Part shown: positions 1 through 64,000 of the stretch, one piece after another
How positions within the stretch are numbered: the stretch's first letter is position 1
How the letters are laid out: the number at the start of each line of letters is the position of its first letter
Assembly: GCA_030428885.1 (NCBI GenBank)
Contig: JAUIEJ010000014.1
Span: 1 to 64,000 of the forward strand
Source of the DNA: Gemmatimonadota bacterium
GTDB taxonomy: Bacteria > Gemmatimonadota > Gemmatimonadetes > Longimicrobiales > Gaopeijiaceae
DNA: 64,000 bases
Direction of reading: 5' to 3'
Translations under genes and position numbers: made by a program
The notes under the pieces: model-generated
Told to the model about the DNA's origin: nothing
The model's input: only the letters and a program-made list of their open reading frames with translations
The model's database searches: none

Positions 1-145
1 TCACGATCTTGGTGTAACTGCCCCAATAGGGGCGCAGCAGCAGGGCCGCCCGAACGAATCGTGCCGCGGAGTCGCGCAGCGTCGGGACGGGACGACTAGC
101 CGAAGATGTCGTTGTCAAAGTCGCCTCCGTCCGTCCGCGCCACGC
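1..145. other. no gene identified at left edge
   Basis: Neither strand carries a convincing reading frame in this stretch. It lies downstream of the minus-strand RiPP operon. The minus frame with a TGA at positions 1-3 is open only back to another TGA at 115-117, too short to interpret. Confidence 0.4.
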
Positions 146-1954
146 CTAGCGGAGAACCGTGATTCGCCGTCGGGTCTCGAACTGCTGCCCGGTACCCCAC
201 GCGGCTCGGAGGATCACGGAGTACTCGCCCTCCGGTACATTCTCCAGGTCGAGGATGATCGCGCGCGGCGAGACTGGGCCGCCGGCGGGTTCCCTCCAAC
301 CCAACGTGACGCCACCCTCCTCGGAGCCGCCGACGAATATCCGTCGGAGCCTGTCGATGAAGCCGCCATCCTCCTCGTCTTCGATCTGGATCTCGTACTC
401 GATGGGCTCATCGGCCGATGCCCCGTAAAGCTCCCAGTACAGGCCGACCTCCCCTGGACCGTCGAGTGTAGTGGTGCCCAGCATGAGGGCGGCAGCCTCG
501 ATGAGGGCTCCGGGTTCCGTGAGACCCGTCGGCTGGTAGAGAAGCACATCGGAGAGGCCACTCCCGTCTACGTTCAAGGGCTGGAGCATCTCCCGGTGCC
601 AACCGATGCCTGCAGGGCTCAGGATCTCGAAGCTGGTCACATAGGGACGGGGCGTTGCATCCGCGAGGTAGACGGCGCGTCCTTCGTGGAAGGCGGCGGG
701 CAAGGTCAACGGGAAGCTCTCCGGCGCGTCGCTGAGGACGAGGTAAGCTGTGTCGGCGGCTTCCTCGATTTCCGTACCGGTTACCGAACCGGCGACGGCC
801 AGCCGCATGTCCGTAGCATCACCCGATCGAGGCGTTGTTGCGCCGGATCCCGACTCCTCAATCGCCCGGAAGCGCGCGATCTGGAAGGGTACGGGATAGA
901 AGGGCGCGTAGGGCGGCGTGTATCCCTCGTCCCCGATGTCGCCGATCAGCTTCCACGTCGGCCTCGACAGGTCGCCGTCCTCGAAGTCGGGTACGAAGTG
1001 ATAGCGGGCGGCTCTTTGGCTGGTCCAGCGCCGAGCGAAGTTCAATGGCGTTCGCGACATTCGCTGTCTGTCGTGCGAATCCCAGGGACCGCGTCTGACG
1101 ATGAAGGCCTTCCGTACGGCGGCGTACTCCCCGCGGCCCGGTGCAGTCGGGTGGGCGTCCAAGAGCTCGAAGTAGATTCGTTGCTCGACGACTCGTGCCA
1201 CGTATTCAGCCCACCGGTCGTGCCCTTGTACGACGTAGAGAGGGTCTGCATACCACCAGATCGAGTCCGAGGCGGCGACCCTCTCGGAGCAATCGGTGCG
1301 GCGAATCAGAGATCGCCAGATCGGCGGAGCAGGCGCGGGACTCTCCCGAGGCGACCACCAGGTCCGGAGCCAGTTGGCATCCGTCAGCTCACATGCGACC
1401 GAATCGGGCGCTGCGGCCACACTCGACCTGAGAGCCGCCTCGGCGGCATCCATTCGCCCCATCGAGCGCAGGATGAGGCCTCGGAGGGCGTCGCACCACC
1501 ACTCAGTCGCTTGGCACCGATCCACCAGTGCCATTGCTTCGTCGAGCCGGTCCTGACGCTCGAGCGCGCCCACAGCCTGTCCGAGAACAAATCCCGAACC
1601 TGGCGCGGCGATCGCTGCATCCGTCAGTACTCGAAGCAACGGTTCGCGAGAGACGTGACAGGGGAAGTCGGGTGGACACTCTGCGGCCGCCCAATCCCCG
1701 CCGAAGCACTGGTATCCGTCGTCCGGACTGCACGTGGTCCGGAGGTAGTTCGCGAGCTCTCTCCGAACGTCTCTATCTGCCGAAGGGGGCGAGAAGTATA
1801 GTCCGATTCGCTCCAGATTGTAATAATGTTCGATAATCGCCTCTACCACCTCACCGCGCTGGACTACCGTGTCGGCCTGCTGCGCTGCGCCTACGTGCGC
1901 CACGAGCAAGCCGGCCAGGAGCAGTCCAACGCTAAGTCCGGTCGTCCGTGTCAC
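146..1954 (-). CDS. secreted protein of unknown function, last gene of the RiPP operon
   Basis: This 602-residue protein has a clear N-terminal signal peptide (a hydrophobic stretch GLLLAGLLVA and an Ala-rich cleavage region ending GAAQQA), so it is exported. I chose the GTG at 1954 because AGGAGG lies 4 nt upstream of it; the upstream ATG at 1981 lacks a ribosome site and would put extra residues before the signal peptide. Residues about 90-190 contain alpha-helical, Ala/Leu-rich sequence like TPR repeats, with several cysteines around 75-100. The C-terminal third is beta-rich and ends in a segment that resembles an Ig-like or carboxypeptidase-regulatory fold (a pattern such as LENVPEGEYSVILRA). 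I do not recognise the family. Its place behind a lanthipeptide precursor allows a role in immunity, sensing or processing, but nothing in the sequence shows this. Confidence 0.8.
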   Translation of the reverse strand: MTRTTGLSVGLLLAGLLVAHVGAAQQADTVVQRGEVVEAIIEHYYNLERIGLYFSPPSADRDVRRELANYLRTTCSPDDGYQCFGGDWAAAECPPDFPCHVSREPLLRVLTDAAIAAPGSGFVLGQAVGALERQDRLDEAMALVDRCQATEWWCDALRGLILRSMGRMDAAEAALRSSVAAAPDSVACELTDANWLRTWWSPRESPAPAPPIWRSLIRRTDCSERVAASDSIWWYADPLYVVQGHDRWAEYVARVVEQRIYFELLDAHPTAPGRGEYAAVRKAFIVRRGPWDSHDRQRMSRTPLNFARRWTSQRAARYHFVPDFEDGDLSRPTWKLIGDIGDEGYTPPYAPFYPVPFQIARFRAIEESGSGATTPRSGDATDMRLAVAGSVTGTEIEEAADTAYLVLSDAPESFPLTLPAAFHEGRAVYLADATPRPYVTSFEILSPAGIGWHREMLQPLNVDGSGLSDVLLYQPTGLTEPGALIEAAALMLGTTTLDGPGEVGLYWELYGASADEPIEYEIQIEDEEDGGFIDRLRRIFVGGSEEGGVTLGWREPAGGPVSPRAIILDLENVPEGEYSVILRAAWGTGQQFETRRRITVLR

Positions 1955-1999
1955 TGCCCCTCCTGTCCGTAATCCTGGCATTGTGGCGATTCGGCGCGA

Positions 2000-2033
2000 T
2001 CCCCGACGAGCGTCATGCAGCGCTCGCCGGGGA
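2000..2033 (-). terminator. strong RNA hairpin between precursor peptide and downstream gene (attenuator-like)
   Basis: The arms at 2000-2012 and 2021-2033 pair over 13 consecutive positions in the minus-strand transcript, with a single G-U wobble and an 8-nt loop. It begins 27 nt after the precursor stop codon. No uridine tract follows, so it is either a leaky terminator or a 3' stabilising structure. Such elements behind structural genes of bacteriocin operons raise precursor mRNA relative to downstream genes; that role here is inferred. Confidence 0.65.
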
Positions 2034-2059
2034 CCCGTGCGAGAGCGACCCCGATCGCA

Positions 2060-2404
2060 TCAATGGGTCATACAGTCTTCGCTATCGCAGGAGGCGGCGC
2101 AGGGGTTGCAGGTATTCTCGCCCACGCAGGTTTCCTCCCAGGTGTAGCAGCCGATCTGGCTGAGGCAACCGAACGTCGGGTTCTGCGGCCCGCAGGTTCC
2201 GCCGTTCGTGTAGTTGGTGCAGTCGTCGCTTTCGTCGCATCCTCCTTGGCCTCCCCGACAAGAGGGCGAGACGCCGTTGCAGGTCCACTCGCAGACCGTA
2301 TTCGCCATCGCGAACACGGTGCCCTCCTCGCCCTCGGCTCCCCCGCTGGTCATGAAGGACTCGACCTTCAGGGCATGGAGGTCGAGCCGGATCTTCTTCT
2401 TCAT
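2060..2404 (-). CDS. cysteine-rich RiPP (lanthipeptide-like) precursor peptide
   Basis: A 114-residue peptide with a basic start (MKKKIRLDL) and the leader motif L-x-x-L-x-V-x-S-F-x-T (LHALKVESFMTS), as in precursors of pinensin-type and related class I lanthipeptides. A Gly/Glu-rich stretch follows (GGAEGEEGTVFAMA), a possible cleavage region. The rest holds 13 cysteines and 16 Ser/Thr residues spaced a few residues apart, ending in CMTH. It sits directly behind LanB and LanC genes, so the core is probably dehydrated and cyclised, although disulfides are an alternative. AGGAGG abuts the ATG at 2410 with no spacer but lies 6 nt before the ATG at 2404, so I use 2404. The longer form would overlap the cyclase gene stop by ATGA. 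The core length is unusually long for a lanthipeptide. Confidence 0.85.
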   Translation of the reverse strand: MKKKIRLDLHALKVESFMTSGGAEGEEGTVFAMANTVCEWTCNGVSPSCRGGQGGCDESDDCTNYTNGGTCGPQNPTFGCLSQIGCYTWEETCVGENTCNPCAASCDSEDCMTH

Positions 2405-2406
2405 CT

Positions 2407-4380
2407 TCATCCTCCTCTCTGGGCAACGCCGGTTTGCCGTGTCGCGTCCTCCCGAGCGGAGGACGCCTCCGCTTTCCGCGCCACGGCGTCCGCCGCCACG
2501 CGGGGTGCCAGACTACGAGCGAGCGCAGCGCGCACAACGACGCACGCCTGAACCAACTCGAGAAGCTGTCGATGGACCCACGACGCGAATGCGTCGGGCT
2601 GTGCGTCCGCGAAGCCGCGAAATCGGTCGGCGATCTCTTCCTCGGTGCCCGGGGACCGTAGGCATTCGAGGAGCGCTCCGAGCGCGCTTGAAACACTACG
2701 AGCCGCCCACCGGCCCGAAGGTTCAGGATAGAGCAGCAAGGCGCCTGCATCGGTCTCGACCACCGAGGCCCACGGCGCGAAGACCAGGCGCTCCGAGCCC
2801 ACTTGGCGCAGCCGGCCACGGCGAAGGAGCAACAGGACGGTTCGGTCTAGTCCTTCTTCCGCTCGGCGGATCGCGGCTTCATCTTTCATGAACTGAACGG
2901 CAACATTGGGGTCCGCCACCGCCTTCGCTCGGGCCTTGATCGCGTCGACGAGCGTCGACGACGTCGACCTATCGGCGGAGATGCCCTTGGAGGTGAGGGC
3001 CGCAACTTCTTCCTCGTGCATGGTCGAGGCGGACCACGGAAACAACTCGCTGAGGATCTTCGCCCTCACTGGTGATGCATCGTCTACCGCCTTTGGCGCT
3101 CCGGCGGAACGCCTCGGTATGGGAAACACGGCGGAAACGACGCAATGATCCAGTTCGAGGAGCCCCAGGCCCACTCCCGCATCGCCGAGCATCAGTGAAT
3201 AGTCGGGCTGCACCCGCTCCGGTCCTCCGGGCACCCACCGAGCATCTCGTGCCTCCAATTCGCGCGCCCTGGTCCGCAGAAGCTCCCTAAGCGCCGGCTC
3301 CACCCGCGCTGGCGCGCCAACCATCCGGCCGATGAGAAGGGCGGCAACGGCATTGCCCACGGATCCATGGCAGATGCTGTCGCTCTTCCACCCGAGGTTG
3401 AGCCATCTAGCGGTTGTCTCCCGAGCATCTTCGGCCTCAACCCGATAGCGGTCCGTCCCGAGGACTTGAAACGCTCGCGCGCGAGTCAAGCCGATGCCGG
3501 GTGCACCGTGGCACCACGCGGTCATGAACCCCTTGTCGTAGAGCGGCGCCGGCTCCCCCTTGGCGAGCAGGGTGTCGACTTCGCGAATTCGACCGTCTGT
3601 GATGATCTCCGTGAGTTCGTTGTTGCGGAGGTCGGGCCAGTTCCGCTCACCGGCGTCATATTGACTCTCCTCATAGTGGAATGCCTCCTCGGCGGCCAGC
3701 CGAAACGACTCCCGCCCGGTGCGAAGCGAGAGCTCGAGCAGAGGCCATCCGATGCCCGCTGCGCCGTGGCCCAGTCCGCACAGATTTCCGCCGCGCGCTA
3801 CGCCAGAATGCCACGAGAGACCCTGTGGCTCGACGAAGGCCGATTGCAGAAGGTGGGTGCCGAGACGATCGCACATGGACTCAACGAGGTCCCCGCCAAA
3901 GACATCCGCTACCCCGAGGAGACCGATGATTGCGCCACTGGCACCCCCGATGTAGTCACATCCTGGGTCGGCGGGGTTCTCGGAGAGATCCGACAGTAGT
4001 TCCAGGGCTAGTGACCGGAGGACCGGGTCGTCTGACCTTCTCAGGAACGCGCCAGCCGCAAAGATCGTCCCTACGTCACCGGAGTACAGGGAGAACGGAA
4101 GGCCGTCGTCGCTTTCCGAGTGGAGCGCGAAAAGGAGGGCCTCGCGGGCGACGTCGCGAAAGTCCGAGCGTCCCGTGACCCAGGCAAGTTCGGAGAGGAA
4201 GAGCGCGACCCCGGCCGACCCCCGGTACAAGGACCCATCCTGCAACCGCCGCTCGGTGCGGCGAGGGCGGCTACCGCGCACGAGTTCATACCCGTACCAC
4301 GATACACCGTCTGGTCCACGGACCACCGAAGCGAGAATCCCCTCCCCGAGTCTCTCGGCGACCTCAGTGGCCCAGCTCAC
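2407..4380 (-). CDS. LanC-type lanthionine cyclase with C-terminal extension
   Basis: A 657-residue protein. Residues 1-415 match LanC cyclases: an alpha-toroid with glycine-rich repeats (RGSAGVAL, GGASGAIIG, CGLGHGAAG) and the zinc site formed by Cys290 (AWCHGAPGIG) and Cys337-His338 (ICHGSVGN), plus the late motif LMLGDAGVGLG. LanC adds cysteine thiols to dehydroamino acids to close (methyl)lanthionine rings. About 240 further residues follow, whereas typical LanC proteins end near 400-430. The extension includes an acidic helical part and a segment around 560-630 (DAGALLLYPEPS, then SPGTEEEIADRF) that could be a winged-helix/PqqD-like peptide-binding domain; that is inference. Its GTG start overlaps the preceding gene stop by 4 nt, implying coupled translation. 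It could also be a bifunctional enzyme. Confidence 0.88.
   Translation of the reverse strand: MSWATEVAERLGEGILASVVRGPDGVSWYGYELVRGSRPRRTERRLQDGSLYRGSAGVALFLSELAWVTGRSDFRDVAREALLFALHSESDDGLPFSLYSGDVGTIFAAGAFLRRSDDPVLRSLALELLSDLSENPADPGCDYIGGASGAIIGLLGVADVFGGDLVESMCDRLGTHLLQSAFVEPQGLSWHSGVARGGNLCGLGHGAAGIGWPLLELSLRTGRESFRLAAEEAFHYEESQYDAGERNWPDLRNNELTEIITDGRIREVDTLLAKGEPAPLYDKGFMTAWCHGAPGIGLTRARAFQVLGTDRYRVEAEDARETTARWLNLGWKSDSICHGSVGNAVAALLIGRMVGAPARVEPALRELLRTRARELEARDARWVPGGPERVQPDYSLMLGDAGVGLGLLELDHCVVSAVFPIPRRSAGAPKAVDDASPVRAKILSELFPWSASTMHEEEVAALTSKGISADRSTSSTLVDAIKARAKAVADPNVAVQFMKDEAAIRRAEEGLDRTVLLLLRRGRLRQVGSERLVFAPWASVVETDAGALLLYPEPSGRWAARSVSSALGALLECLRSPGTEEEIADRFRGFADAQPDAFASWVHRQLLELVQACVVVRAALARSLAPRVAADAVARKAEASSAREDATRQTGVAQRGG
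2411..2416 (-). promoter_or_regulatory. Shine-Dalgarno site that decides the precursor start
   Basis: The minus strand reads AGGAGG here, inside the last two codons of the cyclase gene. It lies 0 nt from the ATG at 2410 and 6 nt from the ATG at 2404. A perfect site with ideal spacing favours the second ATG and predicts strong translation of the precursor. Confidence 0.7.
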
Positions 4381-5318
4381 GCTATTGCCCCAGATGGGGT
4401 CTCTCTAACGAGCGCCGTGGCAACGAGTCGGCACGCGAGGACTTCAACAACCGGGGGTACGCCTAACCTATTCAGGTGCATGTGGATGTAGCTGGACGCC
4501 AGCCGGGGTAGCGCGAAGGAGGGAGGTGATGCGGTGCCATCACCGAACGAAATGCGCCCGTGGGCCGAGGCGCACTGGAGTTCGTCTCGGGCGCGGACCA
4601 GGCGAGCGGCTGCGGGCGAGAGCGGCTCGGGCAACGCGTCCGGCTGGCTGGCCACCGAGCCGATGAGCCGCAACTGGTCGAGCAGCCCGGATTCTCCCTG
4701 GGCCAATCGACCGTATCGTTCGCCGACCTCAGCGGCGTCAGTTGAGTCCATCCGGCTTCTGAGGTGGGTATGCTCATACCGCTCGAGGGTGCGAAGAAGG
4801 GGCGTCGCACCAGCTTCGGTGGTCAAGCAGGCGGCATGAATCAAGAGGCCCGCCGCAGCATGTCCGATTCGGAGCGCCATCCGGTCATGAGAGGCCGCCA
4901 TTAGCCGAAGGGTGTCCAGGACCAGCACGGACGAGGCTTCGAAGACACCCTCGGAGATGCCGACACCAATGGTGCCCCCGTAGCGGGCGACCTCGGGTTG
5001 GTAGACTTCCTTCCGGACGCGAGCAACTCGGGTCAATCTCGTCGTCCGGTTGTATGCGGCTACCGCTCCGCTGACGACTTCTCGAGCGTTCTCATGTCGA
5101 TCAGGGTGCAGGCGAAGGCGAAGGCGAACGTGCCCCTGCGGGTCGCGGTATCGGATGAAGAAGAAGCCACTGAGCTCGTCGGCTAGATCGCCCACCGCCG
5201 GCGCCACGACTTCGAGGAGGACCTGATCCGCTTCTGAACCGTAGACCTCGGCCCAGCCGGACCCTTGGTGTGCAAGATCGAGGTGGAGGCTCAACCAACC
5301 CACCGCTGAATCAGGCAT
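4377..5318 (-). CDS. LanB elimination subunit (SpaB C-terminal / thiopeptide-type domain)
   Basis: A 313-residue protein matching the domain that in full-length LanB enzymes removes glutamate from glutamylated Ser/Thr. Diagnostic stretches are FFIRYRDPQGHVRLRL near residue 52, YQPEVARYGG near residue 105 (the conserved Y-x-P-E-x-x-R-Y-G), and SYIHMHLNRLG near residue 275. Here it is a separate gene that overlaps the dehydratase N-part by 8 nt and the cyclase by 4 nt, so the enzyme is split, as reported for pinensin biosynthesis. It probably acts as a complex with the larger subunit in the cytoplasm on the leader-bearing precursor. Confidence 0.9.
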   Translation of the reverse strand: MPDSAVGWLSLHLDLAHQGSGWAEVYGSEADQVLLEVVAPAVGDLADELSGFFFIRYRDPQGHVRLRLRLHPDRHENAREVVSGAVAAYNRTTRLTRVARVRKEVYQPEVARYGGTIGVGISEGVFEASSVLVLDTLRLMAASHDRMALRIGHAAAGLLIHAACLTTEAGATPLLRTLERYEHTHLRSRMDSTDAAEVGERYGRLAQGESGLLDQLRLIGSVASQPDALPEPLSPAAARLVRARDELQCASAHGRISFGDGTASPPSFALPRLASSYIHMHLNRLGVPPVVEVLACRLVATALVRETPSGAIA

Positions 5319-8019
5319 GGGCCATCTCGCTATGCGCGTGTCGAGGAGCCGGCGAGTTGTAGGGAACGTCGACCTGTAGGATGGCTTCAGTCACCCAACT
5401 GAGGCCCGAAGCGTCCCGTGGTAGCTGGTCGGAGTCGGGGAGACATTCCTCGAATACCAACGCGCGGTCAGGGCCCAATGACTGGTAGTGCTCGAGCAGG
5501 TCCACGAGAAGTGGCGAGCGGAAGTCGATGTATTGCGGTCTCCTGAGGTCGCCGAGCCCGAATCGGTCGCCCTTGGCCTCGCGCCATGGCCACTCGATTG
5601 CTCGGGCGTAGGCTTGTTCCGGCAAATCGTGGTGGGTCCTGAAACGCCGTAATCTACGGAAGTATCCCGAGGCGCCGACCTCTTCCCGGCGGGGAAGAGC
5701 GGACAGTTTCACCACCCACGCGTGCCGGGCGATCACGACCGTCTTACCGAAGATGATCCGGGGTCGTTGGAGTACGCCGTCCTCCGGCTCGGCGTCCTCG
5801 ACGGAGCGCCAGGGGATGTCGAGGTGCGCCTCTGATACCGGGGAGAACGCCCTCAGCAGTCGGTAAAGGGGTGGCCGAGCAGCAGGGTTCATGAAGCAGA
5901 GATCGACGGGAAGCACGCGTCGGCCAGAAGGTCGATGGACCAGGTCGAGACGAACGCCTGCTTGATCGGGCACCACATCCAGGTCGGCGACGCTGATGGC
6001 CTCATCACACCCAACGCGGTCGCCGGAGGGGTAGGAGATTTCGGTGGATCGAATTGGCGGTCGTAGGTTGGCGTTGAAGGCCTGGTCCCCGGCGATCTCG
6101 GCAAGTACCAAACCGGTGCCGCAATCATGCTGCTGACGGAGATCGTCGAGGACCCCTTGGGGCAAGAGGTACAGGAAGCGCGAGAAGTATTTGCCGAACC
6201 CGGAGTAGCCTCTCGCGCCGGGAGCGACGATCATCCCGCCCTCGAGTTCACCTGGGCGGGGCACCAAACAAGCGAAGACCGAGAACGACATGGGGTCCGC
6301 GGGTCTCGGCGCCACTCCTTGCGAGACGGCCTCGATATCCTCTCGAGTGATGAAGATTTCAGACGCACGCCCCGCCGCCTTCCATCGCTTCCCGATCAGC
6401 TCGGTGATGCGTCGGTGCGCGTTGCGTATCGCCTGGACCTCCGGTGGATACGGCGGAGCGCTCCTCTTTGCCGTCGGTGGGAGTAGGGCAGTCTCCGTCT
6501 GGTCGGGCGACGGATCGTCCGCTGCCGCCTGATCCGGCGCCAACGCCGGATCCGTACGTGGGTCGTGCGACGGCTTGACTACTTCTCGGTAGTAGACTTC
6601 GTAGAACGTAAGCAACGGCACCGAGGGTGCAGAAAAGCGATCCTTGAAGAAGCGGCGAAGCTGCAGAGGCTCACGGCGCATCCAGGCGACAGGTGTCAAG
6701 ACGGTCAACAATTCCTCAAGCTCCCGGAGGGCCACCCCGAAATGATCTCTGTCGATGGCTAGAGTGCAGTTGGCGGAGGCGTCCTCGAAGAGGGGCGGTC
6801 GAGGGGCTGGAGTCTCGACCGGATACCATTGGTCGAACGAGTCCTGGATGAGGCGCTCCAGATTCGAGATGGGCTTGTTGCGAGCGCCGACTGGCGCGGA
6901 CTCGATCTCCGCCAGGGCTCCGTCCAGAGCGCGAAGGAACTCCTGTAGATTATCCGCAATCGGGCTCTTCTCCACGGTCGCGATCACCGCCGTCAGGGGT
7001 GCGGTCCAATCGGGCCGGTTGGCCAGGCCGGGCAAGTCGGGCTGCAGCAGTCCCAACGACATGAGGTGGTCGAGGTAGGCGATGGCCTCGTCGCCGGAGG
7101 CCTCGACACTGACGTTGGTGACCAGCGCGCGCGCCAACGACTCGATCGTGCTCGTCCCCTTCGTGCGCAGAGAATCGATCACAAGATCGATCGCGGCGTT
7201 TCGCGTGATCGTTTGGAATCCCTCTCGGCCACTCTGGGCGGAAAGGCAACGGTGAGAGGTCTCGTGCGACACGAGCGTGGGGTTGAGCCGCACGGGTAGT
7301 TGCCGACGAGCCTCCTCACAGGAGGAGAGGTGACCCAGCACGTATTGAAGAATGCGCTTGTTGAGCCGGAACTTGCTCCACTTCCGGGACGGAGAGCCGG
7401 CCATCAGGAGGGGAAGATCGAGATCGCCGAATCGCCCGGGTATGATCGCGCAGAACCTCGCAAACGGAGTAGCCTTTGCGGCGGCCCGCGTAAGGTACCT
7501 CAGTACGGATCTCTCGACCTTCGAGGCGAGCCGACATCCGCCGCCCGCAGGCGACAAGCGATTCGCCAGACTCGGGCTGGACAGTCGAATCGCCGAGGCG
7601 AAGTCCTGGTTTTCGAGGAGGCCGAGAACCGCAGCGCCCTCTGCTGCAGCTTCGTTCGCGTAGGCCCTATCCGAGCTTCGCTCACGGGACTCTAGGTCGC
7701 TGAGGGCGGATACCGCATCTTCAACAGCCTCGAGAACAGCCCCCTTCAGGCAACTCAGATCACCTTCACGAGGCGTACGGCCGTTGAACAGGTCTCGTCG
7801 TAAGCGGAGCGCTTTCCGGCGCGCTCGCGATGTGAGCCCGGGGATCGCGTCGTAGAGAGCATCCCCGGCGAGACTCGAGAGCCGTTGGGACTCGATCCGA
7901 CGCTTCTCAACGGAGTCCGCGTCCTTGGCTGCGTTTCGCGAGCCAAGGTCCAAACACGACCACGGAAGCCCTGCGGTGCGGACGACGCAGTGTTGGAACC
8001 AACTTCCTTGGCTGCCCAT
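5311..8019 (-). CDS. LanB glutamylation subunit (lantibiotic dehydratase N-terminal domain)
   Basis: A 902-residue protein of the class I lantibiotic dehydratase family. It begins with the typical VVRTAGLPWSCL element near residue 12 and carries KATPFARFCAI near residue 180, equivalent to the K/R-x-T-P-F/Y-G-x-F motif of LanB. This part transfers glutamate from glutamyl-tRNA to Ser/Thr of the precursor. The elimination domain is missing here and is encoded by the next gene. The ATG at 8019 has GAGGAAG about 5 nt upstream. Being the first large gene of the set, with 152 nt to the upstream sigma factor, it may have its own promoter. Family assignment is firm; substrate assignment to the cysteine-rich peptide is from context. 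Confidence 0.9.
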   Translation of the reverse strand: MGSQGSWFQHCVVRTAGLPWSCLDLGSRNAAKDADSVEKRRIESQRLSSLAGDALYDAIPGLTSRARRKALRLRRDLFNGRTPREGDLSCLKGAVLEAVEDAVSALSDLESRERSSDRAYANEAAAEGAAVLGLLENQDFASAIRLSSPSLANRLSPAGGGCRLASKVERSVLRYLTRAAAKATPFARFCAIIPGRFGDLDLPLLMAGSPSRKWSKFRLNKRILQYVLGHLSSCEEARRQLPVRLNPTLVSHETSHRCLSAQSGREGFQTITRNAAIDLVIDSLRTKGTSTIESLARALVTNVSVEASGDEAIAYLDHLMSLGLLQPDLPGLANRPDWTAPLTAVIATVEKSPIADNLQEFLRALDGALAEIESAPVGARNKPISNLERLIQDSFDQWYPVETPAPRPPLFEDASANCTLAIDRDHFGVALRELEELLTVLTPVAWMRREPLQLRRFFKDRFSAPSVPLLTFYEVYYREVVKPSHDPRTDPALAPDQAAADDPSPDQTETALLPPTAKRSAPPYPPEVQAIRNAHRRITELIGKRWKAAGRASEIFITREDIEAVSQGVAPRPADPMSFSVFACLVPRPGELEGGMIVAPGARGYSGFGKYFSRFLYLLPQGVLDDLRQQHDCGTGLVLAEIAGDQAFNANLRPPIRSTEISYPSGDRVGCDEAISVADLDVVPDQAGVRLDLVHRPSGRRVLPVDLCFMNPAARPPLYRLLRAFSPVSEAHLDIPWRSVEDAEPEDGVLQRPRIIFGKTVVIARHAWVVKLSALPRREEVGASGYFRRLRRFRTHHDLPEQAYARAIEWPWREAKGDRFGLGDLRRPQYIDFRSPLLVDLLEHYQSLGPDRALVFEECLPDSDQLPRDASGLSWVTEAILQVDVPYNSPAPRHAHSEMAHA

Positions 8020-8171
8020 GCTTCTTCCTCGACAATCGACGTAGGGCGTTTGGGCGTGACCTACCGAGTCTGAAGGAGGCTGCGATCACGCGCGACGCAC
8101 GACTTCCGAGACTGGTGACGAACGCGGCGGAGACCTCATGGCCCTTCACTCTGGTAGAGCACTGACCGCCC

Positions 8172-8723
8172 TCACCCCCCCCCGTCCCCAAGAGTGGACA
8201 CCCAGACCTCGGCACCTCCACGGGCCTCGAACCACGACCGGATAAGACGCCAACCTCGGGTGCGCTGCTTCTCCACACCACCGATGCTCGAGCCGCATTC
8301 CTCGGCCACCTCGGATGCCGTGAGGCCGTGGAGCACAGTCAGGGTCATCACTCGACGGCACCGGGTTGGGAGGGCGGCGATGGCCATCCGGACCGCCCGG
8401 TCCGCCTCGCCTCGGATGGCCCGATCTAGCGGCCCCATCGACGGGTCCACGAGTTCCGGCAGGTCCGCGAAGCGGTCGCCCTGCGCCCGAATCCGCAGCG
8501 CCTCGCGCCGAGCCGCCCCGCGGAAGTACGATGCCGGGTCGCGAATCTGGTGCCACCGTCCCGAGTCCCAGAGCCGCAGGAAGACGAGCTGAGTCACGTC
8601 GTCGGCGTCAGCCTCGCTTCCCGTGACCGACAGCGCCTCGAGCCGGACAAGGTCACGCCAACGGCGATAGACGGCCGAAAAGCTCTCCCGGCCTCCGACC
8701 TGGGGGGTCCGTTGCGCGACCAC
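8172..8723 (-). CDS. ECF-family RNA polymerase sigma factor
   Basis: A 183-residue sigma-70 factor with only regions 2 and 4. Region 2 (residues about 20-85) includes DADDVTQLVFLRLW, the core-binding and -10 recognition part; region 4 (about 115-165) includes a helix-turn-helix around LTASEVAEECGSS. The GTG start at 8723 has GGAGG 6 nt upstream. No anti-sigma gene is adjacent. It lies on the same strand just before the lanthipeptide genes, so it may drive them, though it could equally act elsewhere. The stop codon is preceded by a run of nine G on the coding strand (8175-8183), which could slip and change the C-terminus. Confidence 0.88.
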   Translation of the reverse strand: MVAQRTPQVGGRESFSAVYRRWRDLVRLEALSVTGSEADADDVTQLVFLRLWDSGRWHQIRDPASYFRGAARREALRIRAQGDRFADLPELVDPSMGPLDRAIRGEADRAVRMAIAALPTRCRRVMTLTVLHGLTASEVAEECGSSIGGVEKQRTRGWRLIRSWFEARGGAEVWVSTLGDGGG

Positions 8724-8768
8724 GGGGTACCTCCGCCTCCGACGACGCTCGATTCCCTTCGTAGTTGC

Positions 8769-8797
8769 TATTTAGCTGGCCCGATCCGGTATCGCAA
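8769..8797 (-). promoter_or_regulatory. possible promoter of the sigma factor gene
   Basis: On the minus strand TTGCGA (8797-8792) and TAAATA (8774-8769) are separated by 17 nt, about 45 nt before the sigma factor start. Matches to the consensus are partial, so this is only a candidate. The stretch is the only AT-richer part of the gap. Confidence 0.3.
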
Positions 8798-8842
8798 CCT
8801 AACCGCTTGTGCCGATTGGTGCGAAGAGGACAGCCGGCATCC

Positions 8843-11263
8843 TCACGGCCGCCTCCCGTCCAGCCACAGCAGCACCGGCGACGCCACGAAGATCGACGAC
8901 AGCGTCCCGACCACGATTCCGAAGCTCATGACCAGCCCCAGAGGCCGCACGACCGGGCCGGCGAGGGTGGCCAGGAGAAGGGCGGCCCCCAGCGTCGTGG
9001 CGGTGGTCAGCACGGTGCGGGGAAGGGTCTGATTGATGGAGTCGTTCAACACCTGGCGGAGACTTCGACCCGACGACCCGCGCAGGTTCTCCCGCACCCG
9101 GTCGAAGATCACGATGGTGTCGTTGAGGGAATAGCCGAGCACGGTCAGCACCCCCGCCACGGTGACCAGGCTCACCTCCAGGTCCAGGAACGAGATGAAG
9201 GCCAGCGTCGCCAGGATGTCGTGGGCGGTGGCCGCCACGGCGGCGAGTCCGAAGCGGCCCTCGAACTGAACCGCAAGGTAGGCGAGGGTGGTGGCGAAGC
9301 TGCCGGCGATGGCCAGGGCGGCCTTGGTCTGGAGTTCGGCGCCCACCTTGGGGCCGATGCCCTCACCACGCACCAGCTCGTAGGCGTCGCCGCCCAACTC
9401 GGCATCGAGGGCCTCTCGCGCGTGCCGCCGCACCGCCTCGGTATCGGTCTCGTCGCCCGACTCCGCGTCGGCGTCGGCGATGCGTGTGCGCACGAGGAAG
9501 TCGCGGTCGGACCCGAAGCTCTGGATCTCGGCGTCCCTCAGTGGAGTGTCGGCCAGCGCCGACCGGATCACCGTCGTGGTCACCGGCGCCTCGGTCCGCA
9601 CCTGGAGAAGCGTTCCCCCCGTGAAGTCGATGCCGTAGTTGGGCCCGCGGAACCCGAGCAACAGCAGCCCCGCGGCGACGAACAGGCCGCTGACGCCCAA
9701 CGCCCACTTCCGCCAGCGGAGCACGTCGTACGAGGCGTCGGTCAGCGAACGCAGCGTGCGGTAGTTCGGCGCGGTCGCCTTCCCCCGCTTGCGCAGCCAG
9801 ACCATGAACAGGGTCCGGGTCACGAAGATCGCCGCGAACATGGACGCGCAGAGGCCGATCAGGAGCATGACGGCGAACCCCTTCACGGCCTCGGTCCCCA
9901 CCAGGTGGAGGATCCCCGCCGTGAGGGCCGTCGTGACGTTGGAGTCGACGATGGCGCTCATGGCGTGACGGAACCCCGCGTTGACGGCGGCCCGTGTGCC
10001 CCGCCCGTCACGGAGCTCCTCCCGGATGCGCTCGAAGATGAGCACGTTGGCGTCGACGGCCATGCCGATGGCCAGGGCGAACCCGGCGATGCCCGGCAGG
10101 GTCAGCGTGAAGCCGAAGAGGGCCAGGCCGCTGATGGAGCCGAGCAGGTAGGTGGCCAGGGCCCCCACCGCGAGCACCCCCGAGAACCGGTACCAGCCCA
10201 CCATCATGACCATCACGAGGGCCACGGCCAGCAGCGACGTGCGCACCCCCGCCGCAATGGAATCTTCGCCCAGCGAGGGCCCCACCGTGCCGTCGGCCAC
10301 GACCTCCAGGGGCACGGGCAGCGCCCCCGCCCGGAGCACCAGGGCGAGGTCGCCGGCCTCGCGCATGGTGCGCCCCGGAAGCTCGATGCTCCCGGTGGAT
10401 CCAATCCGCTCCTGGATCACCGCCGGCCTTCCCTGCACCCGTCCGTCGAGGAGAATGGCCAGGTAGGCCCCGACGTTCCGGCCCGTGGCCTCGCCGAACA
10501 CCCGTCCCGCGGAGCGGGTCAACTCGAACTGCACCTGGGGCTGGGAGTCCATGGGATCGCGCGTGGACGTGGCGCCGACCAACTGCTCTCCCGTGACCAG
10601 CGCCTCCTCCGCCACGAGGTAGAACGGCCGGTACGCACGCCCTCCCACCGCCATGGACTCGGTGCCCCAGCGCACCTCGTGGGCGCGGGGGATGGCCCGT
10701 CGGGCGACGGAGCCGTCCAGGGCCTCCGCGACGACCTCCTCCAGGGCCTCGGGCACCCAGTACTCGCCGGGCGTCTGACCGCGCACGGGCACGCCCGTCT
10801 CGCCGATCGCCCGCTGCAGCACCTCGGCCAGAGCCGCGGTGCGGTCGTCGGAGTCCACGAGCCGTAGTTCCAGGTACGCCGTGCGCTGCACGATGGAGCG
10901 GGCCCGGTCGAGGTCCTGCTCGCCGGGAAGCTCCACGATGAGCCGGCACTCCCCGGCTCGCTGGACCACCGGCTCCGTGGTCCCCATCTCACTCATGCGT
11001 CCGCGGATCACGCGCTCGGCCCGGGCCATGGCCTCGGCGCAGTCCCCGATCTCGATCAACGATTCGTCGATCTCCAGGGCGAGGTGACTCCCCCCTCGAA
11101 GGTCCAACCCGAGTTCGATGGGCACCCGCCGGACCGTATCGACGACCACCCGGCCGCTGTCGGGGTCGATGGAGCGCTCGACGACCGGGCGGGGAACGAG
11201 GGAAAGAACGCCACCGACGATGAGCAGCGCGATGGGCAACAGACGTGACTGGAGCGTCTTCAT
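8843..11263 (-). CDS. secDF: fused protein translocase subunit SecDF
   Basis: An 806-residue membrane protein joining SecD and SecF. The SecD half has a first membrane segment near residues 5-20, the P1 region with ELGLDLRGGSHLALEI, a large periplasmic part, and five membrane helices around 330-490. The SecF half starts near 520 with its own first helix, then YGIDFTGGTLLQVR, and ends with five helices including SLNDTIVIFDRVREN. SecDF uses the proton gradient to pull exported proteins through SecYEG. I prefer the ATG at 11263 (GAGG upstream) to the GTG at 11305, because the upstream residues precede the natural first helix. Separate secD and secF genes are common; fusion is also well known. 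Confidence 0.93.
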   Translation of the reverse strand: MKTLQSRLLPIALLIVGGVLSLVPRPVVERSIDPDSGRVVVDTVRRVPIELGLDLRGGSHLALEIDESLIEIGDCAEAMARAERVIRGRMSEMGTTEPVVQRAGECRLIVELPGEQDLDRARSIVQRTAYLELRLVDSDDRTAALAEVLQRAIGETGVPVRGQTPGEYWVPEALEEVVAEALDGSVARRAIPRAHEVRWGTESMAVGGRAYRPFYLVAEEALVTGEQLVGATSTRDPMDSQPQVQFELTRSAGRVFGEATGRNVGAYLAILLDGRVQGRPAVIQERIGSTGSIELPGRTMREAGDLALVLRAGALPVPLEVVADGTVGPSLGEDSIAAGVRTSLLAVALVMVMMVGWYRFSGVLAVGALATYLLGSISGLALFGFTLTLPGIAGFALAIGMAVDANVLIFERIREELRDGRGTRAAVNAGFRHAMSAIVDSNVTTALTAGILHLVGTEAVKGFAVMLLIGLCASMFAAIFVTRTLFMVWLRKRGKATAPNYRTLRSLTDASYDVLRWRKWALGVSGLFVAAGLLLLGFRGPNYGIDFTGGTLLQVRTEAPVTTTVIRSALADTPLRDAEIQSFGSDRDFLVRTRIADADAESGDETDTEAVRRHAREALDAELGGDAYELVRGEGIGPKVGAELQTKAALAIAGSFATTLAYLAVQFEGRFGLAAVAATAHDILATLAFISFLDLEVSLVTVAGVLTVLGYSLNDTIVIFDRVRENLRGSSGRSLRQVLNDSINQTLPRTVLTTATTLGAALLLATLAGPVVRPLGLVMSFGIVVGTLSSIFVASPVLLWLDGRRP

Positions 11264-11368
11264 GGGCCGTGCCTCGTGAGTCCCGAATAGAACGATGACG
11301 AGCACACGCCCGGCCGCGTTCGGACGGCCCGGGGCGCTGCTCGAAGAAGTCGTCTGGGGTGTTCGGGA

Positions 11369-11695
11369 CTACGCGGGTGGGGCCCGGGAGAGCGGCAGGA
11401 GCGCGAGGGTCGCACGGCGCGGGAGGCGCGTGGCGTCCCGGTGTTCGACCGGGTGGTCGGCGGGATCGGGACCGAGCCCGATGAGAGGCGCCGCGGCGGC
11501 ACCGGACACATCGGCCGAACGGAACTGGTCGACCTTCGCGTCGGAGGGAGTCAGACTGCCCCGGGAGGGGGACTCCGTCGTCGGTGCGGTGCGCAGGGAC
11601 TCGCCGCTCGAGCCCACGGGTACGGACGCCCCGGAAGGGGAAACCGTGAGCGGCAGGACCGCGAGGCCGAGGAGCGCGAGGAGGCGGCGAGTCAT
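11369..11695 (-). CDS. small putative exported protein, unknown
   Basis: A 108-residue frame with a plausible signal peptide (RRLLALLGLAVLPL followed by SPSGAS). The rest is Ser/Pro/Ala-rich with no recognisable domain, and there is no strong ribosome site. Overlapping frames on the plus strand are open as well, as expected in GC-rich DNA, so the gene is uncertain. It lies between secDF and the toxin gene on the same strand. If it is not real, 11264-11730 is an unassigned gap of about 470 nt. Confidence 0.35.
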   Translation of the reverse strand: MTRRLLALLGLAVLPLTVSPSGASVPVGSSGESLRTAPTTESPSRGSLTPSDAKVDQFRSADVSGAAAAPLIGLGPDPADHPVEHRDATRLPRRATLALLPLSRAPPA

Positions 11696-11730
11696 GGTTG
11701 GACTACAGCGGAAGGCGGCGAAGGGGTCCG

Positions 11731-12123
11731 CTACCGGGTCAGAAACCTGCACCGGGGCCCGGGCGCCCGGACCAACCGATGGTCGAGGGTCGCCAACTCC
11801 GCGTCCAGGGTCTCGGCCAGCGCGACGTACCAGGCGTCGTACGGCGTGACGGTCTCCCGCAGTTCCCAGATCCGGGAGGCGAAGGGCGCGTACGGGAAGT
11901 AGTCGATGGGCAGCGTCTGGAGTTCGATGTGGGCGAGGGTCGACGCGTCGCTCGAGATCTGACCGCTGTGTGCGGCCCTCCGGAGAATGATCGCCACCTC
12001 GCTGGGCAGATGGTGCGGGGCGGTCAGATGATCCCCCAGGAGCATGCCCTCGGCCCAGCGACCGTCCTCGCCCCCGTCCACCAGCGCGGCGACCACGACG
12101 CTGGCATCCAGGACCCGGCTCAT
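11731..12123 (-). CDS. vapC: VapC-family PIN-domain ribonuclease toxin
   Basis: A 130-residue PIN domain with the acidic catalytic set visible as Asp6 (MSRVLDASVVV), Glu42 (LPSEVAI), Asp96 (PYDAWYVALAE) and Asp114 (ATLDHRL). These residues bind Mg/Mn ions for RNA cleavage; VapC toxins usually cut tRNA or rRNA. Its ATG overlaps the antitoxin stop codon (ATGA), the usual type II arrangement with the antitoxin first. Full length for the family, so it is probably active. Confidence 0.9.
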   Translation of the reverse strand: MSRVLDASVVVAALVDGGEDGRWAEGMLLGDHLTAPHHLPSEVAIILRRAAHSGQISSDASTLAHIELQTLPIDYFPYAPFASRIWELRETVTPYDAWYVALAETLDAELATLDHRLVRAPGPRCRFLTR

Positions 12124-12356
12124 CGGCGGTCGGCGTCCTTGTGCGAGAGGATCGTCTCGGCCGGTAGCCGGGTGCCCAGGGTCTCCTTTCGGGCGCGGAG
12201 CCGGGCGACGACCACCTCGGGCTCCGGTCGAGAGGCCAGCTCGATCAGGTGGGCCCTCAGGTACTCCTGCAGGGATCGTCCCGTGGCTGCGGCGCGGGCC
12301 GCCAGCTCCCGCCCGGCTTCGTCCGGGACATCTCGGATGGTGATGGACTTGGGCAT
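12120..12356 (-). CDS. vapB: VapB/FitA-like ribbon-helix-helix antitoxin
   Basis: A 78-residue protein starting MPKSITIRDVPDEAG, the beta-strand and first helix of a ribbon-helix-helix fold in the FitA-like antitoxin group, followed by LAARAAATGRSLQEYLR. The C-terminal tail is the expected toxin-binding part. It should neutralise the adjacent VapC and repress the operon promoter. Upstream in-frame codons exist, but residues before this Met are low-complexity and overlap the likely promoter. Confidence 0.88.
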   Translation of the reverse strand: MPKSITIRDVPDEAGRELAARAAATGRSLQEYLRAHLIELASRPEPEVVVARLRARKETLGTRLPAETILSHKDADRR

Positions 12357-12374
12357 GCATGCATGATGATGCTC

Positions 12375-12389
12375 GCACATGTATAGTGC
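12375..12389 (-). promoter_or_regulatory. imperfect palindrome and -10-like element before vapB
   Basis: The plus strand reads GCACATGTATAGTGC, an imperfect palindrome with GCAC/GTGC ends, 19 nt before the antitoxin start. On the minus strand it contains TATACAT, a -10-like sequence. A CATGCATGCATG run follows at 12353-12364. Autorepression by VapB at this site is likely from family behaviour but not shown. Confidence 0.45.
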
Positions 12390-12504
12390 AAGCACAGGAC
12401 TCTCGCGTGACCCGGTCCCACCCTCCCCTTCCCCCCGCCCCTGATCCCGAGATAGGCTCAGGGCCCCACCCGTCCCCGCCCCGCACCTCGACCCGCAGTC
12501 CCCC

Positions 12505-14637
12505 ATGCCCCTCGCCCCTCAGGCTTCTTCCGTCGCCCGCGAGCTGTCCCTCTCCAGGAGCGACGTCGCGGCGGCCCTCGCCCTCTTCGACGAGGGCAAC
12601 ACCCTGCCCTTCATCGCCCGCTACCGGAAGGAGCGCACCGGGGGCCTCGACGAGACCCAGCTCCGGCAGGTGCAGGAGCGGGCGAAGGCCCGGGCCGAAC
12701 TGGAAGACCGGCGGGCGTTCGTGCTGGGCTCGATCCGGGACCAGGGGGCGCTCGACCCGGCGCTCGAGCAGCGCATCCGGGCGGCCGACACGCGCCAGGA
12801 ACTGGAAGACCTCTACCTACCCCATCGCCCCCGACGCCGCACCCGGGCCACCGCGGCGCGGGAGCGGGGCCTGGAGCCCCTGGCCGACCTGCTCTGGGCC
12901 GGCGAAGTCGATGACGCCGGCGCCCGGAAGGCCGCCGCTCGATTCGTCGACGCCGAGGCCGAGGTGCCCGACATCGACACGGCTCTGGCGGGCGCCCGCG
13001 ACATCGTGGCGGAGCGCATCGCCGAAGATCCGGCGCTGCGCCGGTGGGTGCGCGACGAGACGCGCCGGCGGGGCCGGGTGACGTCGCGAGTGCGCCGGCG
13101 CAAGAAGGACCTGCCCGCCGCCCAGTCGTTTCGGGACTACTTCGAGCACTCCGAGCCCGTGCGGCGCATCGCGCCCCACCGGGTCCTGGCCCTGCGCAGA
13201 GGCGAAGCCGAAGGGGTGATCTCGTGGGGCATCGAGGCGCCCGAGGAAGCGCGGGACCGGGTCGTGCGGTTCGCCGTCGACGGGCGACGGGCCCGATCCC
13301 AGCTCGAGGCCGCCGCCACGGACGGGTGGAGTCGCCTGCTCCACCCCGGCATCGAGTCCGACCTCAAGTCGGAGCTGACGGAGCAGGCCGACGACGAGGC
13401 GATCCGCATCTTCGGCACCAACCTCGAGGCGCTGCTGCTCCAGCCCCCGGCGGGCGAAAAGGTGGTGCTGGGACTCGATCCCGGCTTCCGCACCGGGGTG
13501 AAGGCGGCGGTCGTGTCGCGGACCGGCGCGCTCCTGGCCACCGAGGTGCTCTACCTTCACCAGGACCACCGCTTGAGGGATCAGGTGCGCGCCCTCGTGA
13601 AGGCCCACGACGTGGAGCTCGTGGCGGTGGGCAACGGCACGGCCTCGCGTGAGACGGAGGCGGCGGTGCGAGCCGCGCTGGATTCCGGGGGACCGCCGGT
13701 CGTTCTCGTCAACGAGGCCGGAGCCTCGGTCTACTCGGCGTCGGAGCTGGCGGTGGCGGAGTTCCCGGACCTCGACGTCTCGCTGCGGGGTGCGGTGTCC
13801 ATCGCCCGGCGTCTCCAGGACCCCCTGGCCGAACTCGTGAAGATCGAGGCCCGGGCCATCGGGGTGGGCCAGTACCAGCACGACGTGAACCAGACCCGCC
13901 TGGGCGAGCGGCTCGACCAGGTGGTGGAGACCTGCGTGAACCGGGTGGGGGTGGAGGTCAACACGGCCTCGGCGCCCCTGCTGTCGTACGTGGCGGGCGT
14001 GGGCCCGGCCCTCGCCCACAACATCGTGGCGCTGCGCGACGAGCGGGGGCGTCTGTCGAGTCGTCGGGAACTGCTCGACGTGCACCGTCTCGGCCCCGGC
14101 ACCTTCGAGCAGGCCGCCGGATTCCTGCGCATCCGCGACGGCGATCACCCCCTCGACGCCACCGCCGTGCACCCCGAGCGATACGACCTGGTGGCCCGCA
14201 TGGCCCGCGATCTCGGGGTGTCCACGGGCGAGTTGGTTCGCGACGAAGCGCTGGTGAACCGCCTCGAGGCCCGCCTCGACCGCTACGTGGCCGACGACGT
14301 GGGGCGCCCCACTCTCGACGACATCGTGGCCGAGCTCCGCCGCCCGGGTCGCGATCCGCGCGACACCTTCGAGCCCCCGTCGTTTCGCGACGACGTGCAG
14401 AAGCCCGAAGACCTGGAGGAGGGCATGGTACTCCAGGGCGTGGTCACCAACGTCGTGGCCTTCGGCGCGTTCGTCGACGTGGGGGTGCACCAGGACGGCC
14501 TCGTGCACATCTCCCAGCTCGCCGACCGGTTCGTGAAGGACGCCTCGGAGGTGGTACGGGTGGGCCAGCCGGTGAAGGTGCGGGTGCTGAGCGTCGATCT
14601 GGAGCGCGGGCGGATCGGGTTGTCCATGAAGGGGTGA
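12505..14637 (+). CDS. tex: Tex-family transcription accessory protein
   Basis: A 710-residue RNA-binding protein of the Tex/Spt6-like family. The N-terminal helical part includes FIARYRKERTGGLDE; the YqgF/RNase H-like domain begins near residue 325 (LGLDPGFRTGVKAAVV); helix-hairpin-helix motifs lie around 480-560 (SYVAGVGPALAHNIV); and an S1 domain ends the protein from about 635 (VVTNVVAFGAFVDVGV). Family members are usually 720-780 residues, so this is full length. Tex assists transcription and tolerance of stress in several bacteria. It is the first gene on the plus strand after the minus-strand VapBC pair, with 72 nt to the selenoprotein gene. Confidence 0.95.
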   Translation: MPLAPQASSVARELSLSRSDVAAALALFDEGNTLPFIARYRKERTGGLDETQLRQVQERAKARAELEDRRAFVLGSIRDQGALDPALEQRIRAADTRQELEDLYLPHRPRRRTRATAARERGLEPLADLLWAGEVDDAGARKAAARFVDAEAEVPDIDTALAGARDIVAERIAEDPALRRWVRDETRRRGRVTSRVRRRKKDLPAAQSFRDYFEHSEPVRRIAPHRVLALRRGEAEGVISWGIEAPEEARDRVVRFAVDGRRARSQLEAAATDGWSRLLHPGIESDLKSELTEQADDEAIRIFGTNLEALLLQPPAGEKVVLGLDPGFRTGVKAAVVSRTGALLATEVLYLHQDHRLRDQVRALVKAHDVELVAVGNGTASRETEAAVRAALDSGGPPVVLVNEAGASVYSASELAVAEFPDLDVSLRGAVSIARRLQDPLAELVKIEARAIGVGQYQHDVNQTRLGERLDQVVETCVNRVGVEVNTASAPLLSYVAGVGPALAHNIVALRDERGRLSSRRELLDVHRLGPGTFEQAAGFLRIRDGDHPLDATAVHPERYDLVARMARDLGVSTGELVRDEALVNRLEARLDRYVADDVGRPTLDDIVAELRRPGRDPRDTFEPPSFRDDVQKPEDLEEGMVLQGVVTNVVAFGAFVDVGVHQDGLVHISQLADRFVKDASEVVRVGQPVKVRVLSVDLERGRIGLSMKG

Positions 14638-14709
14638 GGGAGTGGCAGCGCTCTTGCATCGTAGTCGGGGCGCCTTCGTTCATTCCGCTCAGCGCGTAGG
14701 AGATCCCCC

Positions 14710-15186
14710 GTGAAGACGCTCGAACCCGGTGACCGATTCCCCTCGATGTCGGCTCCCGCCGTCGACGGCAGCCATTTCGACCTGCCCGACGACGTGGAAG
14801 GCATCCGCGCCGTGGTCGTCTTCTACCGCGGCCACTGGTGAAGCCACTGCCGTCGACAGTTGGTCGACCTGCAGGAGCACCTCGCCGAACTCGAGCAGAT
14901 GGACGCCCAGGTGATCGCCGCGTCGTCGGATCCCGCCGACCTGGCGGAGAAGGCCGCCGAGGAGTGGGGCCTGAGCTACACGGTGCTGTACGGCCTCGAC
15001 GCCGAGGCCACGTCGGAGGCCATCGGTTGCTACACGGGTGAACACGACGGCGAAGCCCACATCCAGCCGGCGAGCTTCGTACTGGACCGCGACGGGACCG
15101 TGGTGCACGCGGTGTATTCCACGGGCAAGGTGGGCCGCCTCAGCGCAGACGACGCCGTGACGGTGGTGAGCGACCTCGACTCCTGA
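14710..15186 (+). CDS. peroxiredoxin-like (AhpC/TSA) selenoprotein with in-frame TGA
   Basis: Read from the GTG at 14710 (AGGAG 7 nt upstream), the frame is a 158-residue thioredoxin-fold peroxiredoxin-like protein. Its only interruption is a TGA at 14839-14841, codon 44. The context is FYRGHW-TGA-SHCRRQLVDLQ, so the TGA stands exactly where relatives carry the peroxidatic cysteine of the F-x-R-G-x-W-C-x-x-C-R motif; the second cysteine (residue 47) is kept. The sequence continues as a normal domain to SDLDS. A bacterial SECIS-like hairpin follows the TGA at once. I conclude that selenocysteine is inserted here, giving a U-x-x-C redox site that reduces peroxides or similar substrates in the cytosol. 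Without selenocysteine insertion only 43 residues are made. A cysteine-to-stop mutation is the alternative, less likely given the hairpin and intact remainder. Proof needs selA/B/C/D elsewhere in the genome. Confidence 0.85.
14847..14874 (+). promoter_or_regulatory. SECIS-like hairpin for selenocysteine insertion
   Basis: Downstream of the in-frame TGA the RNA pairs CTGC (14847-14850) with GCAG (14871-14874) and GTCGAC (14852-14857) with GTCGAC (14863-14868), leaving a 5-nt apical loop AGUUG and a small internal bulge. The loop starts 17 nt after the TGA and contains a guanine near its beginning, matching the described bacterial SECIS geometry (loop about 16-37 nt from the UGA). SelB would bind here. 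Confidence 0.75.
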
Positions 15187-15188
15187 CG

Positions 15189-15206
15189 CGGGCTGCGTCG
15201 AGCCCG
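15189..15206 (+). terminator. GC hairpin after the selenoprotein gene
   Basis: CGGGCT and AGCCCG pair around a 6-nt loop, starting 2 nt after the stop codon. No uridine run follows, so termination would be weak or factor-dependent. Confidence 0.35.
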
Positions 15207-15575
15207 AAACGAGTCCCACCGCCATCCATCGTGTCGCCGACGGCGGCCCCGTAGCCGCAACCCGGCACGGGGCCCGCTGAGCGGACCGCGTGGCGCATCG
15301 AATACCCTATGGCTCTTCTCTACGCCACGACGGCTCCAAATTCACGGTCGCGTGTCGTTTCGCGGTGCCATACGCTCGTGTTCGCGCCACGGCGGCGAAT
15401 CGCGTCGTAGCGTGGCGGGTCGTGGCTCGACCTCGGGCCCTCCGGCTCCGGGTGTCGACAGCCCCCTCTGCAACCTCCCGCCCTCTCGTTCCGTCTAGAG
15501 CATGGGGCGGGGCCGCCGGGTGGGGGGCTTCGCCGACCCACCCTCCACGATCCCGGTTCCGGAGCCGGCCCCCGC
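15207..15575. other. non-coding gap before the first ADOP permease
   Basis: About 370 nt with no supportable gene. The only structure I see is a 7-bp hairpin (GGGTGGG at 15518-15524 with CCCACCC at 15537-15543) in the leader of the next gene. A promoter for the permease must lie here, but no clear -10/-35 pair stands out. Confidence 0.5.
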
Positions 15576-18080
15576 ATGCACGCCCTCAAGCTGGCCGTTC
15601 GCAGTCTCCTCCGCACGCCCTTCGTCACCGGCATCGCCGTGCTTTCGTTGGCCCTCGGTATCGGCGCCAACGCGGCGATCTACTCGCTGATGGACGCGAT
15701 GCTGCTGCGGTCGCTGCCGGTGAATCAGCCCGACCGCCTGGTGAACATCGAGGTGCCCGGGCCGAATCCGGGGTCCCAGTCGTGTGGACAGGCCGGGGGC
15801 TGCGACGAGGTGCTGTCGTACCCCATGCTCCGCGACCTCGAGGCGTTCGAATCGCCTTCGGTGGCGGGCGTGGCCGGCCACGTGCCCTTCGGCGCCAACC
15901 TCGCCTACGACGGGCGCACCACCAACGGACAGGCCGCCCAGGTCACGGGCAGCTACTTCCCGCTCCTGGGTGTGCGACCGGCGCTGGGACGCCTCTTCGA
16001 CGAGGCCGACGACCAGGAGATCGGGGGCCACTACGTCGCGGTGCTCAGCCACGACTACTGGCAGAACACCCTCGGAGCCGATCCCGACGTGCTGAACTCC
16101 AGCATCATCGTCAATGGCGAGTCCCTGACGGTGGTGGGAGTGGCCGCCGAGGGCTTCCGGGGCACGGTGCTGGGCGCCTCGCCCGACCTCTTCGTGCCCA
16201 TGACCATGCGCGGCGTCATGAACACGTGGTTCGACGGGTTCGACAGCCGTCGGTGGTACTGGGCCTACGCCTTCGCGCGCCTGGCGCCCGACGCCACCCT
16301 CGAGCAGGCCCAGCAGGAGCTGTCGGCGTACTACAACGGCATCATCCGCGAGGTCGAGGTCCCGCTCCAGACCAACATGACCGAAGAGCGGATGGAGCAG
16401 TTCCGCAACAAGGAGATCATCCTGGCCGAGGGCTTCCGGGGCCAGAGCAACGTCCACGAAGACGTGGAGACGCCGCTCCGGCTGCTCCTGGGCATCACGG
16501 GCCTCGTGCTCCTCATCGCCTGCGCCAACATCGCCAACCTCCTCCTGGCTCGGGGCGCGGGTCGCAGCACCGAGATCGCCGTGCGGGGCTCCCTCGGGGC
16601 CACCCGGGGCGACCTGCTGAGCCAGCTCATGCTGGAGTCCCTCATTCTCGCCGCCGCCGCGGGGACCGCGGGACTGGCGGTGGGCTGGGCCACGATCCAG
16701 ATGCTCCAGGGCTTCGTGCCACCGGAGATCCGCCAGGGCCTCGACGTGGGCCTCAACCCGTCGGTCCTGGGCTTCACCGCCGTGGTGGCCCTGGGTACGG
16801 GACTGCTGTTCGGGCTGTACCCGGCCCTCCACGCCACCCGCACCGATCTGGCCACCCTGATTCGCGCCGGCTCGGGCAAGGACTCGGGGGCCCGCTCGGC
16901 CTCCCGGTTCCGGGCGGCGCTGGTGACGGCCCAGATCGCCCTCTCCGTGGCGCTCCTGGCCGGCGCGGGCCTCTTCGCCCGGAGCCTGGCCAACGTCTGG
17001 TCGGAGGAACTGGGGCAGGACACCGATCAGGTGATCCAGTTCGCCATCGCCCCGTCCCTCAACGGGTACGGCGGTGCCGAATCCCAGATCCTCTTCGACG
17101 AAGCCGAGGCCCAGATCGCCGCCATTCCCGGCGTCACCGGGGTGGCCACGTCCATGGTGCCGTTGCTTTCGGGCAACAGCTGGGGGAACGACGTCTCGGT
17201 GGAGGGCTTCGAGTGGGAGCCCGGCGTCGACGCCAACTCGCGCTACAACGAGGTGGGGCCCGGGTTCTTTTCCATGATGGGTGTGCCCCTGGTGGCGGGA
17301 CGGGAGTTCACCACCGCCGACGGGCTCGACGCGTCGCCGGTGGCGGTGATCAACGAAACCTTCGCCCGGAAGTTCGGCCTCGAACCCCGGGATGCCGTGG
17401 GCCGTCGCATGGCCCGGGGGTCGGGCAGCGACGAGTTGGACATCGAGATCGTGGGCGTCGTGCAGGACCACAAGTACTCGGAGGTGAAGGACGACGTGCC
17501 CCCGCTCTTCATCCTTCCCCGGGCCCAGAACGAGGGGGTCGTGGCCCTCAGCTACTACGTGCGGGTGGGGATCGACGCCGAGCAGGTGATTCCCGAGATC
17601 CGCAACCGCATGGCGAACCTCGACCGGAACCTCCCCCTGGAAGACCTCCGCATGCTCGATGATCAGATCCGGGAGACGGTGGTGGTGGACCGTCTCATCG
17701 GATCCCTCTCCACGAGCTTCGCCCTCCTGGCCACCCTCCTGGCCGCCGTGGGCCTCTACGGCGTGCTGAGCTTCGCCGTGGCGCAGCGCACTCGGGAGAT
17801 CGGAATCCGCATGGCCCTCGGCGCCGGCGGCGGTTCGGTGCGGAGCCTGGTGCTGCGGCAGGTGCTGGTCATGACCGTGGTGGGCGCCGTGGCCGGCCTC
17901 GTGGCGGCCTGGTTCCTGGCGGGTCTGGCCGAGTCCCTGCTCTTCGGCATGGAGGGCACCGATCCGTTGGTCTTCGCCGCGACTCCCCTCATGATCGCCG
18001 CGGTGGCGTTCGTGGCCGGCTACCTCCCGGCGCGCCGGGCGTCGCGCGTGGATCCCATGGTGGCGCTGCGGTACGAGTAG
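15576..18080 (+). CDS. ADOP-type FtsX/MacB permease (no PadR partner)
   Basis: An 834-residue membrane protein made of two MacB-like halves. Each half has a periplasmic MacB_PCD domain and an FtsX domain: first helix near residues 15-38 (GIAVLSLALGIGANAAIYSL), FtsX core near 300-400 (LVLLIACANIANLLLARG, then RTEIAV-like RSTEIAVRGSLGAT), and a second FtsX core near 700-830 (VGLYGVLSFAVAQRTREIG). It ends PARRASRVDPMVALRYE, the family signature. ADOP permeases are usually encoded without their own ATPase, as here, and their substrates are unknown; efflux or envelope stress roles are inferred from MacB. Unlike the other five in this window it lacks a PadR gene. The ribosome site is weak. Confidence 0.9.
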   Translation: MHALKLAVRSLLRTPFVTGIAVLSLALGIGANAAIYSLMDAMLLRSLPVNQPDRLVNIEVPGPNPGSQSCGQAGGCDEVLSYPMLRDLEAFESPSVAGVAGHVPFGANLAYDGRTTNGQAAQVTGSYFPLLGVRPALGRLFDEADDQEIGGHYVAVLSHDYWQNTLGADPDVLNSSIIVNGESLTVVGVAAEGFRGTVLGASPDLFVPMTMRGVMNTWFDGFDSRRWYWAYAFARLAPDATLEQAQQELSAYYNGIIREVEVPLQTNMTEERMEQFRNKEIILAEGFRGQSNVHEDVETPLRLLLGITGLVLLIACANIANLLLARGAGRSTEIAVRGSLGATRGDLLSQLMLESLILAAAAGTAGLAVGWATIQMLQGFVPPEIRQGLDVGLNPSVLGFTAVVALGTGLLFGLYPALHATRTDLATLIRAGSGKDSGARSASRFRAALVTAQIALSVALLAGAGLFARSLANVWSEELGQDTDQVIQFAIAPSLNGYGGAESQILFDEAEAQIAAIPGVTGVATSMVPLLSGNSWGNDVSVEGFEWEPGVDANSRYNEVGPGFFSMMGVPLVAGREFTTADGLDASPVAVINETFARKFGLEPRDAVGRRMARGSGSDELDIEIVGVVQDHKYSEVKDDVPPLFILPRAQNEGVVALSYYVRVGIDAEQVIPEIRNRMANLDRNLPLEDLRMLDDQIRETVVVDRLIGSLSTSFALLATLLAAVGLYGVLSFAVAQRTREIGIRMALGAGGGSVRSLVLRQVLVMTVVGAVAGLVAAWFLAGLAESLLFGMEGTDPLVFAATPLMIAAVAFVAGYLPARRASRVDPMVALRYE

Positions 18081-18084
18081 GGCC

Positions 18085-18939
18085 ATGGCCGACGACCGGG
18101 TCCGGCGATTCGAACGCGCCGTGGAAGCTGTGATTTCGGGGGACTCCGGATCGCTTCGGATGCTTCTGGAGGAGGACCCGGCCCTGGCCCGGGCCCGCTC
18201 GTCCCGGAGCCACGGGGCGACCCTGCTCCACTACGTCGCGGCCAACGGTGTGGAAGACGAGCGCCAGCGCTCGCCGGCCAACGCCGTGGAGATCGCCGCC
18301 CTGCTCCTGGACGCCGGTGCGGAGGTGGACGCCACGGCCGAGGCCTACGGCGGCCCCTGCACCACCCTCACGCTCCTGGTCTCCAGCGCCCACCCCGCCG
18401 AAGCCGGGGTCCAGGCCGATCTCGCCGTGCTCCTGGTGCGCCGGGGCGCCGCCCTCCGGGCACCCGACGCCTCGAGCCCCGCGGCCGTGGACGTGGCCCT
18501 GGCCTTCGGATACGGCGCCACGGCCCGGCGGCTCGTGGACGAGGGAGCCGAGGTGGAGCGGCTGTCCACCGCCGCGGGCCTGGGCCTCCGCGACGAGGTT
18601 CGAACCGCCCTCGACGGTGCGAGCGCCGACGAACGCCATCGGGCCCTTGCCCTGGCCGCCGCCCATGGCCACACCGACGTGGTGAGCGACCTGCTCGATG
18701 CCGGCGAGGACCCGAACCGCTTCAATCCACCTGGGGCACACCCCCACTCCACTCCCCTCCACCAGGCCGCACTGGCCGGGCACGAAGCGGTGGTGGAGCG
18801 CCTCCTGACCGCCGGCGCCGACCCGGATCTGCGAGACCGGGTCCACGGCGGAACGGCGGCGGGGTGGGCCGCCCACGGCGGACACCCGGAGCTGGCCGCC
18901 CGTCTCGCCGGACCGGGCCGGGGCCCGGAGCCCGGTTAG
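18085..18939 (+). CDS. ankyrin-repeat protein
   Basis: A 284-residue protein without signal peptide, built largely of ankyrin repeats. Clear units are GATLLHYVAANGVEDERQ, AVEIAALLLDAGAEVDA, AAAHGHTDVVSDLLDAGEDP and PLHQAALAGHEAVVERLL. Such repeats bind other proteins; no catalytic domain is present. It begins 4 nt after the permease stop and so is probably co-transcribed with it. The 3' end overlaps the convergent dehydrogenase-like gene by 4 nt. Confidence 0.85.
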   Translation: MADDRVRRFERAVEAVISGDSGSLRMLLEEDPALARARSSRSHGATLLHYVAANGVEDERQRSPANAVEIAALLLDAGAEVDATAEAYGGPCTTLTLLVSSAHPAEAGVQADLAVLLVRRGAALRAPDASSPAAVDVALAFGYGATARRLVDEGAEVERLSTAAGLGLRDEVRTALDGASADERHRALALAAAHGHTDVVSDLLDAGEDPNRFNPPGAHPHSTPLHQAALAGHEAVVERLLTAGADPDLRDRVHGGTAAGWAAHGGHPELAARLAGPGRGPEPG

Positions 18940-20000
18940 CGCACCGACACGCCCATCTGGGCCAGGGTGTCGAAGAACGGCCCGGGCTCGACGAACCCGG
19001 ACTGGGTCCACACCCCGGGCTTGGGCGTGGCCAGCATCTGGCGAATCGTCGCCACCACCGGGACCGCCGTGAGGACGTACGGGTCGGGGTGGGACACGAC
19101 CATGGCCACGGGTGAACCGTCGGCGGCTCGGGTCCCCTCCAGGATCAGGTCGGCCTGCTGAGCGTGCGACGCGAGGGTGCGGAGCCCCCACCAGAAGAGG
19201 GTGATCGCGGCGGGGCGATACACCCTGGCGAGGATCATGGAGGTCGGCAGGACCCCCCAGTCCATGAGCGGCCCGAAGCCCGCCATGTAGAAGCCCGTGG
19301 AGGGGACCGCCCCGGAGTCGGCGAGCTCACGGATCTCCTCCAGGCACATGGGGACGCACGACTCGGGGCCTCCTCCGCGTCGGAAGTCGAATCGGCGCGA
19401 GTGGCGGTAGCCCCGGACCCACCCCCCGTCGACGAACACCGAGGGGTCGGTGGCCTCGACCTCGGTGAGGAAGTCGGCCACGGTGTCCCCCACCACGCCG
19501 CTCGCGCCCCAATCGAGGCCGAACTTCGCCCCGACCCAGGCAGTCCTCAACGCCCCCGCAGCCGATGCGAACCGGATCATGGCCGCCGGCAGGCCGGGGT
19601 GGCACCCGGCATCGTCCACCACCATGGCCCCGCCCTCCACGCAGCGCTGGTGGAGCGTCCGCAAACGATCCCACTTTCGGCGGTCGGAGAGGTAGATCCC
19701 GAGGTACGACGCGCCGGCGTCCAGGGCGCAGGCCGCGAGGACCGGCCCGTGATGCGCGTGGCTCGTGGCGCCGATCACGATGTCGGCGCCGGCGGCGATG
19801 CCCCGGAGCCGAGCCTCGTCGTCCACGTCCGCCACCCGGGTGGTGAGGCGACCCGCCACGGGGCCCAACGAGGTGACGAGTTCGTCGAGCCGGGCCCGGG
19901 ATCGAGCGCACGCCGTCACCTCCGCCCGAGGGTCCTCGAGCAGGAGCCGGGTCACTCGCCGTCCCGCGTTGCCCGTCGCCCCCACGACGGCGATGCGCAC
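18936..20000 (-). CDS. saccharopine dehydrogenase-like NAD(P)-binding protein
   Basis: A 354-residue protein with an N-terminal Rossmann fold: MRIAVVGATGNAGRRV is the dinucleotide-binding glycine motif. The middle (GIYLSDRRKWDRLRTLHQRC, then VDDAGCHPGLPAAMI) is typical of the saccharopine dehydrogenase-like family that includes trans-acting enoyl reductases. The reaction is unknown; lysine metabolism is not implied by this family membership. It starts 13 nt after the oxidoreductase gene upstream on the same strand, so the two are likely one operon, perhaps acting on the same lipid or isoprenoid substrate (inference). Confidence 0.82.
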   Translation of the reverse strand: MRIAVVGATGNAGRRVTRLLLEDPRAEVTACARSRARLDELVTSLGPVAGRLTTRVADVDDEARLRGIAAGADIVIGATSHAHHGPVLAACALDAGASYLGIYLSDRRKWDRLRTLHQRCVEGGAMVVDDAGCHPGLPAAMIRFASAAGALRTAWVGAKFGLDWGASGVVGDTVADFLTEVEATDPSVFVDGGWVRGYRHSRRFDFRRGGGPESCVPMCLEEIRELADSGAVPSTGFYMAGFGPLMDWGVLPTSMILARVYRPAAITLFWWGLRTLASHAQQADLILEGTRAADGSPVAMVVSHPDPYVLTAVPVVATIRQMLATPKPGVWTQSGFVEPGPFFDTLAQMGVSVR

Positions 20001-20013
20001 GGTGCGATCCGCG

Positions 20014-21567
20014 TCACGCCCGCAAGCGGCGGAACACCTTCGGGTCGATGGTGGCCGCCGAGAGCACGCCCCCCCACAGCGCCCCCGGGATCCCCGGCGT
20101 CACCACGTCCTGTCCGCTCAGGAAGAGGCCCTCGATGGGCGTCCGAGCGCGAAGGGCATCGCTCATGACCCGCTCCGGCGTGACCGACAGCCCGTAGAAC
20201 GCCCCGTGGCGATGACCCGTGATTCCCGCAGTGGCAAGGGGAGTGGATAGCTCCTGGAAGGCCACGAGCTTCGCCACCTCCGGGAAGTGGGACTCGAACT
20301 GCGCGAAGAGGGTGTCCCGGGTCCGCCGCTTGAATTCCCGGTAGTCGGCTCCCCGAGCCCCCGAATCGGACTCGGCCCAGCGCGCCACCGTGGACCAATC
20401 GGCCCAGGCCACCACCTGGGCGGTGTGCCTCCGCCGGGGACCCGTATCGTACGCGGGATCCTTGAGGGACCCGAACGACACGAAGATGCACGGAGGCGGG
20501 CCGTGGGGAGCGTTCGTCCAGACCGCGTCGACCTCCCCCGACGGGTAGATCCAGTGGTTCGAACGTGTGGCCCCGGCCGCCTCGATGTCACCCTCGAACC
20601 CCAGGAACAGGCAGAAGTGGGCGATGCTCGATTCCAGGGCGCGGATCTCGCCGACCCAGTCGTCGTGACCGCACGCCGGAGGAAGGAGCGTGTCGACCGT
20701 TTCCCGGGCGCCGATGTCGGAGACGACGACGTCGGCACCGATCTCGGTTCCGTCGTCCGTGCGGACGCCCACCACCGTGTCTCCATCGAGGAGGAGTCCC
20801 GCCACCCGCACCCCGGCCCGGGCTTCACCCCCGTTTCGGGTGATGGTGGGAAGGAGGTGTTCGGCGAAGGCGGTGCCACCGCCCACGGGGTACCACGCTC
20901 CGCTCTCCAGGTAGGACCCGGCGATGAGGGCGTGCATGGCGAAACTCGCCGTGCTGGGCCGCCCTCCGTGGACACCCCATTGGGCCGCCAACACCGACGC
21001 GAGGTGGGGGTCGTCGGTGATCTCGGCGATCACCTCGGCGGTGGTCCTGGTGCACCAGCGGCGAATCTCCCGGCGGTGCCACCACAGGAGGGCGTCTCCC
21101 GCGAGCTCGGGCATGGCCCGGGCCGGCGTGACCCTGTGAAAGGCGTCCCGACCGGCCTGAAGCGCCGTCGTCCACGCCTCGATGGCGTCGCTTTCGTCCG
21201 GGAATCGGTCCTTGAGGTCCCGCTCCTGGGCCTCGTACGGCCGGGACAGGGTCAGGGGCTCGGCGGCACCCAGGTGGACGTTGTCGTAGACGGCTCCCAC
21301 GGAGGCGAATTCCATGGGGGTCTCGGTGAGCCAGTCCAGGACCTCGCGCAGGGGGTCCTCGGGGGCGAGTCCGCTCAGGTAGTGGATCCCCACGTCCCAG
21401 GTGAACCCGTCTCGGGAGAAGCTGTGGGTGAGCCCCCCCAACGTCGGGTACTGTTCGAGGAGGAGCACCTTCCGTCCCACCTTGGAGAGGGCCGCAGCTG
21501 CAGCCATCCCTCCCATGCCCGAGCCGATGACGATGGCATCCCAGTGCGTTGCGTCGGAGGGGATCAT
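20014..21567 (-). CDS. FAD-dependent carotenoid isomerase / retinol-saturase-like oxidoreductase
   Basis: A 517-residue flavoprotein starting with a dinucleotide-binding motif (DAIVIGSGMGGMAAAAAL) and then LLLEQYPTLGGLTHSF. The segment DVGIHYLSG matches the D-V-G-x-H-Y of the CrtISO/RetSat branch of the phytoene-desaturase family. The C-terminal FAD motif is LFLSGQDVVTPGIPGALWGG. It may isomerise or saturate polyenes or reduce long-chain lipids; no carotenoid genes are nearby, so the substrate is open. The ATG at 21567 has AGGAGG 6 nt upstream. It is divergent from the PadR gene and shares its operator region, so PadR may control it as well. Confidence 0.85.
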   Translation of the reverse strand: MIPSDATHWDAIVIGSGMGGMAAAAALSKVGRKVLLLEQYPTLGGLTHSFSRDGFTWDVGIHYLSGLAPEDPLREVLDWLTETPMEFASVGAVYDNVHLGAAEPLTLSRPYEAQERDLKDRFPDESDAIEAWTTALQAGRDAFHRVTPARAMPELAGDALLWWHRREIRRWCTRTTAEVIAEITDDPHLASVLAAQWGVHGGRPSTASFAMHALIAGSYLESGAWYPVGGGTAFAEHLLPTITRNGGEARAGVRVAGLLLDGDTVVGVRTDDGTEIGADVVVSDIGARETVDTLLPPACGHDDWVGEIRALESSIAHFCLFLGFEGDIEAAGATRSNHWIYPSGEVDAVWTNAPHGPPPCIFVSFGSLKDPAYDTGPRRRHTAQVVAWADWSTVARWAESDSGARGADYREFKRRTRDTLFAQFESHFPEVAKLVAFQELSTPLATAGITGHRHGAFYGLSVTPERVMSDALRARTPIEGLFLSGQDVVTPGIPGALWGGVLSAATIDPKVFRRLRA

Positions 21568-21685
21568 GTACGGCCTCCTGGTTCGGGTGCATCCCCTCCA
21601 ATCTGGCGGGGGCCGGCCGCCGGGTCTGTGGGGAACGCCCCCATGCGTCCGTAGTGGATCCATGGGCGCCCCCTTGCCTTCCACA

Positions 21686-21713
21686 TTGTCTGCAAGATAG
21701 ACTTTGCAGGCAA
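21686..21713. promoter_or_regulatory. inverted repeat between divergent oxidoreductase and padR genes
   Basis: TTGTCTGCAA and TTGCAGGCAA (21686-21695 and 21704-21713) form an inverted repeat with 9 of 10 matching positions and an 8-nt spacer. It lies 30 nt before the PadR start and about 118 nt before the divergent oxidoreductase start. Position and symmetry fit an autoregulatory PadR operator. Confidence 0.6.
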
Positions 21714-21743
21714 CGCATACTCTTGAGTCGGAGACGGGGGAAC

Positions 21744-22082
21744 ATGGGGGGACGAAGCGGACTCGGCGAATTCGAGCAGTTGGTGCTGTTGGTGGTGATC
21801 CGCCTCGATGACGAGGCGTTCGCCCCCGAGATCGCCGACGCCCTGGAGCGTGAGGTCGATCGGGGCGTGACCCGAGGCGCCCTCTACTCGACCCTGAACC
21901 GACTGGAATCCAAGGGACTCCTGGCGTGGGATCCCGAGCGCCCGGACCCGGAGCGGGGGGGACACGCGCGGCGTCGATTTGCCGTGACCGCCGAGGGATT
22001 GGCGGCCCTTCGGGACCGCCGCTCCACCCTCCTGACCCTCTGGGACGGCATCGAGGACGTGATCGACGGAGAGGCGAGATGA
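21744..22082 (+). CDS. PadR-family transcriptional regulator
   Basis: A 112-residue winged-helix protein. LGEFEQLVLLVVIRLDD begins helix 1, RGALYSTLNRLESKGLL is the recognition helix region, and ARRRFAVTAEGLAALRD is the wing typical of PadR. It is close in sequence to the regulator at 35776. Its stop codon overlaps the permease start (ATGA). PadR proteins usually repress their own operon until an inducer binds. The inverted repeat just upstream is the probable site. Confidence 0.9.
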   Translation: MGGRSGLGEFEQLVLLVVIRLDDEAFAPEIADALEREVDRGVTRGALYSTLNRLESKGLLAWDPERPDPERGGHARRRFAVTAEGLAALRDRRSTLLTLWDGIEDVIDGEAR

Positions 22083-24730
22083 GCCGCCGGGGTTGGGCCC
22101 GTGGCATTCTGCGCCGGACCCTGGCCGACGACGCCCGGGGTCGGGCAATCCGCAGCGAGTTGGAGCGGGAACACGCCGAGCGCACCGAACGCGACGGCGC
22201 CGGCGCCGCCGACGGCTGGCTCCTGCGCCAGGCCGTGAGCGTGGCGTCGTGGTCGCTCCGGGATCGCCTGGCGGGTCGCCCCTGGGGAGCCCCGGGCGCG
22301 CCCCTGGGCCCGGTGCGGGCGACCCGGGACGCCCTCCGGAGTCTGCGGAGAGCGCCGGGATACTCCCTGGCGGTGATCCTCACCCTCGGGGCCGCCATGG
22401 CCGCCACGGTCTCGGTGTTCACCGTCGTGCGTGGCGTCCTCCTGCGCCCCCTGCCCTACCCCGAGCCCACGACCCTCGTCCGAATCGACGGGCTGTACGA
22501 CGGCGTGCCGGGAGAGGGGGGCATCGACTACCCGGCCGTCCTGGACTGGCGGGAGGGGTTGGACGGCCTCCAGGGCATCGCCGTCTGGTCCGGCGCCGAG
22601 GGCATCTACGCCGCCGACGGCGTGAGCGAGGTGTGGACCGGCACGTCCATGTCGCCCGAACTTCTGGAGACCGTGGGGATCCGGCCGGCGTTGGGCTCGT
22701 GGTACGGGCCCGGCGAGGGCGGGCTCAACGCCATGACCCTCCACCTCTCCCACGACCTCTGGGAGCGGCGGTTCGGGGCCGATCCCGACATCGTGGGGAA
22801 GACGATCCGCCTGTCCGACGCGTCGTGGGTGGTCCAGGGCGTCATGCCCCGGGGCTTCGTCTGGCCCGACGCCGAAACCCAGTACTGGATTCCGCTGCGC
22901 GACTCCCGGTTCCTCTCCAGCCGGGGCAGCGGGTTCCTCCACGTGGCGGCGCGCCTCACCCCGGGCACGTCGCTGGAAGCGGCCCGGGCCGAGCTCGCCC
23001 GTTTCACCGAACAGCTCCGAGCCGAGGTGGGCGAAGACGTTCGCACCGTGGCGCTCCGGAGCGTGGCCGAGGTGGAGCGGGCCCCGGTGGCCCGGGCCCT
23101 CTGGACCCTGCTGGGGGCCGTGGGGCTGGTGCTCCTCGTGGCCTGCGCCAACGTCTCGGGACTTTCCCTGGCCCGCACCGAGACCCGCAAGGAGGAGTGG
23201 TCGATCCGGGTGTCCCTGGGCGCCCATCGCCGGCATCTGGTGGCGGGGCTGGTGGCCGAAAGCGCCCTCCTGGCCCTGGCCGGCGGACTGGTGGGGTTGG
23301 TGGGGGCCCTGGCCGGCGTACGCGGGCTGGTGGCCCTGGCTCCGGCCGATCTCCCCCGCCGAGAGGCGGTGGCCATGGATCCGGCCGTGGTGGTCTTCGC
23401 CTTCGCCGTGTCGCTTCTCGTGGGACTCCTGGCCGGTCTCCTGCCCGGGCTGCGCGCAGCGCGCGCGGCGGCACCCGGGGTGCGACGCAGCCGGGGTCGG
23501 GGGGCTCGTTCCCACCGCACCCACGCCGCCCTGGCCGCGGCCCAGATCGCCCTGTCGGTGGTGCTCCTCATGGGGGCGGGCACCCTGCTTCGGTCGTTCG
23601 CCCGCCTCAACGCGGTGGATACGGGATTCCGGGATCCCGGGGGCCTGCTGGTGGCCGAGATCGGCCTCACCGACGACCGCTACCCCGATCTCGCGGCGAT
23701 CCTGGACTACCACGAGCGATTCCTCCAACGCGTCGTCGACCTCCCCGGGGTGGAGTCGGCGGGGCTGTCGAGCCATCTGCCCTTCAGCGGGTCCCGCCTG
23801 GAGGCGGCCATGGTCCGGGAGGGTCAGGTCTTCGAGCGGGGCGCCACGCCCATCATCGGCATGGAGGTCTGGAACGGCCGATACCGGGAGACCCTGGGGC
23901 TCCCCCTGCTCCGGGGGCGTGATCCGCGGCGGGACCCGTCGGGCCAGGAGGCCGTACGGGAGGTGGTGCTCAACGAGTCGGCCGCGGAACGTCTCGCCCC
24001 CGGGGGCGACGTCCTGGGCCTCCGGCTCTCCTTCGACGTGGAACCGGGCGAACCGTCGTCCCCCGAGAGCTTCTACGAGGTGGTGGGGGTCGTGCCCGAC
24101 GTGCTGTCGGGCTCGCTGGAGCAGGCCGCCACCCCCCGGGCGTACTACGACATCCAGGAGTTCCGGCGCACCTACGGGTTCGTATCGGGACGGTATTTCT
24201 ACGCCGTGATCCGCACCCGGGGCGACGGCTCCGGGCTGGCGCCGGCGATCCGGGACATCGCCCGGGAACTCGATCCCGGAACGCCCGTCCGCTCCCTGGC
24301 CACCCTGGAGTCCCTGGTGCGCCGGACCACCGTACCCGCCCGCTTCCGGACCCTGAGCCTGGGGCTCTTCGCGGCCCTGGCCGTGGCGGTGGCGCTTCTG
24401 GGGGTCTACGGCGTCATGGCCTACTCGGTGGCCACCGGGCTCCGCCGCATCGGCATCCAGAAGGCCCTGGGGGCGCCGGCGGCCGAGGTGGGCCGCCGGG
24501 TGCTTCTCCGGGCTGCCGCCATCGCCGGGGCCGGCGCCGCATCGGGGGCCGCGGCCTCCGTCGTCCTCGCCCCCGTCCTCGAGTCCATGCTCTACGACGT
24601 TCCGGCGCGGGACCCGTGGACCCTGGCGGCGGTGCTGGCCCTGGCCGGCGGGGGCGCCCTGGCGGCGGCGGCCCGACCGGCTCGGCGGGCCGCCCGGGTC
24701 GACCCCATGCGGATCCTCCGGGAGGAGTAG
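22079..24730 (+). CDS. ADOP-type FtsX/MacB permease
   Basis: An 883-residue permease with a short N-terminal helical prefix (residues 1-85), a first membrane helix near 100-125 (YSLAVILTLGAAMAATVSVF), a MacB_PCD domain, an FtsX core near 345-470 (GLVLLVACANVSGLSLARTE), a second PCD, and a C-terminal FtsX part (VALLGVYGVMAYSVATGLRR). It ends RRAARVDPMRILREE. Translationally coupled to the PadR gene by ATGA overlap. The linker around residue 465-480 is Arg/Gly-rich. Function is presumed efflux or envelope maintenance; substrate unknown and no ATPase nearby. Confidence 0.9.
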   Translation: MSRRGWARGILRRTLADDARGRAIRSELEREHAERTERDGAGAADGWLLRQAVSVASWSLRDRLAGRPWGAPGAPLGPVRATRDALRSLRRAPGYSLAVILTLGAAMAATVSVFTVVRGVLLRPLPYPEPTTLVRIDGLYDGVPGEGGIDYPAVLDWREGLDGLQGIAVWSGAEGIYAADGVSEVWTGTSMSPELLETVGIRPALGSWYGPGEGGLNAMTLHLSHDLWERRFGADPDIVGKTIRLSDASWVVQGVMPRGFVWPDAETQYWIPLRDSRFLSSRGSGFLHVAARLTPGTSLEAARAELARFTEQLRAEVGEDVRTVALRSVAEVERAPVARALWTLLGAVGLVLLVACANVSGLSLARTETRKEEWSIRVSLGAHRRHLVAGLVAESALLALAGGLVGLVGALAGVRGLVALAPADLPRREAVAMDPAVVVFAFAVSLLVGLLAGLLPGLRAARAAAPGVRRSRGRGARSHRTHAALAAAQIALSVVLLMGAGTLLRSFARLNAVDTGFRDPGGLLVAEIGLTDDRYPDLAAILDYHERFLQRVVDLPGVESAGLSSHLPFSGSRLEAAMVREGQVFERGATPIIGMEVWNGRYRETLGLPLLRGRDPRRDPSGQEAVREVVLNESAAERLAPGGDVLGLRLSFDVEPGEPSSPESFYEVVGVVPDVLSGSLEQAATPRAYYDIQEFRRTYGFVSGRYFYAVIRTRGDGSGLAPAIRDIARELDPGTPVRSLATLESLVRRTTVPARFRTLSLGLFAALAVAVALLGVYGVMAYSVATGLRRIGIQKALGAPAAEVGRRVLLRAAAIAGAGAASGAAASVVLAPVLESMLYDVPARDPWTLAAVLALAGGGALAAAARPARRAARVDPMRILREE

Positions 24731-24820
24731 CGGGGCCCGGCCGCGCGGCGGTTGCCCGGGGCGGGCCGGGGGCCGACCTTGGCCGGAGAGCCCCCTTCGA
24801 CCTCCTACCCCGCACCGCAG

Positions 24821-25273
24821 ATGGCCACCCTCGACCAGACGATGTTGAAGGTCCAGCGCATCCTGACCGGGCCCATGGGCCTGAACGTCTTGCTGGATGG
24901 AAACCGGATCCGGATCTCGTTCAACGACGCCAGCACCCAGCTCCAGGTCCGGATCGCCGAGTGGGGGACCGACGACCAGGGAGAACCCCGCACGGTCGTG
25001 GTGGTGAGTGCCCCGATCCTCCGGGAGGTCGTCCCCACGCCCGAGCTGTTCGAGTGGGTGGCCCGGGAGGGCGGCTCCCGGTGGTTCGGCCACGTGGAGG
25101 TGCACGACTTCGAGGAAGGCACGGTGCACCTGGTGTTCTCCCACACGCTCCTGGGAGACTACCTGGACCAGCCCGAGCTCGAGACGGCCATGTGGGGCAT
25201 TCTCCAGGTGGCCGACCACTGGGACGACGAGTTGCAGCAGCGGTTCGGCGGCAAGCGCTTCACCGACGCCTGA
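24821..25273 (+). CDS. YbjN-like protein
   Basis: A 150-residue acidic cytosolic protein beginning MATLDQTMLKVQRIL. The pattern of a short helix, beta strands (LLDGNRIRISFN, RTVVVVSAPILREV) and a final helix with WGILQVADHWDDEL resembles the YbjN / type III chaperone-like fold, a protein-binding module. Assignment is by pattern only. Upstream in-frame codons exist, but the ATG at 24821 begins the conserved part. It lies 4 nt before the AAA+ gene, so it may be a partner or adaptor of that ATPase. Confidence 0.7.
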   Translation: MATLDQTMLKVQRILTGPMGLNVLLDGNRIRISFNDASTQLQVRIAEWGTDDQGEPRTVVVVSAPILREVVPTPELFEWVAREGGSRWFGHVEVHDFEEGTVHLVFSHTLLGDYLDQPELETAMWGILQVADHWDDELQQRFGGKRFTDA

Positions 25274-25277
25274 CCTC

Positions 25278-26531
25278 GTGCTTCGACTTCATCTCGGCGA
25301 CGCCGCCACGGCGGCGGCGAAGGCCTGGGCCCACGACGCCGTGGAGCCTCGCCACGTGGCCTACGCCATCGCCCGCCACTTCGAGGACGACCCCGAGGTG
25401 GCGCCCCTCCTCCAGCGCGCCCGGGCGGCCCTGGAGCCCCGGGGCAACGCCGTGTCGGTGCCCCGCCCCACCGACGCCACCACGGGCATCCTCGCGGGCA
25501 TCGCGTCGCGGGACGATGCGGTGGAGGCGCTGCGGTCCGTGTTGGACGACGAGGTGACCCCGGCCGCTCCACCGTCGGGCGCACCGTCCGGAATGCAGGC
25601 CCAGTCCGAAGAGGTCGACGCGGCCACCGCCACCGACGACGAGACGGAGCCCGACGAACCCGACGAGACGGTGGCCGACGTCCTGGCCGAGCTCGACGCC
25701 CTGGTGGGACTGGGCAGCGTGAAGCAGCAGGTGCGCAGCGTCGTGGCCGTGGTCCAGGCCAACCGGGAGCGGGAGCGGGCCGGCCTGCCGGCCGTCAATC
25801 CGGGCCTCCACCTGGTCTTCACCGGTCCCCCGGGAACGGGCAAGACCACGGTGGCCCGCCTGGTGGCCCGTCTCTACCGGGCCTCGGGGGCCCTGCCGAG
25901 TTCGACCTTCACCGAGGTCGATCGAGCCGACCTGGTGGCAGGGTACGTGGGCCAGACGGCCCTCAAGACGGCCGACGTGATCCGGAAGACCCGGCCCGGC
26001 GTGCTCTTCGTGGACGAAGCCTATGCCCTCACGCCGTCCCACCCTTCGGACTTCGGCGCGGAGGCCATCGCCACCCTGGTGAAGGCCATGGAGGATCACC
26101 GCGACGATCTGGCGGTCATCGCCGCGGGCTACGGTCAGGAGATGAGCGAGTTCGTGGAGTCGAATCCGGGACTCCGCAGCCGCCTCAAGACCTTCATCGA
26201 CTTTCCCGACTACGCCCCCGGGGAGCTGGGGCTCATCTTCGCCAAGTTCGTGGAGGAGGCCGGCCTGTCCCTGGGCGAGGGCGCGGCGGAACGGGCCGAA
26301 TCCCTCTTCTCCCGGGCGGTGGACCGGGAGGATTTCGGCAACGCCCGCTTCGCCCGCACCCTCTTCGAACAGGCCTACGCCCGCATGGCCCTTCGGGCGG
26401 CCGAAGACGGGGTCGTGGAGGTGGAGGAGCTCATGGAACTCCTGGCCGACGACGTCACCTGGGTCGAGCCCGGGATCGACGTGGCCCGGAACCGGATCGG
26501 CTTCGATTCCGGGGCCGGAGACGATGGGTGA
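25278..26531 (+). CDS. CbbX/SpoVK-like AAA+ ATPase with Clp-N-like N-terminus
   Basis: A 417-residue AAA+ protein. Residues 1-50 (AWAHDAVEPRHVAYAIARHF) resemble the Clp_N substrate-binding repeat. An acidic linker follows, rich in Asp/Glu. The AAA core starts near 145 (LVGLGSVKQQVRSVVAVVQ) with Walker A GPPGTGKTT, Walker B VLFVDEAYAL and sensor-type FIDFPDYAP. This core is of the CbbX/SpoVK kind, hexameric remodelling motors. No RuBisCO genes are present, so a CbbX role is unlikely. The GTG at 25278 is chosen because it directly follows the YbjN-like gene. Its 3' end overlaps the GNAT gene by 8 nt. Confidence 0.85.
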   Translation: MLRLHLGDAATAAAKAWAHDAVEPRHVAYAIARHFEDDPEVAPLLQRARAALEPRGNAVSVPRPTDATTGILAGIASRDDAVEALRSVLDDEVTPAAPPSGAPSGMQAQSEEVDAATATDDETEPDEPDETVADVLAELDALVGLGSVKQQVRSVVAVVQANRERERAGLPAVNPGLHLVFTGPPGTGKTTVARLVARLYRASGALPSSTFTEVDRADLVAGYVGQTALKTADVIRKTRPGVLFVDEAYALTPSHPSDFGAEAIATLVKAMEDHRDDLAVIAAGYGQEMSEFVESNPGLRSRLKTFIDFPDYAPGELGLIFAKFVEEAGLSLGEGAAERAESLFSRAVDREDFGNARFARTLFEQAYARMALRAAEDGVVEVEELMELLADDVTWVEPGIDVARNRIGFDSGAGDDG

Positions 26532-27384
26532 GGCTCGGCTCGTCCGCGCGGCCTCGCCCCGGGTCTTCTTCGACCGGTGCCGGGAGTTCCTGGCTGCGAA
26601 CGAGGCCGAGTACAACCTGATCCTGGGGCTCGCCCCCGGGCTGCTCTCCGGGGACCACGACTACGACGAGCCCATCTACCTGGCCTGGGCCGAGGCCGGG
26701 GATTCGGTCCGGGGCGTCGCGTTCCGCACCCCGCCCTACAAGCTGTCGGTGGGGCACCTGCCCCTCGAGATCGTCCCGGAGCTGGTGGCCGATCTGGGGC
26801 GGACCTACGACGAGATCCCGGCGGTCATGGGGCCCGAGCCCGTGGCCGAAGGGGTGGCCCGGGCCTGGGCCGCACCTCGTGGACTCGAGGTCCGTCCGGG
26901 AATGCGGCTGCGGATCCACGCCCTCACCGCCGTGCGCCCCGATCTGCCCCGACCCCCGGGCGTCATGCGGGGCGGAACGTCCGGCGACGTGGACCTGGTG
27001 GCCCGGTGGCTCGCCGCCTTCTCCACCGAGACGGGCATTCCCGGCACCGAGCCGGAGGCGGCGGCCCGGCGCCTCGTGGACACGGGGGCCGCGAGGCTCT
27101 GGGACGTCGACGGCACGGCGGTTTCCATGGCGGCCCGAGCCGGCGCCACGGCCACCGCCATCCGGGTGGGCTACGTCTTCACGCCGCCGGAGCTGCGGGG
27201 CCGCGGCTACGCCACGGCCCTGGTGGCCGACCTCAGCGCCGAGGTTCTCGCCGAAGGACGGCGCTCGGCGTTCCTCTACACCGACCTGGCCAACCCCACG
27301 TCCAACGCCATCTACGCACGCATCGGCTACGAACCCGTGACCGATGTGGCGGACTGGGAGATCGGCGCCGACGTCACTCCCTGA
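26524..27384 (+). CDS. GNAT-family N-acetyltransferase
   Basis: A 286-residue protein with a C-terminal GNAT domain from about 150. VGYVFTPPELRGRGYATAL is the acetyl-CoA pyrophosphate-binding R/Q-x-x-G-x-G/A motif, and YTDLANPTSNAIYARIGYEP is the final helix/strand pair. The N-terminal 130 residues look like a degenerate GNAT half, as in two-domain acetyltransferases. The substrate is unknown. It belongs to the YbjN-AAA+ gene set by overlap. Confidence 0.88.
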   Translation: MGEARLVRAASPRVFFDRCREFLAANEAEYNLILGLAPGLLSGDHDYDEPIYLAWAEAGDSVRGVAFRTPPYKLSVGHLPLEIVPELVADLGRTYDEIPAVMGPEPVAEGVARAWAAPRGLEVRPGMRLRIHALTAVRPDLPRPPGVMRGGTSGDVDLVARWLAAFSTETGIPGTEPEAAARRLVDTGAARLWDVDGTAVSMAARAGATATAIRVGYVFTPPELRGRGYATALVADLSAEVLAEGRRSAFLYTDLANPTSNAIYARIGYEPVTDVADWEIGADVTP

Positions 27385-29980
27385 GGCACGACACGGGGTC
27401 CACCCGCCCCGCCCGCCGCGCCGGCCACCACGACGCCGCCGTGGCGGTGGCGGCCAGGACCACGCCCGCCACGGCCAACGCCAGGGGGTCGAGGGGCGAC
27501 ACCCGGTAGAGCACCGAGTCCAGGGAACGCCCCACCCCCCAGGCCACGAGAAGTCCCAGGGAGATCCCGGCGAGAGCCAGGCCCCACGCCCGGCGCAACG
27601 TCAGGGCCACCACCGCGTCGGGTCGGGCCCCGAGGGCGATCCGGATGCCGAACTCCCGGGTGCGCCGCTGGGCCACCATGGAGACGACGCCGAAGAGCCC
27701 CACCGACGCCAGCAACAACGCCAGGGCCGCAAACCCGGCCACCACGCCCCCGATGCGTCGGGTGTCGTCCAAGGTGCCCAGTAACGCCGACCGCACGTCC
27801 ACCGCCCGGGCCTCCAGCCCCGGAGCCGCCGCTTCCACGGCCTCTTCCAGCGCGGCCGGCCCGGGGCCACCGTCTCCGGTGGTGGAGACGGCGAAGGCCA
27901 GCCCGGGCTGCCACGCCTGCTCGAACGGCACGTAGACGCCCGGGTTCGGGCGAGCCCGCAACGTGCGGAGTTGAACGTCGTCGGCCACGCCGATGACCCG
28001 CCACCCGGGGGTTCCCTCCATGCGCCGACCCACCGGGGACTCCCCGGGCCAGAAGCGGTCCGCCAGTTCCCGACTGACGACCATCACGGGCTCACTCTCC
28101 GTCCCGAAGTCCCCGGGAACCCGCCCCTCCCTCACCCCGATCCCGAGGGTTTCGAAGTACCCGGGCCCCACCGCCGTGAACTCCACCTGGAGCTCGTCGT
28201 CGGGGCGGCCCGCCGGGGCCACCGACCCCATGCTCTGGCCCCCGGCTACGGGCACCTGCGTCCCCACTGCCGCCGAGCGCACGCCGGGAAGTTCCTCGAG
28301 CCGCCGGACCGCATCCTGGACCAGGGGGACCGAGGGTTCGGCGTCCCAGTCGTCGAACGACAGCCGGAGGAAGACGGCCCGGAGATCCCGGGATTCGAAG
28401 CCCGGATCGGCGGCGGCCCCCTCAGACACGCTCCGCACCAGGAGTCCGACGCCGGCCACGAGCCCGAGGGATACCCCGAGCTGCACCACCACGAGAAGCG
28501 AGCGGATCCGCCCGGGACCCCGCCGTTCGTCTCGCCCCCGCCGCGCAGCTCCCCGGGTCGCCCGCATGGCGAACCACGCCGGACCGGCCCCGTTGATGAC
28601 CGCGGCGACCAGGGCCATGCCCCCCACCATGGCCCACACCCGCGCATCGGGCCGAAGCGACGTGAGGAGGTCCACGGGCACCACGGCCGGGACACCGCCG
28701 ATCAGCAGGAAGACCAGGGGCACGGCCAACACCGCCGCCACCACGGACAGCATGCCGCTCTCCAGGAGAAGTTCACGCCCGAGGCGACCGCGTCCCGCCC
28801 CGAGGGCGCTCCGGACCGAAAACTCCCCATCCCGTCCGGTGGCCCGGGCCAGGGCCAGGTTCGCCACGCTGGCGGCGGTGAGGAGGAGGACGAGCCCAAC
28901 GAACACCGACAGCATGCGGCTGAGCCGGTCGATGGACGCTCGCGACCAGGGGTCGACGCCGACCCCGGGCTCCAGCACGATCCTCGCTCCCTCGTTCACC
29001 TCGGCCGCCCGTCGATGCCGTTCGGTGAGCGCCGCCTCCGCCGATGCCAGGGACCCGGAGTCGCCGCCGCCGCGGGTTCGGCCCACCAGGCTCAACCAGC
29101 TCCATCGCCAACTGTCGAACGGCAGATCGCCCCCGTAGCCGGGGTTCATGACCGCCGGAACGAAGAGGTCCGGGGCGAACCCAGTGTGGTGCACGCCGAC
29201 GTACCCCGCCGGCGCCACGCCCACCACCTCGTAGGGCACGCCGTCGATGGGCACGGTGCGGCCCACCACGTCGGGGGTCCCCCCCCACCGGCGCTCCCAG
29301 AACCCGTGGGCGAGCACCACCACCGGATGACCCCCGATCACCACGTCATCGGACGGACCGAGGAGCCGGCCCAGCGCGGGGCGGGTGCCCAGGACCTGGA
29401 ACCAGTTCCCGGTGACGAAGTGGCCGAACGCCGCCTCGCTCCCGGGCCCGTCGCCCACCCGGAACTGATGGAGTGAGAACCCGGCCACCTGCTCGAACGC
29501 CGGGCCCGGATCCTCCATGACGAGCTGCGCGCTCCGCCAGGAGAAGCTCCCCCAGGGAAGCCCGTCGTCGGTGAGGCGGCCGATCTGGACCAGACCGTCG
29601 GCCTCCACCCCGGGCAGCGGGCGGGCGGTCAGGGTGTAGACGAGGGTGGCCAACGTTCCCGCCGCCCCGATCCCCAGGGCCAGAGTGGTCACGGCCACGA
29701 CCGCGAAGGCCGGGGCCCGACGCAGCGATCGCACCGCGAGCCGCAGGTCGTCGCCCAGCCCTCCCGACCGCCAGCCCTCCAGCCGGAGCCAGAGGGCGTG
29801 GACCACCGCACCCCGGGCGAAGGCGAGGGGCGAAGGAAGCCGGGTGGGGCCCGCCGCCTCCACGCCCTCCAGGGACCGGAGTTCGGCGAGCCATTCCTCC
29901 CGGAAGCGTGGGCGTTCGTCGTGCGGGACCAACCGGGCCGACCAGGCCACGAGGCGCCGGGCCCAGCGGGCTGCACTCAC
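27374..29980 (-). CDS. ADOP-type FtsX/MacB permease
   Basis: An 868-residue permease. An N-terminal prefix (residues 1-90, VPHDERPRFREEWLAEL) precedes the first membrane helix (FAVVAVTTLALGIGAAGT), then a MacB_PCD domain, an FtsX core near 350-460 (VGLVLLLTAASVANLALARA), a second PCD domain, and a C-terminal FtsX part (SVGLFGVVSMVAQRRTREFG). It ends PARRAGRVDPVSCLRE. The GTG start overlaps the PadR stop (GTGA). The 3' end overlaps the convergent GNAT gene by 11 nt. Confidence 0.9.
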   Translation of the reverse strand: MSAARWARRLVAWSARLVPHDERPRFREEWLAELRSLEGVEAAGPTRLPSPLAFARGAVVHALWLRLEGWRSGGLGDDLRLAVRSLRRAPAFAVVAVTTLALGIGAAGTLATLVYTLTARPLPGVEADGLVQIGRLTDDGLPWGSFSWRSAQLVMEDPGPAFEQVAGFSLHQFRVGDGPGSEAAFGHFVTGNWFQVLGTRPALGRLLGPSDDVVIGGHPVVVLAHGFWERRWGGTPDVVGRTVPIDGVPYEVVGVAPAGYVGVHHTGFAPDLFVPAVMNPGYGGDLPFDSWRWSWLSLVGRTRGGGDSGSLASAEAALTERHRRAAEVNEGARIVLEPGVGVDPWSRASIDRLSRMLSVFVGLVLLLTAASVANLALARATGRDGEFSVRSALGAGRGRLGRELLLESGMLSVVAAVLAVPLVFLLIGGVPAVVPVDLLTSLRPDARVWAMVGGMALVAAVINGAGPAWFAMRATRGAARRGRDERRGPGRIRSLLVVVQLGVSLGLVAGVGLLVRSVSEGAAADPGFESRDLRAVFLRLSFDDWDAEPSVPLVQDAVRRLEELPGVRSAAVGTQVPVAGGQSMGSVAPAGRPDDELQVEFTAVGPGYFETLGIGVREGRVPGDFGTESEPVMVVSRELADRFWPGESPVGRRMEGTPGWRVIGVADDVQLRTLRARPNPGVYVPFEQAWQPGLAFAVSTTGDGGPGPAALEEAVEAAAPGLEARAVDVRSALLGTLDDTRRIGGVVAGFAALALLLASVGLFGVVSMVAQRRTREFGIRIALGARPDAVVALTLRRAWGLALAGISLGLLVAWGVGRSLDSVLYRVSPLDPLALAVAGVVLAATATAASWWPARRAGRVDPVSCLRE

Positions 29981-30288
29981 GAGGACCGCTCCAGGCCCCG
30001 GCCCAACTCGGAGGCGAGGTGGGCCATTCGAGCCGTACCCTCGGCGAGTCGCCCCGCCCCGTCCGACGTCAGCTCGTAGTACCGGCGGCGAGGGCGCGCC
30101 TCGGCTTCGGCCACGTCGGCGTCTTCCCATCGGGAGCGCACCAGGCCCCGCTTCGAACAACGGCTCAGGGCCGGGTAGACCGTGCCCGACGGCAGTCCCG
30201 TGTGGGCCACGATGTCGAGGCCGTAGCTCCGGCCATCGCGCACGGCGGCGAGGATCTGAAGAGTGGTGGCCCCGAGGGAACGTGGCAT
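29977..30288 (-). CDS. PadR-family transcriptional regulator
   Basis: A 103-residue winged-helix repressor beginning MPRSLGATTLQILAAV. SYGLDIVAHTGLPSGTVYP and ALSRCSKRGLVRSRWED form the DNA-binding helices and RRRYYELTSDGAGRL the wing. The upstream ATG at 30330 would place the start inside the probable operator and add a non-PadR stretch, so I use 30288. Coupled to the permease by GTGA overlap. Confidence 0.88.
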   Translation of the reverse strand: MPRSLGATTLQILAAVRDGRSYGLDIVAHTGLPSGTVYPALSRCSKRGLVRSRWEDADVAEAEARPRRRYYELTSDGAGRLAEGTARMAHLASELGRGLERSS

Positions 30289-30306
30289 GGGAGGTCGCCC
30301 TTGTGA

Positions 30307-30350
30307 GTAGAAGTGAAAGATAATATGCACTTCTACCTACAGGACGTCAA
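30307..30350 (-). promoter_or_regulatory. promoter with overlapping PadR-type operator
   Basis: GTAGAAGTG (30307-30315) and CACTTCTAC (30328-30336) form a perfect 9-bp inverted repeat with a 12-nt AT-rich spacer. On the minus strand the spacer carries TATTAT as a -10-like element, and TTGACG lies 19 nt further upstream (30350-30345) as a -35. A repressor bound here would block the promoter of the PadR-permease operon. Confidence 0.65.
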
Positions 30351-30387
30351 CGTCCCGACCGTCGCACCTGGGGGGTCACCCTCGGAG

Positions 30388-30651
30388 TTACAGCAGCTTC
30401 TTGAGACGGGCGAAGCCTTCCTTCACCTCTTCGGCCACCATGTCGAACGCGGCGCCCACGTCGCCGCCCGCCTCTCCGGCTTCGTCCTTCAGGACCTTCA
30501 TGCGGCCCCGGAGTCCCTGGATCTTGTCTTCCAGCTCCTGCCATTCCTCCCTCGCCTCGAGCTTGGCGAGCCCGAGCTTCATCTTCAGCTCGTCGCGCTC
30601 CTGCTCCAGCCGCTCGAGAAGGCTCTTGAGCTTGTCGTCACCGTCGGACAT
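30388..30651 (-). CDS. small coiled-coil protein
   Basis: An 87-residue charged protein. Residues 5-55 have a heptad pattern (LKSLLERLEQERDELKMKL, then EEWQELEDKIQGLRGRMKVL), so it is probably a helical, oligomerising cytosolic protein. The end (AAFDMVAEEVKEGFARLKKL) is amphipathic. No signal or membrane segment. The ATG at 30651 has GGGAG 7 nt upstream. Family not recognised. Confidence 0.75.
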   Translation of the reverse strand: MSDGDDKLKSLLERLEQERDELKMKLGLAKLEAREEWQELEDKIQGLRGRMKVLKDEAGEAGGDVGAAFDMVAEEVKEGFARLKKLL

Positions 30652-30788
30652 GGGGGGACTCCCGTCGAGGTTGGGGTGGGATCGAGGCACCATCGAAAGC
30701 TAATCGGGGTGGGGAGACCGTTCTACCGCGACCGGGTCGCGCGGACGGGACACCTTGCCGTGAACCTCGAGGGCCCGTAGCGATCGGG

Positions 30789-31673
30789 ATGCCCCGCGCC
30801 GCCCTCTCGCCGCTTCTCGCGATCCATCTCGCCGTGCTGCTCTTCGGAGCGGCCGGCCTCTTCGGCAAGCTCCTGGACCTGCCCCCGACCCTCATCGTGC
30901 TCGGGCGGGTGGTGTTCGCGTCCGTGGCGCTGGGCGCGGTGCTGGCGGTGCGAAGCCGAGGGGGAGAGGCTCGGCCCGTGGCGGGCGGGGGCGCACCGTG
31001 GGGGCTCGCGGCGCTGGGACTCCTCCTGGCCGTTCACTGGGTCACGTTCTTCCACGCCATCCAGGTCAGCAGCGTAGCCGTGGGATTGCTGACCTTCGCC
31101 ACGTTTCCGGTGTTCACGGCGCTTCTGGAGCCCCTCCTCCCCGGGGAGCGCTTCGACGGCGGGGCCCTCGTTGCGGCGGTGGTCACCGTCGTGGGGGTGT
31201 CGCTGGTGGTGCCGGCTCCCGACCCGTCGAATCCCGTCACCCGGGGCGCGTTCTGGGGTGTGGTCTCGGGGCTCACCTTCGCCGTGCTGGCCCTGGCCAA
31301 CCGGGGGTGGGTGCGGCGGGAATCGGCGCTCCGCCTGGCGTTCCACCAGGACCTGTGGGCCATGGTCTTCCTGCTGCCCTTCGCAGGGGCGGCGGGTCGA
31401 TGGCCCACGGCGGAAGAGTGGGGGCTGCTGCTGGTGCTCGGCGTCGTGTTCACCGCCGGGGCCCACGGGGTGTTCATCCACGGGCTCAAGGGGGTCACGG
31501 CGGGGCGGGCCGCCGTCATCGCCTCCCTGGAACCGGTCTACGGCGTGGCGTTGGCGGTGGTGTTCCTCGCCGAGCGCCCCGCGCCCCGCACGCTGATCGG
31601 CGGCGCCATCGTGCTGCTGGCGGCGGCCTGGGTCAGCGTGCGCGACACGGGGCGCGACACCCCGGATCGCTAG
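30789..31673 (+). CDS. EamA/DMT-family membrane transporter
   Basis: A 294-residue protein with ten predicted membrane helices arranged as two EamA repeats (about residues 5-140 and 150-285). Typical elements are HWVTFFHAIQVSSVAVGLL in repeat one and TAGRAAVIASLEPVYGVAL in repeat two, where the S/A-L-E-P-V pattern is characteristic of metabolite exporters. Substrate unknown. It overlaps the convergent HAD gene by 4 nt. Confidence 0.9.
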   Translation: MPRAALSPLLAIHLAVLLFGAAGLFGKLLDLPPTLIVLGRVVFASVALGAVLAVRSRGGEARPVAGGGAPWGLAALGLLLAVHWVTFFHAIQVSSVAVGLLTFATFPVFTALLEPLLPGERFDGGALVAAVVTVVGVSLVVPAPDPSNPVTRGAFWGVVSGLTFAVLALANRGWVRRESALRLAFHQDLWAMVFLLPFAGAAGRWPTAEEWGLLLVLGVVFTAGAHGVFIHGLKGVTAGRAAVIASLEPVYGVALAVVFLAERPAPRTLIGGAIVLLAAAWVSVRDTGRDTPDR

Positions 31674-32230
31674 AGGCCCATCCGCCGGAGTACGTCGGAC
31701 CAGGACGTGGCGGGGAACGGCCGCGCCGCCCCTCCCCCTCGGGCCTGAGCGTCGGGCCTGCCCACCCGCAGGTGGATCTGACGGAGTTCGTTGCGCTCCA
31801 CGTCGTCCAGATGCCGGGCGTCGTCGTCCACGAGCCACGTGAGGCCCCGGCGCAGGGCCAGCTCGATCTTCGACGTGCCGTGAGCGGAGTGGAGGGCCGA
31901 GATGGAGTCCCCTACGCCGTGGTGACGGAGCCAGTCCTCGGCCCACCCCACCTCGTCGCCCTTCCGGGCGGTGACGATTTCGACGCGACCTCGGGCGGCG
32001 AGCTTCGGCAGGGCGGCCAGCGCCCCCTCGATGGGCCGGAGCCGCCGGCTCGTCTCGACCGTATTCACCTCGGCGATCATCCGGAAGTAGGCGTCCTCTC
32101 CGATCCGGGCGATGCACGACGTGCGGTCGCACTCCCACGGATTCAGGCGCAGGCCCATTTCGCCCTCGATCCAGGCGGCCTTCGCCGACCCCATGTCGGC
32201 GACGGTGCCGTCGAAATCGATGGCGAACAC
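31670..32230 (-). CDS. HAD-superfamily hydrolase (5'-nucleotidase-like)
   Basis: A 186-residue hydrolase. FAIDFDGTVADMG near residue 2 is HAD motif I, with the nucleophile and general acid aspartates; EIVTARKGDE near 95 is motif II with Thr; KIELALRRGLTWLVDDDARHL carries the lysine of motif III and the DD of motif IV. It resembles small nucleotidases or phosphatases. The GTG at 32230 lies 12 nt after GGAGG. The preceding S9 peptidase gene ends 5 nt upstream. Confidence 0.8.
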   Translation of the reverse strand: MFAIDFDGTVADMGSAKAAWIEGEMGLRLNPWECDRTSCIARIGEDAYFRMIAEVNTVETSRRLRPIEGALAALPKLAARGRVEIVTARKGDEVGWAEDWLRHHGVGDSISALHSAHGTSKIELALRRGLTWLVDDDARHLDDVERNELRQIHLRVGRPDAQARGGGAARPFPATSWSDVLRRMGL

Positions 32231-32235
32231 CGCGG

Positions 32236-35103
32236 TCAGCGCCCTCCGCCGCCCGAAGTCGCGCCGTCGGTCGGGGGGGCTCCTCGGCCCGGAATCATGC
32301 CGCCCCACGGGAACGGATCGGGGGCGAACTCCCGCATGTGGATGGGCTTGTCGAGGAAGTCCACGCCCTCGGTCATCCAGGCCGGCGCCGGGGCGCCGAG
32401 GAGGTGGTGGTCGAAGAACTGCTTCAGGCGCATCTGGAAGTCGATGCGGTTTTCGAGCTTCGACAGGCCGTGCCCCTCGTCGGGATACGACAGCCAGATG
32501 ATGGGCTTCCCGAGGAACCGCAGGGCGTTGTACCACTCGAGGCCCTGCTCCCAGTTCACCGTGGGGTCCGACTCGCCGTGGAGATACAGCACGGGCGTGT
32601 CCATGTCTTCGACGCCGCTGATGGGGGACTGCTCCCAGTAGAGATCGAAGTCGTCGTAGGGATTCGTGCCGTACCGACCCTGCCCGTAGATGTCGTAGCT
32701 GTGGTTGTTCTGGCCGCTGCCCACGAAGAGCTGATTGAACTCGCTCACCAGGTTGATGGGCGCCGCGCCGTGGGCCACCGCCGCGAACATCTTCGATCGG
32801 GTCGCGATGTAGGCGCCGCCTCCCCCGCTGAACGAATGTCCGCTGAGGCCGATGGCGTCGGGATCGGCGTAGCCCAGATCGATGACCGCCTGGGTCGCCG
32901 CCTCGATGGCCTCCAGCATGTCCGAGTGGGTCGTCCGCGTCCGGAAGTGGACGTCGGGCTGCATGAGCAGATACCCGCGGCTCACGTAGCCCGCGAAGTT
33001 CGGCTGATGCCGGTAGATGGGCGTCGGGTAGGCGTGGAGGTCCTGCGAGTACTGCTCGTAGAACCGCACGATCATGGGCAGGCGCTGCCCCTCCTGCCAC
33101 GTCTCGGGGATGGCCAGCGTGCCCTGGAGGGGCGTGCCGTCGGCGAGTTCGTAGTCGAAGAGGATCCGGCGGCCCCAGAGGTACTCGCCCTGCTGGGGGT
33201 TGGCCTCGGTGACGCGGGTCCAGTCCTGGAATTCACCGTCGGTGACCCACAGGTCGGGGAAGGTGCTCCAGTCCTGGCGAGTGAGGAGGATCCGGTCGGC
33301 GTCGGCGGCCTTGTCGGGGCGACCGAAGCGGACGTCGTCCAGGGCCAGGGTCTGGAGACGGCCGCCGTCCAGGCGGAAAAACCCGTCCTGCTTGGTCCGG
33401 GTGCCGAAGCCCCGGAGGATCACCGGCTCGTCGAGGTCGATGGTCTCGGCGTCGGGGTCCATTTGCTGCAGGCGCAGGCGAACGCCGTTGGCCGCGCCCC
33501 ATCCGTCGGTGAGGTTGGTGGGCGCCGATCCGTCCAGGGGCTGGAGCCAGACGTCGTACTGGTCGTAGAGCAGCACGCCCTGGCCGTCGGAGGTGTAGCC
33601 TCCGAGGCCCCAGGGGGGCCGCTCCCCGAAGTAGTCCCACTCCGTGTCGACGAACGAGACGGGGGCGTCTGCGGTGAGGTTCACGTGGGCGTCGGCGGAC
33701 ACGTCGTAGGCGTGCACGTGCCCCTCCTGCCAGTAGAGCCAGTGGGTGCCCAGGGGCGAAAGGCCCAGCGCGCGCTCCACTCCGTCCACGATGGGCGTGG
33801 CCTCGCCGGTGCGGGTGTCGATGCGGGTCCAGTCGGCGTACGACGGCTTCCAGTCGGAGATGTAGTCGGTGTCGTCGCGACCGATGGCCCAGGCTCCGTC
33901 GGGGGTCACGCCGGTCGTGGTGCGCCGATCGTCGTCCAGGCGGGTGAGGCGACCGCTGGAGAGATGGGCGGCCACCTGCCAGGTGCGGTTGCGGTCCCGG
34001 TTGGCGGCCCGCTGCTGCTCCGTCTGGATGCGATCGTCGGCCCAGTGGAAGATGTTGACGTCGGCCAGGGGGAGAGCCGTGTCGGGCCACTCTTCCAGGG
34101 TCACGGCCTGGGGCCGGGTGCCGGCGAAGACCATGGTGCCCGGATCGTTCCAGTCCAGGCCTCCCTTCTCGCTCAGCACCCACCCCGCGGCCAGGCCGTC
34201 GGAGGGCGAGAAGGTCGTCACCGAGGGGCCGGCTGCGGCCAGATCGGACACGGCCACAAGGGTGTTGTCCCGTTCCTGGTCGTCGTCGGCGGAGGCGCCC
34301 CGAAGCACGGCCACGGCCGGGGCGTGATCGGCCCAGGTGAGCCGCTCGTAGCGGTCCTCGCTCTGGTCCAGGGGACGGGTCACGCCGGTGGCCACCTCCA
34401 GGAGATAGAGCCCGTTCCCCGCCCCGTCGGCGGCGTCCACGGTGTACGCGAGCCAGCGCCCGTCGGCGTCGAAGTCCAGTTCCCGCACACTCCCCAGGAG
34501 GCGCACACTTCCATCGCCGAGGTCGCGGAGGATCACGTCGGTGCCGTCGTGCTCCGCGTCGTCGTCGGGGGACTCCTTCTTGACCCAGAACACCGAGGAG
34601 CCCGGAGCGAACCCGAAGTCGTCGGCGTTCTCCCACGACCAGGTCGCCCCCGTGGCGAGGTCCATGAGCCCGGCCGAGGCCGGAAGGGGATCATCGCTTC
34701 GGAGCTGGTCGGCGAAGGCGTGCCCCACTTCGTAGGCGACCCACCGTCCATCGTCGGAGAAGAGGGGCCCGGTGGCGAAGGGCACTGAGTAATCCCCACC
34801 CCCGTCCACCCGCTTCACGTGAAGCGTGTCGTCGCCCCGGACCCGACCGTAGCTCCACGCCGCGAACGCCCCGTCCGGAGAAAGCGTGGCCCCCCCGATG
34901 CTGCGCCACCGGGCGTAGTCGGAGATTTCCAGGGGGCGCTTCGTGGCGGTGGCCGAGGCCGCCGTCGGCGCTGCGGGCGCCGACACCTGGGCCTTGGCCC
35001 CGGCGGGCAGCCCGGCCATCGTCAACGAGAAGGCCAGGACCGGCAGGATCGGCCGAGCGAAAGGCCGGCGGCTTCGGAACGAGGGAATGGTGTGCGAAAG
35101 CAT
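32236..35103 (-). CDS. exported S9-family prolyl oligopeptidase-like peptidase
   Basis: A 955-residue protein with an N-terminal signal region (FARPILPVLAFSLTMAG). Residues about 60-640 form a WD/beta-propeller domain with repeated G-x-W/Y-x-x-Y elements, and the C-terminal 300 residues an alpha/beta hydrolase. The catalytic set is visible: Ser in GLSGHSFSGGGGAY, Asp in HGESDPTV and His in PDEGHGL. It should cleave peptides in the periplasm or outside. The tail is Gly-rich. The ATG at 35103 is chosen for the signal peptide; neither candidate has a good ribosome site. Confidence 0.88.
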   Translation of the reverse strand: MLSHTIPSFRSRRPFARPILPVLAFSLTMAGLPAGAKAQVSAPAAPTAASATATKRPLEISDYARWRSIGGATLSPDGAFAAWSYGRVRGDDTLHVKRVDGGGDYSVPFATGPLFSDDGRWVAYEVGHAFADQLRSDDPLPASAGLMDLATGATWSWENADDFGFAPGSSVFWVKKESPDDDAEHDGTDVILRDLGDGSVRLLGSVRELDFDADGRWLAYTVDAADGAGNGLYLLEVATGVTRPLDQSEDRYERLTWADHAPAVAVLRGASADDDQERDNTLVAVSDLAAAGPSVTTFSPSDGLAAGWVLSEKGGLDWNDPGTMVFAGTRPQAVTLEEWPDTALPLADVNIFHWADDRIQTEQQRAANRDRNRTWQVAAHLSSGRLTRLDDDRRTTTGVTPDGAWAIGRDDTDYISDWKPSYADWTRIDTRTGEATPIVDGVERALGLSPLGTHWLYWQEGHVHAYDVSADAHVNLTADAPVSFVDTEWDYFGERPPWGLGGYTSDGQGVLLYDQYDVWLQPLDGSAPTNLTDGWGAANGVRLRLQQMDPDAETIDLDEPVILRGFGTRTKQDGFFRLDGGRLQTLALDDVRFGRPDKAADADRILLTRQDWSTFPDLWVTDGEFQDWTRVTEANPQQGEYLWGRRILFDYELADGTPLQGTLAIPETWQEGQRLPMIVRFYEQYSQDLHAYPTPIYRHQPNFAGYVSRGYLLMQPDVHFRTRTTHSDMLEAIEAATQAVIDLGYADPDAIGLSGHSFSGGGGAYIATRSKMFAAVAHGAAPINLVSEFNQLFVGSGQNNHSYDIYGQGRYGTNPYDDFDLYWEQSPISGVEDMDTPVLYLHGESDPTVNWEQGLEWYNALRFLGKPIIWLSYPDEGHGLSKLENRIDFQMRLKQFFDHHLLGAPAPAWMTEGVDFLDKPIHMREFAPDPFPWGGMIPGRGAPPTDGATSGGGGR

Positions 35104-35207
35104 GATGAAGTCGGTGGATGGAATCCCCATGGGCGCGGGGGCGACGCGGCGTCCCCTGGAGAGCCTATCGCCGGCACTCCGCCGGGGGAAGCACCGAGGG
35201 ATCCGGG

Positions 35208-35627
35208 TCAATCCTCCGCCCACGGGTCGTAGCTCCCGAAGTTCCAGAGGTTTCCCTCCGGGTCCCGACAGACGTACAGCCGCCCGCCGTAGTCCTGGTC
35301 CTCCGGGTCCATCACGATGTCGGCCCCCGCCGCCACGGCCCCGGCGTGGTGTGCGTCACAGTCCTCCACGACCACGTACGGGCTCTGAGTCACCCGACCT
35401 CCGGGACCCTGGAGCTGCCCGAAGGCGTCGTCCCGGGCCGAACCCAGCATGATCATTCCCGCGCCGAACACGAGCTGGGCGTGGGCGATCCCGCCGTCGT
35501 CGTCGGCCACGACGAGTCGCGCCTCGAACCCGAAGGCCCGGCACAGCCATTCCACGGCGGCCGGTGCGTCGTCGTAGCGCAGCGTGGGGATGATGGTGGC
35601 GACGGTGTCGGCAGGCATACCGGGCAT
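35208..35627 (-). CDS. VOC-superfamily (PhnB/glyoxalase-like) protein
   Basis: A 139-residue protein with the two beta-alpha-beta-beta-beta repeats of the VOC fold. Repeat one starts TIIPTLRYDDAPAAVEWLC and repeat two YVVVEDCDAHHAGAVAAG, ending with YVCRDPEGNLWNFGSY. This last pattern is typical of PhnB-like and glyoxalase-like proteins that bind metals or small molecules. The reaction is unknown. It is divergent from the PadR gene at 35776. Confidence 0.85.
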   Translation of the reverse strand: MPGMPADTVATIIPTLRYDDAPAAVEWLCRAFGFEARLVVADDDGGIAHAQLVFGAGMIMLGSARDDAFGQLQGPGGRVTQSPYVVVEDCDAHHAGAVAAGADIVMDPEDQDYGGRLYVCRDPEGNLWNFGSYDPWAED

Positions 35628-35733
35628 GGGTGGAATCCGGGTCGGGTGGACGTGGAGGGACCCAGGACGAGTACGGCCGCGGGACGCCGCCGATCAAGGA
35701 TCTCGACCATCGGGTTGACGCCGAACCACCCAT

Positions 35734-35771
35734 CTAGCACCGTTAGACGACCATTCCTCTAACAGCGTTAG
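35734..35771. promoter_or_regulatory. paired palindromic operators before padR
   Basis: Two copies of CTA-x-C-A-x-CGTTAG-like sites occur: CTAGCACCGTTAG (35734-35746) and CTAACAGCGTTAG (35759-35771), 25 bp apart. The second is a CTAAC/GTTAG palindrome and ends 4 nt before the ATG. They probably bind two PadR dimers on one DNA face; they could also affect the divergent VOC gene. Confidence 0.6.
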
Positions 35772-35775
35772 TCCG

Positions 35776-36111
35776 ATGCCCGATCGCCCCGCCCTCGGCG
35801 AGTTCGAACACCACGTGCTCCTGGCCGTTCTACGGCTGGGCAACGACGCGTTCACGGCGCCCATCGTGGAGGAACTGGAGCGACGCACCGGACGCTCGGT
35901 GGCTCCGGCGGCCGTGTACATCGCCCTGCGCCGCCTGGAGAAGCGGGAGCTGGTCCACTCGGCGCTCCGGACCGACGACTCGGCGGGAGCGACCCGGGAG
36001 CGCCGCTTCGTGGCCGTCACCGAGGCCGGGGTGGCCCAGCTTCGCGACGCCCGCTCCGATCTCCGGAGCCTGTGGGACGGGCTCGACGTGCTCACCGGAG
36101 ACGACGCGTGA
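35776..36111 (+). CDS. PadR-family transcriptional regulator
   Basis: A 111-residue winged-helix regulator closely similar in pattern to the one at 21744 (LGEFEHHVLLAVLRL here against LGEFEQLVLLVVIRL). VAPAAVYIALRRLEKRELV is the recognition region and RERRFVAVTEAGVAQLRD the wing. Its stop overlaps the permease GTG by GTGA. A double operator is present just upstream of the start. Confidence 0.9.
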   Translation: MPDRPALGEFEHHVLLAVLRLGNDAFTAPIVEELERRTGRSVAPAAVYIALRRLEKRELVHSALRTDDSAGATRERRFVAVTEAGVAQLRDARSDLRSLWDGLDVLTGDDA

Positions 36112-38765
36112 ACCGCCTGCTCCGGGCCATCCTCCAGGGGGTCCTGCCGCCGGAGGACCGGGACGCTCTGGTGCCCGAGGTGGAGGCCCTCTACGAGAGC
36201 CGGCGCCGGCGCCACGGCCGGATCCGGGCCAACCTCTGGGCGGTCCGCACGGTGGCTGGATTCCTGTCCAGGGTCGGCCGGGATCGCGTCGCAGGGGGGC
36301 TGAGCCGGCGAGCCGTGGAGGTCCGGCGCGCACTGCGGGGCGTGGCGCGTCGTCCGGGGTGGGCCCTGGCCATGGTGGCGACCCTGGGACTGGGGGCCGG
36401 GGGAGTGGTGACCGTGTACGCGGTGGCCCACGAAGTGCTCCTGCGCCCCGTTCCCGGGGTGGCCGACGCCGCGTCTCTCGTGGAGGTCCGGCTCCGGGAC
36501 CGGGAGTCGGAACGGCCGTCGTTTCCCGTCTCCCACGGGGATCTGGAGGCATTTCGGGCGCTGCCCGAGTGGGCGCGCCTGGAGGCCCGGATCCCACTGG
36601 AGGTGAACCTCGCCCCGGGCGAAGGCCCCCCGGTCCGGGCCCGGGCCGACGTGGTCACCCCCGGGTGGTTCGACGCCCTGGGCGTGACGGCGGCGGCGGG
36701 ACGCCTTCCCACGGCCGGCCTGTCGGTGGACGACGCCGCGGCGCACCTGGAGGTGGTGGTGTCGTGGAGCCTGGCCCGACGTCTGGCCGATCACCCCACC
36801 GGCGCCGTGGGGCGTCGCCTTCGCATCAACGGCCGAGACGCCTCGGTGGCCGGGGTGACGCCGGCGGGCTTCCAGGGAGTGGAGCTGCCCGCCGACACCG
36901 ACGTGTGGCTCCCGGCCGGCGCCCTTCCGGTTGTGGAGCCCTCCACCGACCCCGCCGTCTTCGAGGGCCCGTTTGGCGTGTGGCCTCGCATGGTGGGGCG
37001 CCTGGCTCCCGGCGCCACCCTCGACGCCGCGGAGGCGGCCCTGAACCGCAGCGTCGTGGAGCGGCGGGACACCCAGGCATCCTGGGCGTTCGTCAGCCTG
37101 AACTTCCAGATGGAGGTGCTCCCGGGGTTGGGCGCCGAGCCCGGTATTCGGCGTGAGGTCACCCGGACCCTGGGGCTCTTGGCGGGGGCCTCCCTGCTCC
37201 TCCTGATCCTGGCCACGGCCAACGTCGCGGGGCTGAGCCTCACCCGGGCCGTGTCCCGGGGTTCGCGCATGCGGGTGCAGCGCGCCCTGGGCGCAGGGCC
37301 CGGGCACCTGACCGCCGAGGTGGTCACCGAGCACGTGGTTCTGGGCGCGTGCGGGGCCGCGGCGGCCGTGGGCGTGGCCGTGGGAGCGGCCCGCCTCCTG
37401 GAGGGGGTGCGTCTGGACCAGTCCGGCGCCGCCCTGGCCGGGCTGGGCGTGGGCCCCCGGGCGGCGGCGGTGGCGGTGTGCGCCGCGGTGGGCATGGCCC
37501 TGGCGGCGGCGGTGGCTCCGGCAGGCCTGGCGGCCCGAACGTCGGCGACCCGCCCCCTCCGGGGCGAGAGCCCCTCGGCCCAGCGGCTCCGCCGGGGGTT
37601 CGCCCTCGCCCAGTTGGCGGCCTCGGTGGTGCTGCTGGTGGGCGCCGGCCTCCTCACCCGGACCGTGGGGCAGATCGCTCAGGTCGACCCGGGGTTCGAG
37701 ACCCGGGACCTCCTGGCCTTCGACTTCGACCCGTCGCGGCTGGGCCTGGACGACACCGAGGCGTCCGTTCTCGTGGAGGAACTGGCCACCGCCCTCTCCC
37801 GGGCGCCGTCGGTAGAGGCCGCCGGGATCGCCTTTCCGTCGCCCGTGTGGGGCGCCTTCCTCACGGCCCACGTCCGGCCTGCGGACGAGCCCGACGCCGA
37901 AGGGCTGGTGGGGGCCCATCTCCAGGTCGCCGGCGATCTTCTGAGCGCCATGGGCGTGGGGGTCGTGGCCGGTCGGGACTTCACCGCCGCCGAACGGGGA
38001 GGGGACCCGGAGCTGCCCGGCGTGGTCATCCTGTCGGTGGACGCCGCGGAGGCGCTCTTCCCCCACCTCCCCCCCGCCTCGGTGGTGGGTCGGAGCGTGG
38101 CGGCGTCGGGGACCGAGGATCCGCTGGAGATCGTGGGCATCGTGCCGGCCATCCGGCGCCGCGGGCCCCGCATCGAGCCGCCTCCCTCCATCATCCGCCC
38201 CTGGGGCCAGAGTCGGTTCAACGGGGTGGCCAGCGCCTGGGTCCGGGCCCGTCCCGGCGCGTGGAACGACCTGGCGGGAACGGTGCGTCGCGTGGCCGGC
38301 GACGTCCGGCCGGACCTCCCCCTCTTCGACTTCCGCAGCGTGGAGGCGCAGGTCGATCGTCTCGTGGCCGACACCCGCGTGGTGGCGGGTCTGGCGGCGG
38401 TGACGTCCATCCTCGGTCTGACCCTCTCGGCCCTCGGGCTCTACGGCCTCCTGGCCTGGGCCGTGGCTTCCCGGACCCGGGAGATCGGCGTGCGGGCCGC
38501 CCTGGGCGCCCCCGCCGGGTCGCTGGTGCGGCACTTCGTGGGCCAGGGCCTGCGGTTGGCCGCCGTGGGACTCGTTCCCGGCATCGCCGGGGCCCTGCTC
38601 TTCGCCCGACTCCTGGAGGCCCGGCTCTTCCAGGTGCGAACCCTCGATCCCGTGGCCTGGATCGCCGGCGTGGGACTCCTCCTGGGCGTGGCGGCGGTGG
38701 CCTCGTGGATTCCGGCGCGTCGAGCGGCCCACGTGGACGTCGCCCGCACTCTGACCTCCGACTGA
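36108..38765 (+). CDS. ADOP-type FtsX/MacB permease
   Basis: An 885-residue permease. The N-terminal prefix includes LLRAILQGVLPPEDRDAL and a helical linker; the first membrane helix is ALAMVATLGLGAGGVVTVYA; a MacB_PCD domain follows; the FtsX core near 355-480 contains LLLILATANVAGLSLTRA; the second half ends with LGLYGLLAWAVASRTREIG and PARRAAHVDVARTLTSD. The final signature has V in place of P after the Asp. Coupled to PadR by GTGA overlap. Confidence 0.9.
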   Translation: MNRLLRAILQGVLPPEDRDALVPEVEALYESRRRRHGRIRANLWAVRTVAGFLSRVGRDRVAGGLSRRAVEVRRALRGVARRPGWALAMVATLGLGAGGVVTVYAVAHEVLLRPVPGVADAASLVEVRLRDRESERPSFPVSHGDLEAFRALPEWARLEARIPLEVNLAPGEGPPVRARADVVTPGWFDALGVTAAAGRLPTAGLSVDDAAAHLEVVVSWSLARRLADHPTGAVGRRLRINGRDASVAGVTPAGFQGVELPADTDVWLPAGALPVVEPSTDPAVFEGPFGVWPRMVGRLAPGATLDAAEAALNRSVVERRDTQASWAFVSLNFQMEVLPGLGAEPGIRREVTRTLGLLAGASLLLLILATANVAGLSLTRAVSRGSRMRVQRALGAGPGHLTAEVVTEHVVLGACGAAAAVGVAVGAARLLEGVRLDQSGAALAGLGVGPRAAAVAVCAAVGMALAAAVAPAGLAARTSATRPLRGESPSAQRLRRGFALAQLAASVVLLVGAGLLTRTVGQIAQVDPGFETRDLLAFDFDPSRLGLDDTEASVLVEELATALSRAPSVEAAGIAFPSPVWGAFLTAHVRPADEPDAEGLVGAHLQVAGDLLSAMGVGVVAGRDFTAAERGGDPELPGVVILSVDAAEALFPHLPPASVVGRSVAASGTEDPLEIVGIVPAIRRRGPRIEPPPSIIRPWGQSRFNGVASAWVRARPGAWNDLAGTVRRVAGDVRPDLPLFDFRSVEAQVDRLVADTRVVAGLAAVTSILGLTLSALGLYGLLAWAVASRTREIGVRAALGAPAGSLVRHFVGQGLRLAAVGLVPGIAGALLFARLLEARLFQVRTLDPVAWIAGVGLLLGVAAVASWIPARRAAHVDVARTLTSD

Positions 38766-38838
38766 CCCCTTGTCGCCCCCCCGGGGGGGGCCGGTACGTT
38801 ACGGGTTCGAAACGCAGGTCGAACCGGAGGCAGTACAC

Positions 38839-39117
38839 TTGAAGTCGCAGCGCGAGAAGGCCCGGCGCAGGAAGCGTCGGCGTGAGATCCAACTCCTCTC
38901 CAGCGAATCCGCCTGGCTCCAGAAGGCGCTCTTCGCGCTCCAGAAAGCCGAAACGGCCCGGGAGAAGCTCGCCGACACCCGGGATGAGGAGGCGCCTCCC
39001 TTCGAGTTGCCCCTGGACGACGAGACCCTGTCGGTCGAGGAGTTCCAGGAGGCGCTGGAGAACCGGATCCACGACCTCCTGGAAGACGTGCGGGGCCGGC
39101 GCAGAACCCTGCGCTGA
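38839..39117 (+). CDS. small basic/acidic hypothetical protein
   Basis: A 92-residue protein with a very basic N-terminus (KSQREKARRRKRRREIQ), a helical middle (WLQKALFALQKAETAREKL) and an acidic C-terminal helix. I use the TTG at 38839 because GGAGG lies 8 nt before it; an in-frame TTG at 38770 sits behind a G-rich tract with no good site. Likely cytosolic and perhaps nucleic-acid-binding because of the basic head; family not recognised. Confidence 0.7.
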   Translation: MKSQREKARRRKRRREIQLLSSESAWLQKALFALQKAETAREKLADTRDEEAPPFELPLDDETLSVEEFQEALENRIHDLLEDVRGRRRTLR

Positions 39118-39190
39118 CCGTCGCGGCGGGGGTGACGCCCGGCCGCTTGCGGCCTACCTTGGGCGGATCCCCACCCCAACGGAGGCTTCC

Positions 39191-39577
39191 ATGTCGCTTC
39201 GCACCGCGATCCTTCCCGCCCTCGCCGTGGTGTTCGCCGCCTGTTCCGGCGGTCCGCCCCCCGAGCCCCCGGCTCCGCCGCCCCTCGACCCCACGGGCGT
39301 CTACGACATCATGGTGGAGGCCCAGGGACAGTCCATCTCCGGTGTCATGTCCATCGAAGGCTCGGCCGAGGACGGGTACACGGGCTCGGTGGACACCGAG
39401 ATGGGTGGGGCGGCCATCAGCAACGTGGAGATCGCGGGCCAGGAAATGACCTTCTCGGTCCCGGAGGCCGGCGTGCAGGCCCGCATCGTGTTCGAAGGTG
39501 AGGGCTTCAGCGGAGGCATCACCGGCGCCATGGGCGACGCTCTGATCTTCGGGACGAAGCGGTCCGGCGGGACGTGA
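39191..39577 (+). CDS. small lipoprotein of unknown function
   Basis: A 128-residue exported lipoprotein with lipobox VFAAC (Cys18). A Pro-rich linker (PPPEPPAPPP) precedes a beta-rich domain with the start YDIMVEAQGQSISGVMSIEG, resembling small beta-barrel domains that follow lipoprotein signals in other exported hydrolase operons. GGAGG lies 5 nt before the ATG. The 3' end overlaps the amidohydrolase start by GTGA, so the two probably work together in the periplasm. Confidence 0.8.
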   Translation: MSLRTAILPALAVVFAACSGGPPPEPPAPPPLDPTGVYDIMVEAQGQSISGVMSIEGSAEDGYTGSVDTEMGGAAISNVEIAGQEMTFSVPEAGVQARIVFEGEGFSGGITGAMGDALIFGTKRSGGT

Positions 39578-40959
39578 CGCCCGCCGGCCGCCGCGGACCC
39601 CTGGCCCTGGCCCTCCTGGCGGCCACGGCGATGGCCGCCGAGGCTCCGGCACAGGAAACCCCCCTCGTCGTGACCGGCGGTCGCTGGTTCCACACCGCAT
39701 CGGGCACCCTCCGCCCCAACGAGGGCATGGTGGCCGTGGGCGGCCGGCTTCTCGCCGTGGGCACCCTCGACGTTCCCCTCGATCTCACGGGGGCCCGGCA
39801 CCTCGAGTTGGCCGACGACGAGGTGGTTCTGCCGGGATTCATCGACCTCCACGCCCACTACAACGTCCAGGTCCTGGGGCGGCCCCGGCGAGAAGAGCTG
39901 GTCGCCACCCCCGTGCTGTGGCTGGCCAACGGCGTCACCACCACGTTTCCCGCCGGGGAGTACGACCCCGAGGGCATGTGGCGCCTGCGACTCCGCATCC
40001 AGTCGGGCGAGCAGGTCGGGCCGCGGCTCTTCAATTCCGGTCCGTACTTCGGTCGCACCCGACCGGGGTGGACGCGCCTGACCCGGGACTCCCTCCACGC
40101 CGAGGTCGACCTGTGGGCCTCCCGAGGCGTGAGGGGCTTCAAGGCCAAGAACGCCGACCCCGAGACGTTGCGCTGGCTGATCGAGCGGGCCCACCACCAC
40201 GGGCTGACCGTCACGGGGCACCTGGATTCGGGCTTCCGCGACTCGGTGAACCCCCGGGACGCGATCCTCATGGGGATCGACCGCATCGAGCACTTCCTGG
40301 GGGGGGCCGCGTTTCCCGACGACCGCTCGGCCTACGCCAGCTTTCCCTCGTTCCGTCCCGACACACCCGAGTTCGACGAGATCGTCGGGCTGTACCGCGC
40401 CCTGGACGTGACGTACGACCCCACGGTGACCGCCTACGCCTACTACGGCGTGGAGGGCAAGCAGCACCCGGCCCTGGACTTCTGGACCGACGAGAGCCGG
40501 TTCCTCACGCCCGAGGTACGAGCCTGGGTCGAGGGCGGAGGCCCCGACTTCGAGGTCGCTTCCTTCGACGACATCCTGAACGCGAAGTGCCCCCTGGTGC
40601 GGGCGTTCCACGAAGCGGGCGGACGTCTGGGCCTGGCCACGGACCACCCGAGCTGGGGCGTGTGGCTGCCGGGATTCGTGGCCCACCGGGAGGTCCACGC
40701 CCTCACCCTCTGCGGGATTTCCGAAGCCGACGTGATCCGCATCGCCACGGCCAACGGGGCCGAGGCCCTGGGAGTGGGTGACCTCCTGGGCTCGCTCGAA
40801 GCGGGCAAGCTCGCCGACTTCTTCGTGATCGGGGGTGATCCCCTGGTCGACATCCGGGCCACGCGCGACGTCCGACACGTGGTCAAATCGGGGCACCTCT
40901 ACGACCCCGCCGAACTCCTCCGCTCCGTGGAGGGACGGCTGGGCGCGCCGGGCGGATAG
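39574..40959 (+). CDS. exported amidohydrolase-superfamily enzyme
   Basis: A 461-residue metal-dependent hydrolase with signal peptide (LALALLAATAMAAEAPAQ). FIDLHAHYNVQ is the H-x-H metal motif; KAKNADPE carries the region of the bridging lysine; GLTVTGHLDSGF gives the third histidine, DRIEHFLGG the fourth, and GLATDHPSWG the final Asp. These are marks of imidazolonepropionase/dipeptidase-like amidohydrolases in many exported operons. The substrate is unknown. Translationally coupled to the lipoprotein gene. Confidence 0.88.
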   Translation: MTPAGRRGPLALALLAATAMAAEAPAQETPLVVTGGRWFHTASGTLRPNEGMVAVGGRLLAVGTLDVPLDLTGARHLELADDEVVLPGFIDLHAHYNVQVLGRPRREELVATPVLWLANGVTTTFPAGEYDPEGMWRLRLRIQSGEQVGPRLFNSGPYFGRTRPGWTRLTRDSLHAEVDLWASRGVRGFKAKNADPETLRWLIERAHHHGLTVTGHLDSGFRDSVNPRDAILMGIDRIEHFLGGAAFPDDRSAYASFPSFRPDTPEFDEIVGLYRALDVTYDPTVTAYAYYGVEGKQHPALDFWTDESRFLTPEVRAWVEGGGPDFEVASFDDILNAKCPLVRAFHEAGGRLGLATDHPSWGVWLPGFVAHREVHALTLCGISEADVIRIATANGAEALGVGDLLGSLEAGKLADFFVIGGDPLVDIRATRDVRHVVKSGHLYDPAELLRSVEGRLGAPGG

Positions 40960-40962
40960 ATC

Positions 40963-41472
40963 GTGGCCGTGGCGCCTCTCCTGGCCGTGGTCCCGGGAGA
41001 CCCCGAGACCCCCTCGCCGCCGTGGACGGCTCGCCTCGCCGTCCGTCGGGGGGTCCACCTGGCGTGGGTGCAGGCCTCCGGCACGGGCGGGGCCGCCGGC
41101 GTGCTCGAGGGTCTGCCCCCGGAGCTGAGGGGCGTGGCCCTGCACGTGTTGGGCATGGGAGCGGCCGCGTCCGTGACCCTCGAGATCGCGGCGCGCCTCG
41201 GCGGCACCGAGACGCCGGCCCGCTCCGTGGCGCTGATGGATCCCACGCTGGACCCGGCCGACCCCGGCGGCGGCGGTCCCCCCCTGGTGGACGTCGCCGC
41301 CCGCCTGTTCCTCTCGGATCGAGGGGCGGCGGCCTCCGGTCCCGACGAGCGCCTCACCTTCGTGGCTTCGTTCCGACGTTCGCCTCGCGTGGTCTCCCTC
41401 GGGGCGGACGGGGATCCCGCCTCCCTCGTCGAGGCCTGGCTCGAAGAACGCGACGACGCCTCCCCGCGCTGA
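40963..41472 (+). CDS. hypothetical protein, possible degenerate alpha/beta hydrolase
   Basis: A 169-residue protein 3 nt downstream of the amidohydrolase, GTG start. The pattern LLAVVPGDPE then ALHVLGMGAAASVTLEIA resembles the first strands and nucleophile-elbow region of an alpha/beta hydrolase, but the serine of G-x-S-x-G is absent (LGMGA). No signal peptide is evident. I do not recognise the family. Confidence 0.6.
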   Translation: MAVAPLLAVVPGDPETPSPPWTARLAVRRGVHLAWVQASGTGGAAGVLEGLPPELRGVALHVLGMGAAASVTLEIAARLGGTETPARSVALMDPTLDPADPGGGGPPLVDVAARLFLSDRGAAASGPDERLTFVASFRRSPRVVSLGADGDPASLVEAWLEERDDASPR

Positions 41473-41478
41473 TCCACC

Positions 41479-43242
41479 TCAGGGGCCGGGGGGCCCCCGG
41501 TCGTGGGTCGTGCGGAGGGGCAGCTCGGGCATGCGCAGCGTGAGGAGCCACGCCACGACCACGAGCCAACCCGACAGTTCGAAGATGCGGGTCGTGGCCG
41601 AGGCGAAAGTGGCCCGGACGGCGGTCCCGACCCGTTCCGCCTCGCTCCGCCCCCGGGCCCGGAGCTCCTCGGCCTCCGCGGCGTCCGGCGTCTCCGCCGC
41701 CCGCGCCTCGTAGACCGCCTCGATGCGGCCCGCCAGCGCCCCGCCCCCCGTCGAGGCCAGACGCTCCGGCGCCGCATCGGCCGTGGCGGCCACCTCGTCG
41801 GGCAACTCCAGCGACTGGAAGCCCACGGCCAGGGTCACGGCGAGCACGGTGCCCATGACGGCCGTGCCCGCCGTACCCCCGATCTGGCGAAAGAACTGGG
41901 CGGCGCTGGTGGCCTGGCCCAGACGCCGCACGTCGACGGCGTTCTGGATCGCCAGGGTGAACAAGGGGAGCGTGGGTCCGAATCCGAGCCCGCACAACAC
42001 CATGTAGACCAGCACCCGGCCGTACCCCACGTCGGCGTCCATGCGGGCCAGGAGCACAACGGCCACCAGGAGCAGTGCGCCGCCGGCCAGGATCTGGTTG
42101 CGAAGCTGACCGATCCGGGACGCGAGCTGCCCGGCGAAGGTCGAACCGAAGACGATGCCCATGGAGAACGGGACCAGAGCCAACCCGGCCCGCGTAGCCG
42201 AGACCCCCACCACGTTGACCATGAACAGCGGCAGGAAGATGACCATGGCCATGAAGGCCGCGCCGAAGAAGAACGCCGCGGCGTTGGCCGTCCGGAAGAC
42301 CCGGTTGGAGAACAGCGACATGTCGAGGATCGGACTCGCCACCCGAAGGGACCGGCGAGCGAAGGCGGTGAGAAGCGCTACCGCCAGCGCGAACAACCCG
42401 ACGGTGACCCACGAACGGGGGTCGCCCACCGGGAGGTCGGGCGACAGCCCCGGCAGCCACGGGTAGCTCCGCTTGTCGATCTGGAGCGAGAGGATCAGCG
42501 GCGTCAGTCCCCCCAGGAGGAGCACGGCTCCGCCGAGGTCCGGGCGGCCGGCGCGGCCCAACGGCTCGAGGCGGGGCATGCGACGGATCAGGAACCAGAC
42601 CGCCACCGCCCCGACGGGCACGTTGACGTAGAACACCCAGCGCCACCCCGCGACCCCCGGGATCCAGCCGCCGGCGTGATCCGTGAGGAGTCCCCCGACC
42701 AGGGGTCCCACCACCGACGCGATGCCCCAGGTCGCCCCCACGAAGCCTTGATAGCGGCCCCGCTCGGCCGGGGGGAACAGGTCGGCGATGATGATGAAGG
42801 TCATGGCGATCAGCCCACCGCCGCCCGCGCCCTGGAGGGCCCGGAAGACGATGAGCTGGTTCATGCCGTCGCCCACCAGGGGAAGGTCACCGAACTCCCC
42901 CGCGAGGCCGCAGAGCATGGAGCCTGCGAGAAACAGCCCCACGGCGCCGAGCTGGGCGTACTTGCGAGGGTAGGTGTCGGCGAGCTTGCCGTAGACCGGC
43001 ACCAGCGCCGTGGAGGCGAGGAAATACGCCGTGGCCACCCAGGCGTAGCGGCTGACGCCCTCGAGGTCTTCGACGATCCGGGGCAACGCCGTCGACACGA
43101 TGGTCTGGTCGAGGGCGGCGAGGAACAGGGCCAGGAGGATCCCCGTGAGGATCACCGCCCGGTCCTGGTCTCCCACGGGGGCGTCGGAGGCGGTCGCGGA
43201 CGGGCCCCGGGGTCGGCCGGGTGGAGTCGGAGGCGGGGTCAT
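41479..43242 (-). CDS. DHA2-family (14-helix) multidrug MFS transporter
   Basis: A 587-residue inner-membrane protein of the EmrB/QacA type. The first helix carries LLALFLAALDQTIVSTALP, with the conserved Asp-x-T-I-V; motif A appears as GKLADTYPRKYAQLG, and WRWVFYVNVPVGAVAVWFL is the motif before helix 7. Fourteen hydrophobic segments are visible, with extra residues near the end. These transporters expel hydrophobic compounds using protons. The ATG at 43242 overlaps the SRAP gene stop by ATGA. Confidence 0.9.
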   Translation of the reverse strand: MTPPPTPPGRPRGPSATASDAPVGDQDRAVILTGILLALFLAALDQTIVSTALPRIVEDLEGVSRYAWVATAYFLASTALVPVYGKLADTYPRKYAQLGAVGLFLAGSMLCGLAGEFGDLPLVGDGMNQLIVFRALQGAGGGGLIAMTFIIIADLFPPAERGRYQGFVGATWGIASVVGPLVGGLLTDHAGGWIPGVAGWRWVFYVNVPVGAVAVWFLIRRMPRLEPLGRAGRPDLGGAVLLLGGLTPLILSLQIDKRSYPWLPGLSPDLPVGDPRSWVTVGLFALAVALLTAFARRSLRVASPILDMSLFSNRVFRTANAAAFFFGAAFMAMVIFLPLFMVNVVGVSATRAGLALVPFSMGIVFGSTFAGQLASRIGQLRNQILAGGALLLVAVVLLARMDADVGYGRVLVYMVLCGLGFGPTLPLFTLAIQNAVDVRRLGQATSAAQFFRQIGGTAGTAVMGTVLAVTLAVGFQSLELPDEVAATADAAPERLASTGGGALAGRIEAVYEARAAETPDAAEAEELRARGRSEAERVGTAVRATFASATTRIFELSGWLVVVAWLLTLRMPELPLRTTHDRGPPGP

Positions 43243-43961
43243 TGGGTTCCGGGCGGCAGTCGCTGGCCGTCGGCCAGCGGCTCGATGAGTCCCGGATCGT
43301 CGTTCCCCGGGCGGTTGACGTCCCGGGACACCTCCCACGCCTCGAGCTGGTCGTCGGGGGCGGGGCGCAGCAGCGCGCGGAGGGCGTCGGGATCGGCGTC
43401 GCCGTCGAGCCACGCCGCCACGCCGTCGGCCCCGAGAAGGGCGGGCATGCGATCGTGGAGCGCCCGCATCCAGGGGCTGGCGGCCACGGTGAGGATCGTG
43501 AAGGTCACCAGGGGGTCGCCGCCTCCCGGGGGTCGCCACCGCTCCCAGAGTGCCGCCACGCCGAAGGGGCGCCGGTCCGGCCGATGGATCCAGAAGGGGA
43601 TCTTCAGCGGCCGGGACGAGCCGTCCACGTCCCGGGGGCGCCACTCGTAGAAGCCGTCCATGACCGCGACGCATCGCCGCCGTCGAAACGCCTCCCGGAA
43701 CGCCGGCTTCGACGGCGCCGTCTCGCTCCGGGCGTTGATCATGCGGGAGCCCACCGACGGGTCGTCGGCCCAGAACGGCACCAGTCCCCACCGCATGGGG
43801 CCCAATCGGCGCTCACCCTCCGGCGATCGGAGGAGGACGGGAAGATCCTGGGTGGGAGCCGCGTTGAACCGGGGTCCCCAGTTCTCGAACACGGTGTAGT
43901 CGACCTCGAACACCTCCACGAGATCGTCCAGGGGCGCCGCCACCGTGTATCGACCGCACAC
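43239..43961 (-). CDS. SOS response-associated peptidase (SRAP/YedK/HMCES family)
   Basis: A 240-residue protein starting M-CGRYT, with Cys2 the residue that after Met removal forms a thiazolidine crosslink to abasic DNA. Other family marks are FNAAPTQDLPVL, INARSETAPSKPAF, CVAVMDGFYEW and MRALHDRMPALL (catalytic His). It protects abasic sites in single-stranded DNA. The GTG at 43961 is the only start that puts Cys at position 2. It lies 17 nt after the AspA-like gene. Confidence 0.93.
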   Translation of the reverse strand: MCGRYTVAAPLDDLVEVFEVDYTVFENWGPRFNAAPTQDLPVLLRSPEGERRLGPMRWGLVPFWADDPSVGSRMINARSETAPSKPAFREAFRRRRCVAVMDGFYEWRPRDVDGSSRPLKIPFWIHRPDRRPFGVAALWERWRPPGGGDPLVTFTILTVAASPWMRALHDRMPALLGADGVAAWLDGDADPDALRALLRPAPDDQLEAWEVSRDVNRPGNDDPGLIEPLADGQRLPPGTQ

Positions 43962-43978
43962 GTCGCCCCGGGCCCTCG

Positions 43979-45121
43979 CTACTCGTGGTTCTGACGGAGG
44001 ACCACCAACAGGTCTCCGTCTTCTTCGTGGCGGCGATACCCCAGGAGGTGCAGCACCTGGAGGGCGTAGAAGCGGGCGACGCGACGGTTCACGATGAGAG
44101 CGTCGGGGCGATGGGGGTGGAGGCGAATGCCCGGGAACCAGTGGACCCAACGGCCCAACCCGATCTTCCGGAGGACCCGGGAGAGGGTGAGCCAGAATTC
44201 GCTGAACGAACGGACGACGAAGAACCCGTCCTGCCCCTGGGCCTGGTAGAGGGGCATGAGGATGCGGCCGGTCTCGGGCACCTCCACGGCGCCGTCCCGG
44301 TCTTCCGCCACCACCTCGCCGCGGCGAACCCGCTGGAAGTTGCCGTAACCCCGATACATGCGGAACGCGTCTTCGGGCACCACGGCGTGGCGGTGCCGCA
44401 TCTCCAGCACCCGGGGCAGGCCTTCCGCGTCCCGGGCGAGTCGCTTGCGCGCCGGGGCGAGTTCGGGGAGGTCGGACTCGGCGGCCACGCCGGTGGCGGC
44501 CAGGAGGATCCAGATGCCCGCTTCGGCCCGGTCCACCGCCGCCGCTTCGTCGTGTTGGCCGCTCTCGAAGGCCACGGTGATGCACCCCCGGGTGGCCAGA
44601 TACTCGTGGAGCGTGCCCACCACCAGCTCCTCCAACCCCAGCACGAGGGGGACCGGGAGAGCCAGGGCCACGGCGCGATTTCGCAGAGTGTCGGCCACCG
44701 TGCTGAAGGCGCCCCCGCCACCCGACGTGGTGTGGAGGTCCAGGACGTACACGGGCCCTCCCGCCTCGGCCAGCACGGTGTCGAAGACCTCGAGGAGCTC
44801 GCGCTGCTCGGCGTCTTCGGCGGGGGACGCCCCGGCGGCTCCTCCATCCGGGGGGCCGTTCTGGACGGCGGCCACACCGGCGGGAGTCCACGCCCGGTTG
44901 AGGTCCCGGTCCACGTATCGGCGCTTGAGGGCCAGGGCCTGCACGTTGCCCACGAGGAAGACCACCGACCCCCGGAGCCGGTCGCTCCGGCCGGCCAGTG
45001 CCCGGGTCACCTCCCGGGAAGCCTCCACGCCCGCGGGTTCGTTGCCATGCACACCGCTCACGACCACCAGGGTCGGCAGCCCGGGTCCCACGGTGCCGAG
45101 GCGCCCGAGTACCCGTTCCAT
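43979..45121 (-). CDS. succinylglutamate desuccinylase/aspartoacylase-like zinc hydrolase
   Basis: A 380-residue metallohydrolase of the AstE/AspA family. Zinc ligands are visible in GVHGNEPAG (His and Glu) and VLDLHTTSGGGGAFST (third His), with RYVDRDLNRAW between them. These enzymes remove acyl groups from amino acids. The ATG at 45121 follows GGAAG by 5 nt; a GTG slightly upstream is possible. It lies 19 nt behind the GCS2-CBS ligase, so the pair may make and break the same amide (inference). Confidence 0.85.
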   Translation of the reverse strand: MERVLGRLGTVGPGLPTLVVVSGVHGNEPAGVEASREVTRALAGRSDRLRGSVVFLVGNVQALALKRRYVDRDLNRAWTPAGVAAVQNGPPDGGAAGASPAEDAEQRELLEVFDTVLAEAGGPVYVLDLHTTSGGGGAFSTVADTLRNRAVALALPVPLVLGLEELVVGTLHEYLATRGCITVAFESGQHDEAAAVDRAEAGIWILLAATGVAAESDLPELAPARKRLARDAEGLPRVLEMRHRHAVVPEDAFRMYRGYGNFQRVRRGEVVAEDRDGAVEVPETGRILMPLYQAQGQDGFFVVRSFSEFWLTLSRVLRKIGLGRWVHWFPGIRLHPHRPDALIVNRRVARFYALQVLHLLGYRRHEEDGDLLVVLRQNHE

Positions 45122-45140
45122 CGTCGCTTCCACTACGGCG

Positions 45141-47069
45141 TCATTCCCCTTCTTCGTCCTGGAGGCGCTCCTCCAGGAGTTGATACGCGATGGGCATGAA
45201 GTCCCGCTCACTCACGATTCCCACGAGCTTGCCCTGGTCCACCACGGGCAGGCACGACACGCGCCGGTCTCGCATGAGCTCGATGGCTTTCAAGGTGGGG
45301 GTTTCGGGCGCCACCGTCACCGGGTCCCGGTCCATGATCAACTTCACGGGACGAGCGTCGTCGTCGTCGATTACCCCGCCGGACTGGGAGATGAGCCGCA
45401 GCACGGAGCGGTACGACACGAGACCCACCAGTCGGTGGTCGTCGTCTTCCACGAGCACGTGGCGGATCTGCTTCCGGTCCATGAGGAAGGCCACCATCTG
45501 GACGAGCTCGTCCTCGTGGACCGTGAAGAGGTGCGTGGTCATGTACTGCTCGACCCGCAGGTAGTTCATCTTCCAGCCGCCGGCCTCGTCGAGTTCGGCC
45601 AGGGGCCATTGGTGGATGGGCCCGGCGTCGGAGTGCTGAAGTCGGACCGAGGCGGCGGTGACCGCGGCCAGCCGCTCGCCCCGGGTGCCCTGCCCCCGCA
45701 TGTGGGCGAGGGAGCGAAGGGTCCAGGTCGCCCCGGTCTGGCCCGACTCCACCCGGTCCTGGATGACCCCCAGGTACCGGTTGATGTCGGAGGGGCGCAC
45801 CCCGTACTTGTCGAGCCCGCGCCGGGCCACCGGCAGAAGCGTGCCCAGGATCAGGTCCGGCGCCGACACGGTGCGGCCGCCCACCCAGTTCATGGCGGCC
45901 TTGAGACCGAGCTTCGCCGCTGCGGCGCAGTTGCTCTTGGCGTCGTCGAAATCCAGGACCTCGGTGATGTCGCCGTATTCCTCCACGCCGCCGATGACCG
46001 CCCCGATCCAGAACGCGGCATTGGCCACCTCATCCAGGACCGTGGGCCCCGACGGCAGCACCCGATTCTCGATGCGCAGGTGGGGCTTGCCTTCGCTGAT
46101 GCCGTAACACGGGCGGTTCCAGCGGTACACCGTGCTGTTGTGGAGCTGGAGCGCCTTCAGGCGGGGAATGCCGCCGGCGTCGAGCACGGCCAGGGGATCC
46201 TCGTCGACCTGGGTCGCCAGGAGGACCCGGAATCGGGCGATGTCCTCCTGGAAGAGGTCCACCACGGAGTCCTCGATCCATCGATCCCCGAACCGCACCC
46301 GGGGCGACATCTCCCGGAGGTGGAGGGTGCCCGACCGGGTGTCCAGGGATTGCTGGAAGAGGGCGATGCGGGTCTCGGCCCACAGGCGTTTGCCGAAGAG
46401 GAGCGGGGAGTTGACCGCGCCGGCCAGAACCGGCCCCGTGACGGCCTGGGCCATGTTGTAGAACGGCACGAACTCGTCGGCCGACACCTGGAGGTGCACC
46501 TGGGCCGACGTGTTGCAGGACTCCAGCATCACGGAATCGTGCTCCACCAGGAGCTCGTCCGTGCCCTCGATGCGCAGGCGGTAGACCTCTCCGCCCCGCA
46601 TCCGGTTCAGGGCGTCGTTGAGGGCGTAGTACCGGGCCCGGGGCGTGATGTTGTCCAGGGTGAGGTCGGACTTGGCCAGGGTCGGGAGGATCCCGGTGAG
46701 GCAGACGTCGGCGCCCTCGGCCCGGGCCGCCTGCCGGGCCTGGGCCATGAGGTCCAGCAAGCGGGCCTCGATGCGGTGGAAGGCGTCGCCCTCCAGGACG
46801 GCGGGCTCGAGATTCACCTCGAGGTTGAACCGGGCCAACTCGGGGGTGAACGGATCCCCGAGGCGCTCCAGCACCTCGACCCCCTTGGACGACGGCCGCC
46901 ACCCGCGTCCCACGAGGAAGAACTCCTGCTCGGCCCCGATCCGCCGGATGCCCGACTCGATCATCCCCGATTCCAGCATTCTCTCCAGGGCCTGGAGATC
47001 ACGAAGCAACGCCCGGGTGAAGGAACGAAAAGCTTCGGGGTTCTGCTCCGGAACGAGATCCTGGCCCAT
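45141..47069 (-). CDS. GCS2-type carboxylate-amine ligase fused to two CBS domains
   Basis: A 642-residue protein. Residues about 20-470 are of the glutamate-cysteine ligase family 2 kind: GIRRIGAEQEFFLV is the conserved start, FNLEVNLEPAV and ESCNTSAQVHLQVS follow. The C-terminal 130 residues are two CBS domains (YMTTHLFTVHEDELVQMV, then IMDRDPVTVAPETPTL), which bind adenine nucleotides and could regulate activity. The fusion is uncommon. The substrate is not necessarily cysteine. It begins 7 nt after the nitroreductase. Confidence 0.85.
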   Translation of the reverse strand: MGQDLVPEQNPEAFRSFTRALLRDLQALERMLESGMIESGIRRIGAEQEFFLVGRGWRPSSKGVEVLERLGDPFTPELARFNLEVNLEPAVLEGDAFHRIEARLLDLMAQARQAARAEGADVCLTGILPTLAKSDLTLDNITPRARYYALNDALNRMRGGEVYRLRIEGTDELLVEHDSVMLESCNTSAQVHLQVSADEFVPFYNMAQAVTGPVLAGAVNSPLLFGKRLWAETRIALFQQSLDTRSGTLHLREMSPRVRFGDRWIEDSVVDLFQEDIARFRVLLATQVDEDPLAVLDAGGIPRLKALQLHNSTVYRWNRPCYGISEGKPHLRIENRVLPSGPTVLDEVANAAFWIGAVIGGVEEYGDITEVLDFDDAKSNCAAAAKLGLKAAMNWVGGRTVSAPDLILGTLLPVARRGLDKYGVRPSDINRYLGVIQDRVESGQTGATWTLRSLAHMRGQGTRGERLAAVTAASVRLQHSDAGPIHQWPLAELDEAGGWKMNYLRVEQYMTTHLFTVHEDELVQMVAFLMDRKQIRHVLVEDDDHRLVGLVSYRSVLRLISQSGGVIDDDDARPVKLIMDRDPVTVAPETPTLKAIELMRDRRVSCLPVVDQGKLVGIVSERDFMPIAYQLLEERLQDEEGE

Positions 47070-47076
47070 GGCGCCC

Positions 47077-47748
47077 TCAGAAGAAGGTGGCGATCTCCGA
47101 CAGGGGCTTCTTGCCGATGTCGGGAACCTCCGCATCGTCGGCGGGGAACCCGACGACCAGAAGCAGGAACGGGCGCTCGTTGTCCGGGCGCCGGAGAATG
47201 GCGTTCAGGAACTTCATGGGGGACGGCGTGTGGGTGAGGGTCGCCAGCCCCGCGTGGTGGAGGGCCGTGACCAGGATGCCCGTGGCGATGCCCACCGACT
47301 CCGTCACGTAGTAGTTCTTCGCCCGGCCTCCCTCACCGTCGGGCCGCCAGCTCTCGGCGAAGATGGCCACCAGCCAGGGGGCCGTCTCGAGGAACGGCTT
47401 GTGGGCGTCGGTTCCCAGGGGAGCCAGAGCGTCGAGCCATTCCTCCGGGGCCCGCCCGCCGTAGAACTCCCGCTCCTCGGCCTCGGCGGCCTCGCGAATG
47501 CGGCGCTTCACCTCGGGATCCCCCACCACCGCGAAATGCCACGGCTGGCAGTTCGCGCCGTTGGGCGCCGTTCCGGCGGCCCGGATGCAGTCCTCCAGGA
47601 CCTCGCGGGGCACGGGGCGGGACGAGAAATCCCGGACGGTGCGCCGGAGCTTCACCTCGTCGTAGAACTCCCTCGCCCGGGCCCGCAGCTCGGCGGGCGA
47701 CCGGTCGGGCCGGTGGGGCACCGGCACGGTGGGGAGTGGATGGGGCAT
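47077..47748 (-). CDS. nitroreductase-family flavoprotein, iodotyrosine deiodinase-like
   Basis: A 223-residue FMN-dependent protein. [19 protein letters not shown] and [16 protein letters not shown] are the FMN- and substrate-binding segments, and the C-terminus [15 protein letters not shown] is typical of the IYD/BluB-like branch that includes iodotyrosine deiodinase. Reductive dehalogenation or flavin chemistry is possible. First gene of the five-gene minus-strand operon. Assignment to the IYD branch is by motif resemblance, not a search. Confidence 0.83.
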
Positions 47749-47817
47749 GGGGCTCCTGGATTGAACGGTCTGGGAGAATCCACCCCCCGTCCCGTCGCGT
47801 CAAGCGACGCGCCCGGG

Positions 47818-48375
47818 TCAGCCCCCCCGTCGCAGGGCCTGGAGGGCAGCGGGTCCCGCCCCGGCCCGGGCCATGGCGGCCAGCACCCGGCCCGGCGCCA
47901 CGCCCAGGTATTCGGTGAGGAACCGGAGATGCACCAGACTCACCACCTCCTCGTCCCGGAGCTGGATCGAGGGCCAACCCGTTCCCGGGCGCGCCCGGAA
48001 TTCCTCGTAGACCCGCCCCAGGGGACCCGCGTCCACCGAGGGGTCCAGGGCGACGTGGAAGTCGCCGGCGTGGAGCTGCCACCGCCCGGCGATCTCGGTC
48101 CAGCCCCGGCCCGCGTTGCGGAGGGCCATGACGGCGTCGGGGGACACGCCCCCCCGGCCGGCCACGAAGAGGACCACGGGGATGTCGGCGGCGGGGCGGC
48201 CCCAACTGGCCAGGACCCGCACCTCGTCCACCGGCACCCGATAGTACTCCGACACGGCCTGGAGGAAAGCCGCATCGGGGTCCTGGGCCACGGCCGGGGA
48301 GCCCGTGCAGGCCAGGGCGGCGGCCAGGGCCAGGGCCGACGAGACGATTCGGGAGCGCGCGGCGCGAGGAAGCAT
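47818..48375 (-). CDS. small secreted protein of unknown function
   Basis: A 185-residue protein with a signal peptide (IVSSALALAAALACTGSPAVAQ). The mature part starts with a helix (FLQAVSEYYRVPVDEVRVL) and contains no domain I recognise. The ATG at 48375 has GGAGG 6 nt upstream. Located between two operons on the same strand. Confidence 0.75.
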   Translation of the reverse strand: MLPRAARSRIVSSALALAAALACTGSPAVAQDPDAAFLQAVSEYYRVPVDEVRVLASWGRPAADIPVVLFVAGRGGVSPDAVMALRNAGRGWTEIAGRWQLHAGDFHVALDPSVDAGPLGRVYEEFRARPGTGWPSIQLRDEEVVSLVHLRFLTEYLGVAPGRVLAAMARAGAGPAALQALRRGG

Positions 48376-48496
48376 GGTCAGCCTCCGGAGGGAGGAGGAT
48401 CGAAGGAGCCGGGCGTGAAGGTCATACACCAACGCTGCCACCGGGTCCCGGCCGGCGCCAGAGTGGACCCGGGAGCGGGGCGGTTCGCCGCGATCT

Positions 48497-50062
48497 TCAG
48501 CCCTCGCCCGGCGCCAGTCTCAACACGGCTCCCGGGATTCCCGGGGACGCTCCGTAGGCGAACCACACCTCGCCCCGCTCTTCGTCCACGTCCAGGTGCC
48601 GGATGAGGGCGCCTCGGGTCGGAAGGGGGTAGAGGGTGAACGCCTCGGCGTCGGGGTCGAACGACGCCACCACGTCGCCGTGCCCCGTGCCCAACCACAC
48701 GGTACCGCGCCGCTGGTCGACCCGGGCGACGTACGGCAGCGCCCCGTCGACAGGGAACTCCCACGTGCGGAACTCCCGGGTGACGGGATCGAAACGGGCC
48801 AGGGCGTTGGCCGAGTAGAGGGGGATCCACACCGCGCCGTCGGGGCCGATGTCGGGGCGCCGGGGGCCGGCGTGGGACACCGGCAGGGTCCACTGGTCGA
48901 CGTCGCCGGTAGCGGGGTCGAGGCGAACCAGGCGATTGCCCCGAAGCTGGGTGCCCCAGACGGTCCCGTCGGGGCCGACCCGCAGGCCGTACGGGATCGT
49001 ACTCTCCCCGTCGGCGCCCCGGGGATCGGGCGGAATCTCGAACGATTCCACGTCGCCCGAGACGGCGTCCACGGCGGCGATCCGCTCCGGGGCGTGGGTG
49101 AAATGTCCGTTCACCCACCCGCGCCCGTCGGGTCCCACGGCGATGCTGTGGGCGTACATGCCCACGTCGTGGTTGGACCACTCGCCCGAAGGGCCGGCGT
49201 TCCCATCGTGGACCGCCACCTGCCCGGGCCCTCCCAGAACCACCCACACCCGCCCCGCTTCGTCGAGATCGAGGGCTCGGGGATTGGCGAAGGGCACGGG
49301 GATGGGCGTGGTCTCGAACGCTCCGGACGCGGGGTCCAGGCGGTACATCCGGTGGGTGAACATGCCCGTGATCCACACCTCGCCGCCGGCAGCCACCATG
49401 AGGTCGTGGGGAAGATCGGCGGGCTCGGGAATCGGGTACTCGGTGAGGATCGCCCTCCCGGCGGTCCCCGTGGGACCCCGGAGCGGCGGGGTCTGGGGTC
49501 GGGCGTCGGCGAACCCGTCGGCGAGCCACGAGGAGAGGGACCCGGGATCGACCCACGACGAGATGATGGGGAACCCGGTGCCCGGGCCGTACTGGGACGT
49601 CATGAGGGCGATGGCCGACCTCCACTCCGCCGCCGACCGCCGACGGTCGCCCACGTCGACCCGTTGGCCGTCGGTCACGTGGCATCCGGTGCAGTCCAGG
49701 ATGAAGCGACGACGCTCCTCGCCCCGGGGCAGCTCCGCCAACCAGGCCGAACCCGGGGGAGCCACCGAGTCGGCGGCGAGCCGGAGGACGGCGCCTTCCC
49801 GGGGAGCGGCGGCGGTGGCACCCACGCCAGGCAGCCGTGCTCGGAGCGTCGCAGCCGTCTCCGCGCCGGCGGGGAGCCTGAAGCGGCCGTCGTCACCGGC
49901 GTAGACGGTCATGCGCCGGCCGTCGGGGAGTTCGGCCGTCACCAGGGCCCCCGAGGCCGGGGCACCCTCGTCCGTCTCGACGCGACCGGCGAGGTTCGGC
50001 GGGGCATCACGCTCCCCGAGGCCCGCCACGAAGACGGCCAGCACCGCGATCATCGTCACCAT
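48497..50062 (-). CDS. exported c-type haem protein with SMP-30/Vgb-like beta-propeller
   Basis: A 521-residue exported protein. The N-terminus is a signal peptide, followed by a carboxypeptidase-regulatory-like domain (VETDEGAPASGALVTAELPD). A single haem-c site CTGCH occurs in FILDCTGCHVTDG near residue 118. The C-terminal 300 residues are a beta-propeller of the virginiamycin-lyase/SMP-30 kind, with blades such as GEVWITGMFTHRMYRLDP. AGGAGG lies 5 nt before the ATG. Electron transfer to or from the propeller domain is plausible but unshown. Divergent from the Lrp-type regulator. Confidence 0.82.
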   Translation of the reverse strand: MVTMIAVLAVFVAGLGERDAPPNLAGRVETDEGAPASGALVTAELPDGRRMTVYAGDDGRFRLPAGAETAATLRARLPGVGATAAAPREGAVLRLAADSVAPPGSAWLAELPRGEERRRFILDCTGCHVTDGQRVDVGDRRRSAAEWRSAIALMTSQYGPGTGFPIISSWVDPGSLSSWLADGFADARPQTPPLRGPTGTAGRAILTEYPIPEPADLPHDLMVAAGGEVWITGMFTHRMYRLDPASGAFETTPIPVPFANPRALDLDEAGRVWVVLGGPGQVAVHDGNAGPSGEWSNHDVGMYAHSIAVGPDGRGWVNGHFTHAPERIAAVDAVSGDVESFEIPPDPRGADGESTIPYGLRVGPDGTVWGTQLRGNRLVRLDPATGDVDQWTLPVSHAGPRRPDIGPDGAVWIPLYSANALARFDPVTREFRTWEFPVDGALPYVARVDQRRGTVWLGTGHGDVVASFDPDAEAFTLYPLPTRGALIRHLDVDEERGEVWFAYGASPGIPGAVLRLAPGEG

Positions 50063-50198
50063 CGTCCCCTCCTCTTCGTCGTCGGCGTCACAGTGATCCC
50101 CCTGACCGCCGCCCGGAGCGCGGCGACGCGGAGTCCCCCATACTACTGTGGAGGCGATTTCCGCGCCCCCTCGTACCCAACTCCGCCACCCCCGCACC

Positions 50199-50681
50199 AT
50201 GGCCGACGTCGCTCCCCCGAACCTCGACGACATCGACCGTCGGATCCTCGACCTCCTCCAGTCGCAGGGGCGGTCCACCTGGGCCCGGCTCGCGGACGAC
50301 GTGGGCCTCTCGGCCCCGGCCGTCACCGACCGGGTGCGGAAACTGGAGGACCGGGGGTTGATCACAGGCTATCGGGCCGACCTCTCCCCGGAGGCCCTCG
50401 GATTTCCCACCCTGGGCTTCGTCGCCGTGTCGCTCCGGGACCCCGGCGAGCATGAGGCGCTCCTCGAACACGCGGCCGGCATTGCCGAAATCCAGGAGTG
50501 CCACGTCGTGGCCGGTGACTACGACGTCCTCCTCAAGGTCCGCTGCGCCAGCCCCGAGGCCCTCGCCGAACTGCTCCGGCACCGGGTCCGCAATCTGCCG
50601 GGCGTGGGTCGGACGAACACCATCGTGGTTCTCCAGTCCGTCAAGGAGACGGCGGCCCTTCCTGTTCCTCGCGACGTGTAG
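50199..50681 (+). CDS. Lrp/AsnC-family transcriptional regulator
   Basis: A 160-residue regulator. LDDIDRRILDLLQSQGR starts the helix-turn-helix (then GLSAPAVTDRVRKLEDRGLI), and the RAM ligand-binding domain follows (LGFVAVSLRDP, ECHVVAGDYDVLLKV). Lrp-type proteins sense amino acids. The ATG at 50199 precedes the conserved start. The last 41 nt overlap the convergent DUF3291 gene. Confidence 0.9.
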   Translation: MADVAPPNLDDIDRRILDLLQSQGRSTWARLADDVGLSAPAVTDRVRKLEDRGLITGYRADLSPEALGFPTLGFVAVSLRDPGEHEALLEHAAGIAEIQECHVVAGDYDVLLKVRCASPEALAELLRHRVRNLPGVGRTNTIVVLQSVKETAALPVPRDV

Positions 50682-51180
50682 CGGACGTTCGTCGCCACCC
50701 GGGAGGTAGGCGAACGCCGTCGGGGGAGAACGCCTCGCGAAAAGAGAACGCGTCGGAGGTGGGGCCCCGCGCCCACAGCCGTTCGAGACGCTCCACGCCT
50801 TCCGCCACGGTCGGTCGATGGTCCGGGGCCACCCACCACATCACGACCGTTTCCCGCTCCGGTTCCCGGAACCACTGGCGGCGGCGCCGGAACACGGTCC
50901 CGTGGTCGCTTCGGTACGTGTAGGCGAAGAGCGCCTCCAGGGACTCCCAGACCGACAGGTTGAACAGGATCATCGGGTTGTCATCGATCCGGATCCCCGT
51001 GGAGTCCCCTGCGGCCGTCTGCAGGCGCCAGACGAACCCCTGGGCGGCATCGGCCTCGGCGTTCACTCGATCCAGCGCCCGCACGAAGTCGGCCATCCGG
51101 GGATCGTCGAGGGGCCATCGCATCGAGGCGACGTTCGCTTGAGCCAGACACGGCTGTCGATTATCAGGTATTTCGGCCAT
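50641..51180 (-). CDS. DUF3291-family protein
   Basis: A 179-residue protein resembling the DUF3291 family: LAQANVASMRWPLDDPRMADF, then VNAEADAAQGFVWRL, and a Trp-rich middle (MWWVAPDHRPTVAEGVERL). Function unknown; a stress-responsive barrel-like fold is typical for similar families. Its 3' end overlaps the Lrp-type gene by 41 nt, an antisense overlap. An additional ATG four codons upstream (51192) is possible. Confidence 0.75.
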   Translation of the reverse strand: MAEIPDNRQPCLAQANVASMRWPLDDPRMADFVRALDRVNAEADAAQGFVWRLQTAAGDSTGIRIDDNPMILFNLSVWESLEALFAYTYRSDHGTVFRRRRQWFREPERETVVMWWVAPDHRPTVAEGVERLERLWARGPTSDAFSFREAFSPDGVRLPPGWRRTSATRREEQEGPPSP

Positions 51181-51203
51181 TGTGAAACGCATTCAAAGAT
51201 CAG

Positions 51204-51218
51204 ATCGTACAATACGAT
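51204..51218. promoter_or_regulatory. palindrome between divergent genes
   Basis: ATCGTA and TACGAT form a perfect 6-bp inverted repeat around CAA, between the divergent DUF3291 and M23-like genes. The same sequence includes TACAAT, a -10-like element on the plus strand. The surrounding 80 nt are AT-rich compared with the window. Confidence 0.45.
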
Positions 51219-51259
51219 GAATCAAATGCGACTGCTCGGCAACCCGAACCTTCGATACC

Positions 51260-51907
51260 ATGCCTTCCGTTTGCCCAAGTCTCCGTCGTTCGATTCCCTT
51301 CCTGGGGTGGATTCTCTCGGCCTGTGGGGGACCGGCCATCCCCGACTTCGTGGACTGCTCGGTCTTCGCCGACCCGGCCTCGTCGCCATACATCCTCCCC
51401 TACGCCGTCGGCGCGCGCTTCGAGGTCGGCAACACCTTCGGGCACTACACCCCTCTCAACGACGGCGTCGGGTTGTACGCGGTGGACTTCCGGATGCCCC
51501 TCGGAACGGGCGTTCACGCAGCGAGAGCCGGGGTTGTCGTGGCAATAGAGGAGTCCTTCTCCGACGACGATCACGCCGACTACCACGAGAACTGGGTCAT
51601 GGTCGAACACGCCGACGCGACCGTCGGACGCTACATCCACCTCACCACCGATGGCGCGCTCGTCGAGGTCGGCGATACCGTGCGGCAGGGCCAGCGGATC
51701 GGCCTGTCCGGCAACTCCGGCGCCTCGTCGCGCCCCCACCTCCACTTCGACGTACAGACCTGCGGGCCCAATCTCCCCCCCGGGTACAACACGCTGCCCT
51801 GCGGGAGGACGGTGCCCCTGACCTTCCGGAACACGGAGAGCCACACGTGCGGACTTCGCGAGGAGCACCGGTACCGGGCGGGTCCCTTCACTCCCGACTC
51901 CCGATGA
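51260..51907 (+). CDS. M23-like peptidase domain lipoprotein, possibly inactive
   Basis: A 215-residue lipoprotein with lipobox LSAC at Cys22. The LytM-like domain starts with GLYAVDFRMPLGTGVHA and includes VGRYIHLTTDG and SRPHLHFDVQTC, the H-x-H of M23 enzymes. The first zinc histidine of the usual H-x-G-x-D motif is replaced (L-Y-A-V-D), so hydrolysis may be lost and the protein may bind cell wall. Two further cysteine pairs near the C-terminus may form disulfides. Its stop overlaps the next gene (ATGA). Confidence 0.75.
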   Translation: MPSVCPSLRRSIPFLGWILSACGGPAIPDFVDCSVFADPASSPYILPYAVGARFEVGNTFGHYTPLNDGVGLYAVDFRMPLGTGVHAARAGVVVAIEESFSDDDHADYHENWVMVEHADATVGRYIHLTTDGALVEVGDTVRQGQRIGLSGNSGASSRPHLHFDVQTCGPNLPPGYNTLPCGRTVPLTFRNTESHTCGLREEHRYRAGPFTPDSR

Positions 51908-52824
51908 AGGCCCCCTCCATGCCTCGCTGGCGCCGCCCGGCGGTATACCTCCTCGCCATGGCGGCCCTGCTCACCGCCGCCTGCGGCCCCGCCGACGAGA
52001 CCGGCGAGGCCGCGGCCCCCCCGCCCCCCGATCCCGAACCGGTCATCGCGGCCGAACGGGCCTTCTCCGCCACCTCGGTGGCCGAGGGGACGCGGGCCGC
52101 CTTTCTCGAGTGGTTCGCCCCCGACGCCGTGAGCTTCGGGCCGGGGCCGATCCGGGGCACGGAGCACATCGCCGCCTGGCCCCCCGGGGGCCCGACGCTG
52201 GAGTGGGCCCCGGAACTGGCCGAGGTGTCGGCCGACGGCCGCATGGGCTACACCTTCGGACCGTACCGCCAGGCGCTGCCGGGCGGGGCCACGGCCTGGG
52301 GGCACTACCACTCCATGTGGCGACGGGACGACGAGGGGGCATGGCGAGTCGCCCTGGATATCGGAACGCCCCACGGGCCCGTACCGTGGCCGCCCGAATC
52401 CGTCGCCACGCCGGCTCCCACGGCGACCCCGGCTCCGGAGGCGGTGCGCCCGGGCGACGGACGGGCCGACCTCCTGGAGCGGGATCGGGCCTACGGCGCC
52501 GCCTACGCTTCCGACGGCCGGGACGCCGCCGCGGAGACCTTTATCGCGCCCCGCGCACGGGTCTCCCGCACCGGTACGCCGCCCTGGCCCTCCCGGAGCG
52601 ACGCTCTGGCGGCGTGGGCGGACTCGGACGAGCAACTCACCTGGACCCCCGACGGCGCCGGTGTCGCCGACTCGGAAGACCTGGGCTACACGTGGGGGTC
52701 GGGCACCCTCGGCGGGGCCCCCATGAGCTACGCCCGCTTCTGGCGCCGCGGGCCGGAGGGGGCGTGGCAGGTGGTGGTGGAGGTCGTGGCCTCCCACCCC
52801 CCGCCGCCGCCCTCCGGCAACTGA
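51904..52824 (+). CDS. lipoprotein with two NTF2/SnoaL-like domains
   Basis: A 306-residue lipoprotein with lipobox TAAC. Residues about 45-150 and 190-300 are two copies of a DUF4440/NTF2-like fold: EPVIAAERAFSATSVAEG then WRVALDIGTPHG, repeated as LLERDRAYGAAYASDGR then WQVVVEVVASHP. Separated by a Pro/Thr-rich linker. Such domains bind small molecules. Coupled to the M23-like lipoprotein. Confidence 0.8.
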   Translation: MKAPSMPRWRRPAVYLLAMAALLTAACGPADETGEAAAPPPPDPEPVIAAERAFSATSVAEGTRAAFLEWFAPDAVSFGPGPIRGTEHIAAWPPGGPTLEWAPELAEVSADGRMGYTFGPYRQALPGGATAWGHYHSMWRRDDEGAWRVALDIGTPHGPVPWPPESVATPAPTATPAPEAVRPGDGRADLLERDRAYGAAYASDGRDAAAETFIAPRARVSRTGTPPWPSRSDALAAWADSDEQLTWTPDGAGVADSEDLGYTWGSGTLGGAPMSYARFWRRGPEGAWQVVVEVVASHPPPPPSGN

Positions 52825-52837
52825 CCCCCGGGGCGGA

Positions 52838-54421
52838 CTACCGCCCCGGACCCTCCACGATCTCGGCGTACGAGTCGGGATTCCACTGGGGCCGGGCGTC
52901 GGTGTCCGAGACCTCGAGCCCGAGGTAGAAGAGAAGCTGGCCGATGCGGGCCGTCTTTTCCGTATCGATCTTGTCCACTTCGTCCGACGCCCGGTGGTAG
53001 TCCTCGTGGGTGCCGTTGAAGAAGAAGAGGATCGGCACCCCCTTCCGGGCGAAGTTGAAGTGGTCGGAGCGGAAGTAGAACCGCTCGTCGGGCCAGATGT
53101 CGTCGATGGCCGTCATGCCGATCTCGGGGTGGGCCACGTTCACCCGGTTGAGGGTCTCGCCCAGGTCCGAGTGCTCCTTGCCGATGGCCACGATGGTGTC
53201 GGGCCAGTTCCGCCCCACCATGTCGGCATTGAGGTTGGCCACCATGGCGTCCACGGGCACCGTGGGGTGATCGGCGTAGTAGGCGCTGCCCAGGAGTCCC
53301 TTCTCTTCGCCGCTCACCAGAAGGAAGACCATGGAGCGCCGCGGCGCCGGATCCAGCGACGCCATGGCCTCGGCCACCTCCATGATGGTGGCGGTGCCCG
53401 AGGCGTCGTCGTCGGCGCCGTTGAAGATGGAGTCGCCGCCCTCGGCGTTGGGCCGCACCCCCACGTGGTCCATGTGGGCCGAGTAGATGACGTACTCGTC
53501 CCGGAGCGTGGGATCGCTCCCTTCCAGAATGCCCACGACGTTGGGGGCCGTGTCGTCCTGGAGGGTGGAGAGGGCGACCTCACTGTCGAGGGTCAGACCC
53601 TCCACCACCGCCATCTCCAGGGCGTCCCCGTGGCGGGACTGGAGGGCGTCGACGTCGACCCCGGCGCCCCCCAGGGCGTCGCGGACCGCCGCGGCCCGGA
53701 CGTTCAGGGCCACGGTGCGCGCCGGATCCAGATCGCCCACGACCCGGGACCCGCCGGCGGCGCGGGCCGCGGTGCGGCTCCACTGGGCGTCGTCCTGGGT
53801 CGACACCAGGAACACCTGGGCGGCGCCGGCGGCATAGAGGGCTTCGGTCCGTCCGGCCCAGCTCGTGGTCCGGGTGGCCTCCATCTCGGGCCCGGTGAAG
53901 ACGAAGACCTGGGCGTCGGTGGGCAGTTCGGCGAAGGCCGCCTCGGCCTCGCCGGTGCCCGAGACCGTCACCACCGGCCCGGTGGCCGCGCCCTCCCGGG
54001 GCACGCCCAGAGCCGTGACGTCGGTGCCCCAGGCCAGGGCGGCGCCCGAGGAGAGGGTCAGGGAGGTGGCCGCCTCGTCCACGGCGAACCGGCGCAGGGA
54101 ATAGCGCTGGATGTAGCCGTCTCCGGCGCCGGGACGGAGTCCCAGAGCGGCGAAGTCGGCGGCGATCCACTCGGCCACCTCGTCCAGTTCGGGGCTCGGG
54201 GTGTCCCGGCCCCGCATGCTGTCGGCCGCCAGCACCGAGATCTTCTCGTACAGATCCTCGGCGGTGATGGTGGCCGCCGCCTCGGCCGCAGCTTCGGGCG
54301 TCACGGGCGAGGCCGGCTCTCCCGCCGGCGCTTCGTCGCCGCCGCAGGCCCCCAGGGCCAGCGTGGCGACGGTGGTGCAGAGGATCGGGGAGCGGCGCAG
54401 GGCAGCGGTGCGGAGCGACAT
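52838..54421 (-). CDS. M28-family zinc peptidase lipoprotein
   Basis: A 527-residue exported peptidase with lipobox GAC. A protease-associated region (about 120-250) interrupts the catalytic domain. Zinc ligands are visible: His in YSAHMDHVGV, Asp in FNGADDDASG, Glu-Glu in VSGEEKGLLG, Asp in LNADMVG and His in FRSDHFNFARKG. M28 enzymes act as aminopeptidases. The ATG at 54421 begins the signal peptide. Confidence 0.9.
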   Translation of the reverse strand: MSLRTAALRRSPILCTTVATLALGACGGDEAPAGEPASPVTPEAAAEAAATITAEDLYEKISVLAADSMRGRDTPSPELDEVAEWIAADFAALGLRPGAGDGYIQRYSLRRFAVDEAATSLTLSSGAALAWGTDVTALGVPREGAATGPVVTVSGTGEAEAAFAELPTDAQVFVFTGPEMEATRTTSWAGRTEALYAAGAAQVFLVSTQDDAQWSRTAARAAGGSRVVGDLDPARTVALNVRAAAVRDALGGAGVDVDALQSRHGDALEMAVVEGLTLDSEVALSTLQDDTAPNVVGILEGSDPTLRDEYVIYSAHMDHVGVRPNAEGGDSIFNGADDDASGTATIMEVAEAMASLDPAPRRSMVFLLVSGEEKGLLGSAYYADHPTVPVDAMVANLNADMVGRNWPDTIVAIGKEHSDLGETLNRVNVAHPEIGMTAIDDIWPDERFYFRSDHFNFARKGVPILFFFNGTHEDYHRASDEVDKIDTEKTARIGQLLFYLGLEVSDTDARPQWNPDSYAEIVEGPGR

Positions 54422-54499
54422 GGGACACACACTCGGGTGAAGGAGCCGGATCGAACCCCTGAACATACACCCCCGGGCGCCCGGATGCGTCCCCCGAAC

Positions 54500-57136
54500 C
54501 TACTCCGACGAGAGGGTGCGCACCGGGTCGATCCGGCTGGCCCGTCGCGCCGGCAGCCAGGCCCCCACTCCCCCCACGACCAGGAGGACCGCCACGGCGG
54601 GGAGGAAGCTCACGGGGGAACGGGTGTCGATTCCCGCCGCCATGGCCCGGAGGGCCCCCGCCAGGGGCACCGCCAGGACCAGTCCCACCACCAGGCCCAG
54701 GGCCACGGCCCGCACGGCGTCGCCGGCGATGGCTCGCTGCACCGCCGACGGTTCGGCCCCCAGGGCCAGCCGGAGTCCGATCTCCCGGGTCCGTCGCGCC
54801 ACGGCCCGGGCCGTGACGCCGTAGATGCCCACCGATCCCAGCACCAGGGAGAGGAGGGCGAAGGCGCCCATGAGGCCCGCCAGCAGATCGAAGCCCCCGA
54901 GGCGATCGGAGATGCGCTCCCGCATGGTGAGGACATCGAAGACCGCCACCGACGGATCCACGCCGGCCACGGCAGCCCGCAACGGAGCCGCCAGGGCGCC
55001 GGGGTCTCCGGCGGTCCGGACGACCAGGGTGCGGGTCCAGGCCGGCATCTGGGCCATGGGCACGTAGATGGAGGGCTCCACGGGCCGGTCCACCGCCCGT
55101 TCGATGTGGTCCTCCACCACGCCGACGATGCGCAATGGGTCGTCTTCATCGTCCCACACGAAACTGCGGTCCAGGGGGGACGCGCCCCCCAGGTAGCGGG
55201 CCACGAAGGTCTCGTTCACCAGCACCACCCGCTCGGCCTCGGCCCGGTCGGCCCGGGTCACGTCCCGGCCCTGGAGCACCTGGAGGTCCAGAGCGTCCAG
55301 GTATCCGGGGGTCAGGCGGGTGATGCGCACCGGCACCTCCTCGGTGCCCGCATCCCGCTCCGCCAGGCGGATCGAACCGACGCTGTTGGACCCCTGGAGG
55401 GGCATGGACTGGGTCGCGCCCACGGCGGTGACGCCAGGCACGGCGGCCACGGCGTCGAGGACGCGGGTGTGGAAGTCCTCCACCTCCTCCCCGGTGGGGT
55501 AGTCGGCGGACCGGGGCGACAGCCGGGCCGAGAGCACCCCCTGGGCGTCCCACCCCATCTCCTGGGTCCGGAGGGAGACCACGCCACGGGCCATGACCAC
55601 GCCCCCCACCAGGAGCACTACGGCCAGGGCCGTCTGGAGCACCACGAGACCGCCGGCGGCCCGGCCCCGGGGCAGCCCTCCGCGCCCGGAACGCCGGAGG
55701 TCGGCGGCGGGCCGGGCGATGCGCAGGGCCGGCACCAGTCCGAACACCAGGGCCGCGGCCAGGACCACGCCCACCGAAAAGGCCAGCACCCGGAGGTCGA
55801 GATCGAAGGAGAAGACAGCGGGAAGGGTGGACGGCAGACCCGCCACCATGGCGCGGCTTCCGAAGACGGCCACGACGGCCCCGGCGGCGCCCCCCACCGT
55901 CGACAGCAGGAGGGCCTCGGCCATGAGCTGTCGCACCAGACGCCCCCGCCCCGCCCCCAGTGCCGCGCGCACGGCCATTTCGCCCGAACGCTCCGACGCC
56001 CGGGACAGGAGCAGGTTGGCCACGTTGGCGCAGGCCATGAGGAGCACGAACCCCACGGCGGCCAGGAGCACGCCCGCGGCCCGGCCGGCGACGTCGCCCA
56101 GCATCTCCTGGCGCAGGGGAATCACCGACGCGGTGAAGCCCTCGTGGGAATCGGGATGCTCGCTGGCCATGGCGGCACTCACGGCCCGGGCCGCGCCGTC
56201 GGCCGAAGCCACCGTGGCCCCGGAGGCCAGCCGTCCCACCGCGTTCCAACTGTGCTCGACGAGAGACGCCGTGTGGGGATCGCCCGGCCACGGCACGAAG
56301 ATGTCGGCGTCCATGGCCAGGAAGCGGAAGTCGGGGGGCAGCACCCCCACCACCGTCCGGGGCTGCCCGTTGAGGACCACGTCGGTGCCCAGGGCGGTTC
56401 GATCGGCGCCCAGGACCCGCTCCCAGTACCCGTGGGACACCACCACCACGGCCGGCGCGCCGTCGGCGGCGTCGGCATCGCCCAGCCCCCGGCCGAGCAT
56501 GGGCTCGACGCCCAGGAGGGGCAGGAGGTTGGGGGTGTGCCACACGCCGTCGAGGCGCACCGGCACGTCGCCCGACTGGTCCGTGATGCCGACATAGGTG
56601 TACGCCGCCACGTCGGCGAAGGCGTCGGAGCGCTGTCGCCACGCCCAGGCGTCGGGAAGGGTCACGTCGACGTCGGTCCACCCCCGCTCCGGGTTCTGGG
56701 CCCAGATCTGGACCAGCCTCGACTCGTCGTCGTAGCCGAAGGGGCGGAACAGCAGGCCGTTCACCAGCGTGAAGATGGCCGTGGTGGCCCCGATCCCCAG
56801 CGTCAGGGTCACCACCGCCGCCACGGTCAGCGCCGGGCGCCGCCGCAGAGCCCGTGCCCCGTACCGCAGGTCCATGATCCAGTCCCACATGTCCCCTCCC
56901 CGTCGTCGTCTGGTTGCCGACGGGCCTCCCCCGCCGGATCGTCGCTCCCGGAACGCTCCCACCGCCAGGTCCCGGAGTCCCCGGAACCACACCACAGCCA
57001 CCGCCCCTCCGCCCCGGCGGCGCGCGGCGGCGAGATGGGCCACGAAGGTGTCCTCCATCTCGGCCCCGAACTCCCGGCGGAAGGCCAGGGGCTGGAGCCG
57101 CAGCATCCAGCGGTAGAGGGCCGGCGCTCGCCTCAT
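54500..57136 (-). CDS. ADOP-type FtsX/MacB permease
   Basis: An 878-residue permease. The prefix contains ALYRWMLRLQPLAFRREFG; the first membrane helix is AVVTLTLGIGATTAIF; a MacB_PCD domain and an FtsX core near 370-490 (VGFVLLMACANVANLLLSR) follow; the second half ends with VGIYGVTARAVARRTREIG and PARRASRIDPVRTLSSE. Its ATG overlaps the PadR stop (ATGA). In orientation and spacing it mirrors the module at 58.2 kb, with the repeat region between them. Confidence 0.9.
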   Translation of the reverse strand: MRRAPALYRWMLRLQPLAFRREFGAEMEDTFVAHLAAARRRGGGAVAVVWFRGLRDLAVGAFRERRSGGGGPSATRRRRGGDMWDWIMDLRYGARALRRRPALTVAAVVTLTLGIGATTAIFTLVNGLLFRPFGYDDESRLVQIWAQNPERGWTDVDVTLPDAWAWRQRSDAFADVAAYTYVGITDQSGDVPVRLDGVWHTPNLLPLLGVEPMLGRGLGDADAADGAPAVVVVSHGYWERVLGADRTALGTDVVLNGQPRTVVGVLPPDFRFLAMDADIFVPWPGDPHTASLVEHSWNAVGRLASGATVASADGAARAVSAAMASEHPDSHEGFTASVIPLRQEMLGDVAGRAAGVLLAAVGFVLLMACANVANLLLSRASERSGEMAVRAALGAGRGRLVRQLMAEALLLSTVGGAAGAVVAVFGSRAMVAGLPSTLPAVFSFDLDLRVLAFSVGVVLAAALVFGLVPALRIARPAADLRRSGRGGLPRGRAAGGLVVLQTALAVVLLVGGVVMARGVVSLRTQEMGWDAQGVLSARLSPRSADYPTGEEVEDFHTRVLDAVAAVPGVTAVGATQSMPLQGSNSVGSIRLAERDAGTEEVPVRITRLTPGYLDALDLQVLQGRDVTRADRAEAERVVLVNETFVARYLGGASPLDRSFVWDDEDDPLRIVGVVEDHIERAVDRPVEPSIYVPMAQMPAWTRTLVVRTAGDPGALAAPLRAAVAGVDPSVAVFDVLTMRERISDRLGGFDLLAGLMGAFALLSLVLGSVGIYGVTARAVARRTREIGLRLALGAEPSAVQRAIAGDAVRAVALGLVVGLVLAVPLAGALRAMAAGIDTRSPVSFLPAVAVLLVVGGVGAWLPARRASRIDPVRTLSSE

Positions 57137-57480
57137 GCCGGACCCGCCTCGTCCAGGACCGCTCGCTCCCGGGCCACCTGCACCCACCCGGCGAGGCGGC
57201 GGGTCTCGGCCGCCAGCGCCGCTCGACCCTCGGGCGCGAGGGCGTAGAACTTCCGGCGACCGCCCTCCGTGGGTGCGTCGGCGGGCGCGGGCGCCTCGAG
57301 GATCCACCCCTCGCTCTCCAGGTCCCGGAGGGAGCCGTAGAGGGTGGCCGGCCACAGCTTCATCTCGCCGTCGGTGCGCTCGAGGACCTCTTCCATGATG
57401 GCCGTGCCGTGGAGCGGTCCTCCCGCCAGGGCGAGGAGGATCTGGAACCACTGGGGCTTGAGGGGCGCGTCGGCGGACAT
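57133..57480 (-). CDS. PadR-family transcriptional regulator
   Basis: A 115-residue winged-helix protein: PQWFQILLALAGGPLHGTA starts the DNA-binding region, ATLYGSLRDLESEGWI is the recognition helix part and RRKFYALAPEGRAAL the wing. The C-terminal helix is longer than in the other PadR proteins here. Its own operator-like palindrome lies just upstream. Confidence 0.9.
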   Translation of the reverse strand: MSADAPLKPQWFQILLALAGGPLHGTAIMEEVLERTDGEMKLWPATLYGSLRDLESEGWILEAPAPADAPTEGGRRKFYALAPEGRAALAAETRRLAGWVQVARERAVLDEAGPA

Positions 57481-57506
57481 GGGACCTCGTATGTGTATCG
57501 CGTCGT

Positions 57507-57528
57507 ATAAATACTCTGGAGTATATAT
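57507..57528. promoter_or_regulatory. AT-rich palindrome before padR
   Basis: ATAAATACTC and GAGTATATAT (57507-57516, 57519-57528) form an inverted repeat with 9 of 10 positions matching around a TG centre. It lies 26 nt upstream of the PadR ATG on the minus strand and contains TATACT, a -10-like element for that gene. Likely autoregulatory operator. Confidence 0.55.
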
Positions 57529-57557
57529 GGGACGCCGGACCGAGGGAAGAGCCGACG

Positions 57558-57655
57558 CGTTTCCGCGGGAACGTGGGCGCCGGGATGCGCCGATGCGGCG
57601 TTACCGCGGGAACGCGGGCGCCGGCATGAACCGATCCGACGTTTCCGCGGTAACG
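57558..57655. repeat. 41-bp tandem repeat with palindromic core, 2.4 copies
   Basis: Three palindromic cores CGTTTCCGCGGGAACG, CGTTACCGCGGGAACG and CGTTTCCGCGGTAACG start at 57558, 57599 and 57640, exactly 41 bp apart. The 25-bp spacers also resemble each other (both contain GGGCGCCGG-x-ATG). It lies between the PadR gene at 57480 and the DUF697-like gene at 57770, facing both. It could be a binding array for a regulator, a mobile palindromic element or a structured RNA. Shortly after it, GCTC-x-CGACGACAC occurs twice (57695-57708, 57714-57727). Confidence 0.7.
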
Positions 57656-57769
57656 TGCAACCGCTGACACCCCCACGGCGTCTCTTCTCGTAGGGCTCAC
57701 GACGACACGCAGAGCTCGCGACGACACCGTGCAGGGGCTCACCCGTTTCGAACGCCGGAGGCGAACGCC

Positions 57770-58135
57770 ATGTGGGAAGACGCGACCCCCAGGGAGCGCA
57801 GCGAGATCATCATCCACGGCGCGGCCGTGGCGGCCGGTGCCGCAGCCGCGGTGTCGGTGGTGCCGGGCTCCGACTCGGTCGCCATCATGCCCATCCAGGT
57901 CGCCATGGTGGCCGGGGTGGCCCGGGAGTACGGCATCGAGCCCTCGGCGTCGTTGGTGAAGTCCACCATCTACGCCAGCCTGGGATCCATCGTGGGCAAG
58001 GCCGGAGCCGGGCTGCTGCTGCGATGGGTTCCCGTGGCGGGCAACGCCGTGCGAGCCTCGGTGGCCTTTTCGGTCACCGAAGGGATCGGCCGCATGATTC
58101 TCCAGCGCCTGGAAGACGGGAAGGGCTTGACCTAA
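57770..58135 (+). CDS. DUF697-like small membrane-associated protein
   Basis: A 121-residue protein beginning MWEDATPRERSEIIIHGAAV, followed by hydrophobic, Ala/Gly-rich segments (AAVSVVPGSDSVAIMPIQV) typical of the DUF697/YcjF-like group, and a terminal helical part. Probably membrane-associated. GGAGG lies 8 nt before the ATG. Its stop TAA sits inside the first operator of the following PadR module. Confidence 0.75.
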   Translation: MWEDATPRERSEIIIHGAAVAAGAAAAVSVVPGSDSVAIMPIQVAMVAGVAREYGIEPSASLVKSTIYASLGSIVGKAGAGLLLRWVPVAGNAVRASVAFSVTEGIGRMILQRLEDGKGLT

Positions 58136-58183
58136 AACTCTTAGGCCAATAGACTCCCCCCATGACCTAAAACTCTTAGGTCA
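58127..58183. promoter_or_regulatory. two palindromic PadR-type operators
   Basis: TGACCTAA-N5-TTAGGTCA is a perfect 8-bp inverted repeat at 58163-58183; a second copy at 58128-58148 differs at one position (TTAGGCCA). They are 35 bp apart, centre to centre. The first copy overlaps the stop codon of the upstream gene. Both precede the PadR start at 58209, so two repressor dimers probably bind here. Confidence 0.7.
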
Positions 58184-58208
58184 AGCATTCTCCAACCGGG
58201 AGTCCCCC

Positions 58209-58553
58209 GTGTCGCGCGGCGATCTCGACCTCCTCAAGGGGACCCTCGACCTCCTGGTGCTCACGGCGCTGGCGGGCGAGGAGGAGCTTCACGGCTTCGA
58301 GGTCCTCGACCGCATCCGGGCCGGAACCGGCGACGCTCTCATCGTCGAGGAAGGGGCCCTCTACCCCGCCCTGCACCGCATGCAGAAGCGGGGATGGCTC
58401 GCCGCCACGTGGGGCGTTTCGGAAAAGGGCCGGCGGGCGAAGTACTACCGCCTCACCGCCGACGGACGCCGGGCCCTCACCGAAGAACGGGCCGCCTGGT
58501 CGAGCTACGTCGAGGCCGTGGCCCGGCTCGGCCGCGCCAGCGGCCTGACGTGA
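58209..58553 (+). CDS. PadR-family transcriptional regulator
   Basis: A 114-residue regulator of the PadR type found beside ADOP permeases, starting DLDLLKGTLDLLVLTAL. HGFEVLDRIRAG and EGALYPALHRMQKRGWL form the DNA-binding region; KYYRLTADGRRALTEE is the wing. The GTG start at 58209 has GGGAG 6 nt upstream. Coupled to the permease by GTGA overlap. Confidence 0.92.
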   Translation: MSRGDLDLLKGTLDLLVLTALAGEEELHGFEVLDRIRAGTGDALIVEEGALYPALHRMQKRGWLAATWGVSEKGRRAKYYRLTADGRRALTEERAAWSSYVEAVARLGRASGLT

Positions 58554-61177
58554 GCCCGCGACGCCTTCTTCCCCACCTGAGGCCCGGTCCCCGGGAAGCG
58601 GTGGATCAGGAGATCCGGCACCACATGGAGGAGGTCGCCGACCGCCTCGTGGCCGAGGGGTGGGACCCCGACGAGGCCCGGATCGAGGCCCGGCGACGCT
58701 TCGGCGATACGGCCCGCTACCGGGCGGAGATGCTCTCCGAGACCGACGACGAGGGGAGGTGGATGATGGAGACGATGGCCTCACTGGCACAGGACGTTCG
58801 GCTCGCGTTCCGGGGACTCCGGAAACGCCCGATGTTCGCGTGGACCCTGGTTCTCACCCTGGCCGTCGGCATCGGAGCGGCCGGAGCCATCTTCTCCATG
58901 GTCGACGCTGTGCTCCTGCGGCCGCTGCCGTACGCCGATCCGGGCCGACTGGTGAAAGTGGGGCTCCATCTGGAGGAGCGGAACTTCACCATTCCTTCCC
59001 TGCAAGCCGACCAGATCGAGTCGTGGACGGCCGAGGCCGACTTCTTCTCGGAAATCGGCCTCCACGAGACCCTTTCGCTGGTGCGCACCGACGGTCCGGA
59101 ACCGGAGCAACTCGCCATTCTCGTGGCGTCCCCCGAGCTCGACGAGGTCCTGGGCATGACCGTCGGGGCCGGTAGGTCTTTCGGCTCCGACGACGCTCGG
59201 CCCGGCGGCAGGGTGGCGCTCATGTCCTACCCGTACTGGCGCCGGACCGGAAGCGACCCCGACGCCGTGGGATCGACGCTCCGAATCGACGACGAGACGT
59301 GGACGGTGGTGGGCATCTTGCCCCGAGGGTTCAAGTTCCCCATCGCCGGACGGGCCGACCTCTGGATCCCCCTCGCAACCGACGGCACCGCAGCCGGGCG
59401 CACGCTCTCCCAGATTTCCGTCGTCGGCCGGCTCGTCGACGACATCACGCTGGCGTCCGCCCAGGAACGGGCCGACGCCCTCGGTCTCGCCCTCGACGAC
59501 AGCCAGCCCCACGAGATCGGATGGTCGACCCGACTCGATCCCCTGGGGGACTGGCGGGCGAACCCCGTTACGGCCCGAGGGCTCTGGACCGCCTTCGGCG
59601 CCGTCGTGGGGATGCTGCTGATCGCCATCCTCAACGCCACGAACCTCCAACTCGTACGGGCCGAGGAACGGCAGGCCGAGGTGGGCGTGCGAAAGGCTCT
59701 GGGAGCGTCCCGGAGCCGCGTGGTCCGCTCCGTCGTCGTGGAGTCCGTGGTCCTCGCCCTTCTGGCGGGCGTCTGCGCTACCGGCCTCGCGTGGGCGGCC
59801 GTGGAAGGCCTGCGCGCCATCGCTCCCGAGGAGCTGACCTTCGGCATGGTCCACGACTTTGGACTGGAAGGTCGCGCCCTCACGACCGTGTTCCTCGCCG
59901 CCCTGGGGGCCGGGCTCCTCGTGGCCCTGTTCCCGGCTCTCCAGTCCGCCCGGAGTCGGTTCGGAGGTGACGCGGTGGGGCGTCGCCTCACGGACCGGCG
60001 CACGCGCCGACTCCGGGACCTTCTCGTGGCGGGAGAGATCGCCCTCTCCGTCGTGCTCCTCGTTGGCGCCGGCCTCTTCCTGCGGTCGTTCGCCGCCGTC
60101 AACCAGGTGGACCTGGGGGTCGACGTGGAGCGGATCGCGGCCGTGACCGTTTCGCTGCCCAGCTCCCGGTACGGCACTGGGGCGGACCGCGCCGAGTTCG
60201 CCCGCCAGGTGCTGCTGCGCTTGGAAGGACTGGCGGGTGCGCAGTCCGTGGCGCTGGCTCAGGGACTCCCGCCGCAGGGAGGAGGACTGTCCTTCAACCT
60301 CGAACTCCAGGCGGAAGGCGAGGACCCCCGACCGACCGATGAGCTCGTGATGTTCAACGTGGTCCGCCCCGGCTACCTGGACGTGCTCGGCACCGAGCTC
60401 GTCGACGGGCGGGGCCTCCGGGAGGGGGATCGCGACTTGAACGGAGTCCTGATCGACCGCGACCTCGCCCGGATGGTCTTCGGATCCGAGGCGGTGGCCG
60501 GGCGGCGTTTCCGCTTCGACCCCGACGACGACTGGATGACCGTCATGGGGGTCATCCAGGACATCAAGCTCAGCGGTCCGGACGACCAGTACGGAGCAGC
60601 CGCGATCCTCTACCCCATGGATGCCGCCGCACCACCGGCCTTCCTGACCTTCGCGGTCCGGACCGCCGGCGATCCGGGGCGATTGCTTCCCACCATGCGA
60701 GCGGCGGTCCTCGAGGTCGATGCCCGGCTACCACTTCAGGCACTCCAGACCGGCGAGGAGGCGCTCTCCGAGGCCCTCGTGCGTCCGCGCTTCCTGACCC
60801 TGCTCATCTCCGTGCTGGCCGGGATTTCCCTCCTGCTCGCGACGGTGGGACTCTTCGGCGTGGTGTCGTACACCGTGGCCCGGGGCCGCCGGGAGATGGG
60901 GATTCGGATGGCCCTCGGGGCCTCCGGCGGTCGCGTGCGGGCCGGCGTGCTCCGATGGGGCCTGGTGGTGGCCACCCTGGGCGTGGTCTTCGGGCTCGCC
61001 GCAGCCGCGTTCGTCGACGACCTCGCCGAGTCGCTGCTCTTCGGCGTGGCCCCGGGCGACCTCGTGACCAACCTCGCCGTGGCCGTCACCATGATGACGG
61101 CGGCCCTCCTGGCCTGCTGGTGGCCGGCGGTGCGGGCCACGAAGGTCGACCCGGTGGAGGTGCTCCGGGCGGAGTGA
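58550..61177 (+). CDS. ADOP-type FtsX/MacB permease
   Basis: An 875-residue permease with the classic ADOP prefix (DQEIRHHMEEVADRLVAEG, then EARIEARRRFGDTARYRAE), a first helix near 95-120 (WTLVLTLAVGIGAAGAIF), a MacB_PCD domain, an FtsX core near 345-460 (GMLLIAILNATNLQLVRAEE), a second PCD domain and a C-terminal FtsX part (VGLFGVVSYTVARGRREMG). It ends PAVRATKVDPVEVLRAE. Coupled to PadR; no ATPase nearby. Confidence 0.92.
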   Translation: MSPRRLLPHLRPGPREAVDQEIRHHMEEVADRLVAEGWDPDEARIEARRRFGDTARYRAEMLSETDDEGRWMMETMASLAQDVRLAFRGLRKRPMFAWTLVLTLAVGIGAAGAIFSMVDAVLLRPLPYADPGRLVKVGLHLEERNFTIPSLQADQIESWTAEADFFSEIGLHETLSLVRTDGPEPEQLAILVASPELDEVLGMTVGAGRSFGSDDARPGGRVALMSYPYWRRTGSDPDAVGSTLRIDDETWTVVGILPRGFKFPIAGRADLWIPLATDGTAAGRTLSQISVVGRLVDDITLASAQERADALGLALDDSQPHEIGWSTRLDPLGDWRANPVTARGLWTAFGAVVGMLLIAILNATNLQLVRAEERQAEVGVRKALGASRSRVVRSVVVESVVLALLAGVCATGLAWAAVEGLRAIAPEELTFGMVHDFGLEGRALTTVFLAALGAGLLVALFPALQSARSRFGGDAVGRRLTDRRTRRLRDLLVAGEIALSVVLLVGAGLFLRSFAAVNQVDLGVDVERIAAVTVSLPSSRYGTGADRAEFARQVLLRLEGLAGAQSVALAQGLPPQGGGLSFNLELQAEGEDPRPTDELVMFNVVRPGYLDVLGTELVDGRGLREGDRDLNGVLIDRDLARMVFGSEAVAGRRFRFDPDDDWMTVMGVIQDIKLSGPDDQYGAAAILYPMDAAAPPAFLTFAVRTAGDPGRLLPTMRAAVLEVDARLPLQALQTGEEALSEALVRPRFLTLLISVLAGISLLLATVGLFGVVSYTVARGRREMGIRMALGASGGRVRAGVLRWGLVVATLGVVFGLAAAAFVDDLAESLLFGVAPGDLVTNLAVAVTMMTAALLACWWPAVRATKVDPVEVLRAE

Positions 61178-61189
61178 GGGGGGACGGCG

Positions 61190-62095
61190 TCAGCCCGGAT
61201 CCACCGCCCGGTAGGCGTCGATGACGGCCTGTTCGCCCTCGGCGCCGGGACGGCTGTTGCCGTGCTCCATGCCGATGATGCCGTCCCACCCCTTCTCCCG
61301 GAGATGGGCGAAGACGTTGCCGTAGTGGATCTCCCCGGTGGTGGGCTCCCGGCGACCGGGGTTGTCCCCGACCTGGATGTAGGCGATCTCGCTCCACGCC
61401 GCATCCAGGTTGGGGATCAGGTTGCCCTCGGTGATCTGCTGGTGGTAGAGGTCGTCCAGGATCTTGCACGACGGGCTGTCCACGGCCCGGCAGATCTGGA
61501 AGGCCTGGGGCACCCCGGTCAGAAAAAGGCCCGGGTGGTCGCGGCGGTTCAGGGGCTCCAACACCATCACCAGGCCGTGGGGCTCCAGGATGTCGGCGGC
61601 GCGCCTCAGCGATTCCACCACGTGGGCCGTCTGGAAGTCGGGGTGCTGGCGCGGGTGCACGTGTCCCGGCACCACGGTCATCCAGGTGGCGTTCACCCGC
61701 CGGGCCACGTCCACCGACGCCCGGATCTCGGCCAGGAATTCGTCCCGCTTCGCCTCGTCGCCACTGGCCAGGTTGGGCTCGGTCCAGTGGATCGTGTGGG
61801 CCACGAACACGCCCATGCGGAGTCCCAGACGACCCATGGCCGCGCCGATCCGCTCCTGCTCCTCCACCGGACGCCCGGCCATGCCGTTGTCTTCCAGCGA
61901 TCGGAAACCCACGTCGGCCATGAATTCGAGCTGGCTCACCAGGTCGTCGCCGGCCGTGTGCCTGAACATGCCGAAGTGGGGGGCGTAGTCGAGGGTGAAG
62001 GGGGCGACCGTCTCCGCTCGTAGTTCCCGGGCACCGCCCACCACCCCCAGGGCCGCGGCGGCGGCGGACGTCTTCACGAAGGTGCGTCGTTCCAT
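61190..62095 (-). CDS. Tat-exported TIM-barrel isomerase/epimerase-like protein
   Basis: A 301-residue protein with a Tat-type signal (RRTFVKTSAAAAALG). The body is a xylose isomerase-like TIM barrel: FMADVGFRSLEDNGMAGR, TWMTVVPGHVHPRQ, LVMVLEPLNRRDHPG and ILDDLYHQQITEGN carry the metal-ligand acids and histidines typical of hydroxypyruvate isomerase/tagatose epimerase relatives. The substrate is likely a sugar or keto acid. A Gfo/Idh/MocA protein lies at the window end, often a partner in sugar pathways. Confidence 0.88.
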   Translation of the reverse strand: MERRTFVKTSAAAAALGVVGGARELRAETVAPFTLDYAPHFGMFRHTAGDDLVSQLEFMADVGFRSLEDNGMAGRPVEEQERIGAAMGRLGLRMGVFVAHTIHWTEPNLASGDEAKRDEFLAEIRASVDVARRVNATWMTVVPGHVHPRQHPDFQTAHVVESLRRAADILEPHGLVMVLEPLNRRDHPGLFLTGVPQAFQICRAVDSPSCKILDDLYHQQITEGNLIPNLDAAWSEIAYIQVGDNPGRREPTTGEIHYGNVFAHLREKGWDGIIGMEHGNSRPGAEGEQAVIDAYRAVDPG

Positions 62096-62204
62096 GGGGG
62101 ACTCCGTTCGGGGGACCCGGTGGATGCCGGGATCGGGACTCGTGGAGGTGCGGGGTGGCGCGGAGACTTGCCCCGGCCCGGGGCGACCGTCAAGCTTCCC
62201 CGCC

Positions 62205-63713
62205 ATGCCCTCCCCCGAACCCAGAGCGCCGTCTCGCCTGCAGGCGCTCGTTCCCATCGTCGTGCTGGTCGCGCTCCTGTCGACGTCGGTGCTGCTGTTC
62301 GGCGCCGATTCGTCGTACGGACCGAACCAGATCGCCCTCATCCTCGCCGCCATGGTGGCGGCCGTCCTGGGCGCCCGGAACGGCTTCACCTGGGCCGAGC
62401 TGGAACGGGGCATCGTGCACGGCATCTCCTTGTCCACCGGCGCGATCCTGATCCTCCTCATGGTGGGTGCCCTGATCGGTGCGTGGATCCTGTCCGGCAC
62501 GGTCCCCACCATGATCTACTACGGCCTGGGGATCCTCAGTCCCCGATGGTTCTACGCCGCCGCGGTGATCATCTGCGCCATCGTCGCCCTCGCCACCGGG
62601 AGTTCGTGGACCACGGCCGGTACGGTGGGCGTGGCGCTGGTGGGCATCGCCACCGTCCAGGGGCTCCACCCGGGCATCGCGGCGGGAGCCATCGTCTCGG
62701 GCTCGTATTTCGGCGACAAGATGTCGCCTCTGTCCGACACGACGAACCTCGCGCCGGCCATGGCCGGCACCGATCTGTTCACCCACATCCGGCACATGGT
62801 GTGGACGACGGTGCCCAGCGTGACCCTGGCGTTGATCCTCTTCGCGGGCATCGGCCTGTATCTGGGGGGCGCCTCGGACGCCGGTCAGATCACCGCCATG
62901 CAGGACCAGCTCCGCGAGCAGTTCGTGGTGAACCCCCTCATGCTGGTCCCCGTGGCCCTCGTCCTGGGACTGGTCCTGCGGAAGGTGCCGGCCTTTCCGG
63001 CCCTCTTCATCGGAACCCTGGTCGGCGCCCTCTTCGCCGTCGTCTTCCAGCGCACGGCGGTGCTGACGTTCGTCGCCGAGCCCGACCTCGCGCCGGGCCT
63101 GGCCCTCCTCAAGGGGGCGTGGACCGCGCTCCACGGCGGCTTCTCCCTGGCCTCCGGAAACGAGGCCCTGGACGACCTCCTGACCCGGGGGGGCATGGCC
63201 AGCATGCTGAACACCATCTGGCTGATCCTCACGGCCATGACCTTCGGGGCGGTCATGGAGACCACGGGAATGCTCCAGACCATCGCGAACTGGATTCTTT
63301 CGGCGGTGCGCGGTACGGGATCGCTGGTGGCGGCGACCCTGGGCACGTCCATCGGGATGAACGTGATCGCGTCGGACCAGTACATGGCCATCGTGCTTCC
63401 GGGGCGCATGTTCCGGGCCGAATTCGCCCGCCGGGGCCTGGCGCCGGAGAACCTGTCCCGCACGCTCGAGGACTCGGGCACGCTCACGTCGGCCCTGGTG
63501 CCCTGGAACACCTGCGGCGCCTTCATGGCGGCGACCCTGGGCGTGGCCACCGTGGCCTACGCCCCCTTCGCGTTCTTCAACCTGTTCAGCCCCCTGGTGG
63601 CCGCCGTCTACGGCTTCACCGGTGTGGCCATCAAGCGGATCGACCCCGACGCCCCGGGGGTCGCCGACGAGGATCAATACACGCGGGTCACACCGGGTAC
63701 CGGTACCGGGTAG
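62205..63713 (+). CDS. nhaC: NhaC-family Na+/H+ antiporter
   Basis: A 502-residue membrane protein with about 12 hydrophobic segments. GDKMSPLSDTTNLAPAMAG is the NhaC signature around the ion site, and SGSYFGDK precedes it. Later TSIGMNVIASDQYMAIVLPG and LVPWNTCGAFMAATLG match the second half of the transporter. Exchanges Na+ for H+ (or related organic ions in some members). The ribosome site is weak. Its 3' end overlaps the convergent oxidoreductase gene by 40 nt. Confidence 0.9.
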   Translation: MPSPEPRAPSRLQALVPIVVLVALLSTSVLLFGADSSYGPNQIALILAAMVAAVLGARNGFTWAELERGIVHGISLSTGAILILLMVGALIGAWILSGTVPTMIYYGLGILSPRWFYAAAVIICAIVALATGSSWTTAGTVGVALVGIATVQGLHPGIAAGAIVSGSYFGDKMSPLSDTTNLAPAMAGTDLFTHIRHMVWTTVPSVTLALILFAGIGLYLGGASDAGQITAMQDQLREQFVVNPLMLVPVALVLGLVLRKVPAFPALFIGTLVGALFAVVFQRTAVLTFVAEPDLAPGLALLKGAWTALHGGFSLASGNEALDDLLTRGGMASMLNTIWLILTAMTFGAVMETTGMLQTIANWILSAVRGTGSLVAATLGTSIGMNVIASDQYMAIVLPGRMFRAEFARRGLAPENLSRTLEDSGTLTSALVPWNTCGAFMAATLGVATVAYAPFAFFNLFSPLVAAVYGFTGVAIKRIDPDAPGVADEDQYTRVTPGTGTG

Positions 63714-64000
63714 CGGCCCTGGGCATCGGGGCTCACCGGAGCCGGCGCGTCGAAGGCGTAGGCACCGGGCATGAGGCTCAGGTCCGAGGCCAGGGCCTCG
63801 TCCCACTCCACCACCTGCCCCGAATAGGTGGCCATGCGCCCCAGGATCGAGGTCATGGTGGCCACGGCGCCCCGCTCGGCCTCGGCGAAGACGTGCTCAC
63901 CCGACGCCACGGCGGCGAAGAGCTCGTCGTGCTCCACCTGATAGGGATTGGGATCGCCCTCGGCGTCGTGCTCGAAGAGGGTGTGGCCCGAGGCCGAGAC
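63674..64000 (-). CDS. Gfo/Idh/MocA-family oxidoreductase, C-terminal part
   Basis: The frame is open to the right edge, so the gene is partial: about 108 C-terminal residues are seen, starting VSASGHTLFEHDAEGDP and including NPYQVEHDELFAAV and GRMATYSGQVVEWDEAL. These match the end of exported Gfo/Idh/MocA dehydrogenases, NAD(P)-dependent enzymes on sugars. The N-terminal Rossmann fold lies beyond position 64000. Confidence 0.85.
   Translation of the reverse strand, partial: VSASGHTLFEHDAEGDPNPYQVEHDELFAAVASGEHVFAEAERGAVATMTSILGRMATYSGQVVEWDEALASDLSLMPGAYAFDAPAPVSPDAQGRYPVPVPGVTRVY

Follow-up and report, generated by a model that had tools for sequence, protein, structure and literature searches.

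The gene at positions 2060-2404 on the reverse strand of the window (the whole stretch of 64,000 bases that was analyzed) probably encodes the precursor (LanA) of a pinensin-type class I lanthipeptide that would be large and acidic and carry several rings. The features of class I lanthipeptide biosynthesis are present, namely LanB glutamylation and elimination domains, a LanC cyclase, and an adjacent precursor with a Ser/Thr/Cys core, and genes encoding an ECF sigma factor, LanB-N, LanB-C, LanC, the precursor, and a 611-aa protein follow one another in this order on the same strand:

8172-8723, reverse strand: ECF-type sigma factor, probable operon regulator (TIGR02937, 61.9 bits)
5311-8019, reverse strand: LanB-N, glutamylation protein, 902 aa (PF04738, E 1.4e-50)
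4377-5318, reverse strand: LanB-C, glutamate elimination protein, 313 aa (PF14028, E 1.4e-37; TIGR03891, 105.8 bits, over its cut-off)
2407-4380, reverse strand: LanC cyclase, 657 aa, with a C-terminal extension (PF05147, E 1.9e-47, residues 47-411)
2530-2787, reverse strand: predicted RRE (PqqD-like) domain, LanC residues 532-617 (AlphaFold2 model and structure matches)
2411-2416, reverse strand: Shine-Dalgarno sequence AGGAGG, 6 bases before the ATG at 2404
2060-2404, reverse strand: LanA precursor, 114 aa, 13 Cys (open reading frame and match to leader profile A3)
2303-2404, reverse strand: conserved leader, residues 1-34 (MKKKIRLDLHALKVESF...GTVFAMA), with the LxLD-type recognition box IRLD (alignment A3)
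2063-2302, reverse strand: core, 80 aa, 13 Cys, 16 Ser/Thr, pI 4.05 (sequence count)
146-1981, reverse strand: 611-aa protein with a TPR-like stretch (weak TPR matches only)
1-118, reverse strand: 5' end of an ABC exporter gene, continuing on contig C17 at L091:8903-10684 (127-base overlap; PF00664 and PF00005)

The matches to PF04738 and PF14028 are both above the gathering score. In addition, a search with LanB-N profile A1 retrieves TbtB (chain 6ec7, E 1.4e-34), and LanB-C also matches NisB. The LanB-N, LanB-C, and LanC genes overlap by 4-8 bases, a gap of 152 bases separates the sigma factor gene from LanB-N, and the ATG of LanA follows the LanC stop codon after two bases. A homologue of the 611-aa protein was found near a LanB gene only in genome G115 (contig L024; 46.6% identity over 292 aa). 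Beside the operon, at 8843-11305 on the reverse strand, SecD and SecF look fused in a single 820-aa frame, as judged by eye.

The open reading frame of LanA is real and encodes 114 residues. The ATG at 2404, where the earlier note had placed the start, is a better start than the alternative in-frame ATG at 2410, because AGGAGG is spaced 6 bases from the former, whereas the latter overlaps the LanC stop codon and leaves no spacing to the Shine-Dalgarno sequence. The Cys content of the peptide exceeds chance (binomial P of 3.6e-11 for at least 13 Cys in 80 residues, with the three neighboring enzymes, which have 24 Cys in 1872 residues, as the reference). Of the window's 399 stop-to-stop frames with a length of 82 aa or more, LanA has the most Cys in any 82-residue stretch, and the runner-up has 10.

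Leader and relatives

The leader carries IRLD, VESF, and GTV as its versions of the family motifs LxLD, VxSF, and GTV. Residues L7, V14, F17, G28, and T29 are invariant in alignment A3, which comprises 29 leaders from Gemmatimonadota, Acidobacteriota, and Ignavibacteria. Profile A3 matches the window leader at E 1.1e-14, which is partly so by construction, as this leader is itself a member of A3. Both FxLD and LxLD forms are described as class I recognition boxes in the part of the source consulted (PMC12710340). With the curated pinensin leader model NF038180, the window peptide scores 15.6 bits, under the cut-off of 24, and by this cut-off it is not a formal member of that family. The cut-off is exceeded by five of the 10 relatives scanned (L069, 35.8 bits; L025, 32.9; L059, 29.7; L056, 26.5; and L058, 24.3). 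Profile A3 matches just one gene among the best 150 of 161 candidates in the window genome (G000), LanA itself, and LanA is thus the only candidate substrate within that set.

LanB-N proteins of this type occur in two of the 121 genomes of the family (the window genome and G115) and in none of the five other genomes of the genus. They were found in at least 12 of 154 genomes of the order (E up to 1e-10, at most five candidates scored per genome) and in at least 12 of 395 genomes of a phylum sample (E up to 1e-30, at most two candidates scored per genome). A contig scan with the LanB-N sequence alone found no relative; with an alignment as the query, 19 loci were recovered from named genomes, several of them cut by contig ends. 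They belong to Gemmatimonadota, Acidobacteriota (including Thermoanaerobaculia), Ignavibacteria and related groups, and Saprospiraceae. The leader, the split LanB, and the extended LanC recur in related loci, and the cores differ but are all Cys-rich. The locus of the nearest LanB relative, in G115, breaks off within LanC, and the leader profile matched nothing in the G115 assembly.

In a protein search of 58 relatives, the gene itself was the only strong match to the core, and the best other matches (E 3.8e-6 and weaker) align mainly via the leader. None of the relatives found has a core that can be aligned with this one, so Cys conservation cannot be read residue by residue, and two invariant Cys columns in alignment A2 sit in gap-rich regions and are not conserved positions. 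Composition was therefore compared across 90 distinct leader-type precursors from 85 loci, excluding off-locus frames and cores outside 15-150 residues. Their cores contain 3 to 20 Cys, and the numbers of Cys and Ser/Thr rise together (correlation of 0.91 on raw counts, not corrected for core length). No homologue without cysteines, which the earlier note had named as a result that would speak against it, appeared among these 90 precursors or among the 69 sampled in genome G051, all of which have at least three core Cys.

Core and ring capacity

Taken after the family-conserved leader (residues 1-34, ending in GTVFAMA), the core contains six Ser and 10 Thr besides its 13 Cys; counting from SGG instead gives 92 residues with 13 Cys and 17 Ser/Thr. 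The 13 Cys and 16 Ser/Thr of the earlier note are found again in the 80-residue core, while its length of about 75 residues was slightly low. The earlier note's view that cysteines are far more numerous here than in most lanthipeptides is right for lanthipeptides at large but not within the peptide's own branch, in which 15 of the 90 precursors have 13 or more core Cys. Since the Cys-rich cores of the relatives span 3-20 Cys, 13 is a high but normal number for the branch.

If every Cys takes its own Ser/Thr from upstream, nine of the 13 Cys can be paired at a distance of 2-5 residues (7.9 in shuffled cores), 10 at 2-7 (9.1), 11 at 2-10 (10.3), and 12 at 2-15 (11.1). The spacing thus allows 9-12 thioethers; thirteen could form only if at least one Cys reacted with a Ser/Thr on its downstream side or closed a longer ring. 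Because the pairing capacity is only slightly above that of the shuffles, the sequence permits many rings but singles out no pattern. In the AlphaFold2 model of the unmodified precursor (mean pLDDT 53), the average exceeds 70 only in the first 20 residues and the core has no fold, with pLDDT of 40-46 per ten-residue block from residue 41, as is also expected from a shallow alignment.

Across 72 family cores clustered by similarity, Ser/Thr is enriched five residues before Cys (290/609 against 145.9 expected from shuffles) and directly before it (310/628 against 165.6), although the repeat-like cores of some relatives inflate these statistics. Both registers persist in the 48 cores with nine or fewer Cys (109/277 against 58.2 and 113/288 against 65.0, respectively). 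They are explained by tandem (S/T)Cxx units, which would put each Dhx five residues ahead of the Cys in the following unit, in an arrangement of overlapping rings. Near-perfect tandem repeats of GSTC or SGC units were also observed in precursors from Acidobacteriota and Gemmatimonadota (L056:13797-14132, L061:13909-14241, and L050 at 10241 on the reverse strand), which are candidates for regular thioether ladders. In the window core, the -5 register is absent (2/12 against 2.6 expected) and the -1 register is weak (6/13 against 3.2).

The missing -5 register, the irregular Cys spacings of 3-9 residues, and the acidity of the core, with stretches such as CDESDDC, would also fit a peptide in which few positions are dehydrated and cyclized and most Cys form disulfides or bind metal, with a small thioether part. 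We regard this as rather unlikely, as a dedicated LanB/LanC set adjoins the gene and the coupling of Ser/Thr to Cys throughout the family is not needed for disulfides.

It is far less probable that LanA is an unrelated, secreted, disulfide-rich protein located by chance behind a lanthipeptide operon. Its many Cys, its low Lys/Arg content, and its NF038180 score under the cut-off would agree with such a protein, but its leader aligns with, and is conserved among, 28 other precursors, its start codon directly follows the LanC stop codon, and it is the sole leader-profile match, and hence sole candidate substrate, among the best 150 of 161 candidates in the genome. Both the leader match and the operon contradict the reading as a secreted disulfide protein with an unrelated leader, which the earlier note had raised against its own proposal. 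From its leader and gene context, LanA is very likely to be the precursor of a class I lanthipeptide, and the lanthipeptide-type RiPP precursor first proposed is corroborated by the class I enzymes in the operon, the shared leader, and homologues rich in Cys and Ser/Thr. The patchy occurrence of the LanB type in the family and genus could also indicate a recently acquired or decaying cluster whose product is no longer made, but this is least probable of all, as all core genes are open, the LanC ligand residues are kept, and the biosynthetic genes overlap as in a working operon.

LanC extension and proposed biosynthesis

The LanC residues H205, C290, C337, and H338, which we take from NisC to be the zinc-ligand/catalytic positions, are conserved in every one of the 17 LanC proteins aligned. 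The best NCBIfam match of LanC is the LanM cyclase domain TIGR03897, under its cut-off. All 16 relatives chosen for the alignment (contig-cut copies and duplicates excluded; L063, with 504 aa, not aligned) carry the C-terminal extension, and homologues with it include those of L048, L053, L058, L061, and L068. The extension is common but not universal, because the LanC of L050, at 426 aa, lacks the length for it.

An AlphaFold2 model of the extension from a 16-row alignment is unreliable over model residues 1-68 and confident over residues 128-213 (block pLDDT 81-96), where strands are followed by three helices in a PqqD-like winged-helix fold. The top Foldseek ranks include NGO1945, PqqD, ThcOx, MccB, and lasso RRE proteins, although the best E is 4.8e-3 and none is below 0.001. 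With VIA-align, the Z-scores are 8.4 for TigE, 8.0 for TbiB1 with leader (rmsd 2.2, 85 aligned), 7.7 for MccB, 7.4 for the NisB RRE region, and 7.0 for TbtB. Pfam PqqD matches the homologue in L048 at E 0.026 and has no match in the window LanC. Since other winged-helix proteins (NO66 and a methyltransferase) score alike (Z 7-7.9), it is context and fold jointly that support the prediction of a leader-binding RRE fold. Such a domain would account for the ability of the cyclase to recognize substrates this diverse. The passages of PMC12710340 and PMC7470986 consulted mention no LanC-RRE fusion.

The window begins at base 1 of its contig, and its positions 1-127 are identical to the end of contig C17 (L091:10567-10693). 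Because the end of C17 repeats these first 127 bases, the genes for the exporter, a small protein, an S8-type peptidase (PF00082), and a beta-propeller protein, which follow in this order on C17, adjoin the operon directly. The small protein between exporter and peptidase appears membrane-fusion-like by position and by eye; Pfam gave nothing significant, and a search for HlyD homologues in its own genome gave weak matches only. The peptidase shares 40% identity with an S8-type protein of G115, and Asp, His, and Ser of the subtilase triad appear to align between the two, as judged by eye. Among the 19 related loci, the exporter was matched near full length at 34% identity or more in nine, and an S8-type peptidase was found in 10.

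From the gene order, the protein families, the conserved leader, and the zinc-ligand residues of LanC, all read directly in the sequence, we infer ring number, cleavage site, order of steps, and secretion as follows. The leader, with its IRLD box, VESF, and GTV, would be bound by the RRE of LanB-N and by the predicted RRE at the LanC C-terminus. LanB-N would then glutamylate core Ser/Thr using Glu-tRNA, and LanB-C would eliminate glutamate to yield Dha/Dhb. Addition of Cys thiols to Dha/Dhb by LanC would form several thioether rings, with about 6-11 expected, and left-over Cys may remain free or form disulfides. Export of the peptide would occur through the ABC exporter, and the leader may be cut off near GTVxxx by the S8-type peptidase encoded past the window edge. 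The product would most likely act as a secreted interference or signaling peptide; a cationic membrane pore is argued against because the core is acidic.

Known systems and precursor-rich sister genomes

Pinensins are small peptides with two rings. The window system shares with the class I, antifungal pinensins of Chitinophaga pinensis an LxL...VxSF-type leader, a split LanB, and a LanM-like LanC, but its leader is under the NF038180 cut-off, and its core of 80 residues with 13 Cys is strongly acidic. In the part of the source consulted, Bacteroidetes class I leaders have the form LxLxKx5L, and the pinensin LanB is split and the LanC LanM-like (PMC7268733). Geobacillin I is likewise class I with many rings and is described, in the part consulted, as having seven (methyl)lanthionines (PMC13343206). 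With 13 Cys in the core, the window product could exceed this number, and lanthipeptides with more thioether rings than geobacillin I would result if rings form as the sequence allows.

The split dehydratases of thiopeptides (TbtB type) also have the elimination domain on a separate protein, and TbtB is the best match of the LanB-N profile. Unlike in these systems, LanC is present in the window, and the PF14028 protein scores 34.8 bits with NF045556 against a pyridine-synthase cut-off of 325. ThaA/ThaM from Acidobacteriota, a phylum that also holds relatives of the window locus, combines a Cys-rich lanthipeptide core with a class II synthetase and a thiazole-forming oxidase, in which it differs from the window system (PMC13083261, consulted in part). 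Among the papers listed in the literature search, none was recognized as treating Cys-rich class I precursors of Gemmatimonadota. The window branch is a little-studied but recognizable branch of a known natural-product family.

Leader profile A3 has at least 148 matches in G051, at least 150 in G055, and at least 150 in G151, which are lower bounds from the best 150 of 300, 330, and 407 candidates, respectively, as well as 83 in G035, 75 in G045, and 49 in G043. G051 belongs to the same order as the window genome and to a sister family, presumably Longimicrobiaceae. It has one PF04738 (LanB) match, with all 10 candidates scored. A G051 sample of 171,322 bases, selected around matches, contains 69 complete leader peptides and one running off an end. 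All 69 are distinct, start with ATG, and contain up to 24 core Cys. Examples of the G051 precursors lie at L025:3300-7900 and L026:5200-9520.

As in the prochlorosin/SyncM systems, one modifying system in the sister family faces very many precursors that share a leader. In those parts of the sources consulted, the SyncM system comprises up to 79 precursors for one enzyme (PMC9872173; PMC12328550). Prochlorosins/SyncM are class II, whereas the window branch is class I with another leader, and the window genome, with one leader-profile match among the best 150 of 161 candidates, shows no multi-substrate set. As a class I parallel to the prochlorosins, the branch lends itself to studying the cyclization of many unlike cores by one enzyme set. 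We tentatively suggest, while considering it somewhat doubtful, that a class I system runs through the whole lineage and that the window peptide is its outlier with only one precursor. In this system, very large thioether ladders, perhaps of 10-20 overlapping rings, would be assembled by a split LanB and a LanC that bears an RRE, and in sister genomes a single LanB would serve more than 148 different precursors. To our knowledge, this would be the largest such substrate set.

Follow-up and report, generated by a model that had tools for sequence, protein, structure and literature searches.

In 2005, peroxiredoxin-like (Prx-like) selenoproteins with a UxxC motif in place of TxxU were described from the Sargasso Sea, in a study that distinguishes published selenocysteine (Sec) peroxiredoxins, which carry TxxU, from Prx-like proteins, which carry UxxC (PMC1088965). 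Prx-like 1 is abundant in GOS (PMC2398784), and a 2022 review places Prx-like proteins among the predicted selenoprotein families (PMC9312934). A review of 2026 lists them 'with high confidence' among these families and gives their thiol:disulfide oxidoreductase activity as predicted only (PMC13188914). The locus described here lies in a window of 64,000 nucleotides, the whole stretch of Gemmatimonadota DNA that was analysed, and shares with the proteins of these four reports the PF00578 fold, the UxxC motif and a SECIS element placed right after the UGA. It differs from the published members, compared by description as their alignments are in figures, in a C-terminal AVYSxGxxGRL-type stretch, which is conserved as a feature of the subfamily to which the gene belongs. 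Very probably, the gene encodes a small UxxC selenoprotein with a peroxiredoxin/thioredoxin fold, of the Prx-like thiol:disulfide oxidoreductase kind; we infer both the insertion of Sec44 and the enzymatic role.

The features of the locus are collected in Table 1. The frame that opens at the GTG contains a single internal stop, the TGA at the Sec codon, and read-through yields the motif FYRGHW-U-SHC-RRQL. On the read-through product, the PF00578 (AhpC-TSA) match extends across this codon (residues 6-133, 1e-20), in agreement with the initial annotation, which had described an in-frame TGA in an otherwise intact AhpC/TSA-like frame, preceded by a ribosome-binding site. A Shine-Dalgarno-like AGGAG is indeed present upstream of the GTG, and the first methionine of five orthologues aligns at this start. 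The prediction that standard annotation would be limited to a 108-residue fragment also holds, as the TTG frame is the longest same-strand ORF visible to a standard caller. Comparison of the orthologues reveals coding constraint on both sides of the TGA (pN < pS), and most changes in the downstream half fall at third codon positions, as in coding-type evolution. A gene on the opposite strand was considered and rejected: the ORF found there is without a Pfam match, and the changes by codon position suit the forward frame. Scans for promoters and terminators found no signals, a search of the whole window against Rfam at the gathering threshold gave zero matches, and a search for viral relatives of the gene found none.

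Table 1. Features of the selenoprotein locus and its surroundings (window coordinates)
Feature	Position	Strand	Remarks
Selenoprotein gene	14710..15186	+	158 residues, Sec at 44; terminal stop TGA 15184-15186
UGA codon read as Sec (U44 of motif WUSHC)	14839..14841	+	TGA in ten orthologues, TGC in one; Cys in distant homologues
Second redox Cys codon (C47 of UxxC)	14848..14850	+	no change in an alignment of 19 sequences
Shine-Dalgarno-like AGGAG	14698..14702	+	7 nt 5' of GTG; from the sequence
108-aa TTG ORF, the product of ordinary annotation	14860..15186	+	ORF listing
Bacterial SECIS element	14847..14874	+	upper stem conserved, lower stem partly
SECIS upper stem	14852-14857/14863-14868	+	6 bp
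SECIS apical loop	14858-14862	+	AGUUG, 5 nt
SECIS lower stem	14847-14850/14871-14874	+	formed here
ORF on the opposite strand	14689-15225	-	rejected as a gene
Hairpin CGGGCT-GCGTCG-AGCCCG	15189-15206		perfect, 6 bp; starts 2 nt past terminal TGA; no T-run
Tex RNA-binding protein gene	12505-14637	+	upstream
MacB/FtsX-type permease gene	15576-18077	+	downstream
Ankyrin-repeat protein gene	18085-18936	+	downstream

Orthologues were sought in 146 relatives and then in 394 and 395 genomes from the class and the phylum, these sets overlapping. Ten orthologues from six families, 38-59% identical to the window protein, carry TGA in exactly the same codon, while one carries TGC, so that the tally of the subfamily in the sampled genomes stands at 11 TGA against 1 TGC. 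More distant homologues have TGC or TGT at this position, which is the alignment with Cys-containing homologues that the initial annotation had proposed as a check. Since TGA is normally a stop, and since the downstream 108-aa ORF has a TTG of its own, the locus could be read as a pseudogene or a frozen nonsense mutation in which the TGA terminates translation and the remainder is debris. This reading is extremely improbable, given that the same-codon TGA recurs in ten orthologues from other genera and families, that the sequence 3' of it is under coding constraint, that the locus has a conserved covarying hairpin, and that the whole Sec pathway is encoded in the genome.

The genome that contains the window (5.39 Mb, 23 contigs) possesses the complete selA, selB, selC and selD set for which the initial annotation had advised looking. 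Profile searches of the genome detect selA, selB and selD at 519, 317 and 355 bits, respectively, each above its curated cut-off, and the tRNA-Sec scores 74.5 bits, with a TCA anticodon assigned by ARAGORN. In the genomes of the other TGA orthologues, a tRNA-Sec scoring above the family cut-off occurs in 8 of 10; it was not found in the remaining two, both drafts, where genome incompleteness is probably the cause. The selenoproteome of the host genome comprises at least four genes. The selD gene (L017, G000:C15:127054-127992) is itself a selenoprotein gene, with an active-site TGA in HGAG-U-ACK and a stable hairpin 3' of the UGA; a homologue of formate dehydrogenase alpha, fdhA (L088, G000:C23:112001-112783), reads NCSRA-U-HAPTVAGL across an in-frame TGA; and a further Prx-like gene (L049, G000:C22:70404-70802) bears TGA at the site equivalent to that of the window gene. 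It might be argued that a suppressor, or a general reassignment of this stop codon, lets TGA specify Trp or Cys without any SECIS: a sense reading of TGA leaves the frame open, and the Cys codon of the homologues would fit TGA = Cys. However, TGA terminates both the window gene and the neighbouring Tex gene, tRNA-Sec, SelA, SelB and SelD are all present, and the full hairpin is seen in TGA forms only, which leaves this alternative hardly any likelihood. The internal 'stop' is almost certainly decoded as Sec, yielding a full-length redox protein.

The hairpin that the initial annotation had placed at the right distance from the TGA, and for which it had suggested a bacterial SECIS prediction, agrees with the published bSECIS model. 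This model describes a loop of 3-9 nt, a stem of 4-16 bp and a spacing of 16-37 nt, with a G within the first two loop positions and an MFE at or below -7.5 (PMC13188914). The element found here has a 5-nt loop that starts A-G-U, a 6-bp stem beginning 10 nt past the UGA and a UGA-to-loop distance of 16 nt; its 37 nt fold with an energy of -16.9 kcal/mol (z = -2.7 relative to shuffled sequences). Few relatives keep the lower stem whole, and it is therefore not claimed as an essential part of the SECIS. The window contains a single copy of the motif TGA-N10-RTCNNCAGTTGGNNGAY, which was derived from the orthologues, against an expectation of 0.00 in shuffles; this uniqueness, together with the ten TGA orthologues, rules out a chance in-frame TGA. 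The separate hairpin just past the terminal TGA (Table 1) is not a SECIS, because it is closer to that TGA than the published spacing allows.

The 6-bp hairpin is kept in all 11 TGA forms, always with 16 nt between TGA and loop and with G as the second of five loop nucleotides, and standard pairing is found in each of the 66 stem cells (6 pairs in 11 forms). The stem is preserved by compensation, with three of the six pairs changed on both sides among these forms, whose arms read GTCGAC/GTCGAC, GTCAGC/GCTGAC, GTCGGC/GCCGAC, GTCGCC/GGCGAC and ATCGCC/GGCGAT. The covariation score is matched by none of 500 shuffles, and pairing falls to 8-52% when the partner arm is shifted by 1-3 columns. Because the stem sits inside codons, the RNA constrains the protein, and residue 52 (Val, Ala or Gly) accordingly tracks the codon chosen at residue 49. 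In 28 Cys homologues, most of them distant, 0-4 of the 6 pairs form and the complete set in none; the nearest comparison is the one Cys orthologue, which retains two of the six. The initial annotation had counted strains with TGC and a lost stem against a selenoprotein. Such a combination is seen in this Cys orthologue, in whose 72% complete genome no tRNA-Sec was found, and it takes the form expected of a real selenoprotein, the stem being retained in each of the ten TGA orthologues.

Altogether, these findings are best explained by a model in which SelB, carrying Sec-tRNA-Sec(UCA), would bind the hairpin just 3' of the internal UGA and the ribosome would insert Sec there rather than terminate, as suggested by the machinery, the motif and the covarying SECIS. 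From the fold and the motif, the Sec44 selenolate would most likely attack a disulfide or a peroxide. Cys47 would then resolve Sec44 through a selenenylsulfide, and a thiol/thioredoxin system would reduce this Sec44-Cys47 bond.

The nature of the redox site bears on the class of the enzyme. In the AlphaFold2 model, with Sec modelled as Cys, mean pLDDT is 95.8 and the first long helix starts at residue 44; among solved folds, those of the peroxiredoxins Bcp4 (Z 24.0) and AhpE (Z about 22) come nearest. In sequence alignments to solved peroxiredoxins, the peroxidatic Cys is matched by C47 and the TxxC Thr by U44; the protein therefore belongs to the Prx-like (UxxC) type, with a PF00578 domain and U44-S-H-C47 in place of TxxU, and not to the classical TxxU Sec-peroxiredoxins. 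The Pro, Thr and Cys of PxxxTxxC, together with a catalytic Arg, constitute the peroxiredoxin active site. Here the Pro is Arg40, the invariant Arg of YRG, the Thr is Sec44, and the catalytic Arg position is occupied by Pro120 (Pro, Ala or Ser across the subfamily). A true Sec-dependent peroxiredoxin-type peroxidase, with Sec as the peroxidatic residue, would suit the closest folds and profiles, which are peroxiredoxins (Bcp4, AhpE, AhpC). It is nevertheless a rather improbable reading, as these substitutions at the Pro and Arg positions, the alignment of Sec to Thr rather than Cys and the published division between TxxU and UxxC all speak against it. From the sequence, the site resembles a UxxC of thioredoxin type within a peroxiredoxin scaffold. 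Thus, of the earlier description as a peroxiredoxin-like selenoprotein in which Sec replaces the catalytic cysteine, the selenoprotein and its Prx-like UxxC character stand, as does the invariant second Cys, and Sec does occupy the first Cys of a CxxC; the protein is not one of the peroxiredoxins whose peroxidatic residue is Sec, since the peroxidatic Cys of true peroxiredoxins aligns with Cys47. A more speculative proposal, which we consider possible yet on balance doubtful, is that this Sec-dominated subfamily, with Cys at the peroxidatic position, Sec at the neighbouring Thr position and hence a built-in selenenylsulfide pair, works as a selenoperoxidase or reductase that resolves itself.

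Comparison with related families places the Prx-like gene more precisely. The Sec-peroxiredoxin PrxU (TxxU) shares the AhpC/TSA fold and a Sec in the active-site loop, but its Sec is the peroxidatic residue, whereas the window protein has Cys at the peroxidatic position and Sec three residues before it; with the PrxU model NF040737 it reaches 22.9 bits, where the cut-off is 270. The SelL-related redox protein model NF040769, also of Prx-like fold, matches residues 16-88 at 32.3 bits (curated cut-off 120), and the window protein differs in having one Sec only. M. tuberculosis AhpE and S. solfataricus Bcp4 share its fold along the full length of the chain (Z 22-24; identity about 21%), with a TxxC peroxiredoxin site instead of UxxC. 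A further comparison is with L049 of the same genome, which with its relatives (L028-L049, UP[YFW]C) has the same fold and Sec position; this family is about 25-35% identical to the window protein and lacks the GRL tail. In this genome and in many relatives its members share the TGA site of the window gene and a conserved SECIS-like hairpin that lies 21 nt from the UGA and has 7 bp, including one compensated pair, and a 3-nt loop. As no NCBIfam model attains its cut-off on the window protein, the subfamily appears to be uncurated there.

The gene is flanked by the Tex, permease and ankyrin-repeat genes given in Table 1. No conserved gene neighbourhood was found among the relatives examined, where two same-genus genomes alone share neighbours; gene neighbours differ between genomes and so name no substrate or partner.

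As UxxC Prx-like selenoproteins have been on record since 2005, the finding leaves concepts unchanged; in practice, it provides a corrected model for a gene that standard annotation shortens. It also contributes a clean case, complete with covarying SECIS, of a small Prx-like subfamily whose members in the sampled genomes nearly always encode Sec and which is ready for an annotation rule.
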